Origin: Modestobacter italicus
GTDB taxonomy: Bacteria; Actinomycetota; Actinomycetes; Mycobacteriales; Geodermatophilaceae
Assembly: GCF_000306785.1 (NCBI RefSeq)
Contig: NC_017955.1
Span: forward strand, 3,968,001-4,032,000
Length of the DNA: 64,000 bases
Direction of reading: 5' to 3'
The position numbers and the translations under genes were made by a program. Positions 1 to 64,000 of the stretch are shown one piece after another. Every line of letters begins with the position of its first letter. Positions within the stretch are counted from its first letter, which is position 1. The notes beneath the pieces are model-generated. The model was not told the origin of the DNA and made no database searches. It saw only the letters and a program-made list of their open reading frames with translations.

Positions 1-92
1 CCGTCGAGGGCGAAGAGGACGGCGACGGCCGCCCGCAGCCGGGACGGCGAGGGGTCGGGGACGGAAGGACGGACGAGGACAGCACGGAGCAT
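1..92 (-). CDS. N-terminal fragment of probable MFS transporter
   Basis: A minus-strand reading frame starts with ATG at 92-90 and runs off the left edge, so only about 30 residues are visible. A purine-rich stretch containing GAAGG lies just upstream of the ATG. The visible part has a proline-rich head followed by the hydrophobic start LRAAVAVLFALDG, which resembles the first membrane helix of YbjJ-like major facilitator transporters. That resemblance is from memory of the family and rests on very few residues. The gene is divergent from the membrane-protein gene starting at 310. The 217 bases between them hold presumed promoters but no motif I can name. Confidence 0.45.
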   Translation of the reverse strand, partial: MLRAVLVRPSVPDPSPSRLRAAVAVLFALD

Positions 93-309
93 GGAAGACC
101 TTCAGGGGGTGTACGCGCGGCACCGCAGTGCGACGGGCGGGGGTCGGAGAGCACACGACCTCGGGCGCTGACTCCACGGTGCCATGCACACGTGAGCGGC
201 GTGTGTCAATGCCGTGTCCAGCAGGCGTGAGTGTCCCCACGTCGCTGTCCCGCTGGTCACAGTCCCGCCTCCGGTTGCCGCCACCGGCCGCTGCCGTGAG
301 GGTCAGGGG

Positions 310-1269
310 ATGACCGGGACCTTCTCGCGCGGACTGATCGCCGGCGCTGCCGGCACCGTCGCGCTGCACGCCGCCACGTACCTCGACATGGCCGTCCGCG
401 GCCGCCCGGCCAGCACCGTCCCGCAGCAGCTGGTGGACGCGATCGCCGACGCGGCCGGCACCGAGGTGCCCGGCCGCGGGGCCACCCGGGACGCCCGGCG
501 CCGAGGGCTGGGCGAGCTGGCCGGCATCGCCAACGGCGTGGGGCTCGGGGTGGTGTTCAGCCTGGTCCGCTCGGCCGGGGTGCGGATGCCGTTCCCGGTC
601 GGCGCCGTGGTGAAGGGCGCCGCCGCGCTGGCCGCCACCGACGTCCCGGTCGCCGCCCTCGGCGTCAGCGACCCGCGGACGTGGTCGCGCGAGGACTGGA
701 TCGCCGACGCCGTGCCGCACCTGGCCTACGGCGCGGTCGCGCAGGCGGTGGTGGCCGGGCTGCCGACGCGGCAGGAGCAGGTGCTCCCCCGCCGGTCCGC
801 GTCGGCCGGGCTGGTCGGCCGGTCGCTGCTGCTGGGCGTGGCCACCGGCGGCCGCAGCTCGCTGGGCCTGGCCGCGCCGGCGCTGACCGGGGCCGACAAC
901 GGCGCGCTGAAGAAGCTGTCCGGTCTCGCCGCGGTCGCCGGCGAGCTGTACGCCGACAAGCAGCCGGGCACACCGGCCCGCACCGATGCGGGCGTGCTGC
1001 CCGCCCGGCTGGCCAGCGGCGCGGCGGGCGCCGGGCTGCTCGCCAAGCGGCAGGGCGCCAACGCCGCGCTGCCGGTGCTGGCCGGGATCGCCGGCTCCGC
1101 CGCGGGGTCCTTCGGCGGGCTGGCCTGGCGGACGTGGGCCGGGAAGCGGATGCCGGCGCTGCAGGCCGCGCTCGTCGAGGACGGCGCTGCGGTGCTGCTC
1201 GCGCTGGCCGCCTGCCTGCCCGGCCGGCGTCGCTCCACCCGGCTGACCCTGGTGTCGACGCCGGCCTGA
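310..1269 (+). CDS. Conserved multi-pass membrane protein, DUF4126-like C-terminal half
   Basis: The product is 319 residues and rich in Ala, Gly, Leu and Val. The first half has hydrophobic segments near residues 5-25, 75-95 and 95-120. The second half has a repeated pattern of small-residue helices around GRSLLLGVATGGRSSLG and ends with a hydrophobic segment before an Arg-rich tail. The second half resembles DUF4126-type membrane proteins; I recognise no catalytic motif. The ATG at 310 was chosen over an upstream in-frame ATG at 214 because a GAGGG ribosome-binding site sits about six bases before it and the earlier residues are not conserved-looking. Function is unknown. It is convergent with the next gene, with an 11-base gap. 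Confidence 0.75.
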   Translation: MTGTFSRGLIAGAAGTVALHAATYLDMAVRGRPASTVPQQLVDAIADAAGTEVPGRGATRDARRRGLGELAGIANGVGLGVVFSLVRSAGVRMPFPVGAVVKGAAALAATDVPVAALGVSDPRTWSREDWIADAVPHLAYGAVAQAVVAGLPTRQEQVLPRRSASAGLVGRSLLLGVATGGRSSLGLAAPALTGADNGALKKLSGLAAVAGELYADKQPGTPARTDAGVLPARLASGAAGAGLLAKRQGANAALPVLAGIAGSAAGSFGGLAWRTWAGKRMPALQAALVEDGAAVLLALAACLPGRRRSTRLTLVSTPA

Positions 1270-1280
1270 GGCTCAGCCGC

Positions 1281-1883
1281 TCAGCCCTGCCAGGCCGGGT
1301 CCCGGCCGGTGAGGCCGAGGGCCCGGTCGAAGGCGGGGGCGTCGGTGGGCACGGGCACCTCGGGTCCGTACCAGCCGCCGTCCCGGCCCATCTGGGCGAC
1401 CGGCTGCACCGCGGCGAGGGTGGCCGCGCCCAGCTCGGCGGGGACCTCATAGGGCGCACCGACCGCCCGGGCGAGGTCCCAGCCGTGCAGCACGAACTCG
1501 GCGAGCATCAGCGGGCCGACCACCTCGGCGGGCATCGGGGTGGTGCCCATCAGCGTCTCGCCCTCCCACGCCGCCGGGTCGGCCCAGGCGTCGGCGGCGG
1601 TGTCGAGCTCGGCCGGGACCGCGGCCGCCCACCGCTCCACCGGTACGCCGTCGAGGAAGGGCGCCGGGGTGAGGCTGCTCCAGTCGTGCTCGAGCGGCAT
1701 GCGGGTGGCCGCCCGCTGGGACAGCACCGCGGCCCAGGCCAGGTGGTCGACCAGGGCGCGCACGTCGTAGTCGCCGCACGGGGTGGCCGCGGTGAGCTGG
1801 TCGGCGGTGACCGCGCGGAGCGGCCCGGCGGCCAGATCGGAGGCGGCCCGCACGGCGGTGGTCGGCGACAGGGTCTCGGTCAT
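1281..1883 (-). CDS. TIGR03086-type DinB/MDMPI-fold protein
   Basis: This 200-residue protein belongs to the actinobacterial TIGR03086 / maleylpyruvate-isomerase-like (DinB four-helix) family. The typical features are visible: an N-terminal TAVRAASDLAA helix, the ATPCGDYDVRALVDHLAW segment carrying the first metal-ligand His, and EFVLHGWDLARAVG near residue 150 carrying the second. Family members bind a divalent metal and some act as mycothiol-dependent transferases; the substrate here is unknown. The ATG at 1883 is preferred because the open frame upstream is low-complexity shadow sequence. It is downstream of and co-directional with the NYN-like gene, 58 bases away, and may share its transcript. 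Confidence 0.8.
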   Translation of the reverse strand: MTETLSPTTAVRAASDLAAGPLRAVTADQLTAATPCGDYDVRALVDHLAWAAVLSQRAATRMPLEHDWSSLTPAPFLDGVPVERWAAAVPAELDTAADAWADPAAWEGETLMGTTPMPAEVVGPLMLAEFVLHGWDLARAVGAPYEVPAELGAATLAAVQPVAQMGRDGGWYGPEVPVPTDAPAFDRALGLTGRDPAWQG

Positions 1884-1941
1884 GCCACCAGCGTGCACCC
1901 GGCGCCGTCCCGGGTCTTGTACTTCCCCGACAGGCGCCGGG

Positions 1942-2346
1942 TCAGCGCTGCGCGGCTGCGTCGGCGGTGGCCAGCAGCCAGCCCGGGCCGGTGACCCGCG
2001 CGGCACCGGGGAGCCGGTCGCGCAGCCCGCGGTCGGCGGTGACCACCAGCAGGTCGTCGTCCCCGTCGGCCAGCTCGGCGGCGGCGGCGGCCAGCGCGTC
2101 GTCACCGCTGCCCTCGGCCCGCACCACCCGCACCCCGGCCGGCGCCGCGACGTCCCGGGCCCGGCCCTCGACGACCGCGACGAGCGCGGTCACCGGCACC
2201 GGTGCGCCGTCCGGTCCGGGCGGCGCCGTGCCGGGCAGCGCCGCGAGCCGGTCGAGCAGCCGGGCGGTGGCGCCGGCCCGGTCGCGCCACCAACCGTCGG
2301 GGCGCGCGCCGACGGTGTTGGCGACGTCGACGAGCAGGACCGTCAC
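1942..2346 (-). CDS. NYN/PIN-like small nuclease-fold protein
   Basis: This 134-residue protein starts with GTG. The N-terminal strand LLVDVANTVGARPDGWW carries the acidic residue and Asn typical of NYN (YacP-like) and PIN RNase folds. A later GDDALAAAAAELADGDDDLLVVTADRGL block gives the clustered acidic residues and the TADRGL loop of the same fold. It is therefore probably a metal-dependent RNase or an inactive relative; some databases label such proteins NTP pyrophosphohydrolase, which I do not favour. Its GTG overlaps the stop of the upstream small membrane-protein gene (GTGA), so the two are translationally coupled. Confidence 0.7.
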   Translation of the reverse strand: MTVLLVDVANTVGARPDGWWRDRAGATARLLDRLAALPGTAPPGPDGAPVPVTALVAVVEGRARDVAAPAGVRVVRAEGSGDDALAAAAAELADGDDDLLVVTADRGLRDRLPGAARVTGPGWLLATADAAAQR

Positions 2347-2498
2347 CGGCGGCGGGAGGTGCCGATCGCAGCCGCGCCCGCGGCGAACAGCAGGCCCACC
2401 ACGGCCAGCCAGAACAGGCCCTTGAGGACGAAGCCGATGACGGTCATCGCGATCCAGACCGCGAACAGCACCAGGACGAGGAGCAGGAAGGGACGCAC
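2343..2498 (-). CDS. Small two-helix membrane protein (51 residues)
   Basis: A 51-codon frame begins with GTG at 2498 and is almost entirely hydrophobic. One helix spans about residues 3-20 and a second about residues 22-45, followed by a basic tail ending SRRR that should face the cytoplasm. The evidence that it is a real gene is its composition plus the exact GTGA overlap with the NYN-like gene downstream. No strong ribosome-binding site is visible, and an internal ATG at residue 18 is an alternative start. It has no recognisable family; function unknown. Confidence 0.6.
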   Translation of the reverse strand: MRPFLLLVLVLFAVWIAMTVIGFVLKGLFWLAVVGLLFAAGAAAIGTSRRR

Positions 2499-2527
2499 GA
2501 GCCGACCGTAGGCCCTGCGGGCGCCGC

Positions 2528-3475
2528 TCAGCTGCCCTCGGCCGCGCCCGCCCGCCAGTAGCCCATGAACGCCACGGACGAGCGCGGGACGCCGAGGTCC
2601 CGGACGAGCCGGCGGCGCAGCGCCTTGACCATCCCGGCCTCGCCGGCCAGCCAGGCGTAGCAGCCGTCGGCACCGGTCTCCGGCACCTCCCACAGGATGC
2701 CGCCGGTGAGGTCGACGTCCTCCGGCTCGACGCCGGCGGCCGCTGCCGCGACGCCCAGCTCGCACAGGGCGGCGTGCACCGCGGGACCGAGGGCCTCGCC
2801 GCGGGCCCGGGAGCCGCGGATCAGCCAGCGGACCTCGACGCCGGGCGGGACGGCGAGGGAGAGCACGTCCCCGGCCTCGGGGACCTCGAGGACGGCGACC
2901 GCCCGGCGACCCGCGGGCAGCGCCTCGACGATGGCGCTGATCGCCGGGACGGCGGTCTCGTCGCCGGCGAGGAACAGGGTGCCCTCGGCGGGCGGCGCCC
3001 ACTCGACTCCCCACGCGCGACCGGTGCCGGGCCGGTCGGGCCCGAGGAGCACGACCGGGTCGCCGGCGACGGCGGCGGCCGCCCAGCTGGCGGCGGGGCC
3101 GGGGCGGCCGTCCTCGACGCCGTGCAGCACCAGGTCGACGTCGAGCTCGCCGAGCTGCGGCCGGGCCGCGCGCACGGTGTAGGTGCGCAGGAACGGGCGC
3201 ACGGAGTCGGGCAGCGCGCAGTACTCCTGGTACCAGCCCGGGCCGTCGGAGAGCAGCTGCCGGACCGGCCCGCCGTCGCGGGAGAGCACCAGCTTGATCC
3301 GCTGGTCGGCGCCCCCGACGCCGAAGCCGGTGAGCTCCGGACCGGCGACGGTCAGCCGCAGGAAGCTGGGGCTCAGCCGCTGGACCCGGGTGACCCGGGC
3401 GGAGAAGAAGCGGTACGACGGCGCAGCGGGCTCGACCAGCGGGGGCGCGGGCCGTGCGGTGGTGGCCGTCGTCAT
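2528..3475 (-). CDS. Siderophore-interacting FAD-binding protein (ferric-siderophore reductase type)
   Basis: This 315-residue protein is a member of the siderophore-interacting protein (SIP/ViuB) family, cytoplasmic flavoproteins that reduce ferric siderophores with NAD(P)H to release iron. Visible features are the FAD-binding barrel with RFFSARVTRVQRLSPSFLRL and the RTYTVRAAR segment (residues ~105-115, the RxYTxR flavin motif). Then come GDETAVPAISAIVEAL (~195-210) and the C-terminal SSVAFMGYWRAG motif. The ATG at 3475 was chosen over one 11 codons upstream. An iron-box-like dyad lies 52-68 bases upstream of this ATG, implying repression by an IdeR/DmdR-type regulator when iron is replete. 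The vsr pseudogene lies upstream on the same strand. Confidence 0.88.
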   Translation of the reverse strand: MTTATTARPAPPLVEPAAPSYRFFSARVTRVQRLSPSFLRLTVAGPELTGFGVGGADQRIKLVLSRDGGPVRQLLSDGPGWYQEYCALPDSVRPFLRTYTVRAARPQLGELDVDLVLHGVEDGRPGPAASWAAAAVAGDPVVLLGPDRPGTGRAWGVEWAPPAEGTLFLAGDETAVPAISAIVEALPAGRRAVAVLEVPEAGDVLSLAVPPGVEVRWLIRGSRARGEALGPAVHAALCELGVAAAAAGVEPEDVDLTGGILWEVPETGADGCYAWLAGEAGMVKALRRRLVRDLGVPRSSVAFMGYWRAGAAEGS

Positions 3476-3526
3476 CGCGGGTCTCCCGGGGTTCAGCGTG
3501 ACCGGCACGGGCGCGACCGGACGTTG

Positions 3527-3543
3527 GTGAGGCTAGCCTAACC
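3527..3543 (-). promoter_or_regulatory. Iron-box-like operator upstream of siderophore-interacting gene
   Basis: The 17 bases GTGAGGCTAGCCTAACC contain the perfect palindrome AGGCTAGCCT and resemble the actinobacterial IdeR/DmdR iron box built from TTAGG-type half sites. One flank (CTAAC) matches better than the other. It sits 52 bases upstream of the siderophore-interacting protein start, a sensible operator position. Regulation by iron is inferred from motif and context. Confidence 0.5.
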
Positions 3544-3581
3544 AGCACGCCGAAGGGAATGGCCGCCCCCGGACGGGCTGC

Positions 3582-4023
3582 TCAGCGGGCGAGCTCCGCG
3601 CAGATCGCGTCGGCCACCGCGTCGGGGTCCTCGTGCTCCCAGAACCGCAGCACCCGCCAGCCGAGGCCGGTGAGCACGCCGTCGGTGCGCCGGTCACGCG
3701 CGACGTTGGCGGCCAGCTTGGCTGCCCTCGGCCCCTCTGCAGGGGCCCGCCGCGAGCCTGCGAGCGGTGGGGGGCAGAGGGGTCCTTCGTCCGTCGATGA
3801 AGACGACCAGCTTGCGTCGCTTCCAGACGATGTCGCCGCGGGCGCGGGTCTCCCGGCAGGGGCGGACGTCAACGCGGTAGCGGACGCCGCGGGCGTGCAG
3901 CCGCCGGCGGACCGCCAGCTCCGGCACGGTGTCGCGGCGCCCCTGCCGGCGGAAGCGGGCCCGCACCGTCGCGGATGACGGGGCGGGGGCCAGCCGCAGG
4001 TCGACGGCGGCCTCCCCGCTCAT
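3582..4023 (-). pseudogene. vsr: Disrupted very-short-patch-repair-type endonuclease gene
   Basis: The frame starting at the ATG at 4023 reads as the N-terminal half of a Vsr-like endonuclease. It has RRDTVPELAVRRRLHARG, then RGDIVWKRRKLVVFIDG, which holds the catalytic-domain Asp strand. The C-terminal half, AAKLAANVARDRRTDGVLTG through VLRFWEHE, is present in a different frame further along. The expected middle, which in Vsr proteins carries the zinc-binding and catalytic CFWHGCPEH block, is absent. In its place is a palindromic element at 3730-3785 that also changes the frame. The ATG overlaps the stop of the helicase gene upstream (ATGA), so the two were one operon. As written it cannot encode an active nuclease. 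Confidence 0.75.
3730..3785. repeat. Palindromic element inside vsr
   Basis: About 56 bases are bounded by the inverted repeat CCCCTCTGC (3732-3740) and GCAGAGGGG (3774-3782), with further GCGAGC/GCTCGC repeats inside. It can fold into a long hairpin and looks like a REP- or MITE-type intergenic palindrome. It occupies the place of the Vsr active-site codons and shifts the frame. I found no second full copy in this window. Confidence 0.55.
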
Positions 4024-7000
4024 CCGCCGACGGTCTCCAACGCGGGCGCGGTGGCCGTCTCGACCAGCCGGCACAGGCCGTTGACCAGGCGGAGCTGCTC
4101 CGGCGTCTGCACCGGGGAGGTGAGCAGTGCGGGGCTGCCGACCAGGTAGGCGACGGTCTTGGCGCGGGACAGCGCGACGTTGAGCCGGTGCCGGTCGAGC
4201 AGGAAGTCCAGCCGGCGCGGCACGTGCGCACCGCTGGAGGCGGCCAGCGAGAAGACCGCGACCGCAGCCTCCCGGCCCTGGAACTTGTCCACCGTGCCCA
4301 CCTCGACCGCACCGAGCCCGACCGCGGCCAGCGCGCCGCGCACCTGGTTGACCTGCGCGTTGTACGGCGTCACCACCAGCACGTCGGCCGGGCCCATGAC
4401 CCGGTCGACCCCGCCGCCGTGCCAGGAGCAGCCCATCAGGTCGCCCACCAGCGCGGCGACCACGGCCGCCTCCTCGGCGGAGGCCGCGCCGTTGCCCTCG
4501 TGCTCCACCGGCACCCAGCCGATGCCCGCCGGCGCCGCCCAGCGCGCCGGTGCGTCCAGCCGGTTGCCGGCCGTGACCGGTGAAGGCTGCAGCTCGCCCC
4601 GGTAGGAGAGCGCGGAGACGACCCGGCAGAGCGCCGGTGCCATCCGCCAGCTGCGGTCGAGGAAGACGCCGCGGTCGGCCGGGAGCACCTCGTCGTCGCC
4701 TAGCACGTGCTGCAGCGCGGAGACGTCGGCGCCGTCGGGGTGGATGCCCTTGCCGGGCTGGCGCAGCTGCTGCGGGTCACCGAGGAGCACCAGGTTGGTC
4801 GCGGCCCGGCTCACCGCCAAGGCGTTGGCCAGCGAGAGCTGGCCGGCCTCGTCGACGACCAGCACGTCGAGCCGGCCGGCCAGCTCGGGCCGGGCGAACA
4901 GCCAGGAGGTGCCGGCGACCAGGTCGACGTCACCGGCGTCGAGCGCGTCGACGACCTGGCCGTTGCTGCCCACGCACTGCACGTCCGCGTCGCTGCAGCG
5001 CTGCAGGTCGTCGGCCTTCTGCAGGGCGCGGACCGGCACGCCGGCCTCGCGGGCGGCCGCCATCACCGCGTCGAGCAGGTTGCCGATCACCTTGTGGCTG
5101 GAGGCGGTGACCCCGACCCGCTTCCCGGCGCGCACCAGGTCCACGACCGCGCGCGCCCCGGTGTGGGTCTTGCCGGCGCCGGGCGGGCCCTGCACCGCGA
5201 GCACGCCGCCGTCCAGCAGCCCGGCGAGCCGGCGGACGGCGTCCGCCGCACCCTCCCCCGCCTCCCGCACCGGCACGCCGGCCGGCTTTCGCGGGGGGCG
5301 GCGGAGCAGCAGGTCGCGGGCCGCCCGCAGCGGCCCCGGGCCGTCGATGCCGCCGGCGGCCACCTGCTCGCCGAGGTCGTGCAGCACCGCGCGGAAGACC
5401 TTGTCGCTGGGCGGGGACGTGGGCAGCAGCCCGGTCGGGTGCTCGAGGCCCGCCGCGCTCCGGCGGGCCAGCACCACCCAGCCCGCGGTGGGGTCGACGT
5501 CGACGACGGAGCTGGTGAGCCGGCGGCCGTCGGCGGTGGGCAGCAGGTGCTCCAGCCGGTTGCCGGCCGACGCCTTGGTCTCCTGCGGCGGGAAGCGGTA
5601 GCGCCAGTGCTGGGAGCCGCGGTCCGCACCGACCAGCTCCGGCGCCTCCAGCGGGCCGAGGGCGGCGGTCTCCCGCTCGAGCTCGTCGGCCGGGAGGTCG
5701 CGGAGCCGGAAGTACTCCCACCAGGCCGACCGGGCCTCGCGGGCGTGCCACCCCAGCTGCTGGGCCAGCAGCCAGGTCGCCTGCTGCTCCGCGGTGCGGC
5801 CGGTGTCGGGGAGGTCGGCGGTGAGCCGCTCCTCGAGCCCCTCGCGCAGCTGCTGGGCCGCGGCGTTCTCCGCCGACCCCTCCGGGTCGCCGTCCTCCGG
5901 GCGGCGCAGCAGCGCACCGGAGGCCAGCAGCTCGGTGCGGCGGGCCTCCAGCCAGTCGCGCAGCTCGCGGGTGGAGACGCAGTCGTCGCGGTTGTAGGCC
6001 TCGATCTGGTCCAGCAGCGTCTGGTCGCGGGTGGCCAGCCAGCGCTCGAAGGCGACGATGCTCTCCCCGGCGTCGGAGACCTCCGCGCCGTGGGCCCGGA
6101 CGTGCCCGCGGTAGTAGTCCTCGACCTGCTTGATCGAGTACGACTCCTTGCTCAGCCGCAGGCCCTGGCGGACCACGGCGTACAGGTCGACGAGCACGTC
6201 GGCGCGGAGCAGCCGGTCGACCTCGGCCTCCCGGGTGCGCAGCCGCGCGGACAGGGTCTTCAGCCGGGTCGGCTCGTAGGGCGCGTAGTGGAAGACGTGC
6301 ATCGTCGGGTCGGCGGCGTGGGCAGCGCAGAGGTGGTCGACGAGCTGCTCGAAGGCGGCGCGCTCGGCGGCAGACTGGTCCTGCGCCGCCGGGTCGCAGC
6401 CCCAGAAGGCGGTGAACTCCCCTGCGGTGTCCAGCACGCCCCACAGGTACTCGAGCCCCGCGTCGCCGGCGAACGGGTCGCCCTCGATGTCGAAGAAGAG
6501 GTCGCCGGCGCTGGGCGGGGGCAGCAGCTCGAACCCCCGGCCGTGCTCGCGGGCCAGGAACTCGTAGGACGGCACCCCGCTGGCCCGCTCGGCCAGCTGC
6601 AGCCGGGCCTGCTGGGTCAGGCGCTCGCGCGAGCTCCGGCCGATCGCGTCGGGCAGCTCCTCGGGCCGCCGGGTGCCCAGCGCGGCCACCGTCGGGATGC
6701 CGGCCTCGACCAGCGCCGTGGCGTGGTCCCGCCGCATCGAGGCCACCAGCGACAGCGAGTCCTCCTCCCGCCAGCGGGCGGTGCAGGTCTCCCGCCACGG
6801 GCAGACGCCGCAGTGCGCGTTGGGGTAGGGCGCGGCCAGCTCGCCGTCGGCCAGCCGCTCGAGGAACCGGGCCCGGGCGGTGCGGGTGTAGGCCTCGGCG
6901 TCGGCGTAGCGGAACACCAGCTCCTGCTGGTCGCCGGTGACCACGGTGAGCAGCTCCGGCGGCACGCCCTGCAGCCCGGCGAGCAGGTCGCCGTAGAGCG

Positions 7001-7466
7001 CCATCTGCAGCAGGGCCGGGACCTTGATCCGGCGGGCGAGCTTGGTGTCGGCGACGTCGTAGGCCCACGGCCCGAGGTCGCTGGGGCGCTCGGTGCGGAG
7101 CAGGAAGTCGGCGTGCCCGCGCCAGGTGCCGTCGAAGAAGGTGGCCTGGTAGACGACGTCGACCCCCGCGCGCATGGCGGCGAGCGTGTCGGCCTGGGCC
7201 TGGCGCAGCGCGGCGGCGTCCTTGCCGCGCGGGCCGACGATCTCCACGACCGACAGCCCCCGGTCGCGCAGCCGCTGCACGTGCCGCGCCTCGTGGTCGA
7301 TGCCGTGCCGGGCGACCAGCTCGGTCATCGGGTCGGTGGCGGTGGGCCTCGGCCGCTCGCCGCGGGCCACCTCCAGCGACAGCCGGGTCAGGTGCTCGCA
7401 CTCCAGGAACCCGGTGAGGTCGCCGGCGCTGACGACCAGCCCGGTGTCGGACACGTACACGGCCAC
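4020..7466 (-). CDS. TM0106-family RecB-like nuclease / SF1 helicase
   Basis: This 1148-residue multi-domain protein starts with GTG. At the N-terminus is a RecB/Cas4-like nuclease module. It has Cys23 in FLECEHLTR and the CGVCPWRETC cluster near 216-225, together four cysteines suited to a 4Fe-4S cluster, plus GHADFLLR and YDVADTKLAR, which look like the PD-(D/E)xK acidic/Lys residues. Around 323 is an RNase-H-like segment, DLFFDIEGDPF. The C-terminal half is a superfamily-1 helicase: Walker A GPPGAGKTHTGA (~760), Walker B VVDEAGQLSL (~870), LLGDPQQLRQP, and the late motifs VDKFQGREAAVAVFS and LNVALSRAKT. It probably processes DNA ends in repair or defence. The vsr gene begins in its stop codon. 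Confidence 0.85.
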   Translation of the reverse strand: MAVYVSDTGLVVSAGDLTGFLECEHLTRLSLEVARGERPRPTATDPMTELVARHGIDHEARHVQRLRDRGLSVVEIVGPRGKDAAALRQAQADTLAAMRAGVDVVYQATFFDGTWRGHADFLLRTERPSDLGPWAYDVADTKLARRIKVPALLQMALYGDLLAGLQGVPPELLTVVTGDQQELVFRYADAEAYTRTARARFLERLADGELAAPYPNAHCGVCPWRETCTARWREEDSLSLVASMRRDHATALVEAGIPTVAALGTRRPEELPDAIGRSSRERLTQQARLQLAERASGVPSYEFLAREHGRGFELLPPPSAGDLFFDIEGDPFAGDAGLEYLWGVLDTAGEFTAFWGCDPAAQDQSAAERAAFEQLVDHLCAAHAADPTMHVFHYAPYEPTRLKTLSARLRTREAEVDRLLRADVLVDLYAVVRQGLRLSKESYSIKQVEDYYRGHVRAHGAEVSDAGESIVAFERWLATRDQTLLDQIEAYNRDDCVSTRELRDWLEARRTELLASGALLRRPEDGDPEGSAENAAAQQLREGLEERLTADLPDTGRTAEQQATWLLAQQLGWHAREARSAWWEYFRLRDLPADELERETAALGPLEAPELVGADRGSQHWRYRFPPQETKASAGNRLEHLLPTADGRRLTSSVVDVDPTAGWVVLARRSAAGLEHPTGLLPTSPPSDKVFRAVLHDLGEQVAAGGIDGPGPLRAARDLLLRRPPRKPAGVPVREAGEGAADAVRRLAGLLDGGVLAVQGPPGAGKTHTGARAVVDLVRAGKRVGVTASSHKVIGNLLDAVMAAAREAGVPVRALQKADDLQRCSDADVQCVGSNGQVVDALDAGDVDLVAGTSWLFARPELAGRLDVLVVDEAGQLSLANALAVSRAATNLVLLGDPQQLRQPGKGIHPDGADVSALQHVLGDDEVLPADRGVFLDRSWRMAPALCRVVSALSYRGELQPSPVTAGNRLDAPARWAAPAGIGWVPVEHEGNGAASAEEAAVVAALVGDLMGCSWHGGGVDRVMGPADVLVVTPYNAQVNQVRGALAAVGLGAVEVGTVDKFQGREAAVAVFSLAASSGAHVPRRLDFLLDRHRLNVALSRAKTVAYLVGSPALLTSPVQTPEQLRLVNGLCRLVETATAPALETVGG

Positions 7467-7541
7467 TCCCCCCGCACCGGGCCCTCGTGGTCCGGTCCGC
7501 CGACCGTACGACCCGGCTCCGACAGTTCCCGCGGCCCGCCG

Positions 7542-8375
7542 TCAGCTGAGGAAGCGGTCGACCACCGGGGCCAGCTCGTCGGCCTCGGTCACCAGGGCGA
7601 GGTGCCCGCCGCGGTACAGGTGCAGCTCCGCGCCGGGGATCATCCGGGCCATCATCCGCGGGTTCACCGCGGGGATGATCGGGTCGTCGTCGCCGGCCAG
7701 GACCAGCGTCGGCTGCCGGATCATCCGCAGCAACGGCAGGCTGGACCAGCCGGTGCCGGCCGCCAGCTGGTAGTAGTAGCCGCGCCGCGGGCCGAGCCGG
7801 GTGTGGGCGTGCAGCACCTGCGCGGCGCGCTCGGGGTGCTGGCGCATCGTCCCGCCGTAGATCTCCCCGGCGATCGCGCGGGCGTACCCGGGGTCGCGGT
7901 GCCGCCGCGGGGTCATCATCCTCGACAGCACCCGGGGGTGCGCCGGCACCATCAGCGAGCCCGTCCCGGTCGCGGCCAGCACCAGCCGCCGGCAGCGCCG
8001 CCGATGCTGCACCGCGAACTGCTGGGCCAGGCCCCCGCCCCAGGAGAAACCGAGCACGTCCACCGCCTCCCGGTGGCCCAGCTGGTTGAGCAGGCCGGCG
8101 ACCACCGGCGCGAAGGTCACCATCGTGTACGGCAGCACCGGCCGCGGCGAGCCGCCCACCCCGGGGACGTCGAAGCGGATGACCTCGCGGCGCGGGTCCA
8201 GCGCGTCGACGAAGGGCTGCAGCACCTCCAGGCTCGCGCCGATGCCGTTCATCAGCAGCAGCGGCGTGAGCGTGCCGTCACCGGGGCGGACCGAGACCCG
8301 CAGCGTCCTGCCGCCGACGGTGACCGTCCGCAGCTGCGGGTCGCGGGCCGGACGCGACCTACGTTGCGGCCTCAC
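7542..8375 (-). CDS. phaZ: Poly(3-hydroxyalkanoate) depolymerase, intracellular alpha/beta-hydrolase type
   Basis: This 277-residue alpha/beta hydrolase resembles the intracellular medium-chain PHA depolymerase PhaZ. It has the N-terminal signature TLRVSVRPGDG, then LLLMNGIGASLEVLQPF (oxyanion region), and the nucleophile elbow GFSWGG with Ser111. The acid is in AGDDDPIIP (~230) and the His in RGGHLAL (His258). It would hydrolyse storage polyester granules to hydroxy acids in the cytoplasm. Its GTG start overlaps the phaC stop (GTGA), so synthesis and mobilisation of the polymer are translationally coupled. A generic esterase of the same fold is the alternative. Confidence 0.8.
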   Translation of the reverse strand: MRPQRRSRPARDPQLRTVTVGGRTLRVSVRPGDGTLTPLLLMNGIGASLEVLQPFVDALDPRREVIRFDVPGVGGSPRPVLPYTMVTFAPVVAGLLNQLGHREAVDVLGFSWGGGLAQQFAVQHRRRCRRLVLAATGTGSLMVPAHPRVLSRMMTPRRHRDPGYARAIAGEIYGGTMRQHPERAAQVLHAHTRLGPRRGYYYQLAAGTGWSSLPLLRMIRQPTLVLAGDDDPIIPAVNPRMMARMIPGAELHLYRGGHLALVTEADELAPVVDRFLS

Positions 8376-10135
8376 TTGTCGAACACGTACGTGCCGGGGG
8401 CCGGACCCAGGGTCGGCTCACCGCCACCGAGCTCGGTCGGGGCGTCGACCTCGTCGCCGGAGCGCTCGCCCACCCAGCGGGCGTAGTCGGTCCACCACGA
8501 CCCCTTCTCGGTGTGCGCGGAGGCGAGCCACTCGTCGGCGTCGGCGATGTCGGTCGGCGCCGTCCGCCACGTCGACTTCGGATTGGTCGGCGGGTTCACC
8601 AGCGAGGCGATGTGCCCGCTGGTGGACAGGACGAACCGGGTGTCCCCGCCGAGCAGCTGGGTGGTCGCGTAGCAGGACTGCCACGGGCAGATGTGGTCGG
8701 CGATCCCGGCGACGACGTAGGAGTCGAGGGTGACCGCGGACAGGTCCACCGGCGTCCCGAGCATCGTGGCCGTGCCCGGCTTGGTGAGGGAGTTGTTCAC
8801 CGACATGTCCAGGAACCCGCGGTGCAGCGCGGCGGTCATCCGGGTGGTGTCGGCGTTCCAGTAGAGGATGTCGAACGCAGGCGGCGGCTTCCCCTGCAGG
8901 TAGTTGTTGACCCAGTAGTTCCAGATCAGGTCGTTCGGGCGCAACCAGGCGAAGACCTCCGCCAGCGTCGCGCCGTCGAGGTAGCCCTTCTTCGCCGACG
9001 CCCGGGTGGCGGCCTGGGCGCTCTTCTCGTCCAGGAAGGCCCCGGCTGTCCCGCCGCGGGCCTGGTCGAGCACGGTCACGGCGTAGCAGACGGAGGAGAC
9101 CCGGTTCGCCTCGCCGATCGCGGCGAGGTGGCCCAGCACCATCGCCGTGATGATCCCGCCGGAGCAGAAGGACATCAGATTGATCTGCTCCGCGCCGGTG
9201 ATCCGCTCGGCGGCGGCCATCGCGTCCAGGACGGCCTGGCCGTAGGTGTCCAGACCCCAGTCGGCGTGCCGGGCGTCGGGGTTGCGCCAGGACATCATGA
9301 AGACCTGCTGACCGCCGGCGACCACGTGCTCGACGATGCTGCGCCCCTCGGCGAGGTCGGCGATGTAGAACTTGTTGATCGTCGGCGGCACCATCACCAG
9401 CGGGACGGCGTGCACCGTCGGGGTGGTCGGCTGGTACTGGATCAGCTCGAACACCGGGGTGCGCAGCACGACCACGCCCGGGGTGCGGGCGAGGTCCTTG
9501 CCCACCTCGAACGCGTCCGGCTCGACCATCGAGGGGATCCGGGGCGCCGAGGAGAGGTCACGCACCAGCCGGCGGGTGCCGGAGACCGCGCTCTTCCCGC
9601 CGGTGTCGATGACCGCCTTCAGCGCCGAGGGGTTGAGCACCGGGTTGTTGCTCGGGGCCAGCGCCTCGACGATGTTGGTCACCGAGAAGCGGACCCGCTC
9701 GTCGTGGGCCCACGGCAGCTGCGCGTCGTCCACCAGCTTCGTCGCCGTCTCGGCCGCCACGAGGTGCGCCTGCATCGCCCGCTTCAGCAGTCCGTTGCCC
9801 GACCACGCGGGGTCGGCGTAGCGCTTGTCCTTGGGTCCGGGCGCCACCTCGGAGCGACCGAGCCCGATGCGGCCCCACTCCCCGACCAGGTGACCGGTGT
9901 GGCCCGCCACCGTGCGGGGATGCCGCGCCAGGGCGGCGGTGAACCGCAGGCTGGTCGACAGCGGCGGCAGCAGCCGGCGCAGCGGCCCGAGGGCGGCGTC
10001 GGTGAGGATCATGTCCAGCCCGGTGGCCGCCTCGGCGACCCGCTCCGGCTCGCTGTCCGGGTTGCCGCCGGTGGCCGACGACGGCGCGGGGACGGCCTTC
10101 GCGGCGGGCTCGCGCGACTGCGGAGCGGCGCTCAT
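8372..10135 (-). CDS. phaC: Poly(3-hydroxyalkanoate) synthase
   Basis: This 587-residue protein polymerises (R)-3-hydroxyacyl-CoA into PHA at the granule surface. The synthase active-site box reads SFCSGG with the nucleophilic Cys near residue 320. The catalytic Asp lies in VAGIADHICPW (~477) and the general-base His in STSGHIAS (~506). The conserved substrate-pocket stretches VPPTINKFYIADL and WRNPDARHADWGLDTYG are present. Overall sequence style is like the longer class I/II enzymes acting without PhaE or PhaR subunits; the class cannot be fixed from sequence reading alone. The ATG at 10135 overlaps the stop of a possible 19-codon leader peptide. Confidence 0.92.
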   Translation of the reverse strand: MSAAPQSREPAAKAVPAPSSATGGNPDSEPERVAEAATGLDMILTDAALGPLRRLLPPLSTSLRFTAALARHPRTVAGHTGHLVGEWGRIGLGRSEVAPGPKDKRYADPAWSGNGLLKRAMQAHLVAAETATKLVDDAQLPWAHDERVRFSVTNIVEALAPSNNPVLNPSALKAVIDTGGKSAVSGTRRLVRDLSSAPRIPSMVEPDAFEVGKDLARTPGVVVLRTPVFELIQYQPTTPTVHAVPLVMVPPTINKFYIADLAEGRSIVEHVVAGGQQVFMMSWRNPDARHADWGLDTYGQAVLDAMAAAERITGAEQINLMSFCSGGIITAMVLGHLAAIGEANRVSSVCYAVTVLDQARGGTAGAFLDEKSAQAATRASAKKGYLDGATLAEVFAWLRPNDLIWNYWVNNYLQGKPPPAFDILYWNADTTRMTAALHRGFLDMSVNNSLTKPGTATMLGTPVDLSAVTLDSYVVAGIADHICPWQSCYATTQLLGGDTRFVLSTSGHIASLVNPPTNPKSTWRTAPTDIADADEWLASAHTEKGSWWTDYARWVGERSGDEVDAPTELGGGEPTLGPAPGTYVFDK

Positions 10136-10191
10136 GCCCGGGCCTCAGGAACGGGCCGGGCCGGACGGCGATCGGGGTCTGTCTCGCACAT
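10132..10191 (-). CDS. Possible leader peptide coupled to phaC (19 residues)
   Basis: A 19-codon frame encodes MCETDPDRRPARPVPEARA and ends with a TGA that overlaps the phaC ATG (ATGA). It is preceded six bases upstream by a near-perfect ribosome-binding site, AGGAGG, which is stronger than the GAGG immediately before phaC. The peptide is rich in Pro and Arg and has no membrane or signal character. It may serve only to deliver ribosomes to phaC or to sense translation state. The alternative is a chance frame; the well-placed Shine-Dalgarno and exact overlap argue against that but do not prove expression. From here to 10472 I see no other gene, only the presumed divergent promoters of phaC and the LacI-type gene. 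Confidence 0.4.
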   Translation of the reverse strand: MCETDPDRRPARPVPEARA

Positions 10192-10472
10192 GAGTGCCTC
10201 CTCGTGTCGACACAGTGGGCGTCGCGTCCCCACAGCCGGGCGACGGCGTGTGAACGCCATCACACAACCACAGCGGGGGCGGCGGCAACCGGACGGGGTG
10301 CGTCGTCAGCAGGCCCGGCACCGCACGCACCGGGCCGAGCCGGAAGGCACATCGGCCACTACACCGAAAGACACATCGCAGCGTGCGCCGTGTCCGGCAG
10401 CACACCTACGACCCCGGCGGCACGACGGGGGCGTGCTCAGCGGCGGCTGTGCACCCCGGTAGACATCAGGCT

Positions 10473-11486
10473 GTGACCGCGACGCTCAACTCGGTTGCGG
10501 CGGCCGCCGGGGTCAGCACCAGCACCGCCAGCCGCGCCCTCTCCGGCCATCCCAGCGTGCTCCCCTCCACCCGGGCCCGGGTGGAGGCCGCGGCGAGCGC
10601 GCTCAGCTACCAGCCCAACCGGATGGCCAGCGCGCTGCGCACCCGCCGCACCGGTCTGGTCGGCCTGGTCGTCACCAACCTGCGGACGGCGACGTTCCAC
10701 ACCATCGCCGAGACGCTGCAGGACTGGGCCGCCCGGCACCGCTACCAGGTGCTGGTGTCCACCACGAACGGCTGCCCCGAGCGGGAGGCCGCGTTCCTGG
10801 AGACCGCCCGGGCCCACCACTTCGACGGCGTGGTCGTCGCCGGGTCGGGCGCGAACGGCGAGCTGGTGAACGCCCTGGTCCGGGACGGCCGGGCCGTGGT
10901 CACCATGAACCGCGAGGTGCCCGGCTCGCTGGCCCCCTCGGTGCGGGCGGACTACGAGCAGGCGGCCCGGCTGGCCACCGAGCACCTGGTCGGGCTGGGG
11001 CACACCTGCATCGCGACGATCGGCGGCCCGCCGGACGTCACCTCCGGCCGGCTGCACCACGCCGGTTTCCGGGCGGCGATGGCCGACGCCGGCCTGCCGG
11101 TCGTCGACCACCTGGTGCACCGCGGTCCGTTCACCCCCGAGTTCGGCCGCGCCGCCGCGAGGAGCCTGCTCGACCTCCCCCAGCCGCCGACCGCGCTGCT
11201 GCTCAGCAACCACGAGGCAGCCTTCGGGGCGCTGCCCGTGCTGGGCACCGGCAGCCGGCACGTGCCCGACCAGCTCTCGGTCGTCTGCACCGAGGACGAG
11301 CCCTTCTACAGCTGGTGGAACCCGCCGCTGACCGCGGTGGACAACCGCGCCGAGCTCCAGGCCCAGCGCGCGGCGGCGATGCTGCTGGCCCAGCTCACCG
11401 GCGAGGGCGGCGACCACCCCGGGCGCCGGTCCGAGCTGGTTCAGCCGGTGCTGCGAGAGCGCGGCACCACCGCACCCCCGCGCTGA
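10473..11486 (+). CDS. LacI-family transcriptional regulator
   Basis: This 337-residue regulator has a LacI helix-turn-helix at the N-terminus (LNSVAAAAGVSTSTASRALSG, then YQPNRMASALRTRRTG hinge). A periplasmic-binding-protein-like sensor domain follows, with GLVVTNLRTATFHTIAETL and ATIGGPPDVTSGR. The sensor presumably binds a sugar or other small carbon compound. The GTG at 10473 was chosen because it places the HTH directly at the N-terminus; the 30 codons upstream are not HTH-like. It is divergent from phaC with about 280 bases between, so it could control phaC, but no operator palindrome is obvious there. Its 3' end overlaps the remnant DUF3995 gene on the other strand. Confidence 0.88.
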   Translation: MTATLNSVAAAAGVSTSTASRALSGHPSVLPSTRARVEAAASALSYQPNRMASALRTRRTGLVGLVVTNLRTATFHTIAETLQDWAARHRYQVLVSTTNGCPEREAAFLETARAHHFDGVVVAGSGANGELVNALVRDGRAVVTMNREVPGSLAPSVRADYEQAARLATEHLVGLGHTCIATIGGPPDVTSGRLHHAGFRAAMADAGLPVVDHLVHRGPFTPEFGRAAARSLLDLPQPPTALLLSNHEAAFGALPVLGTGSRHVPDQLSVVCTEDEPFYSWWNPPLTAVDNRAELQAQRAAAMLLAQLTGEGGDHPGRRSELVQPVLRERGTTAPPR

Positions 11487-11798
11487 CCGGACCGCCGGGA
11501 GGTCAGCCGGACGGCGACCAGCAGGGCGACGCCCCAGACCAGGAACCAGGCGTCCCAGCACAGCACGTGCCAGCGCAACGCCCGCTCGTCGGCGACCGGC
11601 CGCCGCCAGCTTGGCCGCGACGACCGCGACGCCGAGCAGCACGGCCGGCGCCGAGCGGTCCTCGGCCAGCGTCTGGAAGGCGCCGCCGACGGTGGCCAGC
11701 AGCGCCGTGCCGCCCGCCGTCCAGTAGGCGGTGACCGCGGCCGAGGCGAGCGCGAGCCCGGCCGCCCTCCCGGCGGCGGCGCGGGCGGCGGCGCTCAC
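11441..11798 (-). pseudogene. Frameshifted DUF3995 membrane-protein gene
   Basis: From a GTG at 11798 the frame reads a hydrophobic protein with AVTAYWTAGGTALLATVGG, the hallmark of DUF3995 proteins. It stays in frame to about VVAAKLAAAG, near 11610. The rest of the family sequence, ADERALRWHVLCWDAWFLVWG followed by a last helix, continues in another frame down to a TGA at 11441. One indel of a single base within the GC-rich stretch 11590-11612 would join the two parts into a roughly 120-residue protein. The start lies eight bases after the thiolase stop, so it was probably the last gene of that unit. Real mutation and sequencing error cannot be told apart here. Confidence 0.65.
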
Positions 11799-11805
11799 CC
11801 CGGGC

Positions 11806-13023
11806 TCAGACGACGCGCTCGAACACCGCGGCCAGCCCCTGGCCGCCGCCGATGCACATCGTCTCCAGCCCGTAGCGGGACTCGCGGCGGCGCATCTCGT
11901 GCGCCAGCGTGGCCAGGATGCGGGCACCGGTCGCGCCGACGGGGTGGCCGAGGGAGATGCCGGACCCGTTGACGTTGACCCGCTCGCGGTCGTCGGCGCC
12001 CAGCCCCCACTCGCCCAGACAGGCCAGCACCTGGCTGGCGAAGGCCTCGTTGAGCTCGATGAGGTCCATGTCGGACAGCTTCAGGCCGGTCCGCTCCAGG
12101 ACGGCGGCGGTGGCCGGCACCGGCCCGATGCCCATCGTCTCCGGCGGCACGCCGGCGACCGACCAGCCGACCAGCCGCACCATCGGCTCCCAGCCGCGCC
12201 GCTCGGCCTCGGCGCGGGTGGTCACCAGGCAGACGGCGGCACCGTCGTTCTGCCCGGAGGCGTTGCCGGCGGTCACCGTGGCCTCGGGGTCGACCCGGCC
12301 CATCACCGGGCGGAGCTTCGCGAGGTCCTCCATCGTGGTCTCCGGGCGGGGGTGCTCGTCCTCGGTGACCACCCGGGCCGGCGTCTTCCGGGTGGCCGGC
12401 ACCTCGACGCCGATGATCTCCTCGGCGAACCGGCCCTCGCGGATCGCGGCGCCGGCGGCCTGCTGCGAGCGGAGCGCCCAGGCGTCCTGCTCCAGCCGGT
12501 CGATGCCGTACTCGCGGCGGACGTTCTCCGCCGTCTCCAGCATCCCGCCGGGGACGGGGTGGTGCAGCCCCCCGGCGGTCTCCCGGGCGCGGGCCAGCCG
12601 GTCGTGCAGCATGACGCCGTCGCCCTTCGCGCCGGTGCGCAGGCCGAGCGCGTAGTGCTCGACGTTGCTCATCGACTCCACGCCCCCGGCGACGACGACC
12701 TTGCCGGCGCCCGCGGCGACCTGCATCGCGGCGTAGACGACGGCCTGCAGCCCCGACCCGCAGCGCCGGTCGATCTGCAGCCCGGGCACCTGCACGCCCA
12801 GCCCGGCGTCGAGCGCGGCGATCCGGCCGATCGCCGGGTTCTCCCCGCTCGGGCTGCAGTTGCCGAGGATGACGTCGTCGACCTCCCCCTCACCCAGGCC
12901 GGTGCGCTCGGCCAGCCCGCGCAGCGCGGTGGCGGCGAGCTCGTTGGCCGACAGGCCGGCGAACACCCCGCCGAAGCGGCCGACGGGGGTGCGGAGCGGT
13001 GAGCAGATGACGACGTCGTCCAT
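11806..13023 (-). CDS. Thiolase (acetyl-CoA C-acetyltransferase type)
   Basis: This 405-residue thiolase has all catalytic elements. The acyl-accepting Cys88 lies in DRRCGSGLQAVVYA. NEAFA (~320) and the His in GHPVGATGARI (~355) are present, and the second catalytic Cys is in CIGGGQGLAA near the C-terminus. It either condenses two acetyl-CoA or cleaves 3-ketoacyl-CoA. With PHA genes nearby it could supply acetoacetyl-CoA, but no phaB reductase gene is adjacent, and a beta-oxidation role is equally likely. The ATG at 13023 gives the standard length and MDDVVICSPLRTP start. A strong hairpin separates it from the upstream gene, so it likely has its own promoter. Confidence 0.9.
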   Translation of the reverse strand: MDDVVICSPLRTPVGRFGGVFAGLSANELAATALRGLAERTGLGEGEVDDVILGNCSPSGENPAIGRIAALDAGLGVQVPGLQIDRRCGSGLQAVVYAAMQVAAGAGKVVVAGGVESMSNVEHYALGLRTGAKGDGVMLHDRLARARETAGGLHHPVPGGMLETAENVRREYGIDRLEQDAWALRSQQAAGAAIREGRFAEEIIGVEVPATRKTPARVVTEDEHPRPETTMEDLAKLRPVMGRVDPEATVTAGNASGQNDGAAVCLVTTRAEAERRGWEPMVRLVGWSVAGVPPETMGIGPVPATAAVLERTGLKLSDMDLIELNEAFASQVLACLGEWGLGADDRERVNVNGSGISLGHPVGATGARILATLAHEMRRRESRYGLETMCIGGGQGLAAVFERVV

Positions 13024-13101
13024 GGCCCAACTCTGCCACCGCTCCCGGTCGGCGGCGCAGCCCGCCCACCGCTGGGCGGGAGGACCGGCCGGACGGACGA
13101 C

Positions 13102-13133
13102 GACGCCCCTCCCGGTCGACCGGGAGGGGCGTC
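13102..13133 (-). terminator. Strong hairpin terminator
   Basis: A perfect 14-bp stem (GACGCCCCTCCCGG with its complement) closes a TCGA loop. It lies 22 bases beyond the stop of the upstream minus-strand gene and before the thiolase start. No U-tract is needed in such GC-rich hosts, so termination is inferred from the stem and position. Confidence 0.7.
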
Positions 13134-13154
13134 TTCAGCGGTGCTGCAGCGTGG

Positions 13155-13787
13155 TCAGAGCGGCTCGGCGCAGTAGACCGTGCCGTCCTCGTCGTTCGAG
13201 GTCCCCCACCAGAGCACGGCCGTGGCGCTGGGCACCTCGGTGCACAGGTCGTTGACGTCGGCGGCGTCGAAGGCGTCGCCGGTCATGTCGTCGTCGGTGC
13301 CGACGATCTTCGCCTGCGCCTCGTCGTCGTCGCAGCCGACCGTCTCGAAGCTGGTGCCGTCCGGCTTGACGCAGTCGCCGATCTCCGGGTCGCCGGCGCC
13401 CAGGAAGCTGAACAGCAGGCCGAGGGCGACGACCAGCGCGGCGGCGCCGCCGAGGATCGGCAGCAGCCGGGACTTCTTCGGCGGCTGGCCGTACGCCTGG
13501 GCGCCGCCGGGCCCGCCGAACTGCTGCGGCTGACCGAACTGCTGCGGCTGACCGGGCGGAGGGCCCCACGGCTGCTGCGGCTCACCGAACTGCTGGCCGG
13601 GCTGCTGGCCGGGCTGCGGTGGCGGGCCCCACGGCTGCTGGCCGGGCACGGGCGGGGCGGCCGGCGGCTGCTGGCCCCAGCCGGCCGGGACCTCCGCGGG
13701 CGGCTGCTGCCCCCAGCCCGCGGACCGACCCGCCTGGTTGGGGTCCTGCTCCGGCGGCTGCGGGCCACCGGCACCGGGGGTGCTCAC
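13155..13787 (-). CDS. LppU/SCO3897-like membrane-anchored protein with Pro/Gln-rich head
   Basis: This 210-residue protein starts with GTG after a clear GGAG site. Residues 1-105 are a low-complexity Pro-Gln-Gly head with repeated GQQP, PWGPP and QQFG units. A basic KKSR and one membrane helix (LLPILGGAAALVVALGLLFSFL, ~107-128) follow. The remaining ~80 residues should be outside the cell. They contain paired cysteines in GDCVKP, VGCDDDEAQAKIVG, DLCTEV and YCAEPL that could form two disulfides. This layout matches actinobacterial LppU/SCO3897-like proteins of unknown function. It is a single-gene unit closed by the hairpin at 13102-13133. Confidence 0.75.
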   Translation of the reverse strand: MSTPGAGGPQPPEQDPNQAGRSAGWGQQPPAEVPAGWGQQPPAAPPVPGQQPWGPPPQPGQQPGQQFGEPQQPWGPPPGQPQQFGQPQQFGGPGGAQAYGQPPKKSRLLPILGGAAALVVALGLLFSFLGAGDPEIGDCVKPDGTSFETVGCDDDEAQAKIVGTDDDMTGDAFDAADVNDLCTEVPSATAVLWWGTSNDEDGTVYCAEPL

Positions 13788-13915
13788 ATCGATCTCCTGG
13801 TCTCGGGCGGTCTGACCAGCAGATCCTCACCCATCCCCGCCCAGCGGCCGCACCGCCGGCGCACGGTCGGCGCGTCACGTCCCCCCGTCGGGGGACGGAC
13901 GCTCACCGGCCGTGG

Positions 13916-14725
13916 TCAGTCCTGCGGCTTGGCCATCACCTTGTGCGCGGCCGCCTTCACCGCGTCGGGGAGCACCTTGTTCGCCGCCGCCTGGGCCTTG
14001 GTCGCCAGCGACGCCGCGACGACCTTCCGCTCGCCGGCCATCATCGCCTCGAAGCCCTGCGCGGCGACCTCGTCGGGCTGGTCCTTGGGGCCCTGGCCCA
14101 TCGCGGTGTCCTCCAGCCCCGCCCGGTCGAAGAAGTTCGTGTCGACGGGGCCGGGCATCAGCGAGGTGACGGTGACCGCGGAGTCCTTGTCCTTCAGCTC
14201 GGCCTGCACCGCCTCGGTCAGCGACTGCACGAAGGACTTCGACGCGTTGTACACCGGCTGGTAGGCGCCGGGCATCGTGGAGGCGATCGAGGAGGTCACC
14301 AGCACCCGGCCCGAGTTGCGGGCGGTCATCTCGACGAGGGCGAGCTTGAGCAGCGCGGCGGTGGAGACCACGTTGAGCTGCATGATGGCCAGGTCGTCGG
14401 CCCAGTCGGTGTCGACGAAGGCGCCGCTCTCGCCGACCCCGGCGTTGAGCGCCGCGGCCTCCAGCGGCCGACCGAGCTCCTGCACGCGGGACCACAGCTG
14501 GGCCACGCCCTGCTCGGTGCGGAGGTCGGCCTGCACCGGCACGACGTGCGCGCCGGCGGCCTGCAGGAGCATCGCGGCCTTATCGATGCCGGCGTCCTCG
14601 GCGGTGACCACCAGGTCGTAGCCGTGCTGGGCGAACTGCTTGGCCAGCTCGAGGCCGATGCCGCTGGAAGCACCGGTGACGAGTGCGAGGGGCCTGGTCT
14701 GGGGCTCGGTGACGTTCTGGGTCAT
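13916..14725 (-). CDS. Short-chain dehydrogenase/reductase
   Basis: This 269-residue classical SDR has the cofactor loop TGASSGIGLELAKQF (~17-31), the NAGVG strand motif, a Ser in VTSSIAST and the catalytic YNASK (Tyr ~160, Lys ~164). The Rossmann end and a C-terminal Ala/Lys-rich helical extension AANKVLPDAVKAAAHKVM suggest the DltE/YqjQ-like oxidoreductases acting on unknown carbonyl substrates. It follows the peptidase operon by 39 bases on the same strand and might be its last member, though its function has no obvious link. Confidence 0.85.
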   Translation of the reverse strand: MTQNVTEPQTRPLALVTGASSGIGLELAKQFAQHGYDLVVTAEDAGIDKAAMLLQAAGAHVVPVQADLRTEQGVAQLWSRVQELGRPLEAAALNAGVGESGAFVDTDWADDLAIMQLNVVSTAALLKLALVEMTARNSGRVLVTSSIASTMPGAYQPVYNASKSFVQSLTEAVQAELKDKDSAVTVTSLMPGPVDTNFFDRAGLEDTAMGQGPKDQPDEVAAQGFEAMMAGERKVVAASLATKAQAAANKVLPDAVKAAAHKVMAKPQD

Positions 14726-14764
14726 GGCCGGCCGGATACCCGCTGGTGGGCCGGCCGAACACCC

Positions 14765-15946
14765 TCAGACCCAGATCGCCCGCAGCGCCCGCAGCACGTT
14801 CCCGCCCAGCACCTTGCCGATCTCGGCGTCGGTGAAGCCGTCGCGCACCAGCCAGGCGGCGATGTTGGCGAAGTTCTCCGTCGGGTTCTCCAGGCCGTCG
14901 ACGTAGGGCACCCGGTCGGGCACCGGGGCACCGGGGCGCGGCTCGGTGCCCAGCAGCCCGGCGAACGTGGTGTGCAGCCCGACGTGGTCGCCGTAGAGGG
15001 TGTCCGGGCCGAAGCCGACGGCGTCGATGCCGACCAGGTCCAGGCAGTACCGGAAGTGGTCCATCACCGAGGCGATGCTGTGCCGGGGGTGGGCGTGCGA
15101 GACCGTGGTGTGCGGCGCGGCCGACATGCCGATCACCCCGCCGGTGTCGGCGACGGCCCGCAGCACGTCGTCGCCCTTGAGCCGCGGGATGTCCCAGACG
15201 GCGCGGGCGCCGGCGTGGGTGATGAACACCGGCCGGTCCGACGCGGCGCAGGTGTCGATGCCGGTCCGGTCGGAGGAGTGCGAGACGTCGACGGCCAGCC
15301 CGAGCTGGTTCATCCGCCGCACCGCCCGCCGGCCCAGCGCGGTGAGACCGCCGTCCACCACCTCGTTCAGGCCCGACCCGAGGGCGTTGGAGTCGGAGTA
15401 GGCGATGCCGATCTGCCGGATGCCGAGGCCGAAGAGGACGTCGAGCTTGTCCAGGTCGTTGCCGATCGGGGTGGCCGCCTCCAGGCCGAACACCAGCCCG
15501 ACGCCGCCGGCCGCGTGGGTGGCCTCGATGTCGGCGACGGTGCGGATGACCCCCACGCCGTCCTGGTGGGCCAGGTCGGCCAGCCGCATGCCGAGGTCGA
15601 GGACGACGTCGTCCCACTGCCACGGGGCGTTGCCGGTGACGCAGGCCGTGCCGTCCATCATGTTGTCGAAGACCACGGTGAGCCCGGAGTCCCGCAGCCC
15701 GGCGAAGGCGGTGTGCTGCCGGCCGGTGCGGTTGTACCGCGGGGTGTCGGCCATGTCGGCCGGGAAGAGCACCGGGTGGTCGTGCAGGCTGATCGTCACG
15801 TTCTCGTGGAGCAGCCGCTGCGCCCGGGCCCGCTCCTCGGGGGTGAACCCGCCGTCGTAGGGCGCGACGCGGCCGGACTCGGGCGCGAGCGGGACCACCG
15901 GCAGGGCCAGGTCGCCCTGCAGGTAGTCGTAGGACTGGTAGGTCAT
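14765..15946 (-). CDS. Membrane dipeptidase-type M19 metallopeptidase
   Basis: This 393-residue protein belongs to peptidase family M19 (renal dipeptidase), binuclear zinc enzymes that cleave dipeptides, including ones with a C-terminal D-residue. Metal ligands are visible: SLHDHP (His55 and Asp-x-His), a Glu in VFGLEAAT (~150), His in DVSHSSDRT and His in FITHAGARAVW. The tail GFGPDTLYGDH carries the late Asp. There is no signal peptide, so it is cytoplasmic. The gene starts within the stop of the M20 gene (ATGA) and ends the 16-gene run that begins with the peptide importer. Its place suggests it finishes the breakdown of imported peptides. Confidence 0.88.
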   Translation of the reverse strand: MTYQSYDYLQGDLALPVVPLAPESGRVAPYDGGFTPEERARAQRLLHENVTISLHDHPVLFPADMADTPRYNRTGRQHTAFAGLRDSGLTVVFDNMMDGTACVTGNAPWQWDDVVLDLGMRLADLAHQDGVGVIRTVADIEATHAAGGVGLVFGLEAATPIGNDLDKLDVLFGLGIRQIGIAYSDSNALGSGLNEVVDGGLTALGRRAVRRMNQLGLAVDVSHSSDRTGIDTCAASDRPVFITHAGARAVWDIPRLKGDDVLRAVADTGGVIGMSAAPHTTVSHAHPRHSIASVMDHFRYCLDLVGIDAVGFGPDTLYGDHVGLHTTFAGLLGTEPRPGAPVPDRVPYVDGLENPTENFANIAAWLVRDGFTDAEIGKVLGGNVLRALRAIWV

Positions 15947-17292
15947 CGGGTGCCTCCTGTGGCGAGCCGGTCCCAGAGGGCGGCCCAGGCGCGCATGCCC
16001 TCGCCGATCCGGGCGATGCGCAAGAACTCGTTGGGTGCGTGGTGCTTCTCGTCGGCGGTAGCGAAGGAGAAGAACAGCGTCTTGGCGCCCAGCGCCGACT
16101 CGAACAGGGTGGTCGCCGGCAGCGTCCCGGCGATCACCGCCAGCAGCACCTCCTGGCCCGGGTAGACCTCCGCCAGCGCCTCCCGGGCGGCCCGCACCGC
16201 CGGGTGGTCGGGCTCGATCCGGTAGGCCGGCACCCGGCCGGGGTCAGCGCGCACCTCGACCCGCACCCCGGGGAGGTCCAGCGCGGCGACGTGCGCGCTG
16301 ATCGCCTCGACCACCCGGTCGGGGTCCTGCCGGCCGACCAGCCGGCAGGACACGTGCCCGACGGCGCGGTGCGGGATGACGGTGTACTTCCCGCCGGCGG
16401 TGATGCCGTTGACCTCCAGCGTCGGCCGCTCCCACAGCCGCGCCAGGGTGGAGTAGCCGGCCTCGCCGAACAGCTCCGGTGCGCCGACGGCGGCCCGGTA
16501 CTCCTCGTCGTCGAAGTCGACCGCGTCGATCTCGGCCCGGCGCTGCGGGGGCAGCTTGTCGACCCCGTCGGTGAAACCGGCCACCGCCACGGCGCCGTCG
16601 GCGGTGTGCAGCGAGGCCAGGACGGTGGCCAGGGCGTGCACCGGGTTGGCGACGGTGCCGCCGTACCGGCCCGAGTGCAGGTCCTCGGCGGCGCCGGTGA
16701 CCACGACGTCGAGGGCGACCAGCCCCTTGGACGCGATGGAGATCGACGGCTCGGTGGGCCGCCACATCGCGCCGTCGGCGGAGATGACCAGGTCGGCGGC
16801 GAGCTCGGCGGCGTGCGCGCGCACGTAGGCCGGCAGGTGCGGGCTGCCGATCTCCTCCTCCCCCTCCAGCAGGAACCGGACGTTGAGCGGCAGCGCGCCG
16901 CGCTCGGCCAGCATCGTGCGGGCCATCTCCAGCACCAGCAGGACCGGGCCCTTGTCGTCGGTCACCCCGCGGCCGCGCAGCACGTCCCCGTCGACGACCA
17001 GCTCGAACGGCGCGGTGTGCCACTCGGTGAGGTCGCCGGTGGGCTGCACGTCGTAGTGGCCGTAGACCAGGACCGTCGGGGCGCCGGGGGCACCGAGCCA
17101 GTCGGCGCGCACCACCGGGAAGCCGTCGGTCTCCTCGACCCGGCCGCCGGCCCAGTCGAGCCGGGCGGCCAGCCACTCCGCGGCCGCCCGCATCGTCGCC
17201 ATCGGCGCGCTGCGGCTGTCGCTGGGGATCGCCACGTACTCGGCGAGGTCGGCCAGGAAGCCCGGTGGCAGGGAGTCGGTCGCAGCGGTCAT
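15943..17292 (-). CDS. M20-family metallopeptidase (dipeptidase/carboxypeptidase)
   Basis: This 449-residue cytoplasmic zinc peptidase has its metal ligands in the expected order: YGHYDVQP, GRGVTDDKGP (bridging Asp), LEGEEEIGSP (catalytic Glu-Glu) and ISADGAMW. A distal His lies in ADEKHHAPNEF near the C-terminus. The lid/dimerisation domain carries DLHSGRYGGTVANP, typical of M20 dipeptidases of the CNDP/DapE-like group. It would split dipeptides or N-acyl amino acids. The ATG shares one base with the stop of the methylaspartate ammonia-lyase gene (TGATG), and its own stop overlaps the M19 start, so all three are translationally coupled. Confidence 0.9.
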   Translation of the reverse strand: MTAATDSLPPGFLADLAEYVAIPSDSRSAPMATMRAAAEWLAARLDWAGGRVEETDGFPVVRADWLGAPGAPTVLVYGHYDVQPTGDLTEWHTAPFELVVDGDVLRGRGVTDDKGPVLLVLEMARTMLAERGALPLNVRFLLEGEEEIGSPHLPAYVRAHAAELAADLVISADGAMWRPTEPSISIASKGLVALDVVVTGAAEDLHSGRYGGTVANPVHALATVLASLHTADGAVAVAGFTDGVDKLPPQRRAEIDAVDFDDEEYRAAVGAPELFGEAGYSTLARLWERPTLEVNGITAGGKYTVIPHRAVGHVSCRLVGRQDPDRVVEAISAHVAALDLPGVRVEVRADPGRVPAYRIEPDHPAVRAAREALAEVYPGQEVLLAVIAGTLPATTLFESALGAKTLFFSFATADEKHHAPNEFLRIARIGEGMRAWAALWDRLATGGTR

Positions 17293-18554
17293 CAGGTGTC
17301 CTCCCGGGTGCGGCGGGCCGCGGCGAGCGCCGCGGTCCGGGCCATCTCGTTGCCGACGACCATGAGGCCCTCGTCCACGCCCATGCCGGGCTTGGCCAAC
17401 ACCTGGCCGGCCTCGCACGCCATGGCCACGTGCGCGGTCACCTGCGCCGACCGGTCGGTCTCGGTGCAGGTGCCGCCGCAGAAGGCCTCCAGCCCGGCGT
17501 CGCGGACCAGCAGCAGCGCCTCGATGCTGTCGGTGAGCGAGCCGAGGTCCGGGGTCTTCACGTGCACCACGTCGGCGGCCCCGGCGGCGACGAAGGCCCG
17601 GACGTCGTCCAGGGTGTTGCACCACTCGTCGACGACGACCCGCACCCCGCTGCCCAGCGCGGCGAGCTCGGCGCGCAGCTGCGCGCAGGCCTCGAGCTGG
17701 CCCTCCCGGCTGCCGGCGTCGACCGGGTGCTCGACGGCCAGGTCGTAGGGGGCGCACAGCTCGCCGAGCCAGGCCAGGTAGCCGGCCACGGCGCGGACGT
17801 CGCCGCCGAACGCCAGCCCCGGCGTGCCGTAGGTGTCCACGTGCAGCCGCGGGTGGTACCCGCCGTCCGGGCGCAGCTGGCCGATCCGGGCGACCAGCCA
17901 GCGCAGGTAGTCCGCCAGCCCCTCCCCCGCCGGGCCGAGGTCCGCCGGGGAGGCGAACAGCCCGTGCGGCAGGACGTCGACGCCGCGCAGCACCATCTTC
18001 TCGGCGTTGCCGTACCGGTCGTCGCCGGACTGGGCGTACAGCGGCACCGGTCGCAGCGGGGCGCCGGTGCGGTACTCGTCGCGGACGACCTCGGCCATCG
18101 TCACCCGGGCCGCGCGGGCGGCGGCGGCCAGCACGGCCTGGCTGACGCCGTAGCGGACGGCGGTGTGCAGCCGGCCGCCGTCGGTCTCCACCCGGTCCAG
18201 CTCCTCGGCCAGCGCCCGGAAGCCAGTGACCTCCCGGCCGACCAGCCGGGGGGCGACGTGGTCGAGCACGGCCTCCCGGGCGCGCGAGGCGGAGAACACC
18301 GGGTCGCGCCCGCCGGCACCGGCGTACTGCACGGCGGCGCAGTCGCCGAACTCGACCGAGCCGTCGTCGAGCACCAGCAGCACCGACAGCGCCTCGGCCG
18401 GCTGCCGGACCGCGGTGAACCCGGGGGTCACCGGCGGGCCGGCGTAGCCGAAGCCGTCGCGCACCGCCCCGGCCCGGATCGCCGCCTGGTCGTCGGTGAA
18501 GAAGCCGCCGCGGACGCCGACGGCGAGCACCTCGGCGATCCGCGGCGGGGCCAC
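17292..18554 (-). CDS. mal: Methylaspartate ammonia-lyase
   Basis: This 420-residue enolase-superfamily enzyme should interconvert L-threo-3-methylaspartate with mesaconate and ammonia. The start GGFFTDDQAAIRAGA matches the family. The catalytic His lies in RGVDVLPHGLF. Metal ligands appear as Asp in LHVDTYGTPG, Glu in AVEHPVDAG and Asp in VVVDEWCNT, and the base Lys in VHVKTPDLGSL. The GTG at 18554 is one base after the stop of the alcohol dehydrogenase gene. No glutamate mutase genes are present in the window, so the usual glutamate-to-methylaspartate feed is missing locally; see findings. The assignment is strong on motifs; the physiological direction is unknown. Confidence 0.9.
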   Translation of the reverse strand: MAPPRIAEVLAVGVRGGFFTDDQAAIRAGAVRDGFGYAGPPVTPGFTAVRQPAEALSVLLVLDDGSVEFGDCAAVQYAGAGGRDPVFSASRAREAVLDHVAPRLVGREVTGFRALAEELDRVETDGGRLHTAVRYGVSQAVLAAAARAARVTMAEVVRDEYRTGAPLRPVPLYAQSGDDRYGNAEKMVLRGVDVLPHGLFASPADLGPAGEGLADYLRWLVARIGQLRPDGGYHPRLHVDTYGTPGLAFGGDVRAVAGYLAWLGELCAPYDLAVEHPVDAGSREGQLEACAQLRAELAALGSGVRVVVDEWCNTLDDVRAFVAAGAADVVHVKTPDLGSLTDSIEALLLVRDAGLEAFCGGTCTETDRSAQVTAHVAMACEAGQVLAKPGMGVDEGLMVVGNEMARTAALAAARRTREDT

Positions 18555-18555
18555 C

Positions 18556-19602
18556 TCAGCCGGCCAGCATCGTCTTGATCGAGCGCCGCTCGTCCATCGC
18601 GGCGTAGCCGTCGGCGACCTGCGCCAGCGGCAGGGTGAGGTCGAACACCGCACCCGGGTCCAGCCGGCCGTCCATGACCCGCTCGATGAGGTCGGGCAGG
18701 TACTTGCGCACCGGGGCGATCCCGGCGCTGACCGTCAGGTGGTTGCGCACGATCGGGAACAGCGGGATCTCCGGCGAGGTGTGCGGCACCCCGACCGCGC
18801 CGACCCGGCCGCCCACGCGGGCCATGCCCAGCGCCATCTCCCACGACTGCGGGGTGCCCACCGCCTCGACCACGTGCCGGACACCGCGGCCACCGGTCAG
18901 CTCGCGGACGGCGGCGATCCCCTCCTCGCCGCGCTCGGCGACGACGTCGGTGGCGCCGAAGGTCCGGCCCAGCGCCGCCCTGTCCTCGTGCCGGCTCATC
19001 AGCACGACCCGCTCGGCGCCCAGCACCGCGCGGGCGCCGAGCACCGCGCACAGCCCGACCGCGCCGTCGCCGATCACCGCGACGGTCGACCCCTCCTCGA
19101 CCCCGGCGAGCACCGCGCCGTGCAGCCCGGTGGCCATCACGTCCGACAGCGTCAGCAGCGCCGGCAGCAGTGCGTCGTCGACGCCGTCCGGGCCGCCCGG
19201 GACGGCGACCAGCGTGCCGTCGGCCTGCGGCACCCGGACCGCCTCGCCCTGCCCGCCGTCGGACCCGGGGGCGCCGAAGCCGCCGCCGTTGTCGCAGCGG
19301 GTGTGCACGCCGTCCTGGCAGGCCGGGCAGGTGTTGTCCGACCAGGCGAACGGGGCGACGACGAGGTCGCCGGGGCGCACCGTGCCGACCGCGGCGCCGA
19401 CGTCGGTGACCACGCCGATGAACTCGTGGCCGGTCCGCGAGCCGGCGGCCCGGTCGATGATCCCGCGGTAGGACCACAGGTCCGACCCGCAGATGCAGGA
19501 GCGCAGGACCCGGACGACGGCGTCGGTGGGCTCGACGAGGGCGGCGTCGGGCACGTCCTCGACGGTGATGGTGCCGGCGGCCTGGTGGACGGCAGCGCGC
19601 AT
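18556..19602 (-). CDS. Zinc-dependent alcohol dehydrogenase family protein
   Basis: This 348-residue medium-chain dehydrogenase has catalytic zinc ligands Cys in CICGSDLW (~38) and GHEF (~60). It has a partial structural-zinc loop CPACQDGVHTRC with three cysteines, and the nucleotide-binding VAVIGDGAVGLCAVL. It should oxidise or reduce an alcohol, aldehyde or polyol with NAD(P). The structural zinc set of four cysteines seems reduced to three, as in some subfamilies. The gene is coupled to the methylaspartate ammonia-lyase gene downstream (one base gap) and 25 bases after the ketopantoate-reductase-like gene, so it belongs to the peptide island. The substrate cannot be read from the sequence. 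Confidence 0.88.
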   Translation of the reverse strand: MRAAVHQAAGTITVEDVPDAALVEPTDAVVRVLRSCICGSDLWSYRGIIDRAAGSRTGHEFIGVVTDVGAAVGTVRPGDLVVAPFAWSDNTCPACQDGVHTRCDNGGGFGAPGSDGGQGEAVRVPQADGTLVAVPGGPDGVDDALLPALLTLSDVMATGLHGAVLAGVEEGSTVAVIGDGAVGLCAVLGARAVLGAERVVLMSRHEDRAALGRTFGATDVVAERGEEGIAAVRELTGGRGVRHVVEAVGTPQSWEMALGMARVGGRVGAVGVPHTSPEIPLFPIVRNHLTVSAGIAPVRKYLPDLIERVMDGRLDPGAVFDLTLPLAQVADGYAAMDERRSIKTMLAG

Positions 19603-19627
19603 GGGTGTTCCTCTCAGCGGTGGGGGG

Positions 19628-20581
19628 TCACAGGGAAGCGGCGTAGGCGGCCAGCTCGTCGAGGTTGGCCACCTCGTTGACGCGGCGGCCCTGCTCGATG
19701 TCGTGGACGAGCTCGCCGATCTTGGCGAAGATCGGTCCGTCCAGGTCGCGCAGCATGCTGTCGATCTCGGTCTTCCGCTTCCGGACGACGAGGTCGCGGT
19801 AGATGCCGCTGTACTGCTTGGCGCTGCGCCGGTTGAAGGCCGCCAGCCGGTCCAGCGAGCCCTCGAGGTCGGCGGGGTCGAAGCCGTCGAAGCCCTCCAC
19901 CGGCACCGGGGCCTGGGCCAGCACCTCGCGGGCCAGGGCGACCATCAGCGGCCGGTACTCCGGGCGCTCCAGGCTCTCGGCGATGGTCAGGTCGGAGACC
20001 GCGCCGGCCCAGAGCATCGCGCCGTAGGCCTCCTTGCCCCACAGGTAGCCCAGCACGTTGCCGGTGGGCTGGGCGTAGGGCAGCAGCTCGGCGAGCTCGC
20101 GCACCCGCGGGGTGATCTCGCCGCCGGCCAGCTCGCCGACGTGGAAGGCGGCGACGTTGCCCTGGATGATCCGGCCGGGCCCCAGGTAGTCGGCGCCGAC
20201 GTTGATGAAGCTGGAGACCACCCGGTCGGCGCCCAGGGCCTCGACCAGCACGTCGGCGGTGAGCCCGTTCTGCACGGTGAGCACGAAGCCGTCAGGGGCG
20301 AGCCGGTCGCGCAGCAGCTCGGCGGCGGCCGGGGTGTGGTGGCTCTTCACCGCCACGATCGCCCGCTCGATCCGGTCGGGCAGCCCGTCGGGGGTGACCG
20401 CCGGGACGCCGACGGTGAACTCCTCCACCGGGCCCTCGATGGACAGCCCGCGGGCGTTGATCGCCGCCACGTGCTCGGCGTCGACGTCGCACAGCAGCAC
20501 GTCGTGCCCGGCGCGGGCCACGTGCGCGCCCAGCGTGCCGCCGATCGCGCCGGCGCCGACGACGACCAGGGGTGCGCTCAC
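19628..20581 (-). CDS. Ketopantoate reductase (PanE/ApbA)-family oxidoreductase
   Basis: This 317-residue protein has the N-terminal NAD(P) loop VVGAGAIGGTLGAHVARAG. AIVAVKSHHTPAAAELL and VLTVQNGL are the usual PanE/ApbA landmarks, with a conserved Lys in LWGKEAYGAMLW and a C-terminal RKRKTEIDSM close to the family motif. True PanE reduces 2-dehydropantoate, but many members in catabolic operons reduce other 2-oxo acids. Here, among peptidases and an ammonia-lyase, a non-pantothenate substrate is more likely. The GTG start overlaps the stop of the alpha/beta hydrolase gene (GTGA). Confidence 0.85.
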   Translation of the reverse strand: MSAPLVVVGAGAIGGTLGAHVARAGHDVLLCDVDAEHVAAINARGLSIEGPVEEFTVGVPAVTPDGLPDRIERAIVAVKSHHTPAAAELLRDRLAPDGFVLTVQNGLTADVLVEALGADRVVSSFINVGADYLGPGRIIQGNVAAFHVGELAGGEITPRVRELAELLPYAQPTGNVLGYLWGKEAYGAMLWAGAVSDLTIAESLERPEYRPLMVALAREVLAQAPVPVEGFDGFDPADLEGSLDRLAAFNRRSAKQYSGIYRDLVVRKRKTEIDSMLRDLDGPIFAKIGELVHDIEQGRRVNEVANLDELAAYAASL

Positions 20582-21429
20582 GCGGTCACCGGCGCGGGCA
20601 CGACCCGGTCGAGGAAGCCGCGCATCGTGGCCTGGAAGAGCTCGCGCTCCTCGTTCTGCGGCGAGTGCCCGGACTCCTCGAACACCACCAGCTCGGCGTT
20701 CGGCAGCAGCGAGGCGATGGTCTCCGAGGAGCTGACCGGGGTGACCCAGTCGTAGCGGCCGACGGTGACCAGCGTCGGGGCGGTCACCGCGGGCAGGTCG
20801 GCCGTGAGGTCGTAGCTGCCCCAGTTGTGCTGGAAGCACCAGTTGTGCGCCTCGTGCCGGTAGTACCCGGCCTCCACCGCGGCGGCGGACCGCTCGGCGT
20901 CGTAGTGCTTGTCGTAGAGCGGGATGAGCTCGCTCCACAGCTGCTTGAGGTCGGCGTCGTCGCGGGTCTCGCCGTGCCAGTAGCGGTTGAACCGCTCCCA
21001 GTCGATCTCCACCCGGTCCTGGTTGCGGGCGTTCTCGAACGCCAGCTCCAGGTTGCTGCCGTCGGCGGAGGTGTCCCGCAGCACCATGGCCTGCACCCGG
21101 CCGGGGTACCGGACGGCGTACTCCAGGGCGATGAAGCCGCCGTAGGAGCCGCCGGCCACCACGATCTGCTCCGCGCCCGTCCACTCGCGCAGGCCCTCGA
21201 CGTCGGCGGCCCACTGCTCGTGGGAGTAGGGCGGGACGCCCTCGCTCGTGCCGCAGCCGCGCGCGTCGAACACGACCACGCGGAACCGGTCGGCCAGCGG
21301 GCCGAAGGTCGCCTTCGGCTCGGCGAGCGAGCCGATGCCGCCGCCGCCGTGGTGGGCGATGAGCACCGGCCCGTCCTCGGGGCCGAGCACCTCGACGGTG
21401 AGCCGGCAGCCGTTGATGGTCAGGTCCAT
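20578..21429 (-). CDS. Alpha/beta hydrolase, proline-iminopeptidase-like
   Basis: This 283-residue protein has the oxyanion strand LIAHHGGGG, then FDARGCGTSEG and the nucleophile elbow AGGSYGGFIALEYA (Ser ~103). The acid lies in VGRYDWVTP and the His in FEESGHSPQNE. The DARGCGTS and GGSYGG stretches are typical of prolyl iminopeptidases and related S33 hydrolases, which remove N-terminal residues from small peptides; esterase activity is the alternative. A GAGGAG ribosome-binding site precedes the ATG. The gene overlaps DUF885 by ten bases and the ketopantoate-reductase-like gene by four. Confidence 0.85.
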   Translation of the reverse strand: MDLTINGCRLTVEVLGPEDGPVLIAHHGGGGIGSLAEPKATFGPLADRFRVVVFDARGCGTSEGVPPYSHEQWAADVEGLREWTGAEQIVVAGGSYGGFIALEYAVRYPGRVQAMVLRDTSADGSNLELAFENARNQDRVEIDWERFNRYWHGETRDDADLKQLWSELIPLYDKHYDAERSAAAVEAGYYRHEAHNWCFQHNWGSYDLTADLPAVTAPTLVTVGRYDWVTPVSSSETIASLLPNAELVVFEESGHSPQNEERELFQATMRGFLDRVVPAPVTA

Positions 21430-23123
21430 GAGCGCTCCTCTGCGGTGGCCAGACCGGCGGTCCAGCGGGCGATGTTCTGGTCCAGCACCGGCAGCGGCAG
21501 CGCACCGCTGCCCAGCACGGCGCCGTGGAAGCCGACGAGGTCGAACCGGTCGCCCAGGGCGGCGGTGGCCCGCTCGCGGAGCCGGACGATCTCGCGCTTG
21601 CCGATCTGGTAGGCCAGCGCCTGGCCGGGCCAGCAGATGTAGCGGTCGACCTCGCTGGCGGCGTTCTCGCGGGTGGTGGCGGTGTTGTCCCACATGAACT
21701 CCACCGCCTGCTGGCGGGACCAGCCCAGCGCGTGCACGCCGGTGTCGATGACCAGCCGGCAGGCGCGCAGCGAGGCGAAGGACAGCATGCCCAGCAGCGC
21801 GACGTCGTCGCTGTAGAGCCCCATCTCCTCGGCCAGGGACTCGGCGTACAGCCCCCAGCCCTCGTTGAAGCTGCACGCCTCGACGTCCAGGTGCTGGCGG
21901 TAGCGGGGCAGGTCCAGGACCTGGGCGGTGGCCAGCTGCAGGTGGTGGCCGGGCACCGACTCGTGGAAGGCCAGCGCCTCGTACTCGAACCGGAAGCGCT
22001 CGGTGGGGTGCGTGGTCTGCAGCACGTGCGCGCCGGGCCGGCTGCCGTCGACGGCGGGCGGCCGGTAGTAGGCCATCGCCGCGCCCGCGGCGTCGACCGG
22101 GTCGATCTGCTCGATCACGCACGCCGGGATGTCGACGTGCGGGAACCAGTCGTCCTGCGCGGCCTGGGCGCGCTGCAGCGCCTGCTCGGCGACCTCGACG
22201 ATCTGCCCGCTGGTCTCGAACCGGAGCGCGGGGTCGGTGCGCAGCCGCTCGGCGATCTCGGGGAAGGTGTGCACGCCCAGCGCCCGGGCGCCGATCTCGA
22301 GCCAGCGCGGGCGCAGCTCTGCCAGGGTGTCCAGGCCGATCTGGTGCACCTGCGCCGGGGTCAGGTCGGTGGTGGTGTGCCGGGCGACCGCGTCGACGTA
22401 GGCCTCCGCACCGCCGGGGACGTTGCTGATGCCCACCCGGTCGTCGGGGCGGGCACCGGGCAGCAGCGCGCGCAGCTGGTCGGCCAGCGCCGCCATCGCC
22501 GGCCGCACCTCGGCACGGACGGTCTCCCGGGCGCGCTCGCGCAGCGCCGGGTCGGCACCGGCCGTCGGGGCGAGCAGCGCGTCGTCGTCCAGGTCGCGCT
22601 CGAGGTGGCCGGTGAGCTGGCCGATCGCGTGCTGGATGCCCAGCTGGGTGGAGACCCGGCCGGCCGCGGCCTCCTCGGCGTACCGCTGCGCGAGTGCGGT
22701 GAAGAAGGCCCCCAGCCCGGCCAGCCGCGACTCGTAGCGGGCGGCGGAGCCGGCGTCGGTGATCGTCATGGCCGGCACCGCCTGGAAGACCAGGCCCTGC
22801 CGGCTGACGTAGCCCTTGGCCGAGGCGTTGGCCGCCCACAGCGCGTGGTGCGCGTCCCGGCCGGCGCCCCGGGAGAGCACGGTCAGCACACCGAGGTCGA
22901 CGCGGCCGGCGTCGTCGAGCGCGTCGGGGTCGATCGCCGCGATCTCCGCGTCGAGGGCGGCGAACGCCGCTGCCGCGGCCTCGCTGGCCGCCCGGCTGGG
23001 GTCGCCGGCCAGGCCGTCGAAGTCGGTGATGCCGAGCAGCGTGGCGTTGTAGGGGTCGTAGGTGTGCTGGGTGCGGAAGTACCGCTCGCCGAGCTCGGCG
23101 AGCGTCGTTGCGGGGTCGGTCAT
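21420..23123 (-). CDS. DUF885 family metallopeptidase-like protein
   Basis: This 567-residue protein is a full-length DUF885 member, a family of predicted zinc peptidases. The key motif is AFHESVPGHHLQLA, a variant metallopeptidase helix with paired His, and the downstream ligand Glu sits in SFNEGWGLYAESL. The N-terminal YFRTQHTYDPYNATLLG is also typical. No signal peptide is visible, so it acts in the cytoplasm, unlike many lipoprotein DUF885 members. Substrate is unknown. Its place between an SDR and a peptidase-like alpha/beta hydrolase in the importer operon supports a peptide-hydrolysing role. Confidence 0.85.
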   Translation of the reverse strand: MTDPATTLAELGERYFRTQHTYDPYNATLLGITDFDGLAGDPSRAASEAAAAAFAALDAEIAAIDPDALDDAGRVDLGVLTVLSRGAGRDAHHALWAANASAKGYVSRQGLVFQAVPAMTITDAGSAARYESRLAGLGAFFTALAQRYAEEAAAGRVSTQLGIQHAIGQLTGHLERDLDDDALLAPTAGADPALRERARETVRAEVRPAMAALADQLRALLPGARPDDRVGISNVPGGAEAYVDAVARHTTTDLTPAQVHQIGLDTLAELRPRWLEIGARALGVHTFPEIAERLRTDPALRFETSGQIVEVAEQALQRAQAAQDDWFPHVDIPACVIEQIDPVDAAGAAMAYYRPPAVDGSRPGAHVLQTTHPTERFRFEYEALAFHESVPGHHLQLATAQVLDLPRYRQHLDVEACSFNEGWGLYAESLAEEMGLYSDDVALLGMLSFASLRACRLVIDTGVHALGWSRQQAVEFMWDNTATTRENAASEVDRYICWPGQALAYQIGKREIVRLRERATAALGDRFDLVGFHGAVLGSGALPLPVLDQNIARWTAGLATAEERSWT

Positions 23124-23144
23124 CGGTACCTGTCTCAGGAGAGG

Positions 23145-23843
23145 TCAGAAGAGGGAGTGGCCGCCGTCGATGGACAGCGTCTGGCCGCTGACCCAGCCGG
23201 CCGCCGGGACGGCGAAGAACAGCACCCCGCGGGCGATGTCGGCCGGCGTGCCGGTGGCCCGGACCGGGATCCGCTCGAGCAGCGCCCGCTGCCCGTCGGG
23301 GCCGTAGCCGTCCCACTGCGCCTGGGTCGTCGGGTTGGACAGCACGAAGCCCGGCGCGATGCAGTTGACGGTGATGCCGAACGGACCCAGCTCGTGCGCC
23401 AGCTGCCGGGTGAACCCGATCTGCGCCGCCTTCGCCGAGGCGTAGGCCTGGATGCCGGTGAGGCTCACGCTGCGGCCGGCGCCCGAGGAGATGGTGACGA
23501 CCCGCCCGTACCGGCGGCGCTTCATGCCGCGGGCCGCCGCGCGGGTGCAGTTCAGCGTCGTCCGCAGGTTGGCGTCCACGACGGCGTCCCAGGCGGCGTC
23601 GGTGAGCTCGTCGATCGGCACGTGCGTCTGCCCGGTCACCCCGCCGGCGTTGTTGACCAGCACGTCGACGTCCCCGACCGAGGCGAAGAACTCCTCGACC
23701 GCGGCCGACACCGACAGGTCGACGGTGTCCTTGTCGACCTCGTGCACGGTGGCCCCGGCGTCGTGCAGGGTGCGGGCGATCTCCTGCCCGATGCCCTGCG
23801 CCGTCCCGGTGACGACGGCGGTCATCCCGTCCAGCTGTCCCAC
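23145..23843 (-). CDS. Short-chain dehydrogenase/reductase in peptide island
   Basis: This 232-residue classical SDR has VVTGTAQGIGQEIA, NNAGGVTGQTH, Ser in TISSGAGRS, the catalytic YASAKAAQIG and the C-terminal WVSGQTLSIDGGHSLF. It reduces or oxidises an unknown hydroxy/oxo compound with NAD(P). Only three bases separate it from the RpiR regulator stop upstream and 21 from DUF885 downstream, so it is firmly in the operon. Together with the alcohol dehydrogenase and ketopantoate-reductase-like enzyme it makes three oxidoreductases among the peptidases, hinting that the released amino acids or acids are further modified. Confidence 0.87.
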   Translation of the reverse strand: MGQLDGMTAVVTGTAQGIGQEIARTLHDAGATVHEVDKDTVDLSVSAAVEEFFASVGDVDVLVNNAGGVTGQTHVPIDELTDAAWDAVVDANLRTTLNCTRAAARGMKRRRYGRVVTISSGAGRSVSLTGIQAYASAKAAQIGFTRQLAHELGPFGITVNCIAPGFVLSNPTTQAQWDGYGPDGQRALLERIPVRATGTPADIARGVLFFAVPAAGWVSGQTLSIDGGHSLF

Positions 23844-23846
23844 GTC

Positions 23847-24755
23847 TCAGTCCTCGGTCTCGGTGTCGTCGGGTTCGTCGCTCTCGTCGTCCGGCGGGAC
23901 CGGCCCGGCGCGGAAGGCGCGGTGGATGAGCACCGACTCCTCCCACTGCCGCATCCGGTCCAGCCCGGCGGTGCCGACCCGCTGGAAGACGCCCTCGACC
24001 AGCGCCTCGACCAGCACCACCAGGCCGGCGAAGGAGTCGAACGGCACCCCGTCGACGGCGATCGGCAGCACCACGTCGGCGTCGTCGGCGGCCGGGGAGA
24101 GCTCCTCGTCGGTGATGACCAGGACCGCGGCGCCCTGCCGCTTGGCCAGCGCCGCCAGCCGCTTGGCCGGCAGCTCGTGCCGGCGCAGGTCGAAGATCAC
24201 CGCGACCGAGTCCCGGCCCATCGACAGGTAGCTGCCGATGTCCCGGCCCAGCGGCTCGGTGGCCAGCACCACGCCGGGCACGAGCTGGTCCAGCTGCAGC
24301 ACCAGGATCTGGCCGAGGTAGCGGGAGAAGTAGCCGCCGCTGACCACGATGCTGCGGGCCCCGCCGGCCAGCAGCGCCACCGCGGCGTCGAACTCGCTGG
24401 GCGGCACGGTGGCGGTCAGCCGTTCCACCAGGCCCAGCCGCTGGGCGATCGACCGCTGGAACAGCGTCCCGTCGCCCTCGCCGGTGAGCCGGTCCGCGGC
24501 CCGGCGGACCGGCGCGTTCAGCTGCTGGGAGATCTCCTCGTGCAGCAGCTGCTGGAACTCCGGGTAGCTGCCGATGCCCAGCCGGGCGACCAGCCGCAGC
24601 ACCGTCGGCGTGCTCGTCCCGGCAGCCCGGGCGAGGGTGGCCGCGCTGGCCAGCCCCGCGCTCGGGTAGTTGGCCAGCAGCGAGCGGGCCACCTTCTTCT
24701 CCGCCGGTGAGAGCTCGTCCATCCGGGCGAACACGTCGTCCCTGATCAGCGTCAT
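23847..24755 (-). CDS. RpiR/MurR-family regulator with SIS domain
   Basis: This 302-residue regulator has an RpiR-type HTH at residues 1-77 (MDELSPAEKKVARSLLANYP, then STPTVLRLVARLGIGSYPEF). A SIS sugar-isomerase-like sensor domain follows from about 110 (ARSIVVSGGYFSRYLGQIL, then VAVIFDLRRHE). The C-terminal tail is acidic. Family members often sense phosphosugars, including MurNAc-6-phosphate for MurR, but some actinobacterial ones govern amino-acid or peptide genes. It lies inside the importer/peptidase operon and is the obvious candidate for its control. A likely target is the AT-richer divergent region at 32164-32355. Confidence 0.88.
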   Translation of the reverse strand: MTLIRDDVFARMDELSPAEKKVARSLLANYPSAGLASAATLARAAGTSTPTVLRLVARLGIGSYPEFQQLLHEEISQQLNAPVRRAADRLTGEGDGTLFQRSIAQRLGLVERLTATVPPSEFDAAVALLAGGARSIVVSGGYFSRYLGQILVLQLDQLVPGVVLATEPLGRDIGSYLSMGRDSVAVIFDLRRHELPAKRLAALAKRQGAAVLVITDEELSPAADDADVVLPIAVDGVPFDSFAGLVVLVEALVEGVFQRVGTAGLDRMRQWEESVLIHRAFRAGPVPPDDESDEPDDTETED

Positions 24756-24784
24756 CCCTGCCCTCCCCCTGTCGTCGGTCCGGC

Positions 24785-25699
24785 TCAGGTGTGGGTGACC
24801 AGGCGGTCGCCGTCGTGGTAGGCCGCGAACATCGCCGGGGAGTTGTGGCCCACCACGATCGAGGAGTCCGCACCGACCGCGATCAGCCCGCCCATGGCCG
24901 ACCGGGGCTCGAGCTCGGCGGCGACGGTCGCCTCGATGGCGGCGTCCATCGGCACGCCCAGGTAGCGCACCCGGGCGGCGACGTCGGCGGCGACCACGCC
25001 CTGCAGGAACGCCTCGCCCTCGCCGGTGCAGGAGATGGCGCCCACGCCGTCCCGGGCGTAGGTGCCGGCCCCGACGATCGGGGTGTCGCCGACCCGGCCC
25101 TCGCTCTGGTTGACCATCCCGCCGGTGGAGGTGGCCGCCGCGAGCCGGCCCTGCACGTCGATCGCGACCGCGCCGACGGTGCCGTGCCGGGAGCCCTCGA
25201 GCACCCGGTCCTGCACGTTGCGCAGCTGCTGCTGGCGGGCCGGGGTGAGGAAGTAGGCGGGCTTCACGGTGGCGAGGTCCCAGCCGGTGAGCCGCTCCTC
25301 GGACGGGGCGATCAGCAGCACCGCCGGGGTCTCCTCCATGACCTTGCGGGCGGCGTGCACCGGGTTGCGGGCGTGCCGGCAGGCCGCGATCGCCCCGGCC
25401 CGGCCGTCACCGGTCATCACGCAGGCGTCCAGCTCCGCGGTGCCCTCGGCGGTGAGCGCGGCACCGCGGCCGGCGTTGAACAGCGGGTCGTCCTCCAGCC
25501 GCTCCACGGTCGCGCAGACCGCGTCCAGCGCCGACCCGCCGGCGGCGAGCACCGCGGCGCCGGCCAGGTAGGCCGCGGTCAGGCCCTCGGCGTAGCTGCC
25601 GGACTCCTCCAAGGAGAGCTCCTCGACGCGGCCGCCGGCCCCGCCGTGCAGGACCAGGGCCCAGCCGCTGGCCGACGGGGGGACGTGGAACAGGTGCAT
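24785..25699 (-). CDS. Isoaspartyl peptidase / L-asparaginase (Ntn-hydrolase, T2 family)
   Basis: This 304-residue plant-type asparaginase precursor shows the autoprocessing and nucleophile site HGTVGAVAID with Thr174. Cleavage before it would give alpha and beta subunits. The N-terminal LVLHGGAGG and NAGRGAALTAEG (substrate loop) and the beta-subunit ATSTGGMVNQSEGRVGDTPIVGAGTYA are family hallmarks. Such enzymes cut beta-aspartyl (isoaspartyl) dipeptides and often L-asparagine. Its presence next to the D-aminopeptidase gene suggests the imported peptides include unusual linkages. The ATG at 25699 removes a low-complexity upstream extension. Confidence 0.9.
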   Translation of the reverse strand: MHLFHVPPSASGWALVLHGGAGGRVEELSLEESGSYAEGLTAAYLAGAAVLAAGGSALDAVCATVERLEDDPLFNAGRGAALTAEGTAELDACVMTGDGRAGAIAACRHARNPVHAARKVMEETPAVLLIAPSEERLTGWDLATVKPAYFLTPARQQQLRNVQDRVLEGSRHGTVGAVAIDVQGRLAAATSTGGMVNQSEGRVGDTPIVGAGTYARDGVGAISCTGEGEAFLQGVVAADVAARVRYLGVPMDAAIEATVAAELEPRSAMGGLIAVGADSSIVVGHNSPAMFAAYHDGDRLVTHT

Positions 25700-25752
25700 C
25701 GGGCGCGGTTCTCCTGGCTCGTGGCGGCGGGTGGGGAGGTCGGCCGGCCGGG

Positions 25753-26589
25753 TCACCGGCCGCCGGCCTGACGGGTGATGTAGGTGACCGCGACGAAGGA
25801 CCGGAAGACGGCCAGCAGGTCGTCCCCGGTGATCGCCAGGGTGCGCTCGCCGGTGCGCTCGACCCCGCGGGCCCAGGTGGCCACCTCGGCCATGTCGCCG
25901 GTCTGCACGTCCAGCTCCAGCGTCGCCGGGCGGCTGATGCCCGGCGTCCCGACGCTCCCCGCCGCCACCGCGCGGGCCGCCCGCTCGGCGCCCTCGCGGA
26001 TCAGCCGGCAGGACTCGGTGGGGTGCAGGTTGTCCGCGCTGAACCGGGTGATCGACTCCTTGGTGACCACGTGCTCGGCGCCCGGCGCGAACGGCTCGGT
26101 CTCGGCCCAGGTCACCGCGTCGCCGGAGACGAAGGCGATCGGGACGCCGAAGTGCTCGGCGACGAGGGCGTTGATGCCGCTCTCCCCCACCTCGGTGCCG
26201 TTGACCCGCGCCCCGGCGAAGACCTCCGGGTTGTAGGTGTGCGACAGCGTGGAGGGCCGGCCGGAGATCGAACCGTGGTAGCCGACGAGGTAGACGGCGT
26301 CGAAGGACTCGTCGAGGCCCTGCATCATGTACAGCGGCTTGTGCCGGCCGGTGATGGAGCGGGCGCCGCCGGCCACCGCGCGCGGGTCGAGGTTGGCCAT
26401 GGTGCCGTGCGAGTCGTTGAGCACGACCTCGGTCGCACCGCCGGCGATCGCGCCCTCGATGGCCGCGTTGACCTCGGCGAGCATCAGCTGGCAGCCGACG
26501 TCGTACCGGGCGCCGCCGCTGGGCCGGCACTGGTCCCAGTCGACGATGCCGGCGACGCCCTCCATGTCGAACGAGATCCAGATCTTCAT
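25753..26589 (-). CDS. M55-family D-aminopeptidase (DppA type)
   Basis: This 278-residue protein closely fits the M55 family, whose type member is the zinc D-aminopeptidase DppA of Bacillus subtilis. Metal-ligand positions are visible: SFDMEGVAGI (Asp8, Glu10), NDSHG (His61), a His in GYHGS (~105) and a Glu in NGTEVGESG. Members form ring-shaped oligomers and release N-terminal D-amino acids from peptides such as D-Ala-D-Ala. It begins inside the stop of the ABC ATPase gene (ATGA), the same importer-peptidase pairing known from the Bacillus dpp operon. This is the best clue that the importer handles D-amino-acid peptides. Confidence 0.9.
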   Translation of the reverse strand: MKIWISFDMEGVAGIVDWDQCRPSGGARYDVGCQLMLAEVNAAIEGAIAGGATEVVLNDSHGTMANLDPRAVAGGARSITGRHKPLYMMQGLDESFDAVYLVGYHGSISGRPSTLSHTYNPEVFAGARVNGTEVGESGINALVAEHFGVPIAFVSGDAVTWAETEPFAPGAEHVVTKESITRFSADNLHPTESCRLIREGAERAARAVAAGSVGTPGISRPATLELDVQTGDMAEVATWARGVERTGERTLAITGDDLLAVFRSFVAVTYITRQAGGR

Positions 26590-27626
26590 CGCTGCTCCAG
26601 CGGGACGTTGGGGACGGGGATCAGCGCCAGCTCGTCGGCCTTGAGGCACGCGCTCTCGTGCGCGGGGCCGACGGCGAGCAGCGGGGGGTCGTTCTCACGG
26701 CAGACCTCGCTGGCCAGCGGGCAGCGCGGGTGGAACCGGCAACCGGCCGGGACGTCGTAGGGGCTCGGCGGCTCGCCGTCGACCTCGAACCCGTCGTTGA
26801 CGCTGGTCTCGGTCATCCGCGGGATGGAGTCGATCAGCGCCCGGGTGTAGGGGTGCCGGGGCTCGGTGAACAGCTGCGCGGTCGGTGCCACCTCGACGAT
26901 CCGGCCCAGGTACATCACCGCGACCCGGTCGGCCAGGTGCTGCACGACCGCCAGGTTGTGCGCGATGAACAGGATCGACAGCCCGAGCTCGGTGCGCAGC
27001 GTGGCGAACAGCTCGAGGATGGTCGCCTGCACCGAGACGTCCAGGGCGGACACCGGCTCGTCGGCGATGAGCACCTCGGGCCGGACGGCCAGCGCCCGGG
27101 CGATCGCCAGCCGCTGCCGCTGCCCGCCCGAGAACTGGCTGGGGTAGGCGGTGAGGACGTCCTCCTCCAGGCCCACCAGGTTCAGCAGCCGCACGCTCTC
27201 GGCCCGCACCTCCGCGCGGGGCACGATCCGGTGCAGCAGCAGCAGCTCGGACAGCATCCGGCCGACCGGGATCCGCGGGTTGAGCGAGGAGTACGGGTCC
27301 TGGAACACCATCTGCACCCGGCGCGAGGACTCCTTGGTCCGGGAGGCCGGCGCCGGCTCCCCGGCGATGGAGACGTCGCCGCTGGTGGGGCTGGTGCTGC
27401 CGACCAGGATCTTGGCCAGCGTCGACTTGCCCGAGCCGGACTCGCCGACCAGGGCCAGGATCTCGCCGGGCCGGACGTGCAGGTCGACGCCGTCCAGGGC
27501 CTTGAGGGTGCCGGCCCGGCCGGTGGCGAACCGGGAGAGCAACGACGTCCCGGGCCCGTACGCCTTGGTCAGCGCGCTGACCCGGAGCACCGACGCTTCC
27601 ACGTTGCCGGTCGTCGTCCCGGTCAT
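26586..27626 (-). CDS. Peptide ABC transporter ATPase (DppF/OppF type)
   Basis: This 346-residue ATPase couples ATP hydrolysis to peptide import. It has Walker A GESGSGKST (~59-67), the Q-loop VFQDPYSSLNPR, signature FSGGQRQR, Walker B VLIADEPVSALD and the switch His in LFIAHNLAVV. The C-terminal oligopeptide extension has the cysteine-rich GCRFHPRCPLASEVC and a late Cys, which in this family can hold an iron-sulfur cluster. Dpp/Opp systems use two different ATPases, and this is the F-type. It overlaps the D-type gene by four bases. Confidence 0.93.
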   Translation of the reverse strand: MTGTTTGNVEASVLRVSALTKAYGPGTSLLSRFATGRAGTLKALDGVDLHVRPGEILALVGESGSGKSTLAKILVGSTSPTSGDVSIAGEPAPASRTKESSRRVQMVFQDPYSSLNPRIPVGRMLSELLLLHRIVPRAEVRAESVRLLNLVGLEEDVLTAYPSQFSGGQRQRLAIARALAVRPEVLIADEPVSALDVSVQATILELFATLRTELGLSILFIAHNLAVVQHLADRVAVMYLGRIVEVAPTAQLFTEPRHPYTRALIDSIPRMTETSVNDGFEVDGEPPSPYDVPAGCRFHPRCPLASEVCRENDPPLLAVGPAHESACLKADELALIPVPNVPLEQR

Positions 27627-28678
27627 GCCAGCACCTCGTCGTCCAGCCGGTCGCTCTCGAAGCAGGCGGCCATCCGGCCGGGGACCACCTCGGCCAGCGG
27701 GGGCATCGCCTCGGTGCAGTGCGGGCGCACGTAGCCGCAGCGCGGCGCGAAGGGGCAGCCCTCGGGCCGGTCGGAGACGTTGGGCGGGAAGCCCGGGATC
27801 GGGATCAGCAGCCGGTCGGGCCGGTCGAAGTCCGGCGCGGACTCCAGCAGCCCCCGGGTGTACGGGTGCCGCGGCTGGCGGAAGGTGTCCTTCACCCGGC
27901 CGGACTCCACGATGTGCCCGGCGTACATGACCGCCAGCTCCGAGCAGGTCTGGTTCACCACGGCCAGGTCGTGGGTGACGAAGACCAGCGACGTGCCGGT
28001 GTCGTCGCACAACTTCTCCAGCAGCCGGAGCACCTGCAGCTGGACGGTGACGTCCAGGGCGGTGGTCGGCTCGTCGCACAGCAGCAGCCGCGGACCGCAC
28101 GAGACGGCCATCGCGATCATGATCCGCTGGCGCAGCCCACCGGAGAGCTCGTGCGGGTAGGCCCGGGCCCGGCGGACCGGGTCGGGGATGCCGGTGCGGG
28201 CCATCATCTGCACGGCGAGCTCGCCGGCCTCCTTGGCCGACAGCCCGAGGTGCCGGCGCGGGCCCTCGGCGATCTGGTCACCGACCCGCACCACCGGGTT
28301 CAGCGCCGTCATCGGCTCCTGGAAGATCATCGCGATCTCCGGGCCCATCAGCATCCGGCGCTTCTTGGCCGGCATGGCCAGCAGGTCGACGCCGTTGTAC
28401 TCGACCCGTCCGCTGAGCACCTCGACCGGCTTCGGCAGCAGCCCGGCGATCGCCCGCAGGGTCAGCGACTTGCCCGACCCGGACTCGCCGACGATGCCCA
28501 TCCGCTGGCCCGGGTCGACGTCGAAGGAGACGCCCTCGACGATCGACACGGTCCGGTCGCGGGAGGGCCGGACGCCGATGCTGAGGTCCTCCACGCGCAG
28601 CAGCGGGACGCCCGGCTGGATCGGCGCGTGCGCGCCCCGCCGGGCGACGGTCTGGGCGGTGGCACCTGACACGGTCAC
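27623..28678 (-). CDS. Peptide ABC transporter ATPase (DppD/OppD type)
   Basis: This 351-residue protein is the partner ATPase of the importer. Motifs are Walker A GESGSGKSLT, Q-loop IFQEPMTALNP, signature LSGGLRQR, Walker B LLLCDEPTTALD and the switch His in VFVTHDLAVV. The oligopeptide C-terminal region PEGCPFAPRCGYVRPHC carries four cysteines. The GTG at 28678 was chosen because it overlaps the permease stop (GTGA); a second GTG two codons later is possible. It acts on the inner face of the membrane with the two permeases. Confidence 0.92.
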   Translation of the reverse strand: MTVSGATAQTVARRGAHAPIQPGVPLLRVEDLSIGVRPSRDRTVSIVEGVSFDVDPGQRMGIVGESGSGKSLTLRAIAGLLPKPVEVLSGRVEYNGVDLLAMPAKKRRMLMGPEIAMIFQEPMTALNPVVRVGDQIAEGPRRHLGLSAKEAGELAVQMMARTGIPDPVRRARAYPHELSGGLRQRIMIAMAVSCGPRLLLCDEPTTALDVTVQLQVLRLLEKLCDDTGTSLVFVTHDLAVVNQTCSELAVMYAGHIVESGRVKDTFRQPRHPYTRGLLESAPDFDRPDRLLIPIPGFPPNVSDRPEGCPFAPRCGYVRPHCTEAMPPLAEVVPGRMAACFESDRLDDEVLA

Positions 28679-29556
28679 TTCCTCCGCTCCGGGGAGAGCT
28701 GGTCGGACAGGCCGTCCCCCAGCAGGGAGAGCCCGAGGCTGGTGACCACGACGGCCAGCCCGGGGATGGTGGCCTGCAGCCACTGGGTGGTGATGAACTC
28801 CTGGCCGTCGAGGATCATCGAGCCCCACTCGGCGGTCGGCGGCGCGATGCCCAGCCCGAGGTAGCCCAGGGTGACGATCGCCAGGATGTCCATGACGATG
28901 TCGCTCATCGCGTAGATCAGCGCCTGGGACATCACGTTCGGCGCGATGTGCCGGACCAGGATCCGGCTGTGCGACATGCCGCCGAGACGGGCGGCGACGA
29001 CGTAGTCCTGCTTCTTCGCGACCAGCAGCTCGCCGCGCATGATCTTGGCGTAGGCGACCCAGGAGACCGCGGCGATCGCCAGGTAGATGCTCTTCTCGCC
29101 GCTGCCGAACACGAACACCAGCACGATGACCAGCACGTAGAACGGGAAGGCGAAGAAGACGTCGACGACGCGCATGACGATCGCGTCGAACCAGCCGCCG
29201 AAGTAGCCGGCCAGCGCGCCGAGCACCGAGCCGACCACGAACGGGATGAGCACGGCGAGGAAGCCGATCCGCAGGTCGACCCGGGCGCCGTAGAGCAGCC
29301 GGGTGAGCACGTCGCGGCCGTACTTGTCGGTGCCCAGCCAGTGGTCGGCGCTGGGTGAGAGCAGCGCGTTCTGCAGGTCCTGCTCGATCGGGTCGTAGGG
29401 GGTCAGCAGCGGTGCGAGCACCGCGGCCAGCACCAGCAGCCCGACGATGACCAGGCCGGCCACCAGGGTGCCGTTGCGGTACCAGGCCTTCAGCGAGCGC
29501 GACCGGGCCGGCCGGCGCATCGCGCGGGTGGCCGTCGCCACCGCCGCCGTGGTCAT
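28675..29556 (-). CDS. Peptide ABC transporter permease (DppC type)
   Basis: This 293-residue permease has an N-terminal helix after a basic stretch (RSRSLKAWYRNGTLVAG). DPIEQDLQNALLSPSADHWLGTDKYGRDVLTRLLYGAR is represented by the LGTDKYGRDV motif of OppC-like proteins. The membrane core carries the EAA-type cytoplasmic loop around AARLGGMSHSRILVRHIAPN, the contact site for the ATPase. About six helices are evident. Its ATG overlaps the DppB-type stop (ATGA). It forms the membrane channel with the DppB-type protein. Confidence 0.93.
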   Translation of the reverse strand: MTTAAVATATRAMRRPARSRSLKAWYRNGTLVAGLVIVGLLVLAAVLAPLLTPYDPIEQDLQNALLSPSADHWLGTDKYGRDVLTRLLYGARVDLRIGFLAVLIPFVVGSVLGALAGYFGGWFDAIVMRVVDVFFAFPFYVLVIVLVFVFGSGEKSIYLAIAAVSWVAYAKIMRGELLVAKKQDYVVAARLGGMSHSRILVRHIAPNVMSQALIYAMSDIVMDILAIVTLGYLGLGIAPPTAEWGSMILDGQEFITTQWLQATIPGLAVVVTSLGLSLLGDGLSDQLSPERRK

Positions 29557-30512
29557 GCGCGCTCCTTGCTGGACAGGTCGACCCGCGGGTCGATGAGGGT
29601 GTAGACGACGTCGGTGAGGATCCCGACGACGATCACGAACAGCGCCACGAACAGCGCCACGGCCTGGATGGTCGGGAAGTCGCGGGAGAAGATCGCGTTG
29701 ATCATCAGCGAGCCCAGGCCGGGGACGGCGAACACCTTCTCGATCACCAGCGAGCCACCGACCAGGTAGCCGAGGTTGACGCCGATGATCGAGACCGTCG
29801 GGATGGCGGCGTTGCGCAGCACGTGCCCGCGGAACAGCGAGACGCCGGCGGCGCCCTTGGACCGTGCCGTCCCGACGTAGTCGGCACCCAGCACGTTGAT
29901 CGTCGAGGCCCGCAGGCTGCGGATCGTCGTCGGCGACATGGCGATGGCCAGGGTCAGCGCGGGCAGGAACAGGTAGTAGGGGTGCTCGGCGGGGGTCTGG
30001 CCGTAGCCGCCGACCGGGAAGGCGCCGGCCTTCACCGCGAGCAGCAGGATGAGCATGATGCCGACCCAGAACTGCGGCATGCCCTGGCCGATGAGGGTGA
30101 ACACCCGCACCAGCACGTCGCGCACCCGGCCCGGCGCCGTCGCGGCGAGCGCGGCGAGCGGGATGCTGATCACGAGCGAGAGCACCAGCGCGAACGCCAG
30201 CAGCGACAGCGTGATCGGCACCGCCTGGGCGACCAGGTCGAACACCGGCCGCTGGTAGGTGAGGCTGTCCCCCAGGTCACCGTGCAGCAGGCGGCCCAGG
30301 AAGATGAAGTACTGGTCCCACAGGGGCTTGTCCAGCCCCAGCTGGGCGTTCAGCGCCGCCACCCGCTCGGGGGTCGCGGTCTGGCCCAGGATGGTCAGCG
30401 CCGGGTTGCCCGGCAGCAGGTGGACCATGAAGAACACCACGATCGTGACCCCGATGACCACCGGGATCGACTGCAGCAGCCGGATCGGGATGAACCGGAA
30501 ACGGTCGAGCAC
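29553..30512 (-). CDS. Peptide ABC transporter permease (DppB type)
   Basis: This 319-residue permease starts with GTG after a GAGGAG site. The N-terminus RLLQSIPVVIGVTIVVFF and the extracytoplasmic HLLPGNPALTILGQTATPE are DppB/OppB signatures. The EAA loop is near YVGTARSKGAAGVSLFRGH. Six membrane helices are expected. It is separated from the upstream binding-protein gene by 85 bases holding a stable stem-loop, which would let the binding protein be made in excess over the channel. Confidence 0.93.
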   Translation of the reverse strand: MLDRFRFIPIRLLQSIPVVIGVTIVVFFMVHLLPGNPALTILGQTATPERVAALNAQLGLDKPLWDQYFIFLGRLLHGDLGDSLTYQRPVFDLVAQAVPITLSLLAFALVLSLVISIPLAALAATAPGRVRDVLVRVFTLIGQGMPQFWVGIMLILLLAVKAGAFPVGGYGQTPAEHPYYLFLPALTLAIAMSPTTIRSLRASTINVLGADYVGTARSKGAAGVSLFRGHVLRNAAIPTVSIIGVNLGYLVGGSLVIEKVFAVPGLGSLMINAIFSRDFPTIQAVALFVALFVIVVGILTDVVYTLIDPRVDLSSKERA

Positions 30513-30548
30513 GCGCCCATCTCCTCGTCGGTTGGAGCGTCGGGTGGA

Positions 30549-30590
30549 CCCGGGTGGTGGGCGCCGCGGTCTGCGCCGCCCACCACCGGG
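30549..30590 (-). promoter_or_regulatory. Stem-loop between binding-protein and permease genes
   Basis: An inverted repeat (GGTGGTGGGCG pairing with CGCCCACCACC plus a flanking CC/GG pair and one bulge) lies eight bases after the binding-protein stop. Intercistronic stem-loops at this place in ABC operons commonly protect the upstream message and partly stop transcription. That role is inferred here from position and stability. Confidence 0.55.
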
Positions 30591-30597
30591 CCGTCGG

Positions 30598-32163
30598 TCA
30601 CTCGGACTTGGAGACGTCCTCCAGGTGGTAGTTGCCGAGCGGCGTGACCTCGAAGCCGGACACCTTGTCGCTCATCGCGTAGGCGTAGGGCGAGTAGTAG
30701 AGGTAGGCCGCGAACGCGTCGTCGGCGACCTTGGCCTGCAGCTGCTCGTACAGGTCGGCCCGCTTGGCCTCGTCGGTCTCCGCCTGCGCCTGCTTGTTCA
30801 GCGCGATGACCTCGGGGTTGTTGTAGTTCGTGTAGGCCGAGTTCGAGCCGCCCTCGGGGTCCACCGCGAACGACGTCCACTCGTCGGGGTCCGGGATGTC
30901 CATCGTCCAGCCGAGGATGATCATGTCGAAGTCCTGGGCGTTGCGAGCGGCGCGCACCGCGGTCGCGTCCAGCGAGTTGATCTTCAGGTCGATCCCGAGC
31001 TCCTTGAGCTGGGACTGCATGATCTGCGCGACCGACACCTGGTTCGGGTCACCGGCGTTGATCAGGATGCTGGTGGAGAACCCGTTGGGCTGCGAGGACT
31101 GGGCGAGCTCCTCCTTGGCCTTGTCCAGGTCGAACGACGGGGCGTCGGGGTTCTTGGCGTAGTACGGCGTCCCCGGGGAGAGCAGCGAGTCCGCGGCCTC
31201 GCCGTTGCCGAAGAGCACGGTCTTGACCATGGCCTCGCGGTCCAGGGCGTAGGCGATCGCCCGGCGCACGTGCACGTCCTCGAACGGCCCGCGCAGCTGG
31301 TTGAAGGCGACGTAGTCGATCCGGGTCGACGGGAACGCCGTGGCGGTGATGCCGGGGGCGTCCTTCAGCGAGCCGAAGCCGGACCAGTCCGGGAACTCGT
31401 CGATGTCGATCTGGCCGCCCTGCAGCTGCAGCTTGCGGGTGTTGGCGTCCGGCACGACGGTCCAGGTGACGCTGTCCAGGTACGGGCCGTCACCCCAGTA
31501 GTCGGGGTTCTTGTCGACCTTGACGTACTGGCCCTGCTTCCACTCGTTCCACACGAACGGGCCGGTGCCGACCGGCGCGGTGTAGAACTCCTCGGCCGTC
31601 TTGCCGCCGTAGTTCTCGGGGATGATCGCGTTGCTGAACAGCGACAGGTCGGCCAGCAGCGGCGCCCAGGCGTACTTCAGCTTGATGGTGACCGTGCTGT
31701 CGTCGGTGGCCTCGACCGTGTCGATCGCGGCGTTGATGAAGCCCCAGCCGTCGGCGCCGGTCTTGGTGTCCTCGTCGATGGAGAACTTGACGTCTGCGGC
31801 CGTCATCGGGTCGCCGTTGGAGAACGTCACGCCCTCGCGGAGCTTGATCGTGTAGGTCAGCTCGTCGTCGCTCATCGTGTAGTCCGACGCGAGCCACGGC
31901 TCCACCTCGGTGCCGTCCTGGCTGACCATGAACAGCGGCTCCATGATCTGTTCCATCACGTAGATCGAGCTGTTGTCGAACGTGGTGGTCTTGTCCATGG
32001 AGAGGATGTCGGCCTGGCGGGCGATGGTCAGGTCGCCGCCCTCGGTCGGTGCGCCGCCGCCGGCGGCGCCGGAGTCGCTGGAGCTCCCGCCCCCGCACGC
32101 GGTGAGCGCGAGCGCGGCGACCGCCGCGACCCCGACCGACCTGATCCGTGTTGCACGTGTCAT
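30598..32163 (-). CDS. Peptide ABC transporter substrate-binding lipoprotein
   Basis: This 521-residue SBP_bac_5 protein captures peptides outside the membrane. The lipoprotein signal runs from TRATRIRS through a hydrophobic core to the lipobox LTAC, with the lipidated Cys near residue 23 followed by a Gly/Ser linker. Family landmarks are YTIKLREGVTFSNGDPMTAADVKF, VGTGPFVWNEWKQG, and RRAIAYALDREAMV. The ATG at 32163 has an AGG-type site before it; another ATG four codons upstream at 32175 is possible. It heads the 16-gene minus-strand run. Binding specificity cannot be read, but the downstream M55 and isoaspartyl enzymes suggest peptides with D- or iso-linked residues. Confidence 0.92.
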   Translation of the reverse strand: MTRATRIRSVGVAAVAALALTACGGGSSSDSGAAGGGAPTEGGDLTIARQADILSMDKTTTFDNSSIYVMEQIMEPLFMVSQDGTEVEPWLASDYTMSDDELTYTIKLREGVTFSNGDPMTAADVKFSIDEDTKTGADGWGFINAAIDTVEATDDSTVTIKLKYAWAPLLADLSLFSNAIIPENYGGKTAEEFYTAPVGTGPFVWNEWKQGQYVKVDKNPDYWGDGPYLDSVTWTVVPDANTRKLQLQGGQIDIDEFPDWSGFGSLKDAPGITATAFPSTRIDYVAFNQLRGPFEDVHVRRAIAYALDREAMVKTVLFGNGEAADSLLSPGTPYYAKNPDAPSFDLDKAKEELAQSSQPNGFSTSILINAGDPNQVSVAQIMQSQLKELGIDLKINSLDATAVRAARNAQDFDMIILGWTMDIPDPDEWTSFAVDPEGGSNSAYTNYNNPEVIALNKQAQAETDEAKRADLYEQLQAKVADDAFAAYLYYSPYAYAMSDKVSGFEVTPLGNYHLEDVSKSE

Positions 32164-32318
32164 CGACTGCCTCATCGTTCTGCCCGCCGCGGCGGGAGGG
32201 TGGGGAGTGATCTGGCCGGCCCGATCGGCCGGGACCGGGGGCCCGGAGGCCTTCGTCCGTCCGGGTGGGGCGACCGTAGCGTTCATTACATTGGCAGGCC
32301 AGGATTTCGTCGTTGTTA

Positions 32319-32329
32319 CGTTTGAAACG
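32319..32329. promoter_or_regulatory. Candidate operator in divergent promoter region
   Basis: The 192 bases between the binding-protein gene and the M14 gene include an unusually AT-rich patch for this genome (about 32281-32340). In it lies the dyad CGTTTGAAACG (five-base arms, one-base centre). A regulator site here would control both the importer operon and the divergent hydrolase pair; the RpiR protein encoded in the operon is the obvious candidate. The binding assignment is inference. Confidence 0.35.
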
Positions 32330-32355
32330 AGACATCTCCGTGTCACGATCTGGCC

Positions 32356-33291
32356 ATGGAGCACAGGACGCTGACCCTGGACACGCTGCCCGGAGCCCCG
32401 GTCGAGGTCCCCTACGCCACCGTCACCGGCGGGGGCGGCGAGGGCCCGCGGGTGACCGTCGTCGCCGGCGTGCACGGCGGGGAGTACACCGGCATGGCCG
32501 CGCTGCTCCGGCTGGTGCAGGCCCTGGACCACGGGCCGGACGCCGCCCGGCTGCGCGGCAGCCTGACCGTGGTGCCGGTGCTCAACCAGCCGGCCTTCTG
32601 GAGCCGGTCGGCGTTCGTGGTGCCCGCCGACGGCAAGAACCTCAACCGCTGCTTCCCCGGCGACCCGGCCGGCTCCTACACCGACGTGCTCGCGCACGAG
32701 CTGTTCGAGGCGTTCATCCGCCCCGCCGACGTGCTGCTGGACCTGCACGCCGGGGACCTGCCGGAGGCCCTCGAGCCGTTCTGCCTCTACGAGGAGTCGC
32801 CGGTCGAGGACCGCGCGCGGGAGCTGGCGCTGGTCTACGGCACCGGCCACGTGGTCCGGCAGAGCCGGGCGGCCCGCACCGTCGGCGGCAGCACCAGCGC
32901 GGCCGCCGCCGACATCGGGGTGCCGGCGATCACCGCCGAGATCGGCGCGAACGGCATCTGCGACGAGGCGTCGGTGGCCGGCCACCTGCAGGGCGTGCGC
33001 AACGTGCTCGCCTGCCTCGGCATGCTGCCCGCCGACGTCGCGGTGCCGGCCGCTCCCCCGGTCGAGCACGACGGCTGGGCCTGGCTGCGCACCCCGGTGC
33101 AGGGCTTCTGGCAGGCCTTGGTGGGCGTCGGCGACCAGGTGCGCACCGGCGACCAGCTGGGCGTGGTGCTCGGCCCGTGGGGCGACGAGCTGCACCGGGT
33201 GACGGCACCGACCGACGGCTGCCCGCTGTTCCTCACCACCAGCCCCGCCGTGCTCGCCGACGGGCTGCTGCTCGGCCTGGCCCGGAGCTGA
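32356..33291 (+). CDS. Succinylglutamate desuccinylase/aspartoacylase-family zinc hydrolase (M14-like)
   Basis: This 311-residue protein has zinc ligands in GVHGGEYTG (His and Glu, ~38-41) and the later His in DLHAGDLPE (~134). The substrate Arg/Asn segment DGKNLNRCFPGD and the catalytic Glu in ITAEIGANG (~195) are also present. The C-terminal part is a small beta domain typical of AstE/AspA relatives. Such enzymes remove N-acyl groups from amino acids or act as carboxypeptidases. It is divergent from the peptide-import operon and five bases ahead of the amidohydrolase gene, so it likely processes products of imported peptides. Confidence 0.87.
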   Translation: MEHRTLTLDTLPGAPVEVPYATVTGGGGEGPRVTVVAGVHGGEYTGMAALLRLVQALDHGPDAARLRGSLTVVPVLNQPAFWSRSAFVVPADGKNLNRCFPGDPAGSYTDVLAHELFEAFIRPADVLLDLHAGDLPEALEPFCLYEESPVEDRARELALVYGTGHVVRQSRAARTVGGSTSAAAADIGVPAITAEIGANGICDEASVAGHLQGVRNVLACLGMLPADVAVPAAPPVEHDGWAWLRTPVQGFWQALVGVGDQVRTGDQLGVVLGPWGDELHRVTAPTDGCPLFLTTSPAVLADGLLLGLARS

Positions 33292-33296
33292 CCGCC

Positions 33297-34514
33297 GTGC
33301 GCATCCGCTCGGTGTCGGTCGTCGACGTCGCCCGCCGCGCCACCGTCGGCGACCAGGTGGTCGAGTGGGACGGCGACCGGATCACCTCCGTCGGCCCGGA
33401 CGACGGGACCCCGCCGGCCGCCGGGGACGTCGACGGCCGCGGGCTGTTCGCCCTCCCCGGGCTGATCGACTGCCACGTGCACGTGACCTCCCTGTCGGCC
33501 GACGAGTGGGCCGACTCCGGGCACCGGGCCAGCTACGTGGCCGCGCACGCGGTGCGCGCCCTCGGCGCGACCGTGCGCCGCGGCTTCACCACCGTGCGGG
33601 ACGCCGGCGGCGCGGACGCCGGGCTCACCCGGGCGCTGGACGAGGGGGTGCTCACCGGCCCGCGGCTGCACACCTGCGGCAAGGCGCTGTCGCAGACCAG
33701 CGGGCACGCCGACCTGCGCCCGCGCGGCCGCGAGCTGTGGGACCCGCACCCCGACGTCCCCGGGATCGGCCGGGTCGTCGACGGCCCCGACGCCGTCCGG
33801 CTGGCGGTGCGCGAGCAGGTCCGGCGGGGGGCGACGTTCGTCAAACTGATGCTCTCCGGCGGGATCACCAGCCCGACCGACCGGCTCGACGGCGTGCAGT
33901 TCTCCGACGCGGAGGTCACCGCCGCGGTGGAGGAGGCCGACCGGCTCGGCGTCTACTGCGCCGGGCACGCCTACACCGGCGCCGCGGTGTCCCGGGCGGT
34001 CGCGCTCGGCGTCCGCACGATCGAGCACGGCAACCTGATCGGCCCGGCCGACGCGGAGCGGATGGCCGCCGCGGGCGCCTTCCTGGTGCCGACGCTGAGC
34101 GCCTACGCGGTGCTCGCCGAGCGGGGCGAGGAGTACGGCCTGCCCGCCGACCGGCTGGGCAAGCTGGCCGAGGTCGTGGACCGCGGTGCCGACGCGGTGC
34201 GCGCGGCCGAGGCGGCCGGCGTCCGGATCGCGCTGGGCACCGACCTGCTCGGGCCGATGGCCGACCAGCAGAACCGGGAGTTCGCGCTGCGCGCGGCGGT
34301 GCAGACCAGCTGGGAGGTGCTGGAGAGCGCGACGCTCACCGGCGCCGAGCTGCTCGGCGAGGCCGGCCGGCTCGGCGTGCTCGCCCCCGGGGCGGCCGCC
34401 GACCTGGTGTTGGGCCGCGCGGACCCCGGCGCGGACGTCCGGGTGCTCGCCGACCCGGAGCAGGCGCTGGCGCTCGTCGTCTCCCGGGGGCGGGTCGTGC
34501 GGGACGACCGCTGA
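33297..34514 (+). CDS. Prolidase/imidazolonepropionase-like metal-dependent amidohydrolase
   Basis: This 405-residue protein has a GTG start, with GGAG of the preceding gene's 3' end as ribosome-binding site. It is an amidohydrolase-superfamily TIM barrel with metal ligands in GLIDCHVHVTS, a candidate carboxylated Lys in FVKLMLSGGI, His in CAGHAYTGAA and IEHGNLIG, and Asp in LGTDLLGP. The end, GRLGVLAPGAAADLVLG, is the usual composite beta-domain strand. The arrangement matches the Xaa-Pro/Xaa-Arg dipeptidase clade of amidohydrolases. It is an operon partner of the M14-like enzyme and completes the peptide-processing set. Confidence 0.87.
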   Translation: MRIRSVSVVDVARRATVGDQVVEWDGDRITSVGPDDGTPPAAGDVDGRGLFALPGLIDCHVHVTSLSADEWADSGHRASYVAAHAVRALGATVRRGFTTVRDAGGADAGLTRALDEGVLTGPRLHTCGKALSQTSGHADLRPRGRELWDPHPDVPGIGRVVDGPDAVRLAVREQVRRGATFVKLMLSGGITSPTDRLDGVQFSDAEVTAAVEEADRLGVYCAGHAYTGAAVSRAVALGVRTIEHGNLIGPADAERMAAAGAFLVPTLSAYAVLAERGEEYGLPADRLGKLAEVVDRGADAVRAAEAAGVRIALGTDLLGPMADQQNREFALRAAVQTSWEVLESATLTGAELLGEAGRLGVLAPGAAADLVLGRADPGADVRVLADPEQALALVVSRGRVVRDDR

Positions 34515-34547
34515 CCCCCGGGCGGTCGGATGCCGCACCCGGGGTCA
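34512..34547 (+). terminator. Hairpin at end of amidohydrolase gene
   Basis: An inverted repeat TGACCCC(C)GGG / CCCGGGGTCA begins in the stop codon of the amidohydrolase gene and folds into a ten-pair stem with one bulge. It probably ends the M14-amidohydrolase transcript. Confidence 0.55.
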
Positions 34548-34619
34548 GGGGGTGGGGCAGCGCCGAGCGTGGCACTCCCCCCTGACAGTTCCCTGGGCGC
34601 CGGGGACCAGACTCGGCGC

Positions 34620-34826
34620 ATGAGCGGTGACCGCGGGACCGACGCCGTCCTCTGCTCGGCGAAGGGCTGCCGCGCACCCGCGCGCTGGGCGCTGGTCTGG
34701 AACAACCCGAAGCTGCACACCCCGGACCGGGAGAAGGTCTGGACGGCGTGCGACGAGCACCGCGAGCAGCTCGCGCACCACCTCGCGGTCCGCTCCTTCC
34801 TGCGCCGGGTCGACCCGCTGGCCTGA
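34620..34826 (+). CDS. Small conserved actinobacterial Cys/His protein (68 residues)
   Basis: The 68-residue product contains CSAKGCRAPARWALVWNNP and WTACDEHREQLAHHL. The arrangement of two cysteines, a third Cys and following His residues suggests a small zinc site. I recognise this as a conserved actinobacterial family of unknown function from memory of similar short proteins. The ATG at 34620 gives the family-like N-terminus directly before the first Cys. It stands between a terminator-like hairpin and the response-regulator fusion gene (129-base gap), so it probably has its own promoter. Confidence 0.7.
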   Translation: MSGDRGTDAVLCSAKGCRAPARWALVWNNPKLHTPDREKVWTACDEHREQLAHHLAVRSFLRRVDPLA

Positions 34827-34955
34827 GCACGCGGTGTTCACCCTGGGCACAGGGCGGGGGCTACCGCTGCCCCGCCGCAGCGGGTTGGATGGGAGGTGCC
34901 GACGGGGGCCGCCCGCGGGGGCGGCACACCTCGACGGCCCCGATCCGGAGGTGCT

Positions 34956-36620
34956 GTGCCCGCTCGACCCGTCCTGCTCACCGTCGACGACGACCGCGCG
35001 GTCAGCCGCGCGGTCGCCCGTGACCTCCGCCGCCGCTACGGCGACCGCTACCGGGTGGTGCGTGCCGAGAGCGGCGCCGACGCGCTCGCCGCGCTGCGCG
35101 AGCTGACCGCCCGCGGCGAGACCACCGCCCTGCTGCTCGCCGACCACCGGATGCCCGGGATGACCGGGGTGGAGTTCCTCGAGCAGGCGATGGACCTCAC
35201 GCCCACCGCCAAGCGGGTGCTGCTCACCGCCTACGCCGACACCGACGCCGCGATCCGCGCGATCAACGACGTCGACCTCGACCACTACCTGCTCAAGCCC
35301 TGGGACCCGCCGGAGGAGCTGCTCTACCCGGTGCTCGACGAGCTGCTCGAGGCCTGGACGCGGACCGCCCGGGCCCCGTTCGACGGGCTCACCCTGCTCG
35401 GGCACCAGTGGTCGCCGGAGACCCAGGAGCTCAAGGAGTTCCTGGCCCGCAACCAGGTCCCCTACCGGCACCTGCAGGGCGAGGACGGCGCCGCCATCCG
35501 CACGGCCGCCGAGCTCACCGATGACGCCCTGCTGCCGGCCACCGTGTTCCCCGACGGCACGGTGCTCAGCCGGCCGTCGCTGCAGGCGGTCGCGCAGAAG
35601 TGCGGGCTGGCCACCACCGCCGGCAGCCCCTTCTACGACGTCGTGGTCGTCGGCGCGGGGCCGGCCGGGCTCGGGTCGGCGGTCTACGCGGCCAGCGAGG
35701 GGCTGCGCACGCTGCTCGTCGAGCGCACCGCCACCGGCGGGCAGGCCGGGCAGAGCAGCCGGATCGAGAACTACCTGGGCTTCCCCAACGGCGTCTCCGG
35801 CGCCGAGCTGGCGCAGCGGGCCCGTGACCAGGCGGTGCGCTTCGGCGTCGAGGTGCTCACCGCCAGCGAGGTCACCGCGATCACGCCCAACGGCGACGGC
35901 CGGGCGCTCAGCTTCGCCGACGGCAGCCAGGTCACCGCGCACGCCGTCGTCCTGGCCACCGGTGTCTCCTGGACCCGGCTGCCCGCCGAGGGCGCGGACA
36001 CCTTCGCCGGCCGCGGGGTCTACTACGGCGCGGCCGCCCACGAGGCGGCCGACTGCCGGGGCCAGGAGGTCTACGTCATCGGTGCGGCCAACTCCGCCGG
36101 CCAGGCCGCGCTGCACTTCGCCAAGTTCGCCAGCCGGGTGGTCATGCTGTGCCGCGGCACCGACATCCGGAACAGCATGTCCGACTACCTGGTCGCCCGG
36201 ATCGAGGCCAACTCCGCCATCGACGTGCTCACCTGCACGCAGGTCGTGGCCGTCGAGGGCACCGACCACGTCGAGCGGCTGGTGCTGGCCAACGGCGCGA
36301 CCGGGCAGACCCAGACCGTGCCGGCGTCCCGGCTGTTCGTCTTCATCGGCGCCCAGCCCCCGACCGAGTGGCTGGGCGACGCCTTCGCCCGCGACTCGCG
36401 CGGCTTCCTGCAGACCGGCCCGGCGCTGCTGGACGAGGCCGGCCGGCCGCCGGCGGACTGGCCGCTGTCCCGGGCGCCGTACCACCTGGAGTGCTCGGTG
36501 CCGGGGGTCTTCGTCGCCGGCGACGTGCGGGCCGAGTCGGTCAAGCGCGTCGCCTCGGCCGTCGGCGAGGGCGCCATGGCCGTCACGCTCGTGCACCGCT
36601 ACCTGGAGGCCATCGGATGA
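34956..36620 (+). CDS. Fused response regulator / thioredoxin-reductase-like flavoprotein
   Basis: This is a 554-residue fusion. Residues 1-125 are a receiver domain: VLLTVDDDRAVSRA acidic pocket, phosphoacceptor Asp63 in LLLADHRMPGM, Thr in LLTAYAD and Lys in YLLKPWDPPEE. Residues ~140-220 look thioredoxin/glutaredoxin-like without a CxxC. From ~225 a pyridine-nucleotide flavoprotein follows: FYDVVVVGAGPAGLGSAVYAA (FAD), GGQAGQSSRIENYLGFP, VYVIGAANSAGQAALHFA (NADPH) and FVAGDVRAESVKRVASAVGEG. The redox-active CxxC expected in thioredoxin reductase is missing (YYGAAAHEAADC instead). A GGAGG site supports the GTG at 34956. It overlaps the kinase gene by four bases, so it is presumably phosphorylated by that kinase. 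Confidence 0.88.
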   Translation: MPARPVLLTVDDDRAVSRAVARDLRRRYGDRYRVVRAESGADALAALRELTARGETTALLLADHRMPGMTGVEFLEQAMDLTPTAKRVLLTAYADTDAAIRAINDVDLDHYLLKPWDPPEELLYPVLDELLEAWTRTARAPFDGLTLLGHQWSPETQELKEFLARNQVPYRHLQGEDGAAIRTAAELTDDALLPATVFPDGTVLSRPSLQAVAQKCGLATTAGSPFYDVVVVGAGPAGLGSAVYAASEGLRTLLVERTATGGQAGQSSRIENYLGFPNGVSGAELAQRARDQAVRFGVEVLTASEVTAITPNGDGRALSFADGSQVTAHAVVLATGVSWTRLPAEGADTFAGRGVYYGAAAHEAADCRGQEVYVIGAANSAGQAALHFAKFASRVVMLCRGTDIRNSMSDYLVARIEANSAIDVLTCTQVVAVEGTDHVERLVLANGATGQTQTVPASRLFVFIGAQPPTEWLGDAFARDSRGFLQTGPALLDEAGRPPADWPLSRAPYHLECSVPGVFVAGDVRAESVKRVASAVGEGAMAVTLVHRYLEAIG

Positions 36621-38047
36621 CCGCGACCACCCCGCAGATCGGCCTCGACGAGCTGCGCACCCTCTTCCTGTTCGAGTCGCTCCGCGACGAGGACCTGCAG
36701 TGGATCGCCGACCGCGCGGAGGTCCGGGTGTTCGACGGCGACGCCGTCGTCTTCGCCCAGGGCGAGCCGGCCGAGGGGCTGTACGTGCTGCTGGACGGCG
36801 GGCTGCGGCTGACCAAGCACGCCGACGGCGAGGACGTCGCGATCAACGAGACCACCCACCGCGGCGCGTACTCCGGCGCCGTGCGGGCCTACGCCTCCGG
36901 CCATCCCGAGGACTACCAGACCACGCTGGCCACCACCCGGCCCAGCCGGTTCCTGCGGCTGTCCGCCGAGCACTTCGCCCAGCTGGTCACCCAGCAGTGC
37001 CCGATGGCGGTGCACCTGCTCGACGGGCTGTACGAGGGCGTGCGGGCCACCGAGTCGGCAATGCGCCAGCGCGAGCACCTGGTGCAGCTCGGGCACCTGT
37101 CGGCCAACCTCGCGCACGAGCTGAACAACCCGGCGGCCGCCGCGGTCCGGGCCACCGAGCAGCTGCGCGGCCGGATGAGCGCGATGCGGCACAAGCTGGG
37201 CCTGCTCGCCGACGGCGGCCTGTCCCCCGACCTGGTCTCCCGGCTGATGAAGACCCAGGAGGTCGCCGTCGAGCGGGCGGCCAAGCCGCGGCCGGACCTC
37301 ACCGCACTGGAGGAGAGCGACCTGGAGGACGCGATCGCCGAGCGCCTGGAGGAGGTCGGCGTCGAGAACGCCTACGACCTGGCCCCGGTGTTCGCCACCG
37401 CCGGGATGGACGCGCACTGGGTCGACGACGTCGTCGAGCAGGTCGACTCCGGCCTGGAGTGGAGCGCCGCCTTCGGCTGGCTGCGCTACACGCTGGAGAC
37501 CGAGACGCTGATGACCGAGATCGAGGAGGCGGCCACCCGCATCTCCTCGCTGGTCGGCGCGGTGAAGCAGTACTCGCACATGGACCAGGCCCAGCACCAG
37601 GACCTCGACGTCAAGCCCGGCATCGAGAGCACGCTGGTGATGCTGGCCCGCAAGCTCTCCGGCATCGAGGTGCACCGCGACTACGCCGCCGCGCTGCCCG
37701 CCGTCCCCGGCTACCCGGCGGAGCTGAACCAGGTGTGGACCAACCTGATCGACAACGCCGCCGACGCGATGGGCGGCAGCGGGGTGCTGACCCTGCGCAC
37801 CCGCGCCGACGCCGACGCGGTGTTCGTCGAGATCACCGACGACGGCCCGGGCGTGCCCGAGGAGGTGCGGGCGACGCTGTTCGACGCGTTCGTCACCACC
37901 AAGGCGACCGGCGAGGGCAGCGGGTTGGGCCTGGAGAACGCCCGGCGGATCGTCGAGCGGCGGCACGGCGGCTCGCTCAGCTACTCGACCGGGCCGGAGG
38001 GGACGACCTTCTGCGTGCGGCTGCCGCTGCACCGGCAGCGGGGGTGA
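36617..38047 (+). CDS. Histidine kinase with N-terminal cNMP-binding domain
   Basis: This 476-residue cytoplasmic kinase has a CRP-like cyclic-nucleotide-binding fold at residues ~10-130 (FAQGEPAEGLYVLLDGGLRL). The dimerisation helix follows with the phosphoacceptor His167 in LGHLSANLAHELNNP. The HATPase domain carries N-box WTNLIDNAADAMGG, G1 EITDDGPGVPEE and G2 GEGSGLGLENARRIV. No membrane segment is present. Its ATG lies in the stop of the response-regulator/flavoprotein gene, making a clear cognate pair. The stop in turn overlaps the start of the UBP zinc-finger gene (GTGA), so all three form one operon. The signal could be a cyclic nucleotide or redox state. Confidence 0.9.
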   Translation: MTATTPQIGLDELRTLFLFESLRDEDLQWIADRAEVRVFDGDAVVFAQGEPAEGLYVLLDGGLRLTKHADGEDVAINETTHRGAYSGAVRAYASGHPEDYQTTLATTRPSRFLRLSAEHFAQLVTQQCPMAVHLLDGLYEGVRATESAMRQREHLVQLGHLSANLAHELNNPAAAAVRATEQLRGRMSAMRHKLGLLADGGLSPDLVSRLMKTQEVAVERAAKPRPDLTALEESDLEDAIAERLEEVGVENAYDLAPVFATAGMDAHWVDDVVEQVDSGLEWSAAFGWLRYTLETETLMTEIEEAATRISSLVGAVKQYSHMDQAQHQDLDVKPGIESTLVMLARKLSGIEVHRDYAAALPAVPGYPAELNQVWTNLIDNAADAMGGSGVLTLRTRADADAVFVEITDDGPGVPEEVRATLFDAFVTTKATGEGSGLGLENARRIVERRHGGSLSYSTGPEGTTFCVRLPLHRQRG

Positions 38048-38333
38048 GCTCCTGGCAGGTGCAGGACGGCGCGACCTGCCCGCACGCCGCCGACGCCCGC
38101 CGTCCCCCGGCCCGGCGCAGGCCTGCCCGGACTGCCTGCGGATCGGCGGGCAGTGGCTGCACCTGCGCCGCTGCCTGACCTGCGACCACGTCGGCTGCTG
38201 CGACTCCTCGCCGCACCGGCACGCCACCGCGCACGCCGCGGCGACCGGCCACCCGGTGCTCGCCTCCGCCGAGCCCGGCGAGCACTGGGCCTGGTGCCAC
38301 CCCGACCAGGCCCTCCTCCTCCCCGCCCCCTGA
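38044..38333 (+). pseudogene. UBP-type zinc-finger protein gene with one-base frameshift
   Basis: The frame starts with a GTG overlapping the kinase stop and reads DGATCPHAADARRPP. After the C-run at 38104-38108 the expected continuation ACPDCLRIGGQWLHLRRC, then DHVGCCDSSPHRHATAHAA and WAWCHPDQ, lies in a different frame ending at a TGA at 38333. Adding one C to the five-C run restores a 96-residue protein with the full Cys/His pattern of a UBP-type zinc finger. In actinobacteria such small proteins often accompany the kinase/flavoprotein pair seen here. A homopolymer indel is the classic sequencing error, so the gene may be intact in the organism. Confidence 0.7.
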
Positions 38334-38337
38334 CCGC

Positions 38338-38419
38338 TTTCGGCGCCGAAACCCGCAGAGGTTTCGGCGCCGAAACCGGGCTTTCGGTGCGGAAAGCCCC
38401 GGACTTTCGGTACGGAAAG
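38338..38419. repeat. Four tandem TTTCGG/GAAA palindromes in convergent gap
   Basis: Within 82 bases lie four related dyads. TTTCGGCGCCGAAA occurs at 38338-38351 and, within an 18-bp perfect palindrome, at 38360-38377. CTTTCGGTGCGGAAAG is at 38381-38396 and CTTTCGGTACGGAAAG at 38404-38419. They fill the space between the convergent zinc-finger and racemase genes. A bidirectional terminator is the simplest reading; a clustered protein-binding site is possible. Confidence 0.65.
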
Positions 38420-38423
38420 CCCG

Positions 38424-39695
38424 TCAGCTGCGCACATAGGGGATGGTCTGGGGGCCCTCGGGGAGGACGCAGACGCGGGCGTCGGGGCCGACCTTCGCGA
38501 CGGCCTCGGCGACGGTGGCCGCGATGTCCGCGGTCTGCTCGAGGTGGGCCTCGGCGAGCTGGGCGTCGGTGAGGTGGTCGGTGTGCATGACCACCCGGTG
38601 CGCGGACTGGATCCGGGCCTGGATCTGCACCTGCCACTGGTCGGGCACGGTCTGCTCGCGGGCGCCGATCAGCTCCAGCAGCGCCTCCGGCGAGGCGGCG
38701 GAGGTCAGCACCTCGCGGTAGGAGCCGTGGTCGGGGAAGCCGTCCTCGCACGCCGCGGCGCAGACGATCAGCCCGTCCGGCCGGGTCACCTGCGCGGCGG
38801 CGGACATCCCCTTCACCGACTGGTAGAGGTTCTGGTCCAGCGGGAACCCCGAGCCGGTGGTGACGACGACGTCGAAGGGGGCCTCGACCGGTGCCATCGC
38901 CACCTCCCGGGCCCGCTCGATCGCCGTCGCGTGCATCTCCAGCACGTCCCCGCCGAACGCCGCGATGACCTCCTGCCGGGTGTTCAGCACGACGTCGAAG
39001 GAGTACGTGACGTCGGTGGCCGCGGCGATCGCCCGGACGTCGTCGTGCACCGGGTTGCCCTGGGTGACGCCCCAGGTCGCGCGCTCGTCGCCGATCCGCC
39101 GGGCGTCGTGCAGCACCAGCACGGTGTCCAGCGCGGCGAGCCCGGGGGCGACCATCTTGGGGCCGCCGGAGAAGCCGGCGAAGAAGTGCGGCTCGACGAA
39201 GCCGGTGGTGATCCGGACGTCGGCGTCCACCCACTGCTCGTTCAGCCAGACCGGCACGCCGTCGCCGAAGGTGCCCACCCAGCGGTGGGTGTCGCCGGTG
39301 CGGGAGTCGTGGTTGACGATCCGCACCGAGTCGACGAGCTCGTCGCCGAACATGGCCCGCAGCTCGGCCTCGGTGTTCGCGCGGTGGGTGCCGGTGGCCA
39401 CCAGCACCACGACGTCCTCGAGCCGCACGATCCCGTCGAGCTCCTCGAGCACCGCCGGGACCATCAGCTCCCGCGGCTGGGCCCGGGTCCCGTCGCACGC
39501 CGAGATGGCCACCGTCTGACCGGGGCGCACCCGCTCCCGCAGCGGCGGACCGGAGACCGGCTCGCGCAGCGCCCGGCGCAGCTCGGCCGGCACGTCCGGG
39601 GCGGCGGCGTGCTGCACGGGCGTGATCACCGCGGCACCGTCGGGGACCTCGATCGTCAGGCCCGTCCGTCCGTAGGCCAGCTCCACCTGCTGCAC
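38424..39695 (-). CDS. larA: LarA-family (nickel-pincer) racemase
   Basis: This 423-residue protein resembles lactate racemase LarA, which uses a nickel-pincer nucleotide cofactor. Landmarks are CDGTRAQPRELMVPAVLEEL, VATGTHRANTEAE (catalytic His), the cofactor-Lys segment GFVEPHFFAGFSGGPKMV and VLHDARRIGDE with a ligand His. GSGFPLDQNLYQSVKGM is also typical. The cofactor genes larB, larC and larE are not in the window and would have to be elsewhere. Many LarA homologues racemise or epimerise other 2-hydroxy acids, so the lactate label is tentative. The GTG start follows a G-rich site. It appears to be a single-gene unit. Confidence 0.82.
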   Translation of the reverse strand: MQQVELAYGRTGLTIEVPDGAAVITPVQHAAAPDVPAELRRALREPVSGPPLRERVRPGQTVAISACDGTRAQPRELMVPAVLEELDGIVRLEDVVVLVATGTHRANTEAELRAMFGDELVDSVRIVNHDSRTGDTHRWVGTFGDGVPVWLNEQWVDADVRITTGFVEPHFFAGFSGGPKMVAPGLAALDTVLVLHDARRIGDERATWGVTQGNPVHDDVRAIAAATDVTYSFDVVLNTRQEVIAAFGGDVLEMHATAIERAREVAMAPVEAPFDVVVTTGSGFPLDQNLYQSVKGMSAAAQVTRPDGLIVCAAACEDGFPDHGSYREVLTSAASPEALLELIGAREQTVPDQWQVQIQARIQSAHRVVMHTDHLTDAQLAEAHLEQTADIAATVAEAVAKVGPDARVCVLPEGPQTIPYVRS

Positions 39696-39782
39696 GGTGT
39701 CCCCCTCGTCGTCGAGGACCCCATCAGACCACCCGGGGACCGGTCAGGCGTGCCGAGCGACCGGCCCGGGTAGCCGCCGGGC

Positions 39783-40151
39783 ATGACGGAGAGCTTCGTG
39801 GACACCCTCGGCGTGCACGGCCGGACGGCGGACGACGGGACGGCGCACCTGCAGCTCGACGCGACCGAGCAGCACCTCAACGAGGCCGGCACGGTGCACG
39901 GCGGGGTGCTGGCCACCCTGGTCGACACCGCCATGGGCCAGGCCGTGCGCAGCCTCACCGGCGAGGACGACGTCCCCGCGACCAGCCAGCTCACCGTGAC
40001 CTACCTGCGGGCGGGGAAGCCGGGCCGGCTCGCGGCAGTCGGCCGGGTCAGCAAGCAGGGCGAGCACCTCACGGTGTGCGAGGCCGACGTCGAGCAGGAG
40101 GGCCGCACCCTGGTGCACGCCGTCGCGACCTTCGCGGTCCTGCACACCTGA
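39783..40151 (+). CDS. PaaI-type hotdog thioesterase
   Basis: This 122-residue single hotdog-fold protein has the motif NEAGTVHGGVLATLVDTAMG, holding the active-site Asn/Gly/His region, and the central strand SQLTVTYLRAGKPGRL. Members hydrolyse acyl- or phenylacetyl-CoA-type thioesters as tetramers. The ATG at 39783 starts the family-typical N-terminus. It stands between divergent larA and a convergent small gene, without an operon partner, so the substrate cannot be narrowed. Confidence 0.85.
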   Translation: MTESFVDTLGVHGRTADDGTAHLQLDATEQHLNEAGTVHGGVLATLVDTAMGQAVRSLTGEDDVPATSQLTVTYLRAGKPGRLAAVGRVSKQGEHLTVCEADVEQEGRTLVHAVATFAVLHT

Positions 40152-40167
40152 GCGGCCCGGACGGGGC

Positions 40168-40623
40168 CTACGGGCGGCGGCCGGCGAGAGTGCGCGCTGC
40201 GGTGAGCGACTCGGCGTCCAGCGCGTCGGGGTCGCCGGCGGCGCGGGCCCGCACCTGCTCGTCGAGCCAGCTGACGTGCCGCTCCCAGGCGGACCGCGGC
40301 GAGACGCCCAGCGCGCGACCGATCTGCTCCCAGTCGGCACCACCGCGGAGCGCGGCGCGGATGCCCAGCTGCCGGTGCTCGTGCGCCTTGCGGGCGACGA
40401 CCTCACCCAGAGTCAGCAGTTCCAGCGCCTCCTCCACGTCCAGCGTGGTGGTGACGTCCTTGATCCGCATCCAGTGGTCGTCGTCGTCGGCTGCGTCGTT
40501 CGGCTCGTCGATCACCACGTTGTCGCGTCGGCTGAGGAAGTCCAGCCTGGTCACCGCCGTGAGGAGGGAGAACTCACGCTCCAGCACCTCGGGAGTGGTG
40601 GCCACCTCGGGCAGAGTGCTCAT
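40168..40623 (-). CDS. Small cytoplasmic protein with HTH-like C-terminal part
   Basis: The 151-residue product has an acidic N-terminal half (EREFSLLTAVTRLDFLSRRD, then NDAADDDDHWMR). From about residue 65 a helical region follows, including GADWEQIGRALGVSPRSAWERH, which reads as a helix-turn-helix recognising DNA (residues ~105-126). I do not recognise a named family; a small regulator is likely. A dyad operator-like sequence lies 22-47 bases upstream of the ATG, suggesting autoregulation. An alternative start 16 codons further upstream would lie within the dyad, so the ATG at 40623 is preferred. Confidence 0.65.
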   Translation of the reverse strand: MSTLPEVATTPEVLEREFSLLTAVTRLDFLSRRDNVVIDEPNDAADDDDHWMRIKDVTTTLDVEEALELLTLGEVVARKAHEHRQLGIRAALRGGADWEQIGRALGVSPRSAWERHVSWLDEQVRARAAGDPDALDAESLTAARTLAGRRP

Positions 40624-40644
40624 GAGGGCCAGTATCTCCGGATG

Positions 40645-40670
40645 TGTCACCGATGTAACGCATCGTGACA
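40645..40670 (-). promoter_or_regulatory. Dyad operator candidate before the small HTH gene
   Basis: The arms TGTCACCGATG and CATCGTGACA are inverted repeats with one extra C, separated by TAACG. The dyad lies 22 bases upstream of the HTH gene start. The size and spacing suit a homodimeric regulator. Confidence 0.45.
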
Positions 40671-40731
40671 TCTCTCTCGCCGCCGAGCCGGTCCTCGACA
40701 GCGCAGCGTGGCCGGTGCGGGACGACGTGCA

Positions 40732-40766
40732 AGGGGCCGGCGCCCGCGTTGCGGACACCGGCCCCT
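40732..40766 (-). terminator. Hairpin downstream of ferritin-like gene
   Basis: AGGGGCCGG pairs with CCGGCCCCT around a loop, with a short imperfect extension. It lies 16 bases past the stop of the ferritin-like gene and is the probable terminator. Confidence 0.55.
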
Positions 40767-40781
40767 CGGCTGCCGGGACCG

Positions 40782-41753
40782 TCAGTCGGCGATGCCGACG
40801 GCTTCCTTCGCCAGACCCGCCACGGTGGTCTGCGCGGCGCTGATCACGCTGGACCGCTTCTTGCGCGTCTCCTCGTACCGGATGATCACGCGGACGTCGT
40901 GAGCGCTGGTCAGGCCCTTGACGGCCTTCGCCGCGTCGGCGGTCGACAGCGAGTCGTAGCCCTTGATCGGCAGCTCGTCGGCGGAGACGTCGCCGAGCTC
41001 CTCCCGGGCGGCCTTGGCAGTGTCGGCCGCGAGGCGGTTGCCCTCGCGGCGGGCGATCCGCTCGGCGCGGCGCAGCGAGGCGCTGCGGCCGACGACCAGG
41101 GTCTCCCGGACGGCGCCGGAGAACTGCGCGGCCTTGCCGGCCACCCCGGTGAGCCGGTCCTCGGCCTCGTCGCCGACCTGCTGCACCGAGTCGACGGCGC
41201 GGTTGACGGTGTTGGCGGCGAAGCGCACCGGCAGGTTGACCAGCCGGGTGGCGCCGCCGGCGACCCGCTGCAGCGGGGTGGCCCGCAGCGCGGCCGGGCC
41301 GCCGAGGGCCTCCTCGGCGAGGACGACGGTGAGCCACTCGACGGTGGCCTCGTGCGCGGTGATGAGGCGCTCGGCCAGCCGCTGGACCGCGTGCTGCTCC
41401 GCCGTCTGGGCCAGCACCTTGAGGTAGGTGGCCCGGTCGAGCAGCTGGTGCTCGAGGCTGAGGTCGGTCAGCAGGGCCTCCTCGATCGGCCCGGCCTGCT
41501 CCAGCATCGCCTTCAGCAGGGCGCCGAGCCGGCCCAGGGCGGGGGTCACGACGTCCGGGACGCCGCCGAGGGCGCGGAGCTGCTCGGTGATGGCCCGGGC
41601 GCGCTCGGCGGCGTGGTCGGCGTTCTGCTCCAGCTCGCGGCGGACCGCGTCGGTGCGCGCCTGCGCGACCCGGGTGCGGGCGACCTGCTCCTCGGTCTGC
41701 GTGAGCAGCAGCAGGGCGCGGAGCTGGTTGACGAGGGGGGTGGTGTCGGTCAT
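40782..41753 (-). CDS. Long helical protein, ferritin-like domain type
   Basis: This 323-residue, almost wholly helical protein has charged amphipathic helices at residues 8-75 (NQLRALLLLTQTEEQVARTRV). A block follows around 105-160 with DLSLEHQLLDRATYLKVLAQ and ERLITAHEATVEWLTVVLAEE. The spacing of Glu/His pairs (LEHQLLDR, AHEATVEW) is like a four-helix ferritin-like bundle, an assignment also given to similar actinobacterial proteins, but I cannot confirm metal ligands. The C-terminus has ELPIKGYDSLSTADAAKAVKGL. Function is unknown, perhaps in stress. A GGGAG site supports the ATG at 41753. It is divergent from the TetR gene. Confidence 0.6.
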   Translation of the reverse strand: MTDTTPLVNQLRALLLLTQTEEQVARTRVAQARTDAVRRELEQNADHAAERARAITEQLRALGGVPDVVTPALGRLGALLKAMLEQAGPIEEALLTDLSLEHQLLDRATYLKVLAQTAEQHAVQRLAERLITAHEATVEWLTVVLAEEALGGPAALRATPLQRVAGGATRLVNLPVRFAANTVNRAVDSVQQVGDEAEDRLTGVAGKAAQFSGAVRETLVVGRSASLRRAERIARREGNRLAADTAKAAREELGDVSADELPIKGYDSLSTADAAKAVKGLTSAHDVRVIIRYEETRKKRSSVISAAQTTVAGLAKEAVGIAD

Positions 41754-41822
41754 GCGGGGCTCCCGAGGTTCGGTGGTGACCTGACGGTTCCCCCATGCCC
41801 CCCGACACGCAGGCGCTAACTC

Positions 41823-41844
41823 TTGCAAGCAGATTGCTAGCAGT
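41823..41844. promoter_or_regulatory. Tandem operator candidate before TetR gene
   Basis: Two adjacent 11-base units, TTGCAAGCAGA and TTGCTAGCAGT, form a direct repeat, and each holds a small palindrome. They lie in the divergent gap between the ferritin-like and TetR genes. TetR-type repressors usually act on such sites in their own promoter. Confidence 0.45.
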
Positions 41845-41958
41845 GTCGGTCGTCACACAGGTCCGTGCGTGCCCGCCCCGGACGGGGTACCGGACAGGGC
41901 AGCTGGGCCTCCGGTCCCCGGGAGCGAGGACAGTGGAGCCGACGCGAGGAGAGCGACT

Positions 41959-42759
41959 GTGCCGACGGCAACGAGCGACGACGACCGGGACCCGGACCTG
42001 GTGGCGGTGAACGAGGGCGTGGACGTCGCCGGCGAGCTGACCCGACCGGGCGGCCTGGACCGCGAGCGGATCCTCCGCGGGGCGGTCGACTTCATCGACG
42101 CGCACGGTCTCGCCGCGCTGACCATGCGCCGGCTCGGCGCCTCCCTCGGCGTGGAGGCGATGGCGCTCTACCGCTACGTCCCGGGCCGCGAGGACCTGCT
42201 GGACGGCGTCGTCGACATGGTCGTGGAGACGCTGTTCGTGAAGGACGACGGCGACGACCTCTACATCGAGGAGCACCACGGCTGGCAGGACTACCTGATG
42301 CGGCTGGGCCACGGCATCCGCCGGATCGCCCTGGCGCACCCCTCGGTCTTCCCGCTGGTCGCCAGCCGCCCGCCGGCCGCCCCGTGGGTGCGGCCGCCGC
42401 TGCGCAGCCTGCGCCTGGTCGAGTCCTTCCTGGGCACGCTGACCGAGGGCGGCTTCTCCGACCAGGCGGCGGTGGCCGCCTACCGGGCCTACTCCAGCTT
42501 CCTGCTCGGCCACCTGCTGCTCGAGGTCACCCAGCTCGGCGCCCAGGTGAGCCTGCTCGACCAGCCCGAGGGCGACCCCGAGGCGCAGCGGAAGACCGAC
42601 CTGAGCGTGTTCCCGAACCTGCTGCGGACCGAGCAGCTGCTGTCGCTGGACAAGTCGGCCGCGGAGTTCGAGGACGCGCTGGAGAACCTGCTCGACCGGC
42701 TGGAGCGGGTGCTGCACGAGGCGCAGACCTCCGACGGGGAGGTCGCCGACCTCGCCTGA
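41959..42759 (+). CDS. TetR-family regulator with TetR_C-type ligand domain
   Basis: This 266-residue regulator has an N-terminal acidic tail and then the TetR HTH at about residues 35-80 (LDRERILRGAVDFIDAHGLA, MRRLGASLGVEAMALYRYV). The C-terminal helical ligand domain continues with PGREDLLDGVVDMVVE and FLLGHLLLEVTQLGAQ. The LYRYVPGREDLLDGVVD stretch is characteristic of the TetR_C_1 (tetracycline-repressor-like) group. The GTG at 41959 is favoured by a GAGGAG site eight bases ahead. The tandem repeat at 41823-41844 is a plausible operator. Its target may be the divergent ferritin-like gene or itself. Confidence 0.85.
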   Translation: MPTATSDDDRDPDLVAVNEGVDVAGELTRPGGLDRERILRGAVDFIDAHGLAALTMRRLGASLGVEAMALYRYVPGREDLLDGVVDMVVETLFVKDDGDDLYIEEHHGWQDYLMRLGHGIRRIALAHPSVFPLVASRPPAAPWVRPPLRSLRLVESFLGTLTEGGFSDQAAVAAYRAYSSFLLGHLLLEVTQLGAQVSLLDQPEGDPEAQRKTDLSVFPNLLRTEQLLSLDKSAAEFEDALENLLDRLERVLHEAQTSDGEVADLA

Positions 42760-42834
42760 CCCGGCGCAGAAAACCACGCGCACGGGGTTTGGCGGAGCGA
42801 CGTCCGCAATTCACGACCAGGGTTGTTTACGCAG

Positions 42835-42849
42835 TAAACGCACGGGCAC
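42835..42849. promoter_or_regulatory. Dyad GTTTAC-GCA-GTAAAC upstream of PRC/DUF2382 gene
   Basis: This is a perfect six-base inverted repeat around GCA, 75 bases before the stress-protein start, in a local AT-rich patch. It could be an operator or part of a promoter. I see no definite sigma-factor consensus. Confidence 0.35.
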
Positions 42850-42923
42850 AAGAGGCCCCGGCGGTCACCGCGCAGCACGGCGGAGACCCCGAGACCACCC
42901 AGACCCCCCTGGAGGAAACGCCC

Positions 42924-43808
42924 GTGATCACCCAGCAGGACATCACCGCCATCATCGGCAGCAACGCCGTGGACAGCGACGGGGACAAGCTCGGCAAGGT
43001 CGGCCAGGTCTACCTCGACGACCAGACCGGCAGCCCCGAGTGGGCCACCGTCAGCACCGGCCTGTTCGGCACCAAGGAGACCTTCGTCCCGCTGTCGGAC
43101 GCCTCCGTCGCCAACGGCACGCTGCGCGTGCCCTACGACAAGGCCAAGGTCAAGGACGCCCCCCGCGTCGACGCCGACCAGGGCCATCTCTCCCCCGCCG
43201 AGGAGGAGGAGCTCTACCGCTACTACGGCGTGGGCACCGGCACCGCCGGCCACACCGACACCGACACCACGCGCACCGCCGGGTACACCGACACGGACAC
43301 CACGCGCACCGCCGGGTACACCGACACGGACACGAACCGCCACGGCACCGTCGGCCACGACACCTCCGGCCCGACCACCGACAACGCGATGACCCGCTCC
43401 GAGGAGCAGCTCCGCGTCGGCACGCAGAACGTCGAGGCCGGCCGCGCCCGCCTGCGCAAGTACGTCGTCACCGAGAACGTGACGACCACGGTCCCGGTCT
43501 CCCACGAGGAGGTCCGGATCGAGCGTGAGCCGATCACCGACGCCAACGTCGGCAACGCCCTCGACGGCCCGGCCATCTCCGAGGAGGAGCACGAGGTCGT
43601 CCTGCACGCCGAGCGCCCCGTGGTGGCCAAGGAGGCCGTCCCGGTCGAGCGCGTCCGGCTGGACGTCGACACCGTCACCGAGCAGGAGACGGTCACCGAC
43701 ACGGTGCGCAAGGAGCAGATCGACACCGACACGGACGGCGTCACGGACATCAACCGCAACCGCGACGGCGTCACGGACGTCACCCGCGACCGCGACCTCA
43801 ACCGCTGA
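42924..43808 (+). CDS. PRC-barrel and DUF2382 stress protein
   Basis: This 294-residue protein has a PRC-barrel domain at residues 1-90 (ITQQDITAIIGSNAVDSDGDKLGKVGQVYLDD represented by SDGDKLGKVGQVYLDD). A Thr/Asp-rich linker follows with three copies of an 11-residue unit (TAGYTDTDTTR, residues 107-139). The DUF2382 domain covers ~155-270 (LRVGTQNVEAGRARLRKYVV, VPVSHEEVRIEREPI). The tail repeats DGVTD and NRDGVTD. Such proteins are common in desiccation- and radiation-tolerant actinobacteria; their molecular role is not established. A GGAGG site precedes the GTG. The protein is very acidic. It is followed by a hairpin and then the 4-TM gene. Confidence 0.87.
   Translation: MITQQDITAIIGSNAVDSDGDKLGKVGQVYLDDQTGSPEWATVSTGLFGTKETFVPLSDASVANGTLRVPYDKAKVKDAPRVDADQGHLSPAEEEELYRYYGVGTGTAGHTDTDTTRTAGYTDTDTTRTAGYTDTDTNRHGTVGHDTSGPTTDNAMTRSEEQLRVGTQNVEAGRARLRKYVVTENVTTTVPVSHEEVRIEREPITDANVGNALDGPAISEEEHEVVLHAERPVVAKEAVPVERVRLDVDTVTEQETVTDTVRKEQIDTDTDGVTDINRNRDGVTDVTRDRDLNR
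43242..43340 (+). repeat. Three 33-bp in-frame tandem repeats
   Basis: Units start at 43242, 43275 and 43308 and encode TAGHTDTDTTR, TAGYTDTDTTR and TAGYTDTDTNR. The second and third are nearly identical in DNA, showing recent duplication. The repeat is in the linker of the PRC/DUF2382 protein and may vary in copy number between strains. Confidence 0.85.
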
Positions 43809-43814
43809 TCTCCG

Positions 43815-43841
43815 CTGAGGGCCGGGCAACCCGGCCCTCAG
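43815..43841 (+). terminator. Hairpin terminator after PRC/DUF2382 gene
   Basis: A perfect 12-bp stem CTGAGGGCCGGG with its complement closes a CAA loop, seven bases beyond the stop codon. Confidence 0.7.
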
Positions 43842-43981
43842 CCGCGGGACCAGCCGGCCGCCGTCCTGACGGGGGCCGGCTGATCCCGCATGCCCTGAAC
43901 TCGTCGCGGCCGGTGAGCGGCTGCTCGCCCACCGGCCGCGGCGGCCCACCCCGCACAGCACGCCATCCACCTGGAGACCCC

Positions 43982-44635
43982 ATGGCCACCAGTTCGACCC
44001 CGGAGTCCTCGAGCGCGACCAGCGCGCGGGAGACCGAGTTCCGCAACAACACCACCAGCGGTGCCCGCGCCAGCAAGGGCGCCGCCCGGGACGCCGTCGA
44101 CGCCCAGCACCAGCGCTTCGGCGGCATCAAGTGGGGCGCGGCCTTCTTCGGCTGGTTGTCGGCGAACGGCCTGGCCGTGCTGCTGATCGCCCTGGTCTCC
44201 GCCGCGGGCGTCGCCATCGGGCTGACCCAGGGCGTCCCCTCGGCCGACGAGGCCACCGCGAACGCCGGCGGCATCGGCCTCGGTGGCGGGATCGCCCTGC
44301 TGGTCGTGCTCTTCCTCGCCTACCTGGCCGGCGGCTACGTCGCCGGGCGGATGTCCCGCTTCGACGGTGCCCGGCAGGGCGTCGCCGTGTGGCTGATCGG
44401 CCTGCTGGTCGTCGTCGTCCTCGCGGTCGTCGGCGCCGTGGCCGGCGCCGAGTACAACGTGCTGTCGCAGCTGAACCTGCCGCGCATCCCGGTCGACGAG
44501 GGCACCGCCACGACCGCCGGGATCATCGCCCTGGTCGCGGTCCTGGTCGTGACCCTCATCGGCGCCGTCCTGGGCGGCAAGCTCGGCGAGCGCTTCCACC
44601 GCAAGGTCGACCGGGCCGGGTTCGCCGCCGCCTGA
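43982..44635 (+). CDS. Four-helix membrane protein of unknown function
   Basis: This 217-residue protein has a Ser/Thr-rich cytoplasmic head (1-45). Four membrane helices follow: ~50-75 (WGAAFFGWLSANGLAVLLIA), ~98-120 (GGGIALLVVLFLAYLAGGYV), ~132-158 (VWLIGLLVVVVLAVVGAVAG) and ~180-205 (AGIIALVAVLVVTLIGAVLGG). The end has a basic KLGERFHRKVDRAG tail. The GYVAGRMSRFDGARQG loop is a recognisable feature of actinobacterial stress-associated membrane proteins often lying near PRC/DUF2382 genes. A GGAG site precedes the ATG at 43982. No enzymatic motif is visible. Confidence 0.72.
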   Translation: MATSSTPESSSATSARETEFRNNTTSGARASKGAARDAVDAQHQRFGGIKWGAAFFGWLSANGLAVLLIALVSAAGVAIGLTQGVPSADEATANAGGIGLGGGIALLVVLFLAYLAGGYVAGRMSRFDGARQGVAVWLIGLLVVVVLAVVGAVAGAEYNVLSQLNLPRIPVDEGTATTAGIIALVAVLVVTLIGAVLGGKLGERFHRKVDRAGFAAA

Positions 44636-44648
44636 TCGTCCGCAGGAC

Positions 44649-44696
44649 CTGTACCGCCGTCGTCTGCCTGGGGGAAGGCCGTCGACGGCGGTACAG
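44649..44696 (+). terminator. Hairpin terminator after four-helix gene
   Basis: Perfect 14-bp arms CTGTACCGCCGTCG and CGACGGCGGTACAG flank a 20-base loop that itself contains a short GCC/GGC pair. It begins 13 bases after the stop. Confidence 0.65.
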
Positions 44697-44808
44697 CTGC
44701 GTCCGGGGCCTCCCCCTCGGCCGCAACAGGAGGGGCGGGTGGGGCGCCGGGGCCGGTGCGGCGGGCGTGTCGGCCCGGGGACCGCGCGGCGGGTCCCATG
44801 GTGGGGCC

Positions 44809-45048
44809 ATGGGGTTCCCGTACCGCACGGCTCGTGCCGTCCTGATGGTCGGGTCGCTCAGCGACCCCGCCGGCCAGCAGCCCCGGCTGATCGGACCCGC
44901 GCACGCCACCCTCGGGCTGTCCGGCGCGCGCGGCCGCAAGGCCCTCTGCGGCGCCTACGTCGCCCGCGACGAGGACGTCGCCTGGCCGCCCCGACCCGAG
45001 GTGTGCGACGCGCTCTGCTCCGACTGCAGCGAGCTCGCCCGGCTCTGA
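44809..45048 (+). CDS. Small Cys-containing hypothetical protein (79 residues)
   Basis: This is a 79-residue frame from the ATG at 44809. It has a hydrophobic-basic start (GFPYRTARAVLMVGSLSDP) and a C-terminal cysteine set, ALCGAYVARDED and VCDALCSDCSELARL. The four cysteines could bind a metal. I recognise no family. The evidence that it is coding is its reasonable amino-acid use and the Cys pattern; no clear ribosome-binding site is seen, and an earlier in-frame start is possible. It precedes the large helicase gene by 123 bases. Confidence 0.5.
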   Translation: MGFPYRTARAVLMVGSLSDPAGQQPRLIGPAHATLGLSGARGRKALCGAYVARDEDVAWPPRPEVCDALCSDCSELARL

Positions 45049-45171
45049 CCGCCGTCCGCCCGGGCCGCTGACCAGGGCACTCCCGAACCACTCGACACCG
45101 CAGTCACAGCAGTCCCACGGCGCCGCCCGGCCTGACGGGAACGGTCCGTCCGCTCCGGTAGACACGGGCCC

Positions 45172-48100
45172 ATGGCCAACGTCGCGGACCTCCAGTGGGC
45201 TCCCGAGGAGCCGGTCGCACCGGCCTCCCCGGCCGTCTCGGCCGACGTCCCGGAGCCGCCGGCCGCGGCGCTGGCGCAGCTCGCCGCCCACGTCCGGCCC
45301 GAGGACCCCGCCGTCGGGGCGCTGCTCGCCGAGGCGGCCGAGCTCCTCGAGGCGGGCACCGGCAGCGGCAGCATGGCCGGCTGGGCCGACGACGCCGAGC
45401 GGGTCGACGAGGTGGTCGAGGCGCTGACCTGGGCCGTCCGCCGCCGCGAGGTCCGCTGGCAGGAGATCCCCGTCGACGGCGATCCGGCCGACCGGCCGCT
45501 GCGCTCCCCCGGCGAGCTGCTCGACGGCCGCACCGGCACGGCGCTGGACCTCGTGCTCACCCTGGCCGCCGCGTTCGAGCAGGCCGGCCTGCGCCCGTTG
45601 CTGTGGCTCGTCCCGGGCCACGCCTTCCTCGGCTACTGGCGCGAGGAGCGGAGCGCCGGGGCCGCGGCGACCACCGACGTCAGCGCCCTGGTCGACCTCG
45701 TCGAGCAGGGCCGGATCGGGCTGGTCGAGACCCGGCTGCTCACCGACCGCGGCAACACCAGCGCCGACCTGGACGGCCCGGCCCGCTCCGCCTGGCTGAC
45801 CGGGGACCTCGCCGGCGTCCTCGGGGTCACCGACGTGCACCGCGCCCGCTCCGAGGGCATCCGGCCGCTGCCGCCCCGCACCGTCGACGCCCCTCCGGAC
45901 GACGACCCGGCGGACGACGCCGCGGAGGCGCCGGCGGCCGAGCCGGCAACGCAGCCCCGGACCCCGCTGCAGCGCTGCGCGGACACCCTGCTCGACCTGG
46001 GCCGGGGCAACCCGCTGGTCGACCTCCCGACGGGCGCCGGCCTGCCGCTGGCCGTGCCGCCGACCGCGCTCCCGGTGCTGGAGGACCTGGTCGGCGCCGG
46101 CGCGACGCTCACCCTGCTGGCGACCGACCGGGCCGCCGGTCCGCACCCGGAGCCTGCGCCGCGCCCGGCCGGCGAGCCGTCCGCGGAGCAGTTGCTGTCC
46201 GAGCACCGCTCGGTGCACGGAGCCCTCCCGGAGGCCGAGCACCTGCCGCGGCTGCGGGCCCTCGCGCACGACGCGCGCACCGTGCTCGAGGAGACCGGCG
46301 CCAACGACCTGCACCTCGCCCTGGGCACCCTGGTGTGGGAGCTCGACGGCGCCCCGGTCCGCTCGCCGCTGGTGCTGGTGCCCGTCGTCTTCACCGTCGA
46401 CGGCCGGGGCGCCCGGCTGACCGCCGACGAGTCCGGCGCCGCCACCCCCAACGAGTGCCTGCGGGAGCTGCTGCGCCGACAGTGCGGGCTGACCGTGCCC
46501 GGGCTGGACACGCCCTCCGCCGACGGCGCAGGCACCGACCTGACCGCCGCGCTGCAGGCGGTGCGCGCCGCCGTGGCCGAGCGCTCGTTGCCGTGGCGGG
46601 TGGAGCCGACCGCGGAGCTGGCCGTGCTCCCGCTCGCCGACGTCCGGCTGTGGCAGGACCTCGACCGGCACGCGGCCGACCTCGAGGCGCACCCCCTGGT
46701 GGCCGCCCTGACCGGTGCCCCGGACGCAGCCGCCACCGACCCGGCGCCGGCGGCCGACGTGGACCTCGACGAGCTCGCCGCCCGCTGCCCGCTGCCCGCC
46801 GACGCCGACCAGCTGCAGGCGGTCGCCGAGGGCACCGCCGGGCGCACCTTCGTGCTCGAGGGCCCGCCCGGCACCGGCAAGACCCAGACCATCGCCAACC
46901 TGGTCACCCACGCCGTCGCGGAGGGCCGGCGGGTGCTCATCGTCGCGGGCAAGCGGGTCGCGCTCGACGTCCTCGCCCGCCGGCTCGACGCGGTGGGCCT
47001 GGGCCCCATCACCCTCGACCTGCACGCCCGGGGCAGCCGGCCGGCCGTCGTCCGCGCGCAGGTCCGCACCGCCCTGGCCCACGCGGTCGACGTCGACGAG
47101 CCGGGCCTGACCACCGACGCCGAGGACCTCGCCTCGGCCACCCGCACGCTGGCCCGGTACGCCGAGCGGCTGCACGCCGAGAACGCCGGCGGGCTGTCGT
47201 TCGCCTCGGCGCACGACGCGCTGCTGGCCACCGACGCCGGCACCCCGGCGCTGCCGGTGACGCCGGCCTTCGCCGCCCGGGCCGACGCCGACGTGGTGAC
47301 CGCGGTGCGCCGCGCGCTCGCCCTGCTGCCCGACATCGCCGGCCTGGCCCGCCCCTCGGCCGGGCACGCCTGGGGCTTCATCGACAGCATCGACCTGGAC
47401 ATCACCGCGGTCCAGCAGGCCGCCGCCGCCGTCGACGCCGCCGTCCGCGAGCTGCCCGGCGAGGGCGGGCTGGCCGGTGCCGTGCGCGCGGTCCGGTCGG
47501 TCGAGGACCTGGACACCCTGCTGCACCTGCTCACCGGCCCGCGGGTGACGCTGGACGTGCTCGACGAGGTGCGCTCGCCGCGCTGGGCCGCGGCCACCGC
47601 CGACGTCACCGGCGAGGTCGCCGCGCTGACCGGCGCCGTGCACCCCGCGTTCGAGACGGTCACCCCCGACGCGCTCGCGCTGCCGCTGGCCGACCTGGTC
47701 GACCGGGCGCGGGCCGTCGCCGCCACCGGCTGGTGGGGCCGGCGCGGCACGCTCGCCGACCTCCGCGAGCAGCTGGCGCCGGTCCTGGCGCCCGGTGCGA
47801 CCCTGCGGACCAAGGACGTGCCGGCGCTGCTGGAGTCCCTCGGCCGGCTCCAGGCCGCGGTGCACGGCCTCGCGGCCCGTGCCGTCACCATCCCCGGCCT
47901 GCAGGTGCCGGCCGGGTGGAACCCGTTCGTGGACGCCGGTCGCTTCGTGCTGGACGCCGAGGTGCGCTGGCTGCGCCGGGCCGCCGCCGCCGTCGACGGC
48001 TCCACCGTGCCGGCCGCGGCACTGCGCCGCTTCCTCACCGGCGGACCGGTCGCGGACGCCGCGTCGGCACGCACCGTCGCCCGGCTCCGGGACGCCGTGG

Positions 48101-50658
48101 TCACCCTGCTCGCCGCCTGCTCCAGCAACTCCGCGCAGCTGGCCGCGTGGAGCGGCACCGACGGGCTCGTGCTGCGCTGGACGATGACCCGCCCCGAGCG
48201 CGGCGTCGAGTACGTGCACCCGATGTCGCTGCGCCGCTGGGTGAGCCTGCTGGACACCCTGGAGCCGCTGCGGCTGGCCGGCCTCACCGAGGCGCGCGCC
48301 CAGCTGCGGCACGGCGTGGTGCGCGCCGACGACGCGGTGCGCGCCTTCGACCGCGGGCTGGCCGAGGCCTCGGTCGCCGAGCGGCTGGCCACCACCGGGC
48401 TGGACGCCTTCGACGCCGGGCTGCACGAGAGCGTGCTCAGCCGCTTCACCACCGCCTCCCGCGCCGTCCGCTCGCACCTGACCTCCGCCGTGCCGGCCGC
48501 CGTCCTGGCCGCCCGCCCGGTCGGCGCCGAGGGCGAGCAGCGGGTCGCCGCCCTGCAGCGCGAGCTCGCCGCGCACCGCCGCGGCCCCGGGGTCGCCGAC
48601 CTGCTGGCCACCGACGTCGACCTGCTCACCACCGTGCTCCCCTGCGTGCTGGCCACGCCGGACTCGGTGGCCCGGCTGCTGCCGGCCACCGCCGGGCTGT
48701 TCGACCTGGTGGTGTTCGACGAGGCCTCCCGGCTCCGGGTCGCCGACGCCGTCGGCGCGCTGGGCCGGGCGCGGGCCGCGGTCGTGGTCGGCGACAGCCG
48801 GCAGCTGCCGCCCGCCGACGGCCAGGAGGGCCTGCTGGCCGCCTGCGTGCGGGCCGGCCTGCCCCGCCGGTCGCTGTCCTGGCACTACCGCAGCCAGGAC
48901 GAGCGCCTCATCGCCTTCAGCAACACCCGGTGCTACGACGGCGGGCTGGCCACCTTCCCGGCGCCCGGGCACCGGCCGTCCCCGGTCTCGCTGGTGCAGG
49001 TCGGCGGCGCCTTCCTGCGCGCGGACGGCACCAACCCGGTCGAGGCGCGGGCGGTCGTCGCCGAGGTGCTGCGCCGCTCCTCGGCCGGCGCGGCCTCCCT
49101 CGGCGTGGTCACCCTGCACGCCGGCCAGCGCGACCTGGTCGAGACGCTGCTGCGCGAGGCCGGCGACGAGCGGGTCACCGAGGCGCTGGACCGGCTCGAC
49201 GGCGAGGGCCTGCTCGTCAAGCAGCTGGCCGACGTGCAGGGCGACGAGCGCGACGTCGTGCTGCTCTCCCTGGGGGCCGCCCCCACCGCCGGGCCGTGGA
49301 CCGCGGACCTCGGCCCGCTGGCCCGCGACGGGGGCGAGCGGTGGCTGAACGTGGCGGTCACCCGGGCCCGGCAGCAGGTCGTCGTCGTCAGCTCGTTCGG
49401 CGCGGCGCAGCTGCCGGTCGATGAGGGCACCGCGCCGGGCCTGGCCCACCTCCGCGGTTACCTGGAGGTCGCCGCGCACGGCACCGACGCGCTCCCCCGG
49501 TCCGCCGGTGCCCCCGACCGGCACCGCGACCAGGTCGCCGCCGCGCTGCGGGAGCGCGGCCTGGTGGTGCGCACCGACGTCGGGCTGTCCGGCTCCCGGA
49601 TCGACCTCACCGTGGCCCGCGCCGACGCACCCGACGTCCCGCTGCTCGCGGTGCTGCTCGACGGCCCGGCCTGGGCGCGGCGGCGCACCGTCGGGGACCG
49701 CGACGGGCTGCCCACCGAGGTGCTCGGCGAGCGGCTGGGCTGGCCCGCGGTCGAGCGGGTCTGGCTGCCGGCCTGGCTGACCGACCGCGACGAGGTCCTC
49801 GACCGGCTGGTCGCCGCCGTGGACGCCGTCCCGGTCCCGGTCGCCGAGGAGCCGGCACCCGAGCCGGAGCCCGAGCCCGCCTACGACGGCCCGCTCGCCG
49901 AGGTCATCCCCCTCCGCCCCCTCCCCACCGCCGCCGTCCCGAGCGCGCCTTCGGCGGAGCCGCTGCCCACCGAGAGCGCGCCTGTGGTGGAGCCGGAAGC
50001 CACCGAGAGCGCGCTTCCGGTGGAGTCGTCCGGCACGCGGAGCGTGCCGCTGGTGACGGCGGCGCCGGCGGTGCGGCGGGCGGCGGTGCCCTCCGTCCTC
50101 GGGCCGCTGGACGAGGAGCAGCCCTTCCTCCCCTGGAACCCGCGGCCGGCCGGGGAGAAGAAGCAGCTGGACCAGCTGGCCGACCCTGCCGTCGCCAAGG
50201 TGGTCCGCCGGGTGCTGGCCGCCGGGCTCAAGGCCGAGGGCCCGGTGCACCGCGACCGGCTCACCCGGCTCGCCGCGGGGGCCTTCGGGCTGACCCGGGT
50301 CGCCGAGGCCCGCCGGGACGCGCTGCTCGGCCTGCTGCCGCGGACGGCCGTCGTGGACGGCGAGTTCGTCTGGCCGGCCGGGATCGACCGGGAGACCTGG
50401 ACCTGGTTCCGCCGCCAGGCGAGCAGCGCCCAGCGGCCGCTGGAGCACGTCTCCCCGGTGGAGATCGGCAACGCGATGGTCGCGCTGGCCCGCGCCGCCG
50501 GTGGCCTGACCGAGGACGAGCTCGTCCTGCGGACGGCGGAGGTCTTCGGCCACCGCCGGCGCACCCCCGCGGTGGCGCCGCTGCTGCAGACCGCGCTGGC
50601 CGCGACCGTGGCCCGCGGCCGGCTGACCGTCCAGCCCGACGGCCGCCTCACCGCCTGA
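45172..50658 (+). CDS. DUF4011 / SF1 helicase / Vsr-like (MTES_1575) nuclease giant protein
   Basis: The protein is 1828 residues. N-terminal residues ~95-170 carry LLDGRTGTALDLVLTLAAAF, and ~255-480 hold the DUF4011-type region (LQRCADTLLDLGRGNPLVDL). Walker A GPPGTGKTQT is at 564-573. A long helical insert (~650-1150) follows, then Walker B LVVFDEASRL (Asp1183, Glu1184), VVVGDSRQLPPADG (~1204) and LNVAVTRARQQVVVVSS (~1391). A Vsr/MTES_1575-type nuclease region (RDQVAAALRERGLVVRTDVG, SRIDLTVARAD) spans ~1451-1545. A Pro/Glu linker and a DUF3320-like end (~1670-1725) complete it. I recall this architecture among proposed antiviral proteins, but flanking genes here are not defence genes. A nucleic-acid helicase-nuclease is certain in outline; the role is inferred. 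Confidence 0.85.
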   Translation: MANVADLQWAPEEPVAPASPAVSADVPEPPAAALAQLAAHVRPEDPAVGALLAEAAELLEAGTGSGSMAGWADDAERVDEVVEALTWAVRRREVRWQEIPVDGDPADRPLRSPGELLDGRTGTALDLVLTLAAAFEQAGLRPLLWLVPGHAFLGYWREERSAGAAATTDVSALVDLVEQGRIGLVETRLLTDRGNTSADLDGPARSAWLTGDLAGVLGVTDVHRARSEGIRPLPPRTVDAPPDDDPADDAAEAPAAEPATQPRTPLQRCADTLLDLGRGNPLVDLPTGAGLPLAVPPTALPVLEDLVGAGATLTLLATDRAAGPHPEPAPRPAGEPSAEQLLSEHRSVHGALPEAEHLPRLRALAHDARTVLEETGANDLHLALGTLVWELDGAPVRSPLVLVPVVFTVDGRGARLTADESGAATPNECLRELLRRQCGLTVPGLDTPSADGAGTDLTAALQAVRAAVAERSLPWRVEPTAELAVLPLADVRLWQDLDRHAADLEAHPLVAALTGAPDAAATDPAPAADVDLDELAARCPLPADADQLQAVAEGTAGRTFVLEGPPGTGKTQTIANLVTHAVAEGRRVLIVAGKRVALDVLARRLDAVGLGPITLDLHARGSRPAVVRAQVRTALAHAVDVDEPGLTTDAEDLASATRTLARYAERLHAENAGGLSFASAHDALLATDAGTPALPVTPAFAARADADVVTAVRRALALLPDIAGLARPSAGHAWGFIDSIDLDITAVQQAAAAVDAAVRELPGEGGLAGAVRAVRSVEDLDTLLHLLTGPRVTLDVLDEVRSPRWAAATADVTGEVAALTGAVHPAFETVTPDALALPLADLVDRARAVAATGWWGRRGTLADLREQLAPVLAPGATLRTKDVPALLESLGRLQAAVHGLAARAVTIPGLQVPAGWNPFVDAGRFVLDAEVRWLRRAAAAVDGSTVPAAALRRFLTGGPVADAASARTVARLRDAVVTLLAACSSNSAQLAAWSGTDGLVLRWTMTRPERGVEYVHPMSLRRWVSLLDTLEPLRLAGLTEARAQLRHGVVRADDAVRAFDRGLAEASVAERLATTGLDAFDAGLHESVLSRFTTASRAVRSHLTSAVPAAVLAARPVGAEGEQRVAALQRELAAHRRGPGVADLLATDVDLLTTVLPCVLATPDSVARLLPATAGLFDLVVFDEASRLRVADAVGALGRARAAVVVGDSRQLPPADGQEGLLAACVRAGLPRRSLSWHYRSQDERLIAFSNTRCYDGGLATFPAPGHRPSPVSLVQVGGAFLRADGTNPVEARAVVAEVLRRSSAGAASLGVVTLHAGQRDLVETLLREAGDERVTEALDRLDGEGLLVKQLADVQGDERDVVLLSLGAAPTAGPWTADLGPLARDGGERWLNVAVTRARQQVVVVSSFGAAQLPVDEGTAPGLAHLRGYLEVAAHGTDALPRSAGAPDRHRDQVAAALRERGLVVRTDVGLSGSRIDLTVARADAPDVPLLAVLLDGPAWARRRTVGDRDGLPTEVLGERLGWPAVERVWLPAWLTDRDEVLDRLVAAVDAVPVPVAEEPAPEPEPEPAYDGPLAEVIPLRPLPTAAVPSAPSAEPLPTESAPVVEPEATESALPVESSGTRSVPLVTAAPAVRRAAVPSVLGPLDEEQPFLPWNPRPAGEKKQLDQLADPAVAKVVRRVLAAGLKAEGPVHRDRLTRLAAGAFGLTRVAEARRDALLGLLPRTAVVDGEFVWPAGIDRETWTWFRRQASSAQRPLEHVSPVEIGNAMVALARAAGGLTEDELVLRTAEVFGHRRRTPAVAPLLQTALAATVARGRLTVQPDGRLTA

Positions 50659-50672
50659 CCACCTGGCTCTCG

Positions 50673-50716
50673 ACGAGTCGAGCTCTGCCCCCACCTGGGG
50701 GCAGAGCTCGACTCGT
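50673..50716. terminator. Long perfect hairpin, bidirectional terminator
   Basis: Perfect 20-bp arms (ACGAGTCGAGCTCTGCCCCC and its complement) close an ACCT loop. It lies between the convergent helicase gene (stop 50658) and HD-protein gene (stop at 50725), so it can serve both. Confidence 0.8.
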
Positions 50717-50724
50717 CCGGGGGG

Positions 50725-51321
50725 TCAGCCGGCGTCCAGCGGGTTGGCCCGCACCCGGCCGGCGAACCCGCCGGCGACCAACCGTCCCGCGATGGACGAC
50801 GGCTTGCGGCGGGCCTGCTCGGTGAAGCAGCCGAGGAACTCCTCGGCCAGGTCCAGCCGCGGGAAGCGGTCGAGCACCTCGGCCCGGAAGTCCGCCGGCC
50901 AGTCGTCGGGACGGCGACCGGACACGTCCAGCCCGGTCGCCAGCTCCAGCAGGTGCCCCTCGGGGTCGACGGCGACGTCCACCGCCTCGGCCATGTGCGC
51001 GACGATCACCTCGCCGGCGCGGCGGCGGCGGTCGGCGTCCCAGCCGGCGCCGGCGGCGAACACCCACGCGACGGCGCCGCCGGCCTCCTCGAACGGCAGC
51101 GTCGCGCTGTCGAAGGCGGGCACCAGGCCGATGTCGTGCAGCATCGCGGCGACGTAGAGCAGCTCGGCGTCCACCGCGATCCCCCGCGCCCGGGCGTACT
51201 CCGCCGCCCACAGGTGCGAGCGGCGGCAGTGGTTGAGCAGCGCGGGTGAGTGGAAGCGCTCGGCCACCTCCAGCGCGAGGGCGGCAGCGGCGGAGCGGGG
51301 CACCAGGTCGTCGAGGGGCAC
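50725..51321 (-). CDS. HD-domain phosphohydrolase-like protein
   Basis: This 198-residue protein is of the HD superfamily. The first His lies in LLNHCRRSHLWAAEYA (~32) and the HD pair in AAMLHDIGLVPAFD (~61-62). A third His in VIVAHMAEAVDV (~107) follows. Such metal-dependent hydrolases act on nucleotides or related phosphates; cyanamide-hydratase-like HD proteins share this layout and are an alternative. The start is GTG at 51321. It is convergent with the helicase gene across a strong hairpin. The SDR upstream is 85 bases away on the same strand. The substrate is unknown. Confidence 0.8.
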   Translation of the reverse strand: MPLDDLVPRSAAAALALEVAERFHSPALLNHCRRSHLWAAEYARARGIAVDAELLYVAAMLHDIGLVPAFDSATLPFEEAGGAVAWVFAAGAGWDADRRRRAGEVIVAHMAEAVDVAVDPEGHLLELATGLDVSGRRPDDWPADFRAEVLDRFPRLDLAEEFLGCFTEQARRKPSSIAGRLVAGGFAGRVRANPLDAG

Positions 51322-51406
51322 GGGCGGCAGTCTGGCCGCCGCCCGTGCCCGGTGTCCCGCCCCGCGCCCGCGTTGGCAGGAACGCAGCGGTCGATGACCC
51401 GATCGG

Positions 51407-52156
51407 TCAGGCCGACCAGCGGGACAGCGCGCCGAGCAGCTCGTCGTAGTGCCCCGCGGCCTCCGCCGTCCGCAGCGGTCGCACCCGCTCGACCAGCACC
51501 TCCCGCGGGTCGGGGTCTGCCGCGAGGATCGCCGTCACCTCGTCGAGGAACTCCTCCAGCGGCATCGCCGCGGCCGACTCCTGCTGCCCCATCAGCGCGG
51601 TCCGGACGGCGGGCGGCACCAGCTCCACGACCTGGACCCCGGTGTCGGCCAGCTGTACCCGCAGGCTCTCGGTCCAGGAGTGCACCGCCGCCTTGGTCGC
51701 GTTGTAGGTCGGGGTCACCGGAAGCGGCACGAACGCCAGGCCCGAGGACACCGTCATCACGGTGGCCGCCGGCTGCCGGAGCAGCTGCGGCAGGAAAGCC
51801 GACGTCAGCCGGATGGTGCCCAGCAGGTTGGTCTGCACGGTCGCCTCGGCCACCGCCAGGTGCGCCGGGTCGCGCAGGTCCTCGGGCAGCATGATCCCGG
51901 ACATCGCGACCAGCACGTCGAGCTGCGGGTGGCGCTCGGCCACCGTCGCCGCGGCCGCGGCGATCGACGCGGGGTCGGTGACGTCCAGCTGCAGCGTGGC
52001 GATGCCCGGGTGCTCGGCGGCGATCCGCTCCAGCAGGTCCTGCCGCCGTCCGGCGACGACCACGGTGTTGCCCGCGGCGTGCCAGCGCAGCGCCAGGCCG
52101 AGGCCGATGCCGGACGTGCCGCCGGACACGAGGACGGTGTTGCCGGTGCTCTTCAC
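51407..52156 (-). CDS. DltE-like short-chain dehydrogenase
   Basis: This 249-residue SDR has VLVSGGTSGIGLGLAL, a Gly-rich loop with GGTSGIG in place of the common TGxxxGIG. It also has AMSGIM where most have NAG, VSSGLAF with the catalytic Ser, and YNATKAAVHSWTE. It is like the DltE/YdfG-type oxidoreductases in actinobacteria. It is divergent from an XRE-MmyB-type regulator with 128 bases between, a common pair in which the regulator represses the SDR gene. The substrate is unknown, probably a reactive carbonyl. Confidence 0.87.
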   Translation of the reverse strand: MKSTGNTVLVSGGTSGIGLGLALRWHAAGNTVVVAGRRQDLLERIAAEHPGIATLQLDVTDPASIAAAAATVAERHPQLDVLVAMSGIMLPEDLRDPAHLAVAEATVQTNLLGTIRLTSAFLPQLLRQPAATVMTVSSGLAFVPLPVTPTYNATKAAVHSWTESLRVQLADTGVQVVELVPPAVRTALMGQQESAAAMPLEEFLDEVTAILAADPDPREVLVERVRPLRTAEAAGHYDELLGALSRWSA

Positions 52157-52284
52157 GTGGTGCTCCTGTCGATCGGGGTGGTCGACCCGACCGTGCGGCC
52201 CGCGGCGGCCGAGCGGGAGAGGAGCAGCTGTCCAGGGACCGGCGGTCCCTGGTTGCGGCCGCCGCGGAGGCCGAGGATGGGCAC

Positions 52285-53121
52285 GTGGACCGGAGCGGAC
52301 TGGCGGACTTCCTGCGGCGGCGGCGGGCGGCGCTGCAGCCGGCCGACGTCGGCCTGCCCCCGGGGGCGCGACGGCGGACCGCCGGGCTGCGCCGGGAGGA
52401 GGTCGCGGCGCTCACCGGCATGTCGGCGGACTACTACAGCCGGCTGGAGCAGCGGCGCGGGCCGCAGCCCTCGGAGCAGCTGCTGACCGCGCTGGCCCGG
52501 TCGCTGCGGCTGAGCCTGGACGAGCGGGACCACCTGTTCCGGCTGGCCGGGCACTCCGCGCCGCTGCGGATGCACCGCTCCGAGCACGTGAGCCCGGCGC
52601 TGCTGCGGGTGTTCGACCGGCTCGGCGACACCCCGGCGCTGATCCTGAGCGACCTGGCCGACACGCTGGTGCAGAACCCGCTCGCCACCGCGCTGCTCGG
52701 CGACCAGACCGGGCACACCGGGCCGGCCCGCAGCGCCTACTTCCGCTGGTTCACCGACCCGGCCGAGCGGCGTCCCTACCCGGAGGCCTCCCACGCCCAC
52801 CAGAGCCGGATGTACGCCGCCGGTCTGCGGGCGGCGCTGACCGCCGACCGGACCGACGCCCGCGCCCAGGACATCGTCCGGCAGCTGCTGGACCGCAGCG
52901 CGGAGTTCGCCGCCCTCTGGCAGGAGCACCAGGTGGGCAAGCGGTTCGCCGAGGCCAAGACGCTGCTGCACCCGGAGGTGGGCGCCATCGACGTCGACTG
53001 CCAGGTGCTGTTCACCGAGAACCAGGCCCAGCTGCTCATGGTGCTCACGCCCGTGCCGGACAGCGAGAGCGCGGAGAAGCTGCAGCTGCTCGCGGTGATC
53101 GGTCGGCAGTTCAGCGCCTGA
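52285..53121 (+). CDS. XRE-family regulator with MmyB-like ligand domain
   Basis: This 278-residue protein has an N-terminal XRE helix-turn-helix (~35-85: RRTAGLRREEVAALTGMSAD, YYSRLEQRRGPQPS). The MmyB-like C-terminal domain follows (~100-270: DLADTLVQNPLATALLG, RSAYFRWFTDPAERRPYPE). Family members bind fatty-acid-like or aromatic ligands in that domain. The start is GTG with a GAGG site nine bases ahead. It is divergent from the SDR gene and likely its repressor; no obvious palindrome marks the operator in the 128-base gap. Confidence 0.88.
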   Translation: MDRSGLADFLRRRRAALQPADVGLPPGARRRTAGLRREEVAALTGMSADYYSRLEQRRGPQPSEQLLTALARSLRLSLDERDHLFRLAGHSAPLRMHRSEHVSPALLRVFDRLGDTPALILSDLADTLVQNPLATALLGDQTGHTGPARSAYFRWFTDPAERRPYPEASHAHQSRMYAAGLRAALTADRTDARAQDIVRQLLDRSAEFAALWQEHQVGKRFAEAKTLLHPEVGAIDVDCQVLFTENQAQLLMVLTPVPDSESAEKLQLLAVIGRQFSA

Positions 53122-53122
53122 G

Positions 53123-53154
53123 CCGGGGGCGGGAGCGCCGGCTCCCACCCCCGG
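53123..53154. terminator. Bidirectional hairpin between regulator and F420 enzyme
   Basis: CCGGGGG and CCCCCGG outer arms plus GGGAGC and GGCTCCC inner arms form a near-perfect stem with a one-base mismatch. It starts just after the XRE stop and ends before the convergent F420-enzyme stop. Confidence 0.65.
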
Positions 53155-53160
53155 GGACCG

Positions 53161-54129
53161 TCAGGACGACGGGGTCAGCGACCGCACCCGCGCGATGAGC
53201 TCGTCCTTGCAGACGGCGAGGAAGCCGTCGGGGTCCGGGCCGGTGTTCTGCAGCACGATGTGGTCGAACCCGGCGTCGACGTAGGGCTGCGCCTGCTGCA
53301 CGTGCACGTCCAGGTCCGGGCCGACGGAGAACTGGCCGCGGATGTCGTCGGCGTCCACCGTGCTGCTGGCCGCGTCGAAGTTGACCGGGTTGGGCAGCTC
53401 GCTCATCACCGGCCAGCCGGTGAGCGCCCAGCGGCTGGTCTGCAGCGCCGCCTCGACCGCGGCGTCCTCGGTCGGCGCCCAGGACATCGGCACCTCGGCG
53501 TACTTCGGGCCGCTGCCGCCGTGCTCGGCGTAGGCCTGGACCAGCTCGCTCTTGGGCTCGGTCGCGAACAGCCCGCTGCCGTACTCGGCGGCGAGCTTGG
53601 AGGCACCCGGCCCGCCGCTGGCCACCGCGATCACCGGCAGCTGCTCGGGCAGGTCCCACACCCGGGCGTCCTCCAGGGTCAGGTACTCCCCCTCGTAGGA
53701 CTGGTAGCCGCCCTGCCACAGCAGGTTGATGATCTCCAGCGCCTCGCGCAGCATGTGGTGCCGGATCCGGACGGCCGGCCAGCCCCCGCCGACGACGTGC
53801 TCGTTGAGCCGCTCACCGGCGCCGATGCCGAGGGTGAACCGGTTGCCGGACAGCAGCTGCACGGTCGCCGCCGCCTGGGCGATCACCGCCGGGTGGTACC
53901 GGATCATCGGGCAGGTCACGCCGGTGGCCAGGCCGATGCGCTCGGTCTTCGCCGCCATCGCGCCGAGCATCGACCAGGTGAAGCCGGAGTGGCCCTGCTC
54001 CTCCAGCCACGGGTGGTAGTGGTCGCTGAGCTCGACGAAGTCGAAACCGGCCTCCTCGGCCGCGACCGTCTGCTCGACGACCTGGGTGGGGCTCAGCGCC
54101 TCGGTGGCGATCTTGTAGCCGACCTGCAT
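53161..54129 (-). CDS. F420-dependent LLM-class oxidoreductase (TIGR03557-like)
   Basis: This 322-residue luciferase-like TIM-barrel protein should use coenzyme F420 rather than FMN. Landmarks are GYKIATEALSPTQVVEQTVA, FDFVELSDHYHPWLEEQGHS, TGVTCPMIRYHPAVIAQAAAT and FTLGIGAGERLNEHVVG, all typical of the F420-dependent glucose-6-phosphate-dehydrogenase-like group TIGR03557. The physiological substrate is uncertain. The ATG at 54129 gives the family start MQVGYK. It is 68 bases after the Nudix gene on the same strand. Confidence 0.88.
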   Translation of the reverse strand: MQVGYKIATEALSPTQVVEQTVAAEEAGFDFVELSDHYHPWLEEQGHSGFTWSMLGAMAAKTERIGLATGVTCPMIRYHPAVIAQAAATVQLLSGNRFTLGIGAGERLNEHVVGGGWPAVRIRHHMLREALEIINLLWQGGYQSYEGEYLTLEDARVWDLPEQLPVIAVASGGPGASKLAAEYGSGLFATEPKSELVQAYAEHGGSGPKYAEVPMSWAPTEDAAVEAALQTSRWALTGWPVMSELPNPVNFDAASSTVDADDIRGQFSVGPDLDVHVQQAQPYVDAGFDHIVLQNTGPDPDGFLAVCKDELIARVRSLTPSS

Positions 54130-54197
54130 GGGGAGTGCCTTCCGTCGTCCGGGCTCGTGCTCCCCGCCGTGCCCGGGCGGCTCGGCGCGGAAACGGC

Positions 54198-54671
54198 TCA
54201 GCCGCCGGCGGCGAGCGCCGCCAACAGCCGGTCGAGGAACGGCACCTGGCCCTTCACCAGCTTCTCCCGGGCGACGTCGACCGGGAACCAGGCCGCCCGG
54301 TCGATCTCCGGGAACTCCTGCTGCCGGCCCGACCGCGGCGGCCACTCCATGGTGAAGGTGTTGCTCACGCACGTCCCGGCGTCCAGGTCGCCCTCCGCCG
54401 CCCACACGGTGAGCAGCTTGCCGCTGCTGACCCGCAGCTCGCCGAGGTCGCGGAACACCTCGGCCGGCACCGGCGAGCCCAGCTCCTCGGCGAACTCGCG
54501 CAGCGCGACGGCGAACGGCTCCTCCCCCGGGCCCGCCTCGCCCTTGGGGATCGACCACCCGGCGGCGTCCTTGCGCGCCCAGAACGGGCCGCCCATGTGC
54601 CCGATCAGCACCTCGACCACGCCGTCCCGGGTGCGGTGGAGCAGGACACCGGCGCTGCGGGTGGCGGGCAC
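54198..54671 (-). CDS. Nudix hydrolase
   Basis: This 157-residue Nudix protein has a complete Nudix box, GEAGPGEEPFAVALREFAEE followed by LG. Before it lie SAGVLLHRTRDGVVEVLIGH and GPFWARKDAAGWSIPKGE. The FWARKDAAGWSIPKGE style is that of a subfamily of predicted NTP/sugar-nucleotide or dinucleoside pyrophosphatases. The GTG at 54671 was chosen because the upstream 30 codons are low-complexity and overlap the promoter region shared with rtcB. It may run into the F420 enzyme gene downstream. Confidence 0.85.
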   Translation of the reverse strand: MPATRSAGVLLHRTRDGVVEVLIGHMGGPFWARKDAAGWSIPKGEAGPGEEPFAVALREFAEELGSPVPAEVFRDLGELRVSSGKLLTVWAAEGDLDAGTCVSNTFTMEWPPRSGRQQEFPEIDRAAWFPVDVAREKLVKGQVPFLDRLLAALAAGG

Positions 54672-54784
54672 GCCCGCAGCTTCCCACGGGCCCTCGCGGG
54701 GTAAAGCGGGTGCGCGGACGGCGCCGGCCGCGTTGACTGCACCGGCCGCGCGGCACCACACCCCCTCGACGAATCGGGAGGACC

Positions 54785-55945
54785 ATGGAGAAGATCAATG
54801 GACGCCTGCTGAACTGGGCGTCCATCCTCGAGCCCACCACCCGTGAGCAGGCCGAGCGCACCGCAGCGATGCCGTTCATCCACCCGCACCTGGCGCTGAT
54901 GCCCGACGCGCACCTCGGCAAGGGCGCCACGGTCGGGTCGGTCATCCCCACCGACGGCGCGATCATCCCGGCTGCGGTCGGGGTCGACATCGGCTGCGGG
55001 ATGATGGCCGTCCGCACCCAGTTCTCCGCCGCGGACCTCACCGGTCCGCTGGACGTGCTGCACGGCCAGATCTCCCGGTCGGTGCCGCTGTCGGCCGGCC
55101 GGTACAACAAGAAGGTGCGCCCGACCGCGGAGCCGCGGGTCGCGGAGCTGCGGGCGATGCCCGGCGTCGACCAGGCGGACGGCGTCGCCGGCAACTGGCC
55201 GCTGCAGCTGGGCTCCCTCGGCTCGGGCAACCACTTCATCGAGGTCTCCCTCGACGAGCAGGACCGGGTGTGGCTGTTCCTGCACTCCGGCTCACGCGGG
55301 GTGGGCAACAAGCTGGCCTCGGTGCACATCCGGCGGGCGCAGGAGTGGTGCCGGGCGCAGGGCATCGAGCTCGCCGACCGGGACCTGGCCTACCTCGAGG
55401 AGGGGACGCCGGAGTTCGACGCCTACATCGAGGCCCTGCGCTGGGCGCAGCGGTTCGCCGCGCTCAACCGCGAGGAGATGATGGACCGGGTCGCCGAGCA
55501 GGTCGGCCGGTTCCTGAAGGCGGACGTCGAGCGGCTCGAGCAGGTGCAGTGCCACCACAACTACACCGAGCGCGAGCACCACTTCGGCCGGGACGTGTGG
55601 CTGTCCCGGAAGGGTGCGATCTCCGCACGGGAGGGGCAGCTCGGGCTGATCCCCGGGTCGATGGGGACGGCGTCCTACGTCGTCGCCGGCCGGGGCAACG
55701 CCGACTCGCTGACCTCCTCGCCGCACGGCGCCGGGCGGAACCACTCCCGCAACGCGGCCCGGCGGCTGTTCACCCGCGCGGACCTCGACCAGCGGATGAC
55801 CGGCATCGCCTGGGGGCACTCGGACGCGTTCCTCGACGAGCACCCCGACGCCTACAAGGCGATCGACGTCGTCATGCGGGACGCGGCCGACCTGGTCGAG
55901 ATCCGGCACACCCTGCGCCAGGTCGTCAACGTCAAGGGCGACTGA
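54785..55945 (+). CDS. rtcB: RNA-splicing ligase RtcB
   Basis: This 386-residue RtcB joins RNA 3'-phosphate or 2',3'-cyclic phosphate ends to 5'-OH ends with GTP and Mn. It is the shorter bacterial form. Metal-site motifs are GVDIGCGMM (Asp68, Cys71), LGSLGSGNHFIEVS, HSGSRGVGN and QCHHNYTERE. PGSMGTASYVVAG follows, and SSPHGAGRNHSR holds the His that is guanylylated. The C-terminus ends VNVKGD. A GGGAGG site precedes the ATG. No rtcA, archease or RtcR-type regulator is in the window, so it stands alone, probably in RNA repair. It is divergent from the Nudix gene. Confidence 0.93.
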   Translation: MEKINGRLLNWASILEPTTREQAERTAAMPFIHPHLALMPDAHLGKGATVGSVIPTDGAIIPAAVGVDIGCGMMAVRTQFSAADLTGPLDVLHGQISRSVPLSAGRYNKKVRPTAEPRVAELRAMPGVDQADGVAGNWPLQLGSLGSGNHFIEVSLDEQDRVWLFLHSGSRGVGNKLASVHIRRAQEWCRAQGIELADRDLAYLEEGTPEFDAYIEALRWAQRFAALNREEMMDRVAEQVGRFLKADVERLEQVQCHHNYTEREHHFGRDVWLSRKGAISAREGQLGLIPGSMGTASYVVAGRGNADSLTSSPHGAGRNHSRNAARRLFTRADLDQRMTGIAWGHSDAFLDEHPDAYKAIDVVMRDAADLVEIRHTLRQVVNVKGD

Positions 55946-55960
55946 CGGCGGCCCAGAGGC

Positions 55961-56490
55961 TCACTGGACGCCGAAGCCGCGCCAGTAGTCGTTGAGCGCG
56001 CCGTTGGTCTTGACCAGCCACACGAAGGGGCCGATCAGGATCAGGAAGCCGGGGATCACCCACAGCCCGGTCAGGGCGGTCACCGGCGGCTGCCTGCCCT
56101 GCCGCTCGTAGACGTCGCCCACCTCCTTGCTCAGCAGGAACGGCGAGACGACACCGACGAAGAGGGCGAGCACCAGGGCGAGCGGCCCGCCGAGGCCGTC
56201 ACCGCTGTGCCGCTTGAGCTCCTCGTGCGTCGAGTAGTAGTAGACGAGCACGTAGATGCCGAGCGTGACGACGCTCAGCAGGATGACCGTGCCGGTGCCC
56301 CGGACCTTGCCCACCGGCCCCGTCGGCGGACCGGCGTGCCAGACCGGCGGCGGGGGCATGGGCTGGACGCCCGCGGGTTCCGCTCCGGCGTACCCGGGCC
56401 GTCGGACCGCGGGCCCGGCAGGGGCTGCGTGCCGTACGCCTGGGTCTCGCTCGGCGAGACCGGCGGGGTCGTGGGTTCGTCGTCGGCCAT
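55961..56490 (-). pseudogene. DUF4234 membrane protein with probable frameshift in its N-terminal linker
   Basis: A strong GGGAGG site precedes an ATG at 56490 opening MADDEPTTPPVSPSETQAYG. Within the Pro/Gly-rich stretch (56392-56435) the frame must change to reach PGYAGAEPAGVQPMPPPPVW and the membrane part. That part reads VGKVRGTGTVILLSVVTLGI, STHEELKRHSGDGLGG and TNGALNDYWRGFGVQ, a clear DUF4234 domain with three or four helices. If the later ATG at 56359 is used, a 132-residue intact protein results but lacks a ribosome-binding site. I favour a one-base indel, real or technical. Function of DUF4234 is unknown. Confidence 0.6.
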
Positions 56491-56581
56491 GGCCGCCTCC
56501 CGATCGCGGACGTCTGCTCGCCCCCGTGCGGACGACGGTAGGGCCTCGGGGAGCTCCGCGGCGCTGCCGCGGACGCGGTGA

Positions 56582-56619
56582 CACCCCGGGGCCATGTTGG
56601 CCAACATGGCCCCGGGGTG
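56582..56619. terminator. Perfect 38-bp palindrome, terminator
   Basis: CACCCCGGGGCCATGTTGG followed at once by its complement makes a perfect 19-bp inverted repeat that would fold with a GGCC loop. It lies four bases past the stop of the amidase gene, ending the hydantoinase operon. Confidence 0.75.
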
Positions 56620-56622
56620 GGC

Positions 56623-57228
56623 TCAGAGGTGGGCGAGGGCCTCGGGCAGGTCGACCACGTCGGCGTACTTGGCGTCGAGGTCGGCCAGGTTCGCCTCGTG
56701 CAGGGGGACCGACCGGTCGGCGCAGGCCTGGCGCACCACCTGCGGGCGGAAGCCGCTGTTGAGCGCGTCCATCGCCGACGCCCGCACGCACCCCGACGTC
56801 GACACCCCGGTGACCACCAGGGTGTCGACGCCGGCGGTGTGCAGCGTCGCGGCGAGCGAGGTGCCGAAGAACGCCGAGGCGTACTGCTTGACCAGCACCG
56901 GCTCACCCGGCTGCGGCGACAGCGTGAGCTCCCCCCACCCGCCGGGCGCGTCCTCGGCGAACGCGGCCAGCGCGGGCACCTTGCGGACGAACAACCCACC
57001 GTCGGCCAGGCCGGCCGCGTACCGGACGACGGTCCACACCACCGGGTGCCCGCCGGCGCGCGCCGCCGCGACCAGCTCGGCGGTCGCGGCGAGGGCCGGT
57101 CCCGGGTCCGGCAGCGCGAACGGGCCGCCGTCGGCGGTGTAGGCCCGCACCAGGTCGACGACGAGCACCGCCGGCCGGCTGCCCCAGCCGACCCGGCCGG
57201 AGAACGCCTCCCCGTGCGGCCCGGCCAT
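56623..57228 (-). CDS. N-carbamoylsarcosine amidohydrolase-like isochorismatase-family enzyme
   Basis: This 201-residue cysteine amidohydrolase shows the full triad of the family: Asp25 in LVVDLVRAY, Lys114 in VLVKQYASAFFGT and Cys147 in VSTSGCVRASAMDA. The VDLVRAYT start and the KxYxSAFFGTSLAATL segment are closest to N-carbamoylsarcosine amidase, which yields sarcosine, CO2 and ammonia. Its ATG shares a base with the hyuB stop (TGATG). Together with hydantoinase A/B this fits N-methylhydantoin to N-carbamoylsarcosine to sarcosine, one route of creatinine breakdown. Another ureido-acid amidase activity is possible. Confidence 0.82.
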   Translation of the reverse strand: MAGPHGEAFSGRVGWGSRPAVLVVDLVRAYTADGGPFALPDPGPALAATAELVAAARAGGHPVVWTVVRYAAGLADGGLFVRKVPALAAFAEDAPGGWGELTLSPQPGEPVLVKQYASAFFGTSLAATLHTAGVDTLVVTGVSTSGCVRASAMDALNSGFRPQVVRQACADRSVPLHEANLADLDAKYADVVDLPEALAHL

Positions 57229-59108
57229 CAGGTCCAGACCGGGCGCTTGGGCGCCGGCAACCCGGTCTCCTCCTCGCAGCGGGCCAGCAGCTCCTCGATC
57301 GGCGGCCCCATGTCGAACACCGGCAGCTCGGCCGGCCGGTCGGCCCGCATCCGGTCGCGCAGGGTCGCCGTCGCCGCGGCGTCCACGGTGGGCCGGTCGC
57401 CGTCGCCGCTCAGCACCACGCCGTAGCGCCGCGCCCCCTCGGCGGTGACCAGACCGCGGTCGACCTCGAGCGCGACCAGCGCCGGGTCGCGCTCCAGCGG
57501 GTCGCCCCAGCCGCCGCCGCCCCAGGTGACGAAGTGCAGCACGTCGCCGGGCGCGACCGGCACGTCGTGGCACTTGCTGGGCAGCACCCGGCGGGTGCCG
57601 TCGGGGTGGTCGATCCACTTGGTGCCCCGGGTGCCGGGGTGCCCGCCGTTGACGCCCCACGGGTAGGTGAGCCAGCGGTCGTCGTGGATGGCGATCGTGC
57701 CCGGCTCCTCGAAGACGTAGGCGACGTCGACGCCGTTGCCGCCGCGGTGCAGGCCGGGGCCGCCGGTGTCGGCGATCGTCTCCCACTTCTCGATCCGCAG
57801 CGGGTAGTAGGACTCCAGGTACTCGCACGGGATGTTGGTGAAGCTCGGCCACAGCGAGTGCCCGTCCGGCCCGTCGCCCAGCGGCCGGCCCGGGATCCCG
57901 CCGAAGCCGATCGAGTACAGCTGGAACCACTCGCCCTTCCGCTCCCCGCCGGAGTAGTGGCCGGAGTACATGAAGTGCGGCGAGGAGGAGAAGCCCGCGG
58001 CGTTGAGCAGCGCCGGGTTGGTCTGCCCGAGCAGCCCGCCGAACAGGTCGAAGACCCGGCCGATGCCGTGGTTGCGGCCGTTGAGCGAGGCCGGGTGCGC
58101 CGGCTTCCAGTACGAGCCGTCCGGGATGGTGACGTCGACCAGCGGGTAGAACCCGTCGTTCCAAAGGATCTGCGGGTCGGCCACGGTGATCATGTAGATC
58201 CCGAAGAACATCCGGGTCAGGTTCTCGTTGATGTAGTAGTTGATCGGCCCGGCCGCCTGGGGCGAGGAGCCGGTGAAGTCCAGGTGCACCTTCTCCCCGG
58301 TGCGGGTCAGCGACAGCTTCAGCTCGTAGGGCCCGTTGCCCACGCCGTCGTCGCAGATGTAGTCGGTGAAGCTGAGCGTGCGGCCCTCCTCGAACACCAT
58401 GGCCAGCAGCACCTTCATGGCGTCGAAGTTGCGCTGCAGCAGGGAGTCCAGCGCCGAGAGGTAGGTCGCCGTCCCGAACCGCTCGCACATCTCCACCACC
58501 CGCCGGGACGCGGTGCGGCAGGCGGCCACCAGGCCGTTGAGGTCGGCGCGGTTCCAGTCCGGCATCCGGACCTGGTTGAGGATGATCCGCAGCGCGTCCT
58601 CGTTGGGCACGCCCTTGGCGTAGAGCTTGAAGGGCGGGATGACCACGCCCTCCTCGTAGATGGTGCGGGCGTCGGTCGGCATCGACGACGGCGTCTTGCC
58701 CCCGACGTCGGACATGTGCCCGAACATCGCCGACCAGCCCACGACCCGCCCCTCGTGGAAGACCGGGACGACGACCAGCCAGTCGTTGGCGTGGCTGATC
58801 GCGGCACCGCAGGCGTACGGGTCGCTGGTCAGCAGCACGTCGCCCTCCTCGATCGTGCCGTCGAAGCCGTCGAGGAAGTCGGGGATGGACAGCCCGAACT
58901 GGCCCACGACCATCTTGCCGTCGGGGTCGGCGATGAGCGGGACCTCGTCGTGCTGCTCGCGGATGCCCGGGCTCAGCGCGGTGCGGAACAGCACCTCGTC
59001 CATCTCGTGCCGGGCGTTGCGCAGCCCGTTCTCGATGAGGTCGAGGGTCACCGGGTCGACCTCGGCCCGCTCGACGCTGCCGGTCGCGGTCTCGATGATC
59101 CGTGCCAT
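57228..59108 (-). CDS. hyuB: Hydantoinase B / oxoprolinase subunit
   Basis: This 626-residue protein has the expected HyuB landmarks: VDPVTLDLIENGLRNARHEM, LFRTALSPGIREQHDEVPLI, FGLSIPDFLDG, DPYACGAAISHANDWLVV and the metal/substrate region HMSDVGGKTPSSMPTDAR. GGPGLHRGGNGVDVAYVF and YPWGVNGGHPGTRGTKW lie near the C-terminus. With HyuA it forms an ATP-dependent hydantoinase (N-methylhydantoinase or 5-oxoprolinase). Length is normal and the frame intact. It is three bases after hyuA and one base overlapping the amidase gene. Confidence 0.92.
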   Translation of the reverse strand: MARIIETATGSVERAEVDPVTLDLIENGLRNARHEMDEVLFRTALSPGIREQHDEVPLIADPDGKMVVGQFGLSIPDFLDGFDGTIEEGDVLLTSDPYACGAAISHANDWLVVVPVFHEGRVVGWSAMFGHMSDVGGKTPSSMPTDARTIYEEGVVIPPFKLYAKGVPNEDALRIILNQVRMPDWNRADLNGLVAACRTASRRVVEMCERFGTATYLSALDSLLQRNFDAMKVLLAMVFEEGRTLSFTDYICDDGVGNGPYELKLSLTRTGEKVHLDFTGSSPQAAGPINYYINENLTRMFFGIYMITVADPQILWNDGFYPLVDVTIPDGSYWKPAHPASLNGRNHGIGRVFDLFGGLLGQTNPALLNAAGFSSSPHFMYSGHYSGGERKGEWFQLYSIGFGGIPGRPLGDGPDGHSLWPSFTNIPCEYLESYYPLRIEKWETIADTGGPGLHRGGNGVDVAYVFEEPGTIAIHDDRWLTYPWGVNGGHPGTRGTKWIDHPDGTRRVLPSKCHDVPVAPGDVLHFVTWGGGGWGDPLERDPALVALEVDRGLVTAEGARRYGVVLSGDGDRPTVDAAATATLRDRMRADRPAELPVFDMGPPIEELLARCEEETGLPAPKRPVWT

Positions 59109-59111
59109 GGG

Positions 59112-61171
59112 TCAGCCCTCCGTCGGGGTGATCAGCAAGCTGCCGGCGACGTGCACGGTGGCCACGTGCCCGGGCAGCACCAGCGTGGTGGAGTCCATCT
59201 CGGTGACGATCGCCGGACCGCGGACGACGTCGCCGGCGCGCAGCCGGGCGCGGTCGTAGACCACCGCCGGCACGTGCTCGCCGCCGACGTAGACGGTGTG
59301 GTCGGCGACCCTCGCCGCGGCCGGGTCCCCGTCGCCGGCCGGCAGCGCGACCGGCGCGACGTCGTGCCGCCCGGTGACCGTCGCCCGGGCGTTGACCAGC
59401 TCGTGGTCGACGCCCAGCAGGAAGGAGAAGAGCCGGTCGTGCTCGGCGTCGAACGCCTCCCCCAGCCGGGTCAGCGCGGCGTCGGCGTCGGCGAGCCAGG
59501 CGGGGTCGACGTCGACCGGGATCTCGAAGCCCTGCCCGTGGTACCGGACGTCGACCTGGTAGCCGGTGGTCTGCTCCCCGCGCGGCACGCCCTGGGCGGC
59601 GAGCCGCTGCCCGGCGTCCTCGGCCAGCTCCTGCAGCACGCCGGCGAGGTCGCCCCCGGTGAGGTCGGCGAACCGGCGCAGCACGGTGCGCGCCGACTCG
59701 TCGCGGCGGTTGGTGGTGGCGTCGCCGAGCGCGCACAGCAGCCCCGGCCCGGGCGGCACGATCACCGGCCAGGCGCCGGTGAGCCGGCCCAGCGCGTTCG
59801 CGTGCAGCGGGCCGGCGCCGCCGAAGGCGACCAGCGCGAAGTCGCGGGGGTCGAAGCCCTGCTGCACCGAGACCAGCCGGAGCCCGCCGAGCATGTTCTC
59901 GTTGACGATGTCGATGATCCCGGCGGCGGCGCCTCCACCGACTCCAGCCCCATCGCCTCGGCGACCTTGGAGACCGCCGCCCGGGAGGCCTCGACGTCCA
60001 GGGTGATCTCGCCGCCGGCCAGGGTGGTCGGCAGGTACCCAAGGACGACGTTCGCGTCGGTGACGGTGGGCTCGACCCCGCCCTTGCCGTAGGCGGCCGG
60101 GCCCGGGTCGGCGCCGGCGGACTGCGGCCCGACCCGCAGCGCCCGGGTCAGCTCCGGCACGTGCGCGATCGACCCGCCGCCGGCGCCCACCGTGCACACG
60201 TCGACGCTGGAGGCGCGCACCGACAGGTCACCGACCTGGGTCACCCGGCCGATCCGCGGGTGCAGGTCCTGCACCAGGCCGACGTCGGTGGAGGTGCCGC
60301 CCATGTCGAAGGTGATCAGGTCGCGGTGGCCGGCCTGCTCGGCGACCCAGACCGCGCCGGTCACCCCGCCGGCCGGGCCGGACAGCAGCATGGTGACCGG
60401 GGCGCCGATCGCCGCGTCGGCGGACTGCAGGCCGCCGTCGCTGCGCAGGATGGCCAGCTCGCCGGCCACCCCGCCGGCGCGCAGCTGCTCGGCCAGCGTG
60501 GTCACGTACCGCTTCACCTGCGGCTGCACGTAGCCGTTGGCGACCGTGGTCAGCGTGCGCTCGTACTCGCGCAGCTCGGGCAGCACGTCCGACGACAGCG
60601 ACACCGGCACGCCGGGCAGCAGCTCGGCGGCGAGCTCGCCGATCCGCCGCTCGTGCGCGGGGTCGGCGAAGGAGTTGATCAGGCTGACCGCGAGCGCCTG
60701 CACGCCGCGGCCCTGCAGCCGGGTCAGCTGCGCCCGGACGTCGTCCTCGTCGAGCTCGCGGACGACGGAGCCGTCGCTGGCGATCCGCTCGTCGACCTCC
60801 ACGGTGTTCTCCAGCGCGGCGAGCGGCTCGGGCTTGGGCCAGATGATCCAGCCGGCCAGCCCGCCGGGCACGAAGGAGCGGGCGATCTGCAGCACCTGCC
60901 GGAAGCCCCGGGTGGTGACCAGGCCGACGGTGGCGCCCTTGCCCTCGAGGATCGCGTTGGTGGCCACGGTGGTGCCGTGCAGCACCGAGGCGACCTCGGA
61001 CAGCTCGATGCCCGCCTCCGCGCACGCCTTGCCGATGCCGGTCAGCACGCCGACCGACTGGTCGGCCGGGGTGGAGGCGGTCTTGGCCCGCCAGGTGCGG
61101 CCGCTGCCCTCCTCGACCAGCAGGACGTCGGTGAAGGTGCCGCCGACGTCGACTCCGAGCCGGTAGCTCAT
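59112..61171 (-). pseudogene. hyuA: Hydantoinase A subunit gene with one-base frameshift
   Basis: From the ATG at 61171 the frame reads a normal HyuA: YRLGVDVGGTFTDVLLVEEG (ATP-binding), HGTTVATNAILEGKGA, DMGGTSTDVGLVQDL and VGAGGGSIAHV, through EAMGLESVEA. At about 59921-59936 the frame is lost. The next family segment AAAGIIDIVNENMLGGLRLV, then FGGAGPLHANALGRL and a normal C-terminus, lies in another frame to a TGA at 59112. One missing G in the GGCGCCGCCGCC stretch explains everything, giving a protein of about 686 residues. The downstream hyuB and amidase genes look intact, which argues for a sequencing indel or a very recent mutation. Confidence 0.8.
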
Positions 61172-61211
61172 GGGGTCTCCTCTCCTCGGGTGCGGTCGGT
61201 GGTGCGGGGGT

Positions 61212-61859
61212 TCAGCGGGGCCGGGCGGCGGCGCGGACCATGACGGCCCGCGCGTTGTGGATGTGCGCGGTCATCACCGCCCGGGCCCACTCCGGGTCGC
61301 CGGCCCGCAGCGCGGCGACGATCTCGGTGTGGTGGGCCAGGCTGCGCTGCAGGGAGGCCGCGTCGTAGGCGTGGAAGTTCCGGGCGACCAGCGGCGAGTG
61401 CACGGCCCCGGCCAGCGCGGTGGCCAGCGCCGGGGCGGCGGCCAGCTCGACCAGCCGGCCGTGGAAGGCGCGGTTGAGCGGCACCAGCGCGTCGGGGTCC
61501 CGGTCGCCGAGGTCGACCATCCGCGCGGCCAGGTCGTCGAGGGCGTCGAGGTCGGCCGCGGTGGCGTGCGGGACGGCGAGGGCGGTCAGCTGCGGCTCCA
61601 GCAGCGAGCGCAGCGCGAAGACCCCCTCCAGCTCGTCGACGGTCCAGCTGGCCACCCGGGCGCCGCGGTTGGGGACGAGCTCGACCAGGCCCTCGGCGGC
61701 GAGCCGGCTCAGGGCCTCGCGGACCGGCGTCCGGCTGACCCCCAGCCGCTCGGCGAGCTCCACCTCACCGAGCCGCGCCCCGGCCGGGAGCGCGCCGCGC
61801 AGGATGTCCTCGCGCAGCGTGTCCAGCGCCCGTTCGGCGGACGTCAGCGACCGTGTCAC
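61212..61859 (-). CDS. GntR-family regulator, FCD type
   Basis: This 215-residue protein has a winged helix at residues ~5-70 (ALDTLREDILRGALPAGARL, GEVELAERLGVSRTPVREAL). An FCD ligand domain follows (~85-205) with Asp/His residues for metal and carboxylate binding: MVDLGDRDPDALVPLNRAFH and LAHHTEIVAALRAGD. The start is GTG at 61859. It lies 40 bases before hyuA in the same direction and divergent from the PEP-mutase-family gene. Two TGCAT-core sites at 61880-61889 and 61942-61953 are probable operators, so it may control both directions. The ligand is probably an organic acid. Confidence 0.88.
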   Translation of the reverse strand: MTRSLTSAERALDTLREDILRGALPAGARLGEVELAERLGVSRTPVREALSRLAAEGLVELVPNRGARVASWTVDELEGVFALRSLLEPQLTALAVPHATAADLDALDDLAARMVDLGDRDPDALVPLNRAFHGRLVELAAAPALATALAGAVHSPLVARNFHAYDAASLQRSLAHHTEIVAALRAGDPEWARAVMTAHIHNARAVMVRAAARPR

Positions 61860-61879
61860 AGTTCACACTCCCTAGCGGA

Positions 61880-61889
61880 TTGCATGCAA
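61880..61889. promoter_or_regulatory. GntR operator candidate 1
   Basis: The perfect palindrome TTGCATGCAA lies 21 bases upstream of the GntR gene start in the divergent gap. Together with the related site 53 bases further, it suits FCD-type GntR regulators, which favour short AT-flanked dyads. Confidence 0.5.
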
Positions 61890-61941
61890 CATAGGGCTGG
61901 CCGGCTTCCCTGGACAAGCCCTGGTGCGTAAATTCGGCGTG

Positions 61942-61953
61942 ACTGCATACAAG
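61942..61953. promoter_or_regulatory. GntR operator candidate 2
   Basis: ACTGCATACAAG reads CTTGTATGCAGT on the other strand and shares the TGCAT core with site 1. It lies directly before the ribosome-binding site of the PEP-mutase-family gene, where a bound repressor would block expression. Confidence 0.45.
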
Positions 61954-61964
61954 AGGGGGCACTC

Positions 61965-62855
61965 GTGGGAGACCTGCTGGGACACCGCCGTCCGTCGCCG
62001 GGGGCTGCGCTGCGCGCCCTGCTGGCCGGGCCGGAACCGCTGCTCGCGCCGGGGGCCTACGACGGCCTCTCCGCCCGGCTGGTCGAGCAGGCCGGCTTCG
62101 ACGCCGTCTACATGACCGGCTTCGGGACGACGGCCTCGCTCATCGGCCGCCCCGACGTGGGGCTGCTGACCGGGTCGGAGATGGTCGACAACGCCCGGCG
62201 GATCGTCTCCGCCGTCGACGTCCCGGTGATCGCCGACGCCGACACCGGCTACGGCAACGCGATCAACGTGCTGCGCACCGTGCAGCTGTTCGAGCAGGCC
62301 GGCGTGGCCGGGCTCCAGCTCGAGGACCAGGTGGCGCCGAAGAAGTGCGGGCACATGAGCGGCAAGGCGGTGATCAGCACCGCCGAGATGGTGGGCAAGC
62401 TGGAGGCCGCCGTCGCCGCCCGGCGTGACCCGGACCTGGTGGTCATCGCCCGCACCGACGCCGTCGCGGTGTCCGGGATCGAGGACGCCGTCGCCCGCGG
62501 CCGCGCCTACGCCGAGGCCGGGGCGGACGTGCTGTTCGTCGAGGCGCCGACGTCGGAGGACGACATCGCGCGGGTCGCCGGCGAGCTGGCCGGGGTCGCC
62601 CCGCTGGTGTTCAACTGGGCCGAGGGCGGGCGCACCCCGCCGCTGCCGCTGAGCCGGATCGCCGAGCTCGGCTTCTCGCTGGTGATCTACCCGATCGGCA
62701 CGCTGCTGGCGGCCACCGCCGGGATGCGCGCGCTGCTGGCCACGCTGAAGGCCGACGGCGTCCCGCCGCTGGCCGGGCTGCCCGCCTTCGACGAGTTCAC
62801 CGACCTGGTCGGGCTGCCCGAGGTGCAGCAGCTGGAGCAGCGCTTCCGCGGCTGA
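61965..62855 (+). CDS. Isocitrate lyase/PEP mutase superfamily enzyme
   Basis: This 296-residue TIM-barrel enzyme has family motifs APGAYDGLSARLVEQAGFDA, VIADADTGYGNAINVLRTV (Mg-binding Asp), LEDQVAPKKCGHMSGKAV with the KKCGH catalytic loop, and IARTDAVAVSGIEDAV. Intact KKCGH marks C-C lyases such as methylisocitrate or 2,3-dimethylmalate lyase rather than phosphonate mutases, but oxaloacetate decarboxylase-like members also exist. A GTG start with a strong AGAGGGGG site is used. It is divergent from the GntR/hydantoinase operon and probably co-regulated with it; the metabolic link is unclear. Confidence 0.85.
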   Translation: MGDLLGHRRPSPGAALRALLAGPEPLLAPGAYDGLSARLVEQAGFDAVYMTGFGTTASLIGRPDVGLLTGSEMVDNARRIVSAVDVPVIADADTGYGNAINVLRTVQLFEQAGVAGLQLEDQVAPKKCGHMSGKAVISTAEMVGKLEAAVAARRDPDLVVIARTDAVAVSGIEDAVARGRAYAEAGADVLFVEAPTSEDDIARVAGELAGVAPLVFNWAEGGRTPPLPLSRIAELGFSLVIYPIGTLLAATAGMRALLATLKADGVPPLAGLPAFDEFTDLVGLPEVQQLEQRFRG

Positions 62856-62861
62856 GCCCGG

Positions 62862-64000
62862 TCAGTCCGAGCCGGGCCAGGGCTCCTCGGCGGAGATGCC
62901 GAGCTGGGTGCTGCAGCTGCGGTCGTCGGCCACCGACTGCGGGCGGAAGTAGATGGTCGAGGCGGTGACGTCGTCGCCGAAGGCCTGCGGGGTCGACCCG
63001 GTGGCGGTGCCCCCGGTGGCCACCGCGGGGTCGGCCGAGGGGGCGATCGAGAAGCGGACGACCCGGGTGAACTGGCAGTCCGCCCCCACCGACTCGATGC
63101 TGAACTCGGTCGGCGGGCGCTCCGTGCCGCGCACGATGTTGTCCAGCCCGCCGGCGCCGGTGGACCCCTCGACCAGGTCGATCGCGCCGTCGCCGTCCTG
63201 CACGTCGTCGCTGTCGTTCTGCGCGTGCACGTGCCCGGACACCGTCTGCCGGACCACCCCGGGCAGCTCGTCGCGCACCGCCTCGGCGGCGACCGGCTCG
63301 TGCAGGGCGAAGACGTCGACCGGCTCGACCGCCGCAGTGGCCTCGCCGTCGGCCGGCGCCGCGGAGGTCGTCGTCCCGTCGGCTGCCTCCTCCCCGTCGC
63401 CGACCGCGGCGGCGACCGCGTCGGCCTCCAGCGGGTCGGTGACCGAGGTGTCGTCGGAGCCGTACGCGCCGGACGCGCCGTACACCCGGGGGTCGCTGAG
63501 CCCGGCGATCCGCAGCCCGTAGGCGCGCACCACCCCCGCGGTGACCTCGTAGCCGTCGTCGGTGGCGGTCTTGGTGCCGAGCACGGTGACGCCGGGGACG
63601 CTCCGCATGATCTCCACGGTCGCCGGGGAGTCGTGGTTGCCGGCGATCCACAGCATCGGCGTGGTCGCGGTGACCGCCCGGATGCCGTCGAGGTAGGCCG
63701 GGGTGAGCTCCTCGCGGGTGCCGAACTCGCTCTCGTCGCCGAGGTTGAGCACCAGGTCGACGTCGTAGTTCGCGGCGTACTGCGCGACCAGCGGGTAGTT
63801 GGCGGCCAGGTGCATGTCGGAGATGACCATGAGCTGCAGGGCGGTCTCCGGCGTCCGGTCGTCGATCTGGGCCTGCAGCGCGGCCTGGATGCCGACCACC
63901 GAGCCCAGCACGTCCAGCGCCTTGGACTGCTGCGAGTAGTACTGCGACAGCTGGTCGGGGAACAGCTGCGCGGCGGCCAGGGTGCCGGTGAGCCGGGAGT
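62862..64000 (-). CDS. Metallophosphoesterase, N-terminus outside window
   Basis: The frame stays open from the TGA at 62862 to the right edge, so at least 379 C-terminal residues are seen and the start lies beyond 64000. Calcineurin-like metal motifs are ISDMHLA, LNLGDESEF, IAGNHDSPA, FALHEPVA and SGHVHAQND, in the usual order. A Thr/Ala/Gly-rich acidic insert (about 60 residues after SDPRVYGASG) separates parts of the domain. The region before the ISDMHLA motif is helical and probably follows a membrane anchor. It likely hydrolyses phosphoesters at the cell surface or membrane; the substrate is unknown. It is convergent with the lyase gene across six bases. Confidence 0.82.
   Translation of the reverse strand, partial: SRLTGTLAAAQLFPDQLSQYYSQQSKALDVLGSVVGIQAALQAQIDDRTPETALQLMVISDMHLAANYPLVAQYAANYDVDLVLNLGDESEFGTREELTPAYLDGIRAVTATTPMLWIAGNHDSPATVEIMRSVPGVTVLGTKTATDDGYEVTAGVVRAYGLRIAGLSDPRVYGASGAYGSDDTSVTDPLEADAVAAAVGDGEEAADGTTTSAAPADGEATAAVEPVDVFALHEPVAAEAVRDELPGVVRQTVSGHVHAQNDSDDVQDGDGAIDLVEGSTGAGGLDNIVRGTERPPTEFSIESVGADCQFTRVVRFSIAPSADPAVATGGTATGSTPQAFGDDVTASTIYFRPQSVADDRSCSTQLGISAEEPWPGSD

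Follow-up and report, generated by a model that had tools for sequence, protein, structure and literature searches.

Short dispersed palindromes that lie mostly just 3′ of genes, and sometimes inside them and in frame, have been described as CGTC-tagged REPs and as RPE-4/6; in the excerpt of that account used here, a dedicated transposase is not known for these elements, and copies inside genes are reported to be frequent in those for DNA replication and repair (PMC3733652, in part). The characteristics of RPEs are summarised in PMC10969869 (likewise an excerpt). We have compared with these systems a palindrome that lies inside a vsr gene of Modestobacter italicus, within a stretch of 64,000 nt (NC_017955.1, positions 3,968,001 to 4,032,000) referred to here as the window. 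In the reading that we regard as probable, a hairpin repeat that belongs to the REP/RPE-like palindromes and occurs family-wide has repeatedly inactivated this type of vsr gene, and the damaged allele was spread among species by recombination.

The disrupted vsr gene occupies positions 3582–4023 of the window on the minus strand (ATG at 4021–4023). Its 5′ remnant (3791–4023, minus strand; MSGEAAVDL...VVFIDG) matches Pfam Vsr (PF03852) with 35.3 bits against a cut-off of 27, as well as positions 9–65 of TIGR00632. The 3′ remnant (3582–3727, minus strand; AAKLAANVARDRRTDGVLTGLGWRVLRFWEHEDPDAVADAICAELAR), which reads from AAKLAANVARD onward in a different frame, matches TIGR00632 positions 89–119, and the stretch of the profile missing between the two is the core. 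Both remnants were also delimited by alignment, the 5′ part with seven intact congeners. The TIGR00632 scores of the two parts (37.5 and 31.1 bits) are each below the full-length cut-off of 97.85, which vsr of the intact congener L041 exceeds with 115 bits. The profile matches of its remaining parts indicate that the window gene is, by descent, a member of the Vsr family; it resembles the Vsr mismatch endonuclease (TIGR00632/PF03852) on both flanks and differs from it in being out of frame and without the core.

At the corresponding place, the sequence in intact Modestobacter vsr genes is VF(I/V)DGCFWHACPxCGHxP...ANVARD or a near variant. The codons of the CFWHxCPxCGH core, whose residues we take to be the catalytic His and the zinc ligands after E. 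coli Vsr, are kept in all seven intact congeners and missing from the window gene in the alignment. We recognized a functional Vsr by an Asp plus His/Cys core (FxDGCFWHxCPxC) in a single open frame, a combination absent from the window copy; with the core lost, this gene would not be expected to give a working Vsr nuclease. In place of the core lies a foreign stretch of 63 nt (3728–3790, minus strand), where intact relatives have 56–59 nt of coding core (CFWHACPTCGH...). This stretch holds a 58-nt repeat copy (AAGGACC...GGCC; 3730–3787, minus strand; strict family pattern at 3730–3785) with two 9-bp arms, CCCCTCTGC (3732–3740) and GCAGAGGGG (3774–3782), not assigned to a strand, which form a perfect inverted repeat with 33 nt between them. 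This structure is not due to chance: for a 26-base piece, shuffles of the window give an expectation of 0 matches, the element recurs in the genome (see below), and four further species share the structure and its junctions. Alignment with L041 gives 59 nt out and 63 nt in, a net gain of 4 nt that changes the frame. A preliminary description of the window had claimed readable Vsr flanks on both sides, substitution of the core block by an element with 9-bp inverted repeats, and a frame change, all of which we could confirm; its figure of about 56 bases was right as to a palindromic replacement and wrong as to exact size, the unit being 58 nt in a foreign stretch of ~63 nt. Presumably the repeat copy replaced the active-site codons, bringing in 63 nt at the cost of about 59, and a further small deletion in the window allele may then have shifted the frame.

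Directly upstream lies the gene of a TM0106-family RecB-like nuclease/helicase (4020–7466, minus strand; TIGR03491 with 263.8 bits, AAA_11/AAA_12 and RNase_H_2). Since its stop codon (TGA, 4020–4022) overlaps the vsr start codon, the two genes are adjacent and probably coupled. Such coupling had been proposed before; it is made probable in the window by the overlap and is not valid in Geodermatophilus, since only one of 30 vsr loci read outside Modestobacter has the helicase within its fetched flanks (L284, Goekera). Among PADLOC models, MkoA matches the window helicase with 145 bits (best over residues 936–1128), and a defence role would be conceivable. Between vsr and a siderophore-interacting protein gene (2528–3508) there is a 20-bp near-palindrome, TGGTGAGGCTAGCCTAACCA (3525–3544), which in our view resembles the IdeR/DmdR iron box consensus. 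A profile search found one other PF03852 match in the genome, a separate Vsr gene with an open frame (L033; C1:4120202–4120387; 63.7 bits), and this second Vsr may buffer the loss of the window gene. At the level of this profile, the search therefore spoke against a silent intact core kept elsewhere in the genome.

The palindrome in the window belongs to a hairpin repeat that is dispersed through genomes of the Geodermatophilaceae, a family of soil bacteria. In the genome to which the window belongs (G000; 5.58 Mb, single contig), at least 41 matches to the element were found, its own copy included (40 of 151 first-look candidates scored), and a strict 56-nt pattern gave 75 copies there and 66, 31, 36 and 37 in four congeners; the reversed pattern, used as a control, gave none. 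A strict-pattern search of drawn genomes detected the repeat in 93 of 106 Geodermatophilaceae genomes, in nine of 12 genera, and outside the family as a single match in one of 72 genomes of the order; the relatives compared below are from Modestobacter, Geodermatophilus and Goekera. At the left edge of the repeat the consensus is a stop codon followed by N and GAAGGACC. An Rfam scan of six loci returned three matches, none at the element and all below gathering scores, and no earlier account of this repeat was found in Rfam or in the full-text literature (subscription papers mostly outside its scope), so that the family is apparently undescribed so far. We rejected the idea that repeats multiply once vsr is broken, strict copies numbering 75, 66, 31, 36 and 37 in the genomes with the repeat in vsr against 83, 39, 89, 81, 53, 75 and 31 in those with an intact gene. 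At two loci (L224 and L246) a full element lies right behind the relic of another element's 5′ end, and at a third (L266) two full copies stand in tandem, arrangements that suggest element-on-element copying.

Mutual information among 70 copies was strongest at the nested column pairs 6-52 to 11-47 and at the inner pairs 19-36 to 22-33, and all but one of the top ten column pairs were nested stem pairs. At the outer variable pairs, 399 of 420 cells hold standard base pairs (shuffle mean 290, maximum 311), and at the inner variable pairs 251 of 280 (shuffle mean 196, maximum 209). Such compensatory pairing could result either from selection for the hairpin or from arm-to-arm correction of quasi-palindromes. 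Folded as RNA, the window copy has an MFE of −35.1 kcal/mol (z −2.26), modestly better than shuffles; folded as DNA, it has a z of −1.90.

The genome search for further palindromes that the preliminary description had recommended proved informative as to their location, too. A stop-codon test, which covered 70 copies out of the strict set of 75 in G000, placed 60 of them 0–8 nt behind a stop that ends a GC3-rich frame of the same strand, in 39 cases with a TGA 4 nt before GGACC; 58 of the 70 lie no more than 5 nt behind a stop, compared with 86 of 10,000 random window positions. Inspection by eye of the ten copies that failed the test showed three whose stop lies where expected but whose frame test had failed, four that are intergenic or behind a relic, and one that extends the C-terminus of a gene; only 2/70 are interior, one in vsr and one in a GlmL-family gene. 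In G008, 32 of the 41 copies examined (strict total 66; its vsr copy left out of the set) pass the test, and of the other nine, judged by eye, none is interior. The copies directly behind stops, on the coding strand, would probably serve as 3′-end or terminator hairpins, to judge from their sequence context; they have the hairpin and the behind-stop position of an intrinsic terminator, though no T run followed the copies inspected, a set that did not take in L017.

At these gene ends the repeat turns over fast between species. For ten gene-end copies of G000, all 30 orthologous sites in G008, G003 and G001 could be located and compared, with 87–98% identity in the matched upstream stretches. 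Among the four species the element was present, absent, inverted, exchanged for another hairpin, or changed in both arms together. One gene-end site (L005) shows a clean insertion directly after the TGA, and no target-site duplication is evident at this, the one clean insertion looked at. At another gene end (L004), three related species carry other hairpin-like sequences in the place of the repeat (L165, L167 and L176), as if 3′ hairpins were interchangeable cassettes at gene ends. The repeat would thus be copied and exchanged between sites quickly.

How, then, does the family relate to the described systems? Like the CGTC-tagged REPs and RPEs, as far as the excerpt of PMC3733652 describes them, the Geodermatophilaceae repeat lies mostly behind genes and has some interior in-frame copies, namely those in the GlmL-family gene (6/6 carriers) and in vsr of G008, L292, L297, L298 and L299. 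It differs from what that excerpt describes in its longer unit (56–63 nt) with an outer and an inner stem, in its actinobacterial host family, and in that it replaces codons in vsr rather than merely inserting. The position of the unpaired CGTC tag (GACGAAGGACC, CGTC on the other strand) fits 18 of 70 copies and the rest vary; we therefore regard these systems as the closest known ones and do not assign the repeat to them. GTAG REPs are likewise abundant palindromes near gene 3′ ends, but in the present repeat a GTAG tag is not constant (5/70 copies show GTAG close to the left edge), and Y1_Tnp (PF01797, RAYT) gave no match in the G000 genome and matches in five of 14 control genomes. A RAYT/Y1 transposase was accordingly rejected as the mover, and identity with GTAG REPs was ruled out by the tag and the missing Y1 transposase. 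MITEs, too, are small non-coding palindromic elements that spread and are able to inactivate genes, but for the present repeat a partner transposase was not found in a search confined to the Y1 family.

The second interior copy in G000 lies in the GlmL-family gene (L214, C1:238406–238461). Comparison with L232–L241 showed the repeat there in six of 11 Modestobacter genomes (G000, G001, G002, G003, G017 and G018), in frame in all six, while it is absent from four and G008 has an apparent short scar. The distribution is scattered across the genus, as it is at vsr. Here the repeat is a nearly pure insertion, with a net gain of 45 to 57 nt; together with the clean insertion at the gene end L005, this rules out equal-length replacement as a family-wide rule.

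In Modestobacter, this vsr gene was found beside the helicase in 12 of 23 genomes, and eight of the 23, some of them incomplete, gave no PF03852 match. Alignment of the genes beside the helicase, also recommended beforehand, showed seven intact alleles (G001, G002, G003, G006, G009, G015 and G016) and five with the element at the same place and with the same junctions (G000, G008, G017, G018 and G019). In G008, 62 nt have come in for 56 nt (net +6), and the gene reads through the element in one open frame; an in-frame TGA interrupts that of G018 at the left junction, and G000, G017 and G019 are frameshifted. The chance that this structure is an assembly or sequencing artefact is negligible, since it recurs in five separately assembled genomes (including JHVP01000001 and NZ_JAPVBJ010000012).

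The carriers belong to two clades of the genus, A (G000 and G008) and B (G017, G018 and G019), and a single clade of all five was rejected on rpoB (p 1e-44), on the helicase (p 3e-4) and on the vsr flanks (p 7e-5). The rpoB tree joins carriers with non-carriers, G019 with the intact G002 (99/98) and G017 with the intact G016 (100/100); the minimum number of state changes is four on the helicase tree and three on the vsr-flank tree. The flank tree pairs G000 with G008 (90/90, not strongly), a grouping that the helicase rejects (p 0.0085), and this discordance suggests allele transfer; rpoB does not reject the clade A carriers as one clade (p 0.076). For the three clade B carriers, rpoB and the helicase reject a single clade and the vsr flanks do not (p 0.19). 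Since the carriers are not one clade though the allele is the same, it was most likely passed among the five species by homologous recombination. Thus, the recombination suspected in the preliminary description finds support as regards the spread of the allele, its carriers being polyphyletic on all three trees despite shared junctions. As to the targeted swap likewise suspected there, the at least seven placements in this vsr type (see below), against 2/70 interior copies in G000, make it conceivable. The replaced allele would have at least two separate histories, one per clade, with short-tract recombination between clades A and B. With the codons of the core gone, only recombination with another copy can restore an intact allele.

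Alternatively, the same junctions could have arisen separately in the two clades, the site being recognised by the repeat, and we consider such independent targeted insertion unlikely. It would account for carriers in two clades whose vsr flanks differ (dS about 0.5–0.6 between clades A and B) and whose flank trees reject one clade, and for the difference between the clade A and clade B elements, which consists of one compensated pair (C-G to T-A in clade B) and one loop base; moreover, a paralogous copy in G008 (C3:111693) is only one base different from the vsr copy. There is no excess likeness of the close vsr flanks between clade A and clade B carriers. The left and right junctions, however, agree within one or two bases, the copies are of the same variable-arm type and differ at only 3/56 positions (G018 additionally being without one C), and one event followed by transfer is simpler.

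Transfer of a replaced allele is also to be viewed against the state of the vsr flanks. Within the Modestobacter clades, dN/dS of the carrier flanks is about 0.08–0.34, and the pair G000–G008 gives 0.014/0.121 and 0.036/0.105, as low as for intact pairs. Such low values, which are unlike those of old dead genes and count against the preferred reading, could mean that the losses are recent or came by transfer, or else that the protein retains some role and still works in its altered form.

Outside Modestobacter, the N-terminal part of Vsr was searched for in 75 of the 84 Geodermatophilaceae genomes of other genera (the nine left out are all without the repeat). Matches were found in 49 of the 75, and 30 loci were taken for reading: 19 chosen first, comprising the strongest matches and shortened ones in one genus (g5), and the remaining 11 read afterwards. 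The 19 loci are of the present vsr type; eight have the CFWH core, eight the repeat, and three are damaged without the repeat (L286, L289 and L295; internal deletion, frameshift, lost C-terminus). At L296 the core is kept with Tyr for one Cys. The other 11 loci are of other Vsr types, and all have an open CFWH core and no repeat. With Modestobacter included, the repeat is present in 13 of the 31 alleles read that belong to this type, and in none of the 11 of other types.

Including the one in Modestobacter, there are at least seven placements of the repeat in this vsr type, all with loss of vsr codons, and the repeat would have entered the gene independently at the six in Geodermatophilus. It replaces the core in frame at L292 (65 nt in, 68 nt out) and VWKGRR...CPACG in frame at L297 (64 in, 73 out). 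In L298, L299 and L308, it has the opposite orientation and replaces ~22 codons before GCFWHGCP, with loss of the FLDG aspartate (65 in, 71 out). At L291 it follows GCF with a TGA (66 in, 15 out) and at L302 it follows GVRYR with a TGA (about 86 in, 117 out); at L300 it lies in opposite orientation at the edge of a large deletion (about 109 in, 205 out, from a weak alignment). A near-equal swap rather than an insertion, as first described, is thus correct for the window and three further placements (L292, L297 and that shared by L298, L299 and L308), and not for L291, L300 and L302. The placement shared by three loci is again scattered over non-sister alleles, L298 being closer to the intact L287 (dS 0.20) than to its co-carriers L299 and L308. 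Flank dN/dS of these three is 0.14–0.17 at dS 0.39–0.55 (L285 was left out of this comparison, its 3′ motif not being found).

Repeated loss of this kind could be neutral decay, in which a dispensable vsr gene tolerates the damage wherever a randomly landing repeat happens to cause it, with no attraction to the gene. We hold this to be a real possibility, if somewhat less than likely. It agrees with the three of 19 alleles outside Modestobacter that are damaged without the element, with the eight Modestobacter genomes, some incomplete, that give no PF03852 match, and with the frameshifts or stop in carriers G000, G017, G018 and G019. Many accessory genes should be just as dispensable, however, and yet at least seven placements in this one 440-bp gene stand against interior copies of 2/70 in G000 and 0/41 in G008 and against the absence of the repeat from the 11 loci of other Vsr types, an estimate that suggests a strong local excess at vsr; flank dN/dS near 0.15 in the alleles of a single placement (L298, L299 and L308, at the dS given above) also speaks against it.

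A different view is that the chimeric Vsr still works, in a new, non-nicking role, with the repeat, like the Rickettsia palindromic elements, adding a peptide in frame. The frame is indeed open through the element in G008, L292, L297, L298 and L299, the flank dN/dS is low, and the GlmL-family gene keeps its frame in every carrier. By translation, five of the seven placements keep the frame (p about 0.045 under random frame), L291 among them with a stop at the junction and L300 being out of frame. The alignment had given six of seven, and a frame-preserving rule at vsr was rejected as only marginal: with L291 counted as not open, the figure falls to 4/7 (p about 0.17). Furthermore, four of the five Modestobacter carriers are broken, and what is missing is either the Asp or the His/Cys core. 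On balance we find a working chimeric protein rather improbable.

Still more speculatively, vsr could be a preferred landing site that the repeat disarms time after time, in many cases with an in-frame protein left that is dead as a nuclease. Vsr might nick mismatched hairpin or heteroduplex intermediates of repeat copying, and replacements of its catalytic centre would then be favoured. We think it quite improbable that such a conflict took place; if it did, the absence of the repeat from the 11 genes of other Vsr types would mean that only this Vsr lineage acts on the repeat. As to how the repeat, in our preferred reading of repeated inactivation followed by recombinational spread, came to be copied into vsr, we tentatively propose that a break or fork was repaired by new synthesis or by template switching and that target DNA was lost in the process, the likeliest route in our view, though at somewhat less than even odds. 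Against the preferred reading as a whole, neither a transposase (Y1 family searched) nor an intermediate was identified.

What is new here is apparently a family-wide, covarying hairpin repeat whose usual home is directly behind stop codons. Its gene-end copies may represent a portable 3′-end signal that is swapped as a cassette. At vsr, it provides a clear natural case of a single DNA-repair gene that such repeats have hit several times in two genera, in or next to the catalytic centre. The excerpted account of the CGTC REPs and RPEs (PMC3733652) has already suggested that palindromic repeats do not occur in repair genes by accident, and in the form in which that excerpt puts it, the suggestion becomes testable in close Modestobacter species pairs with and without the vsr replacement.
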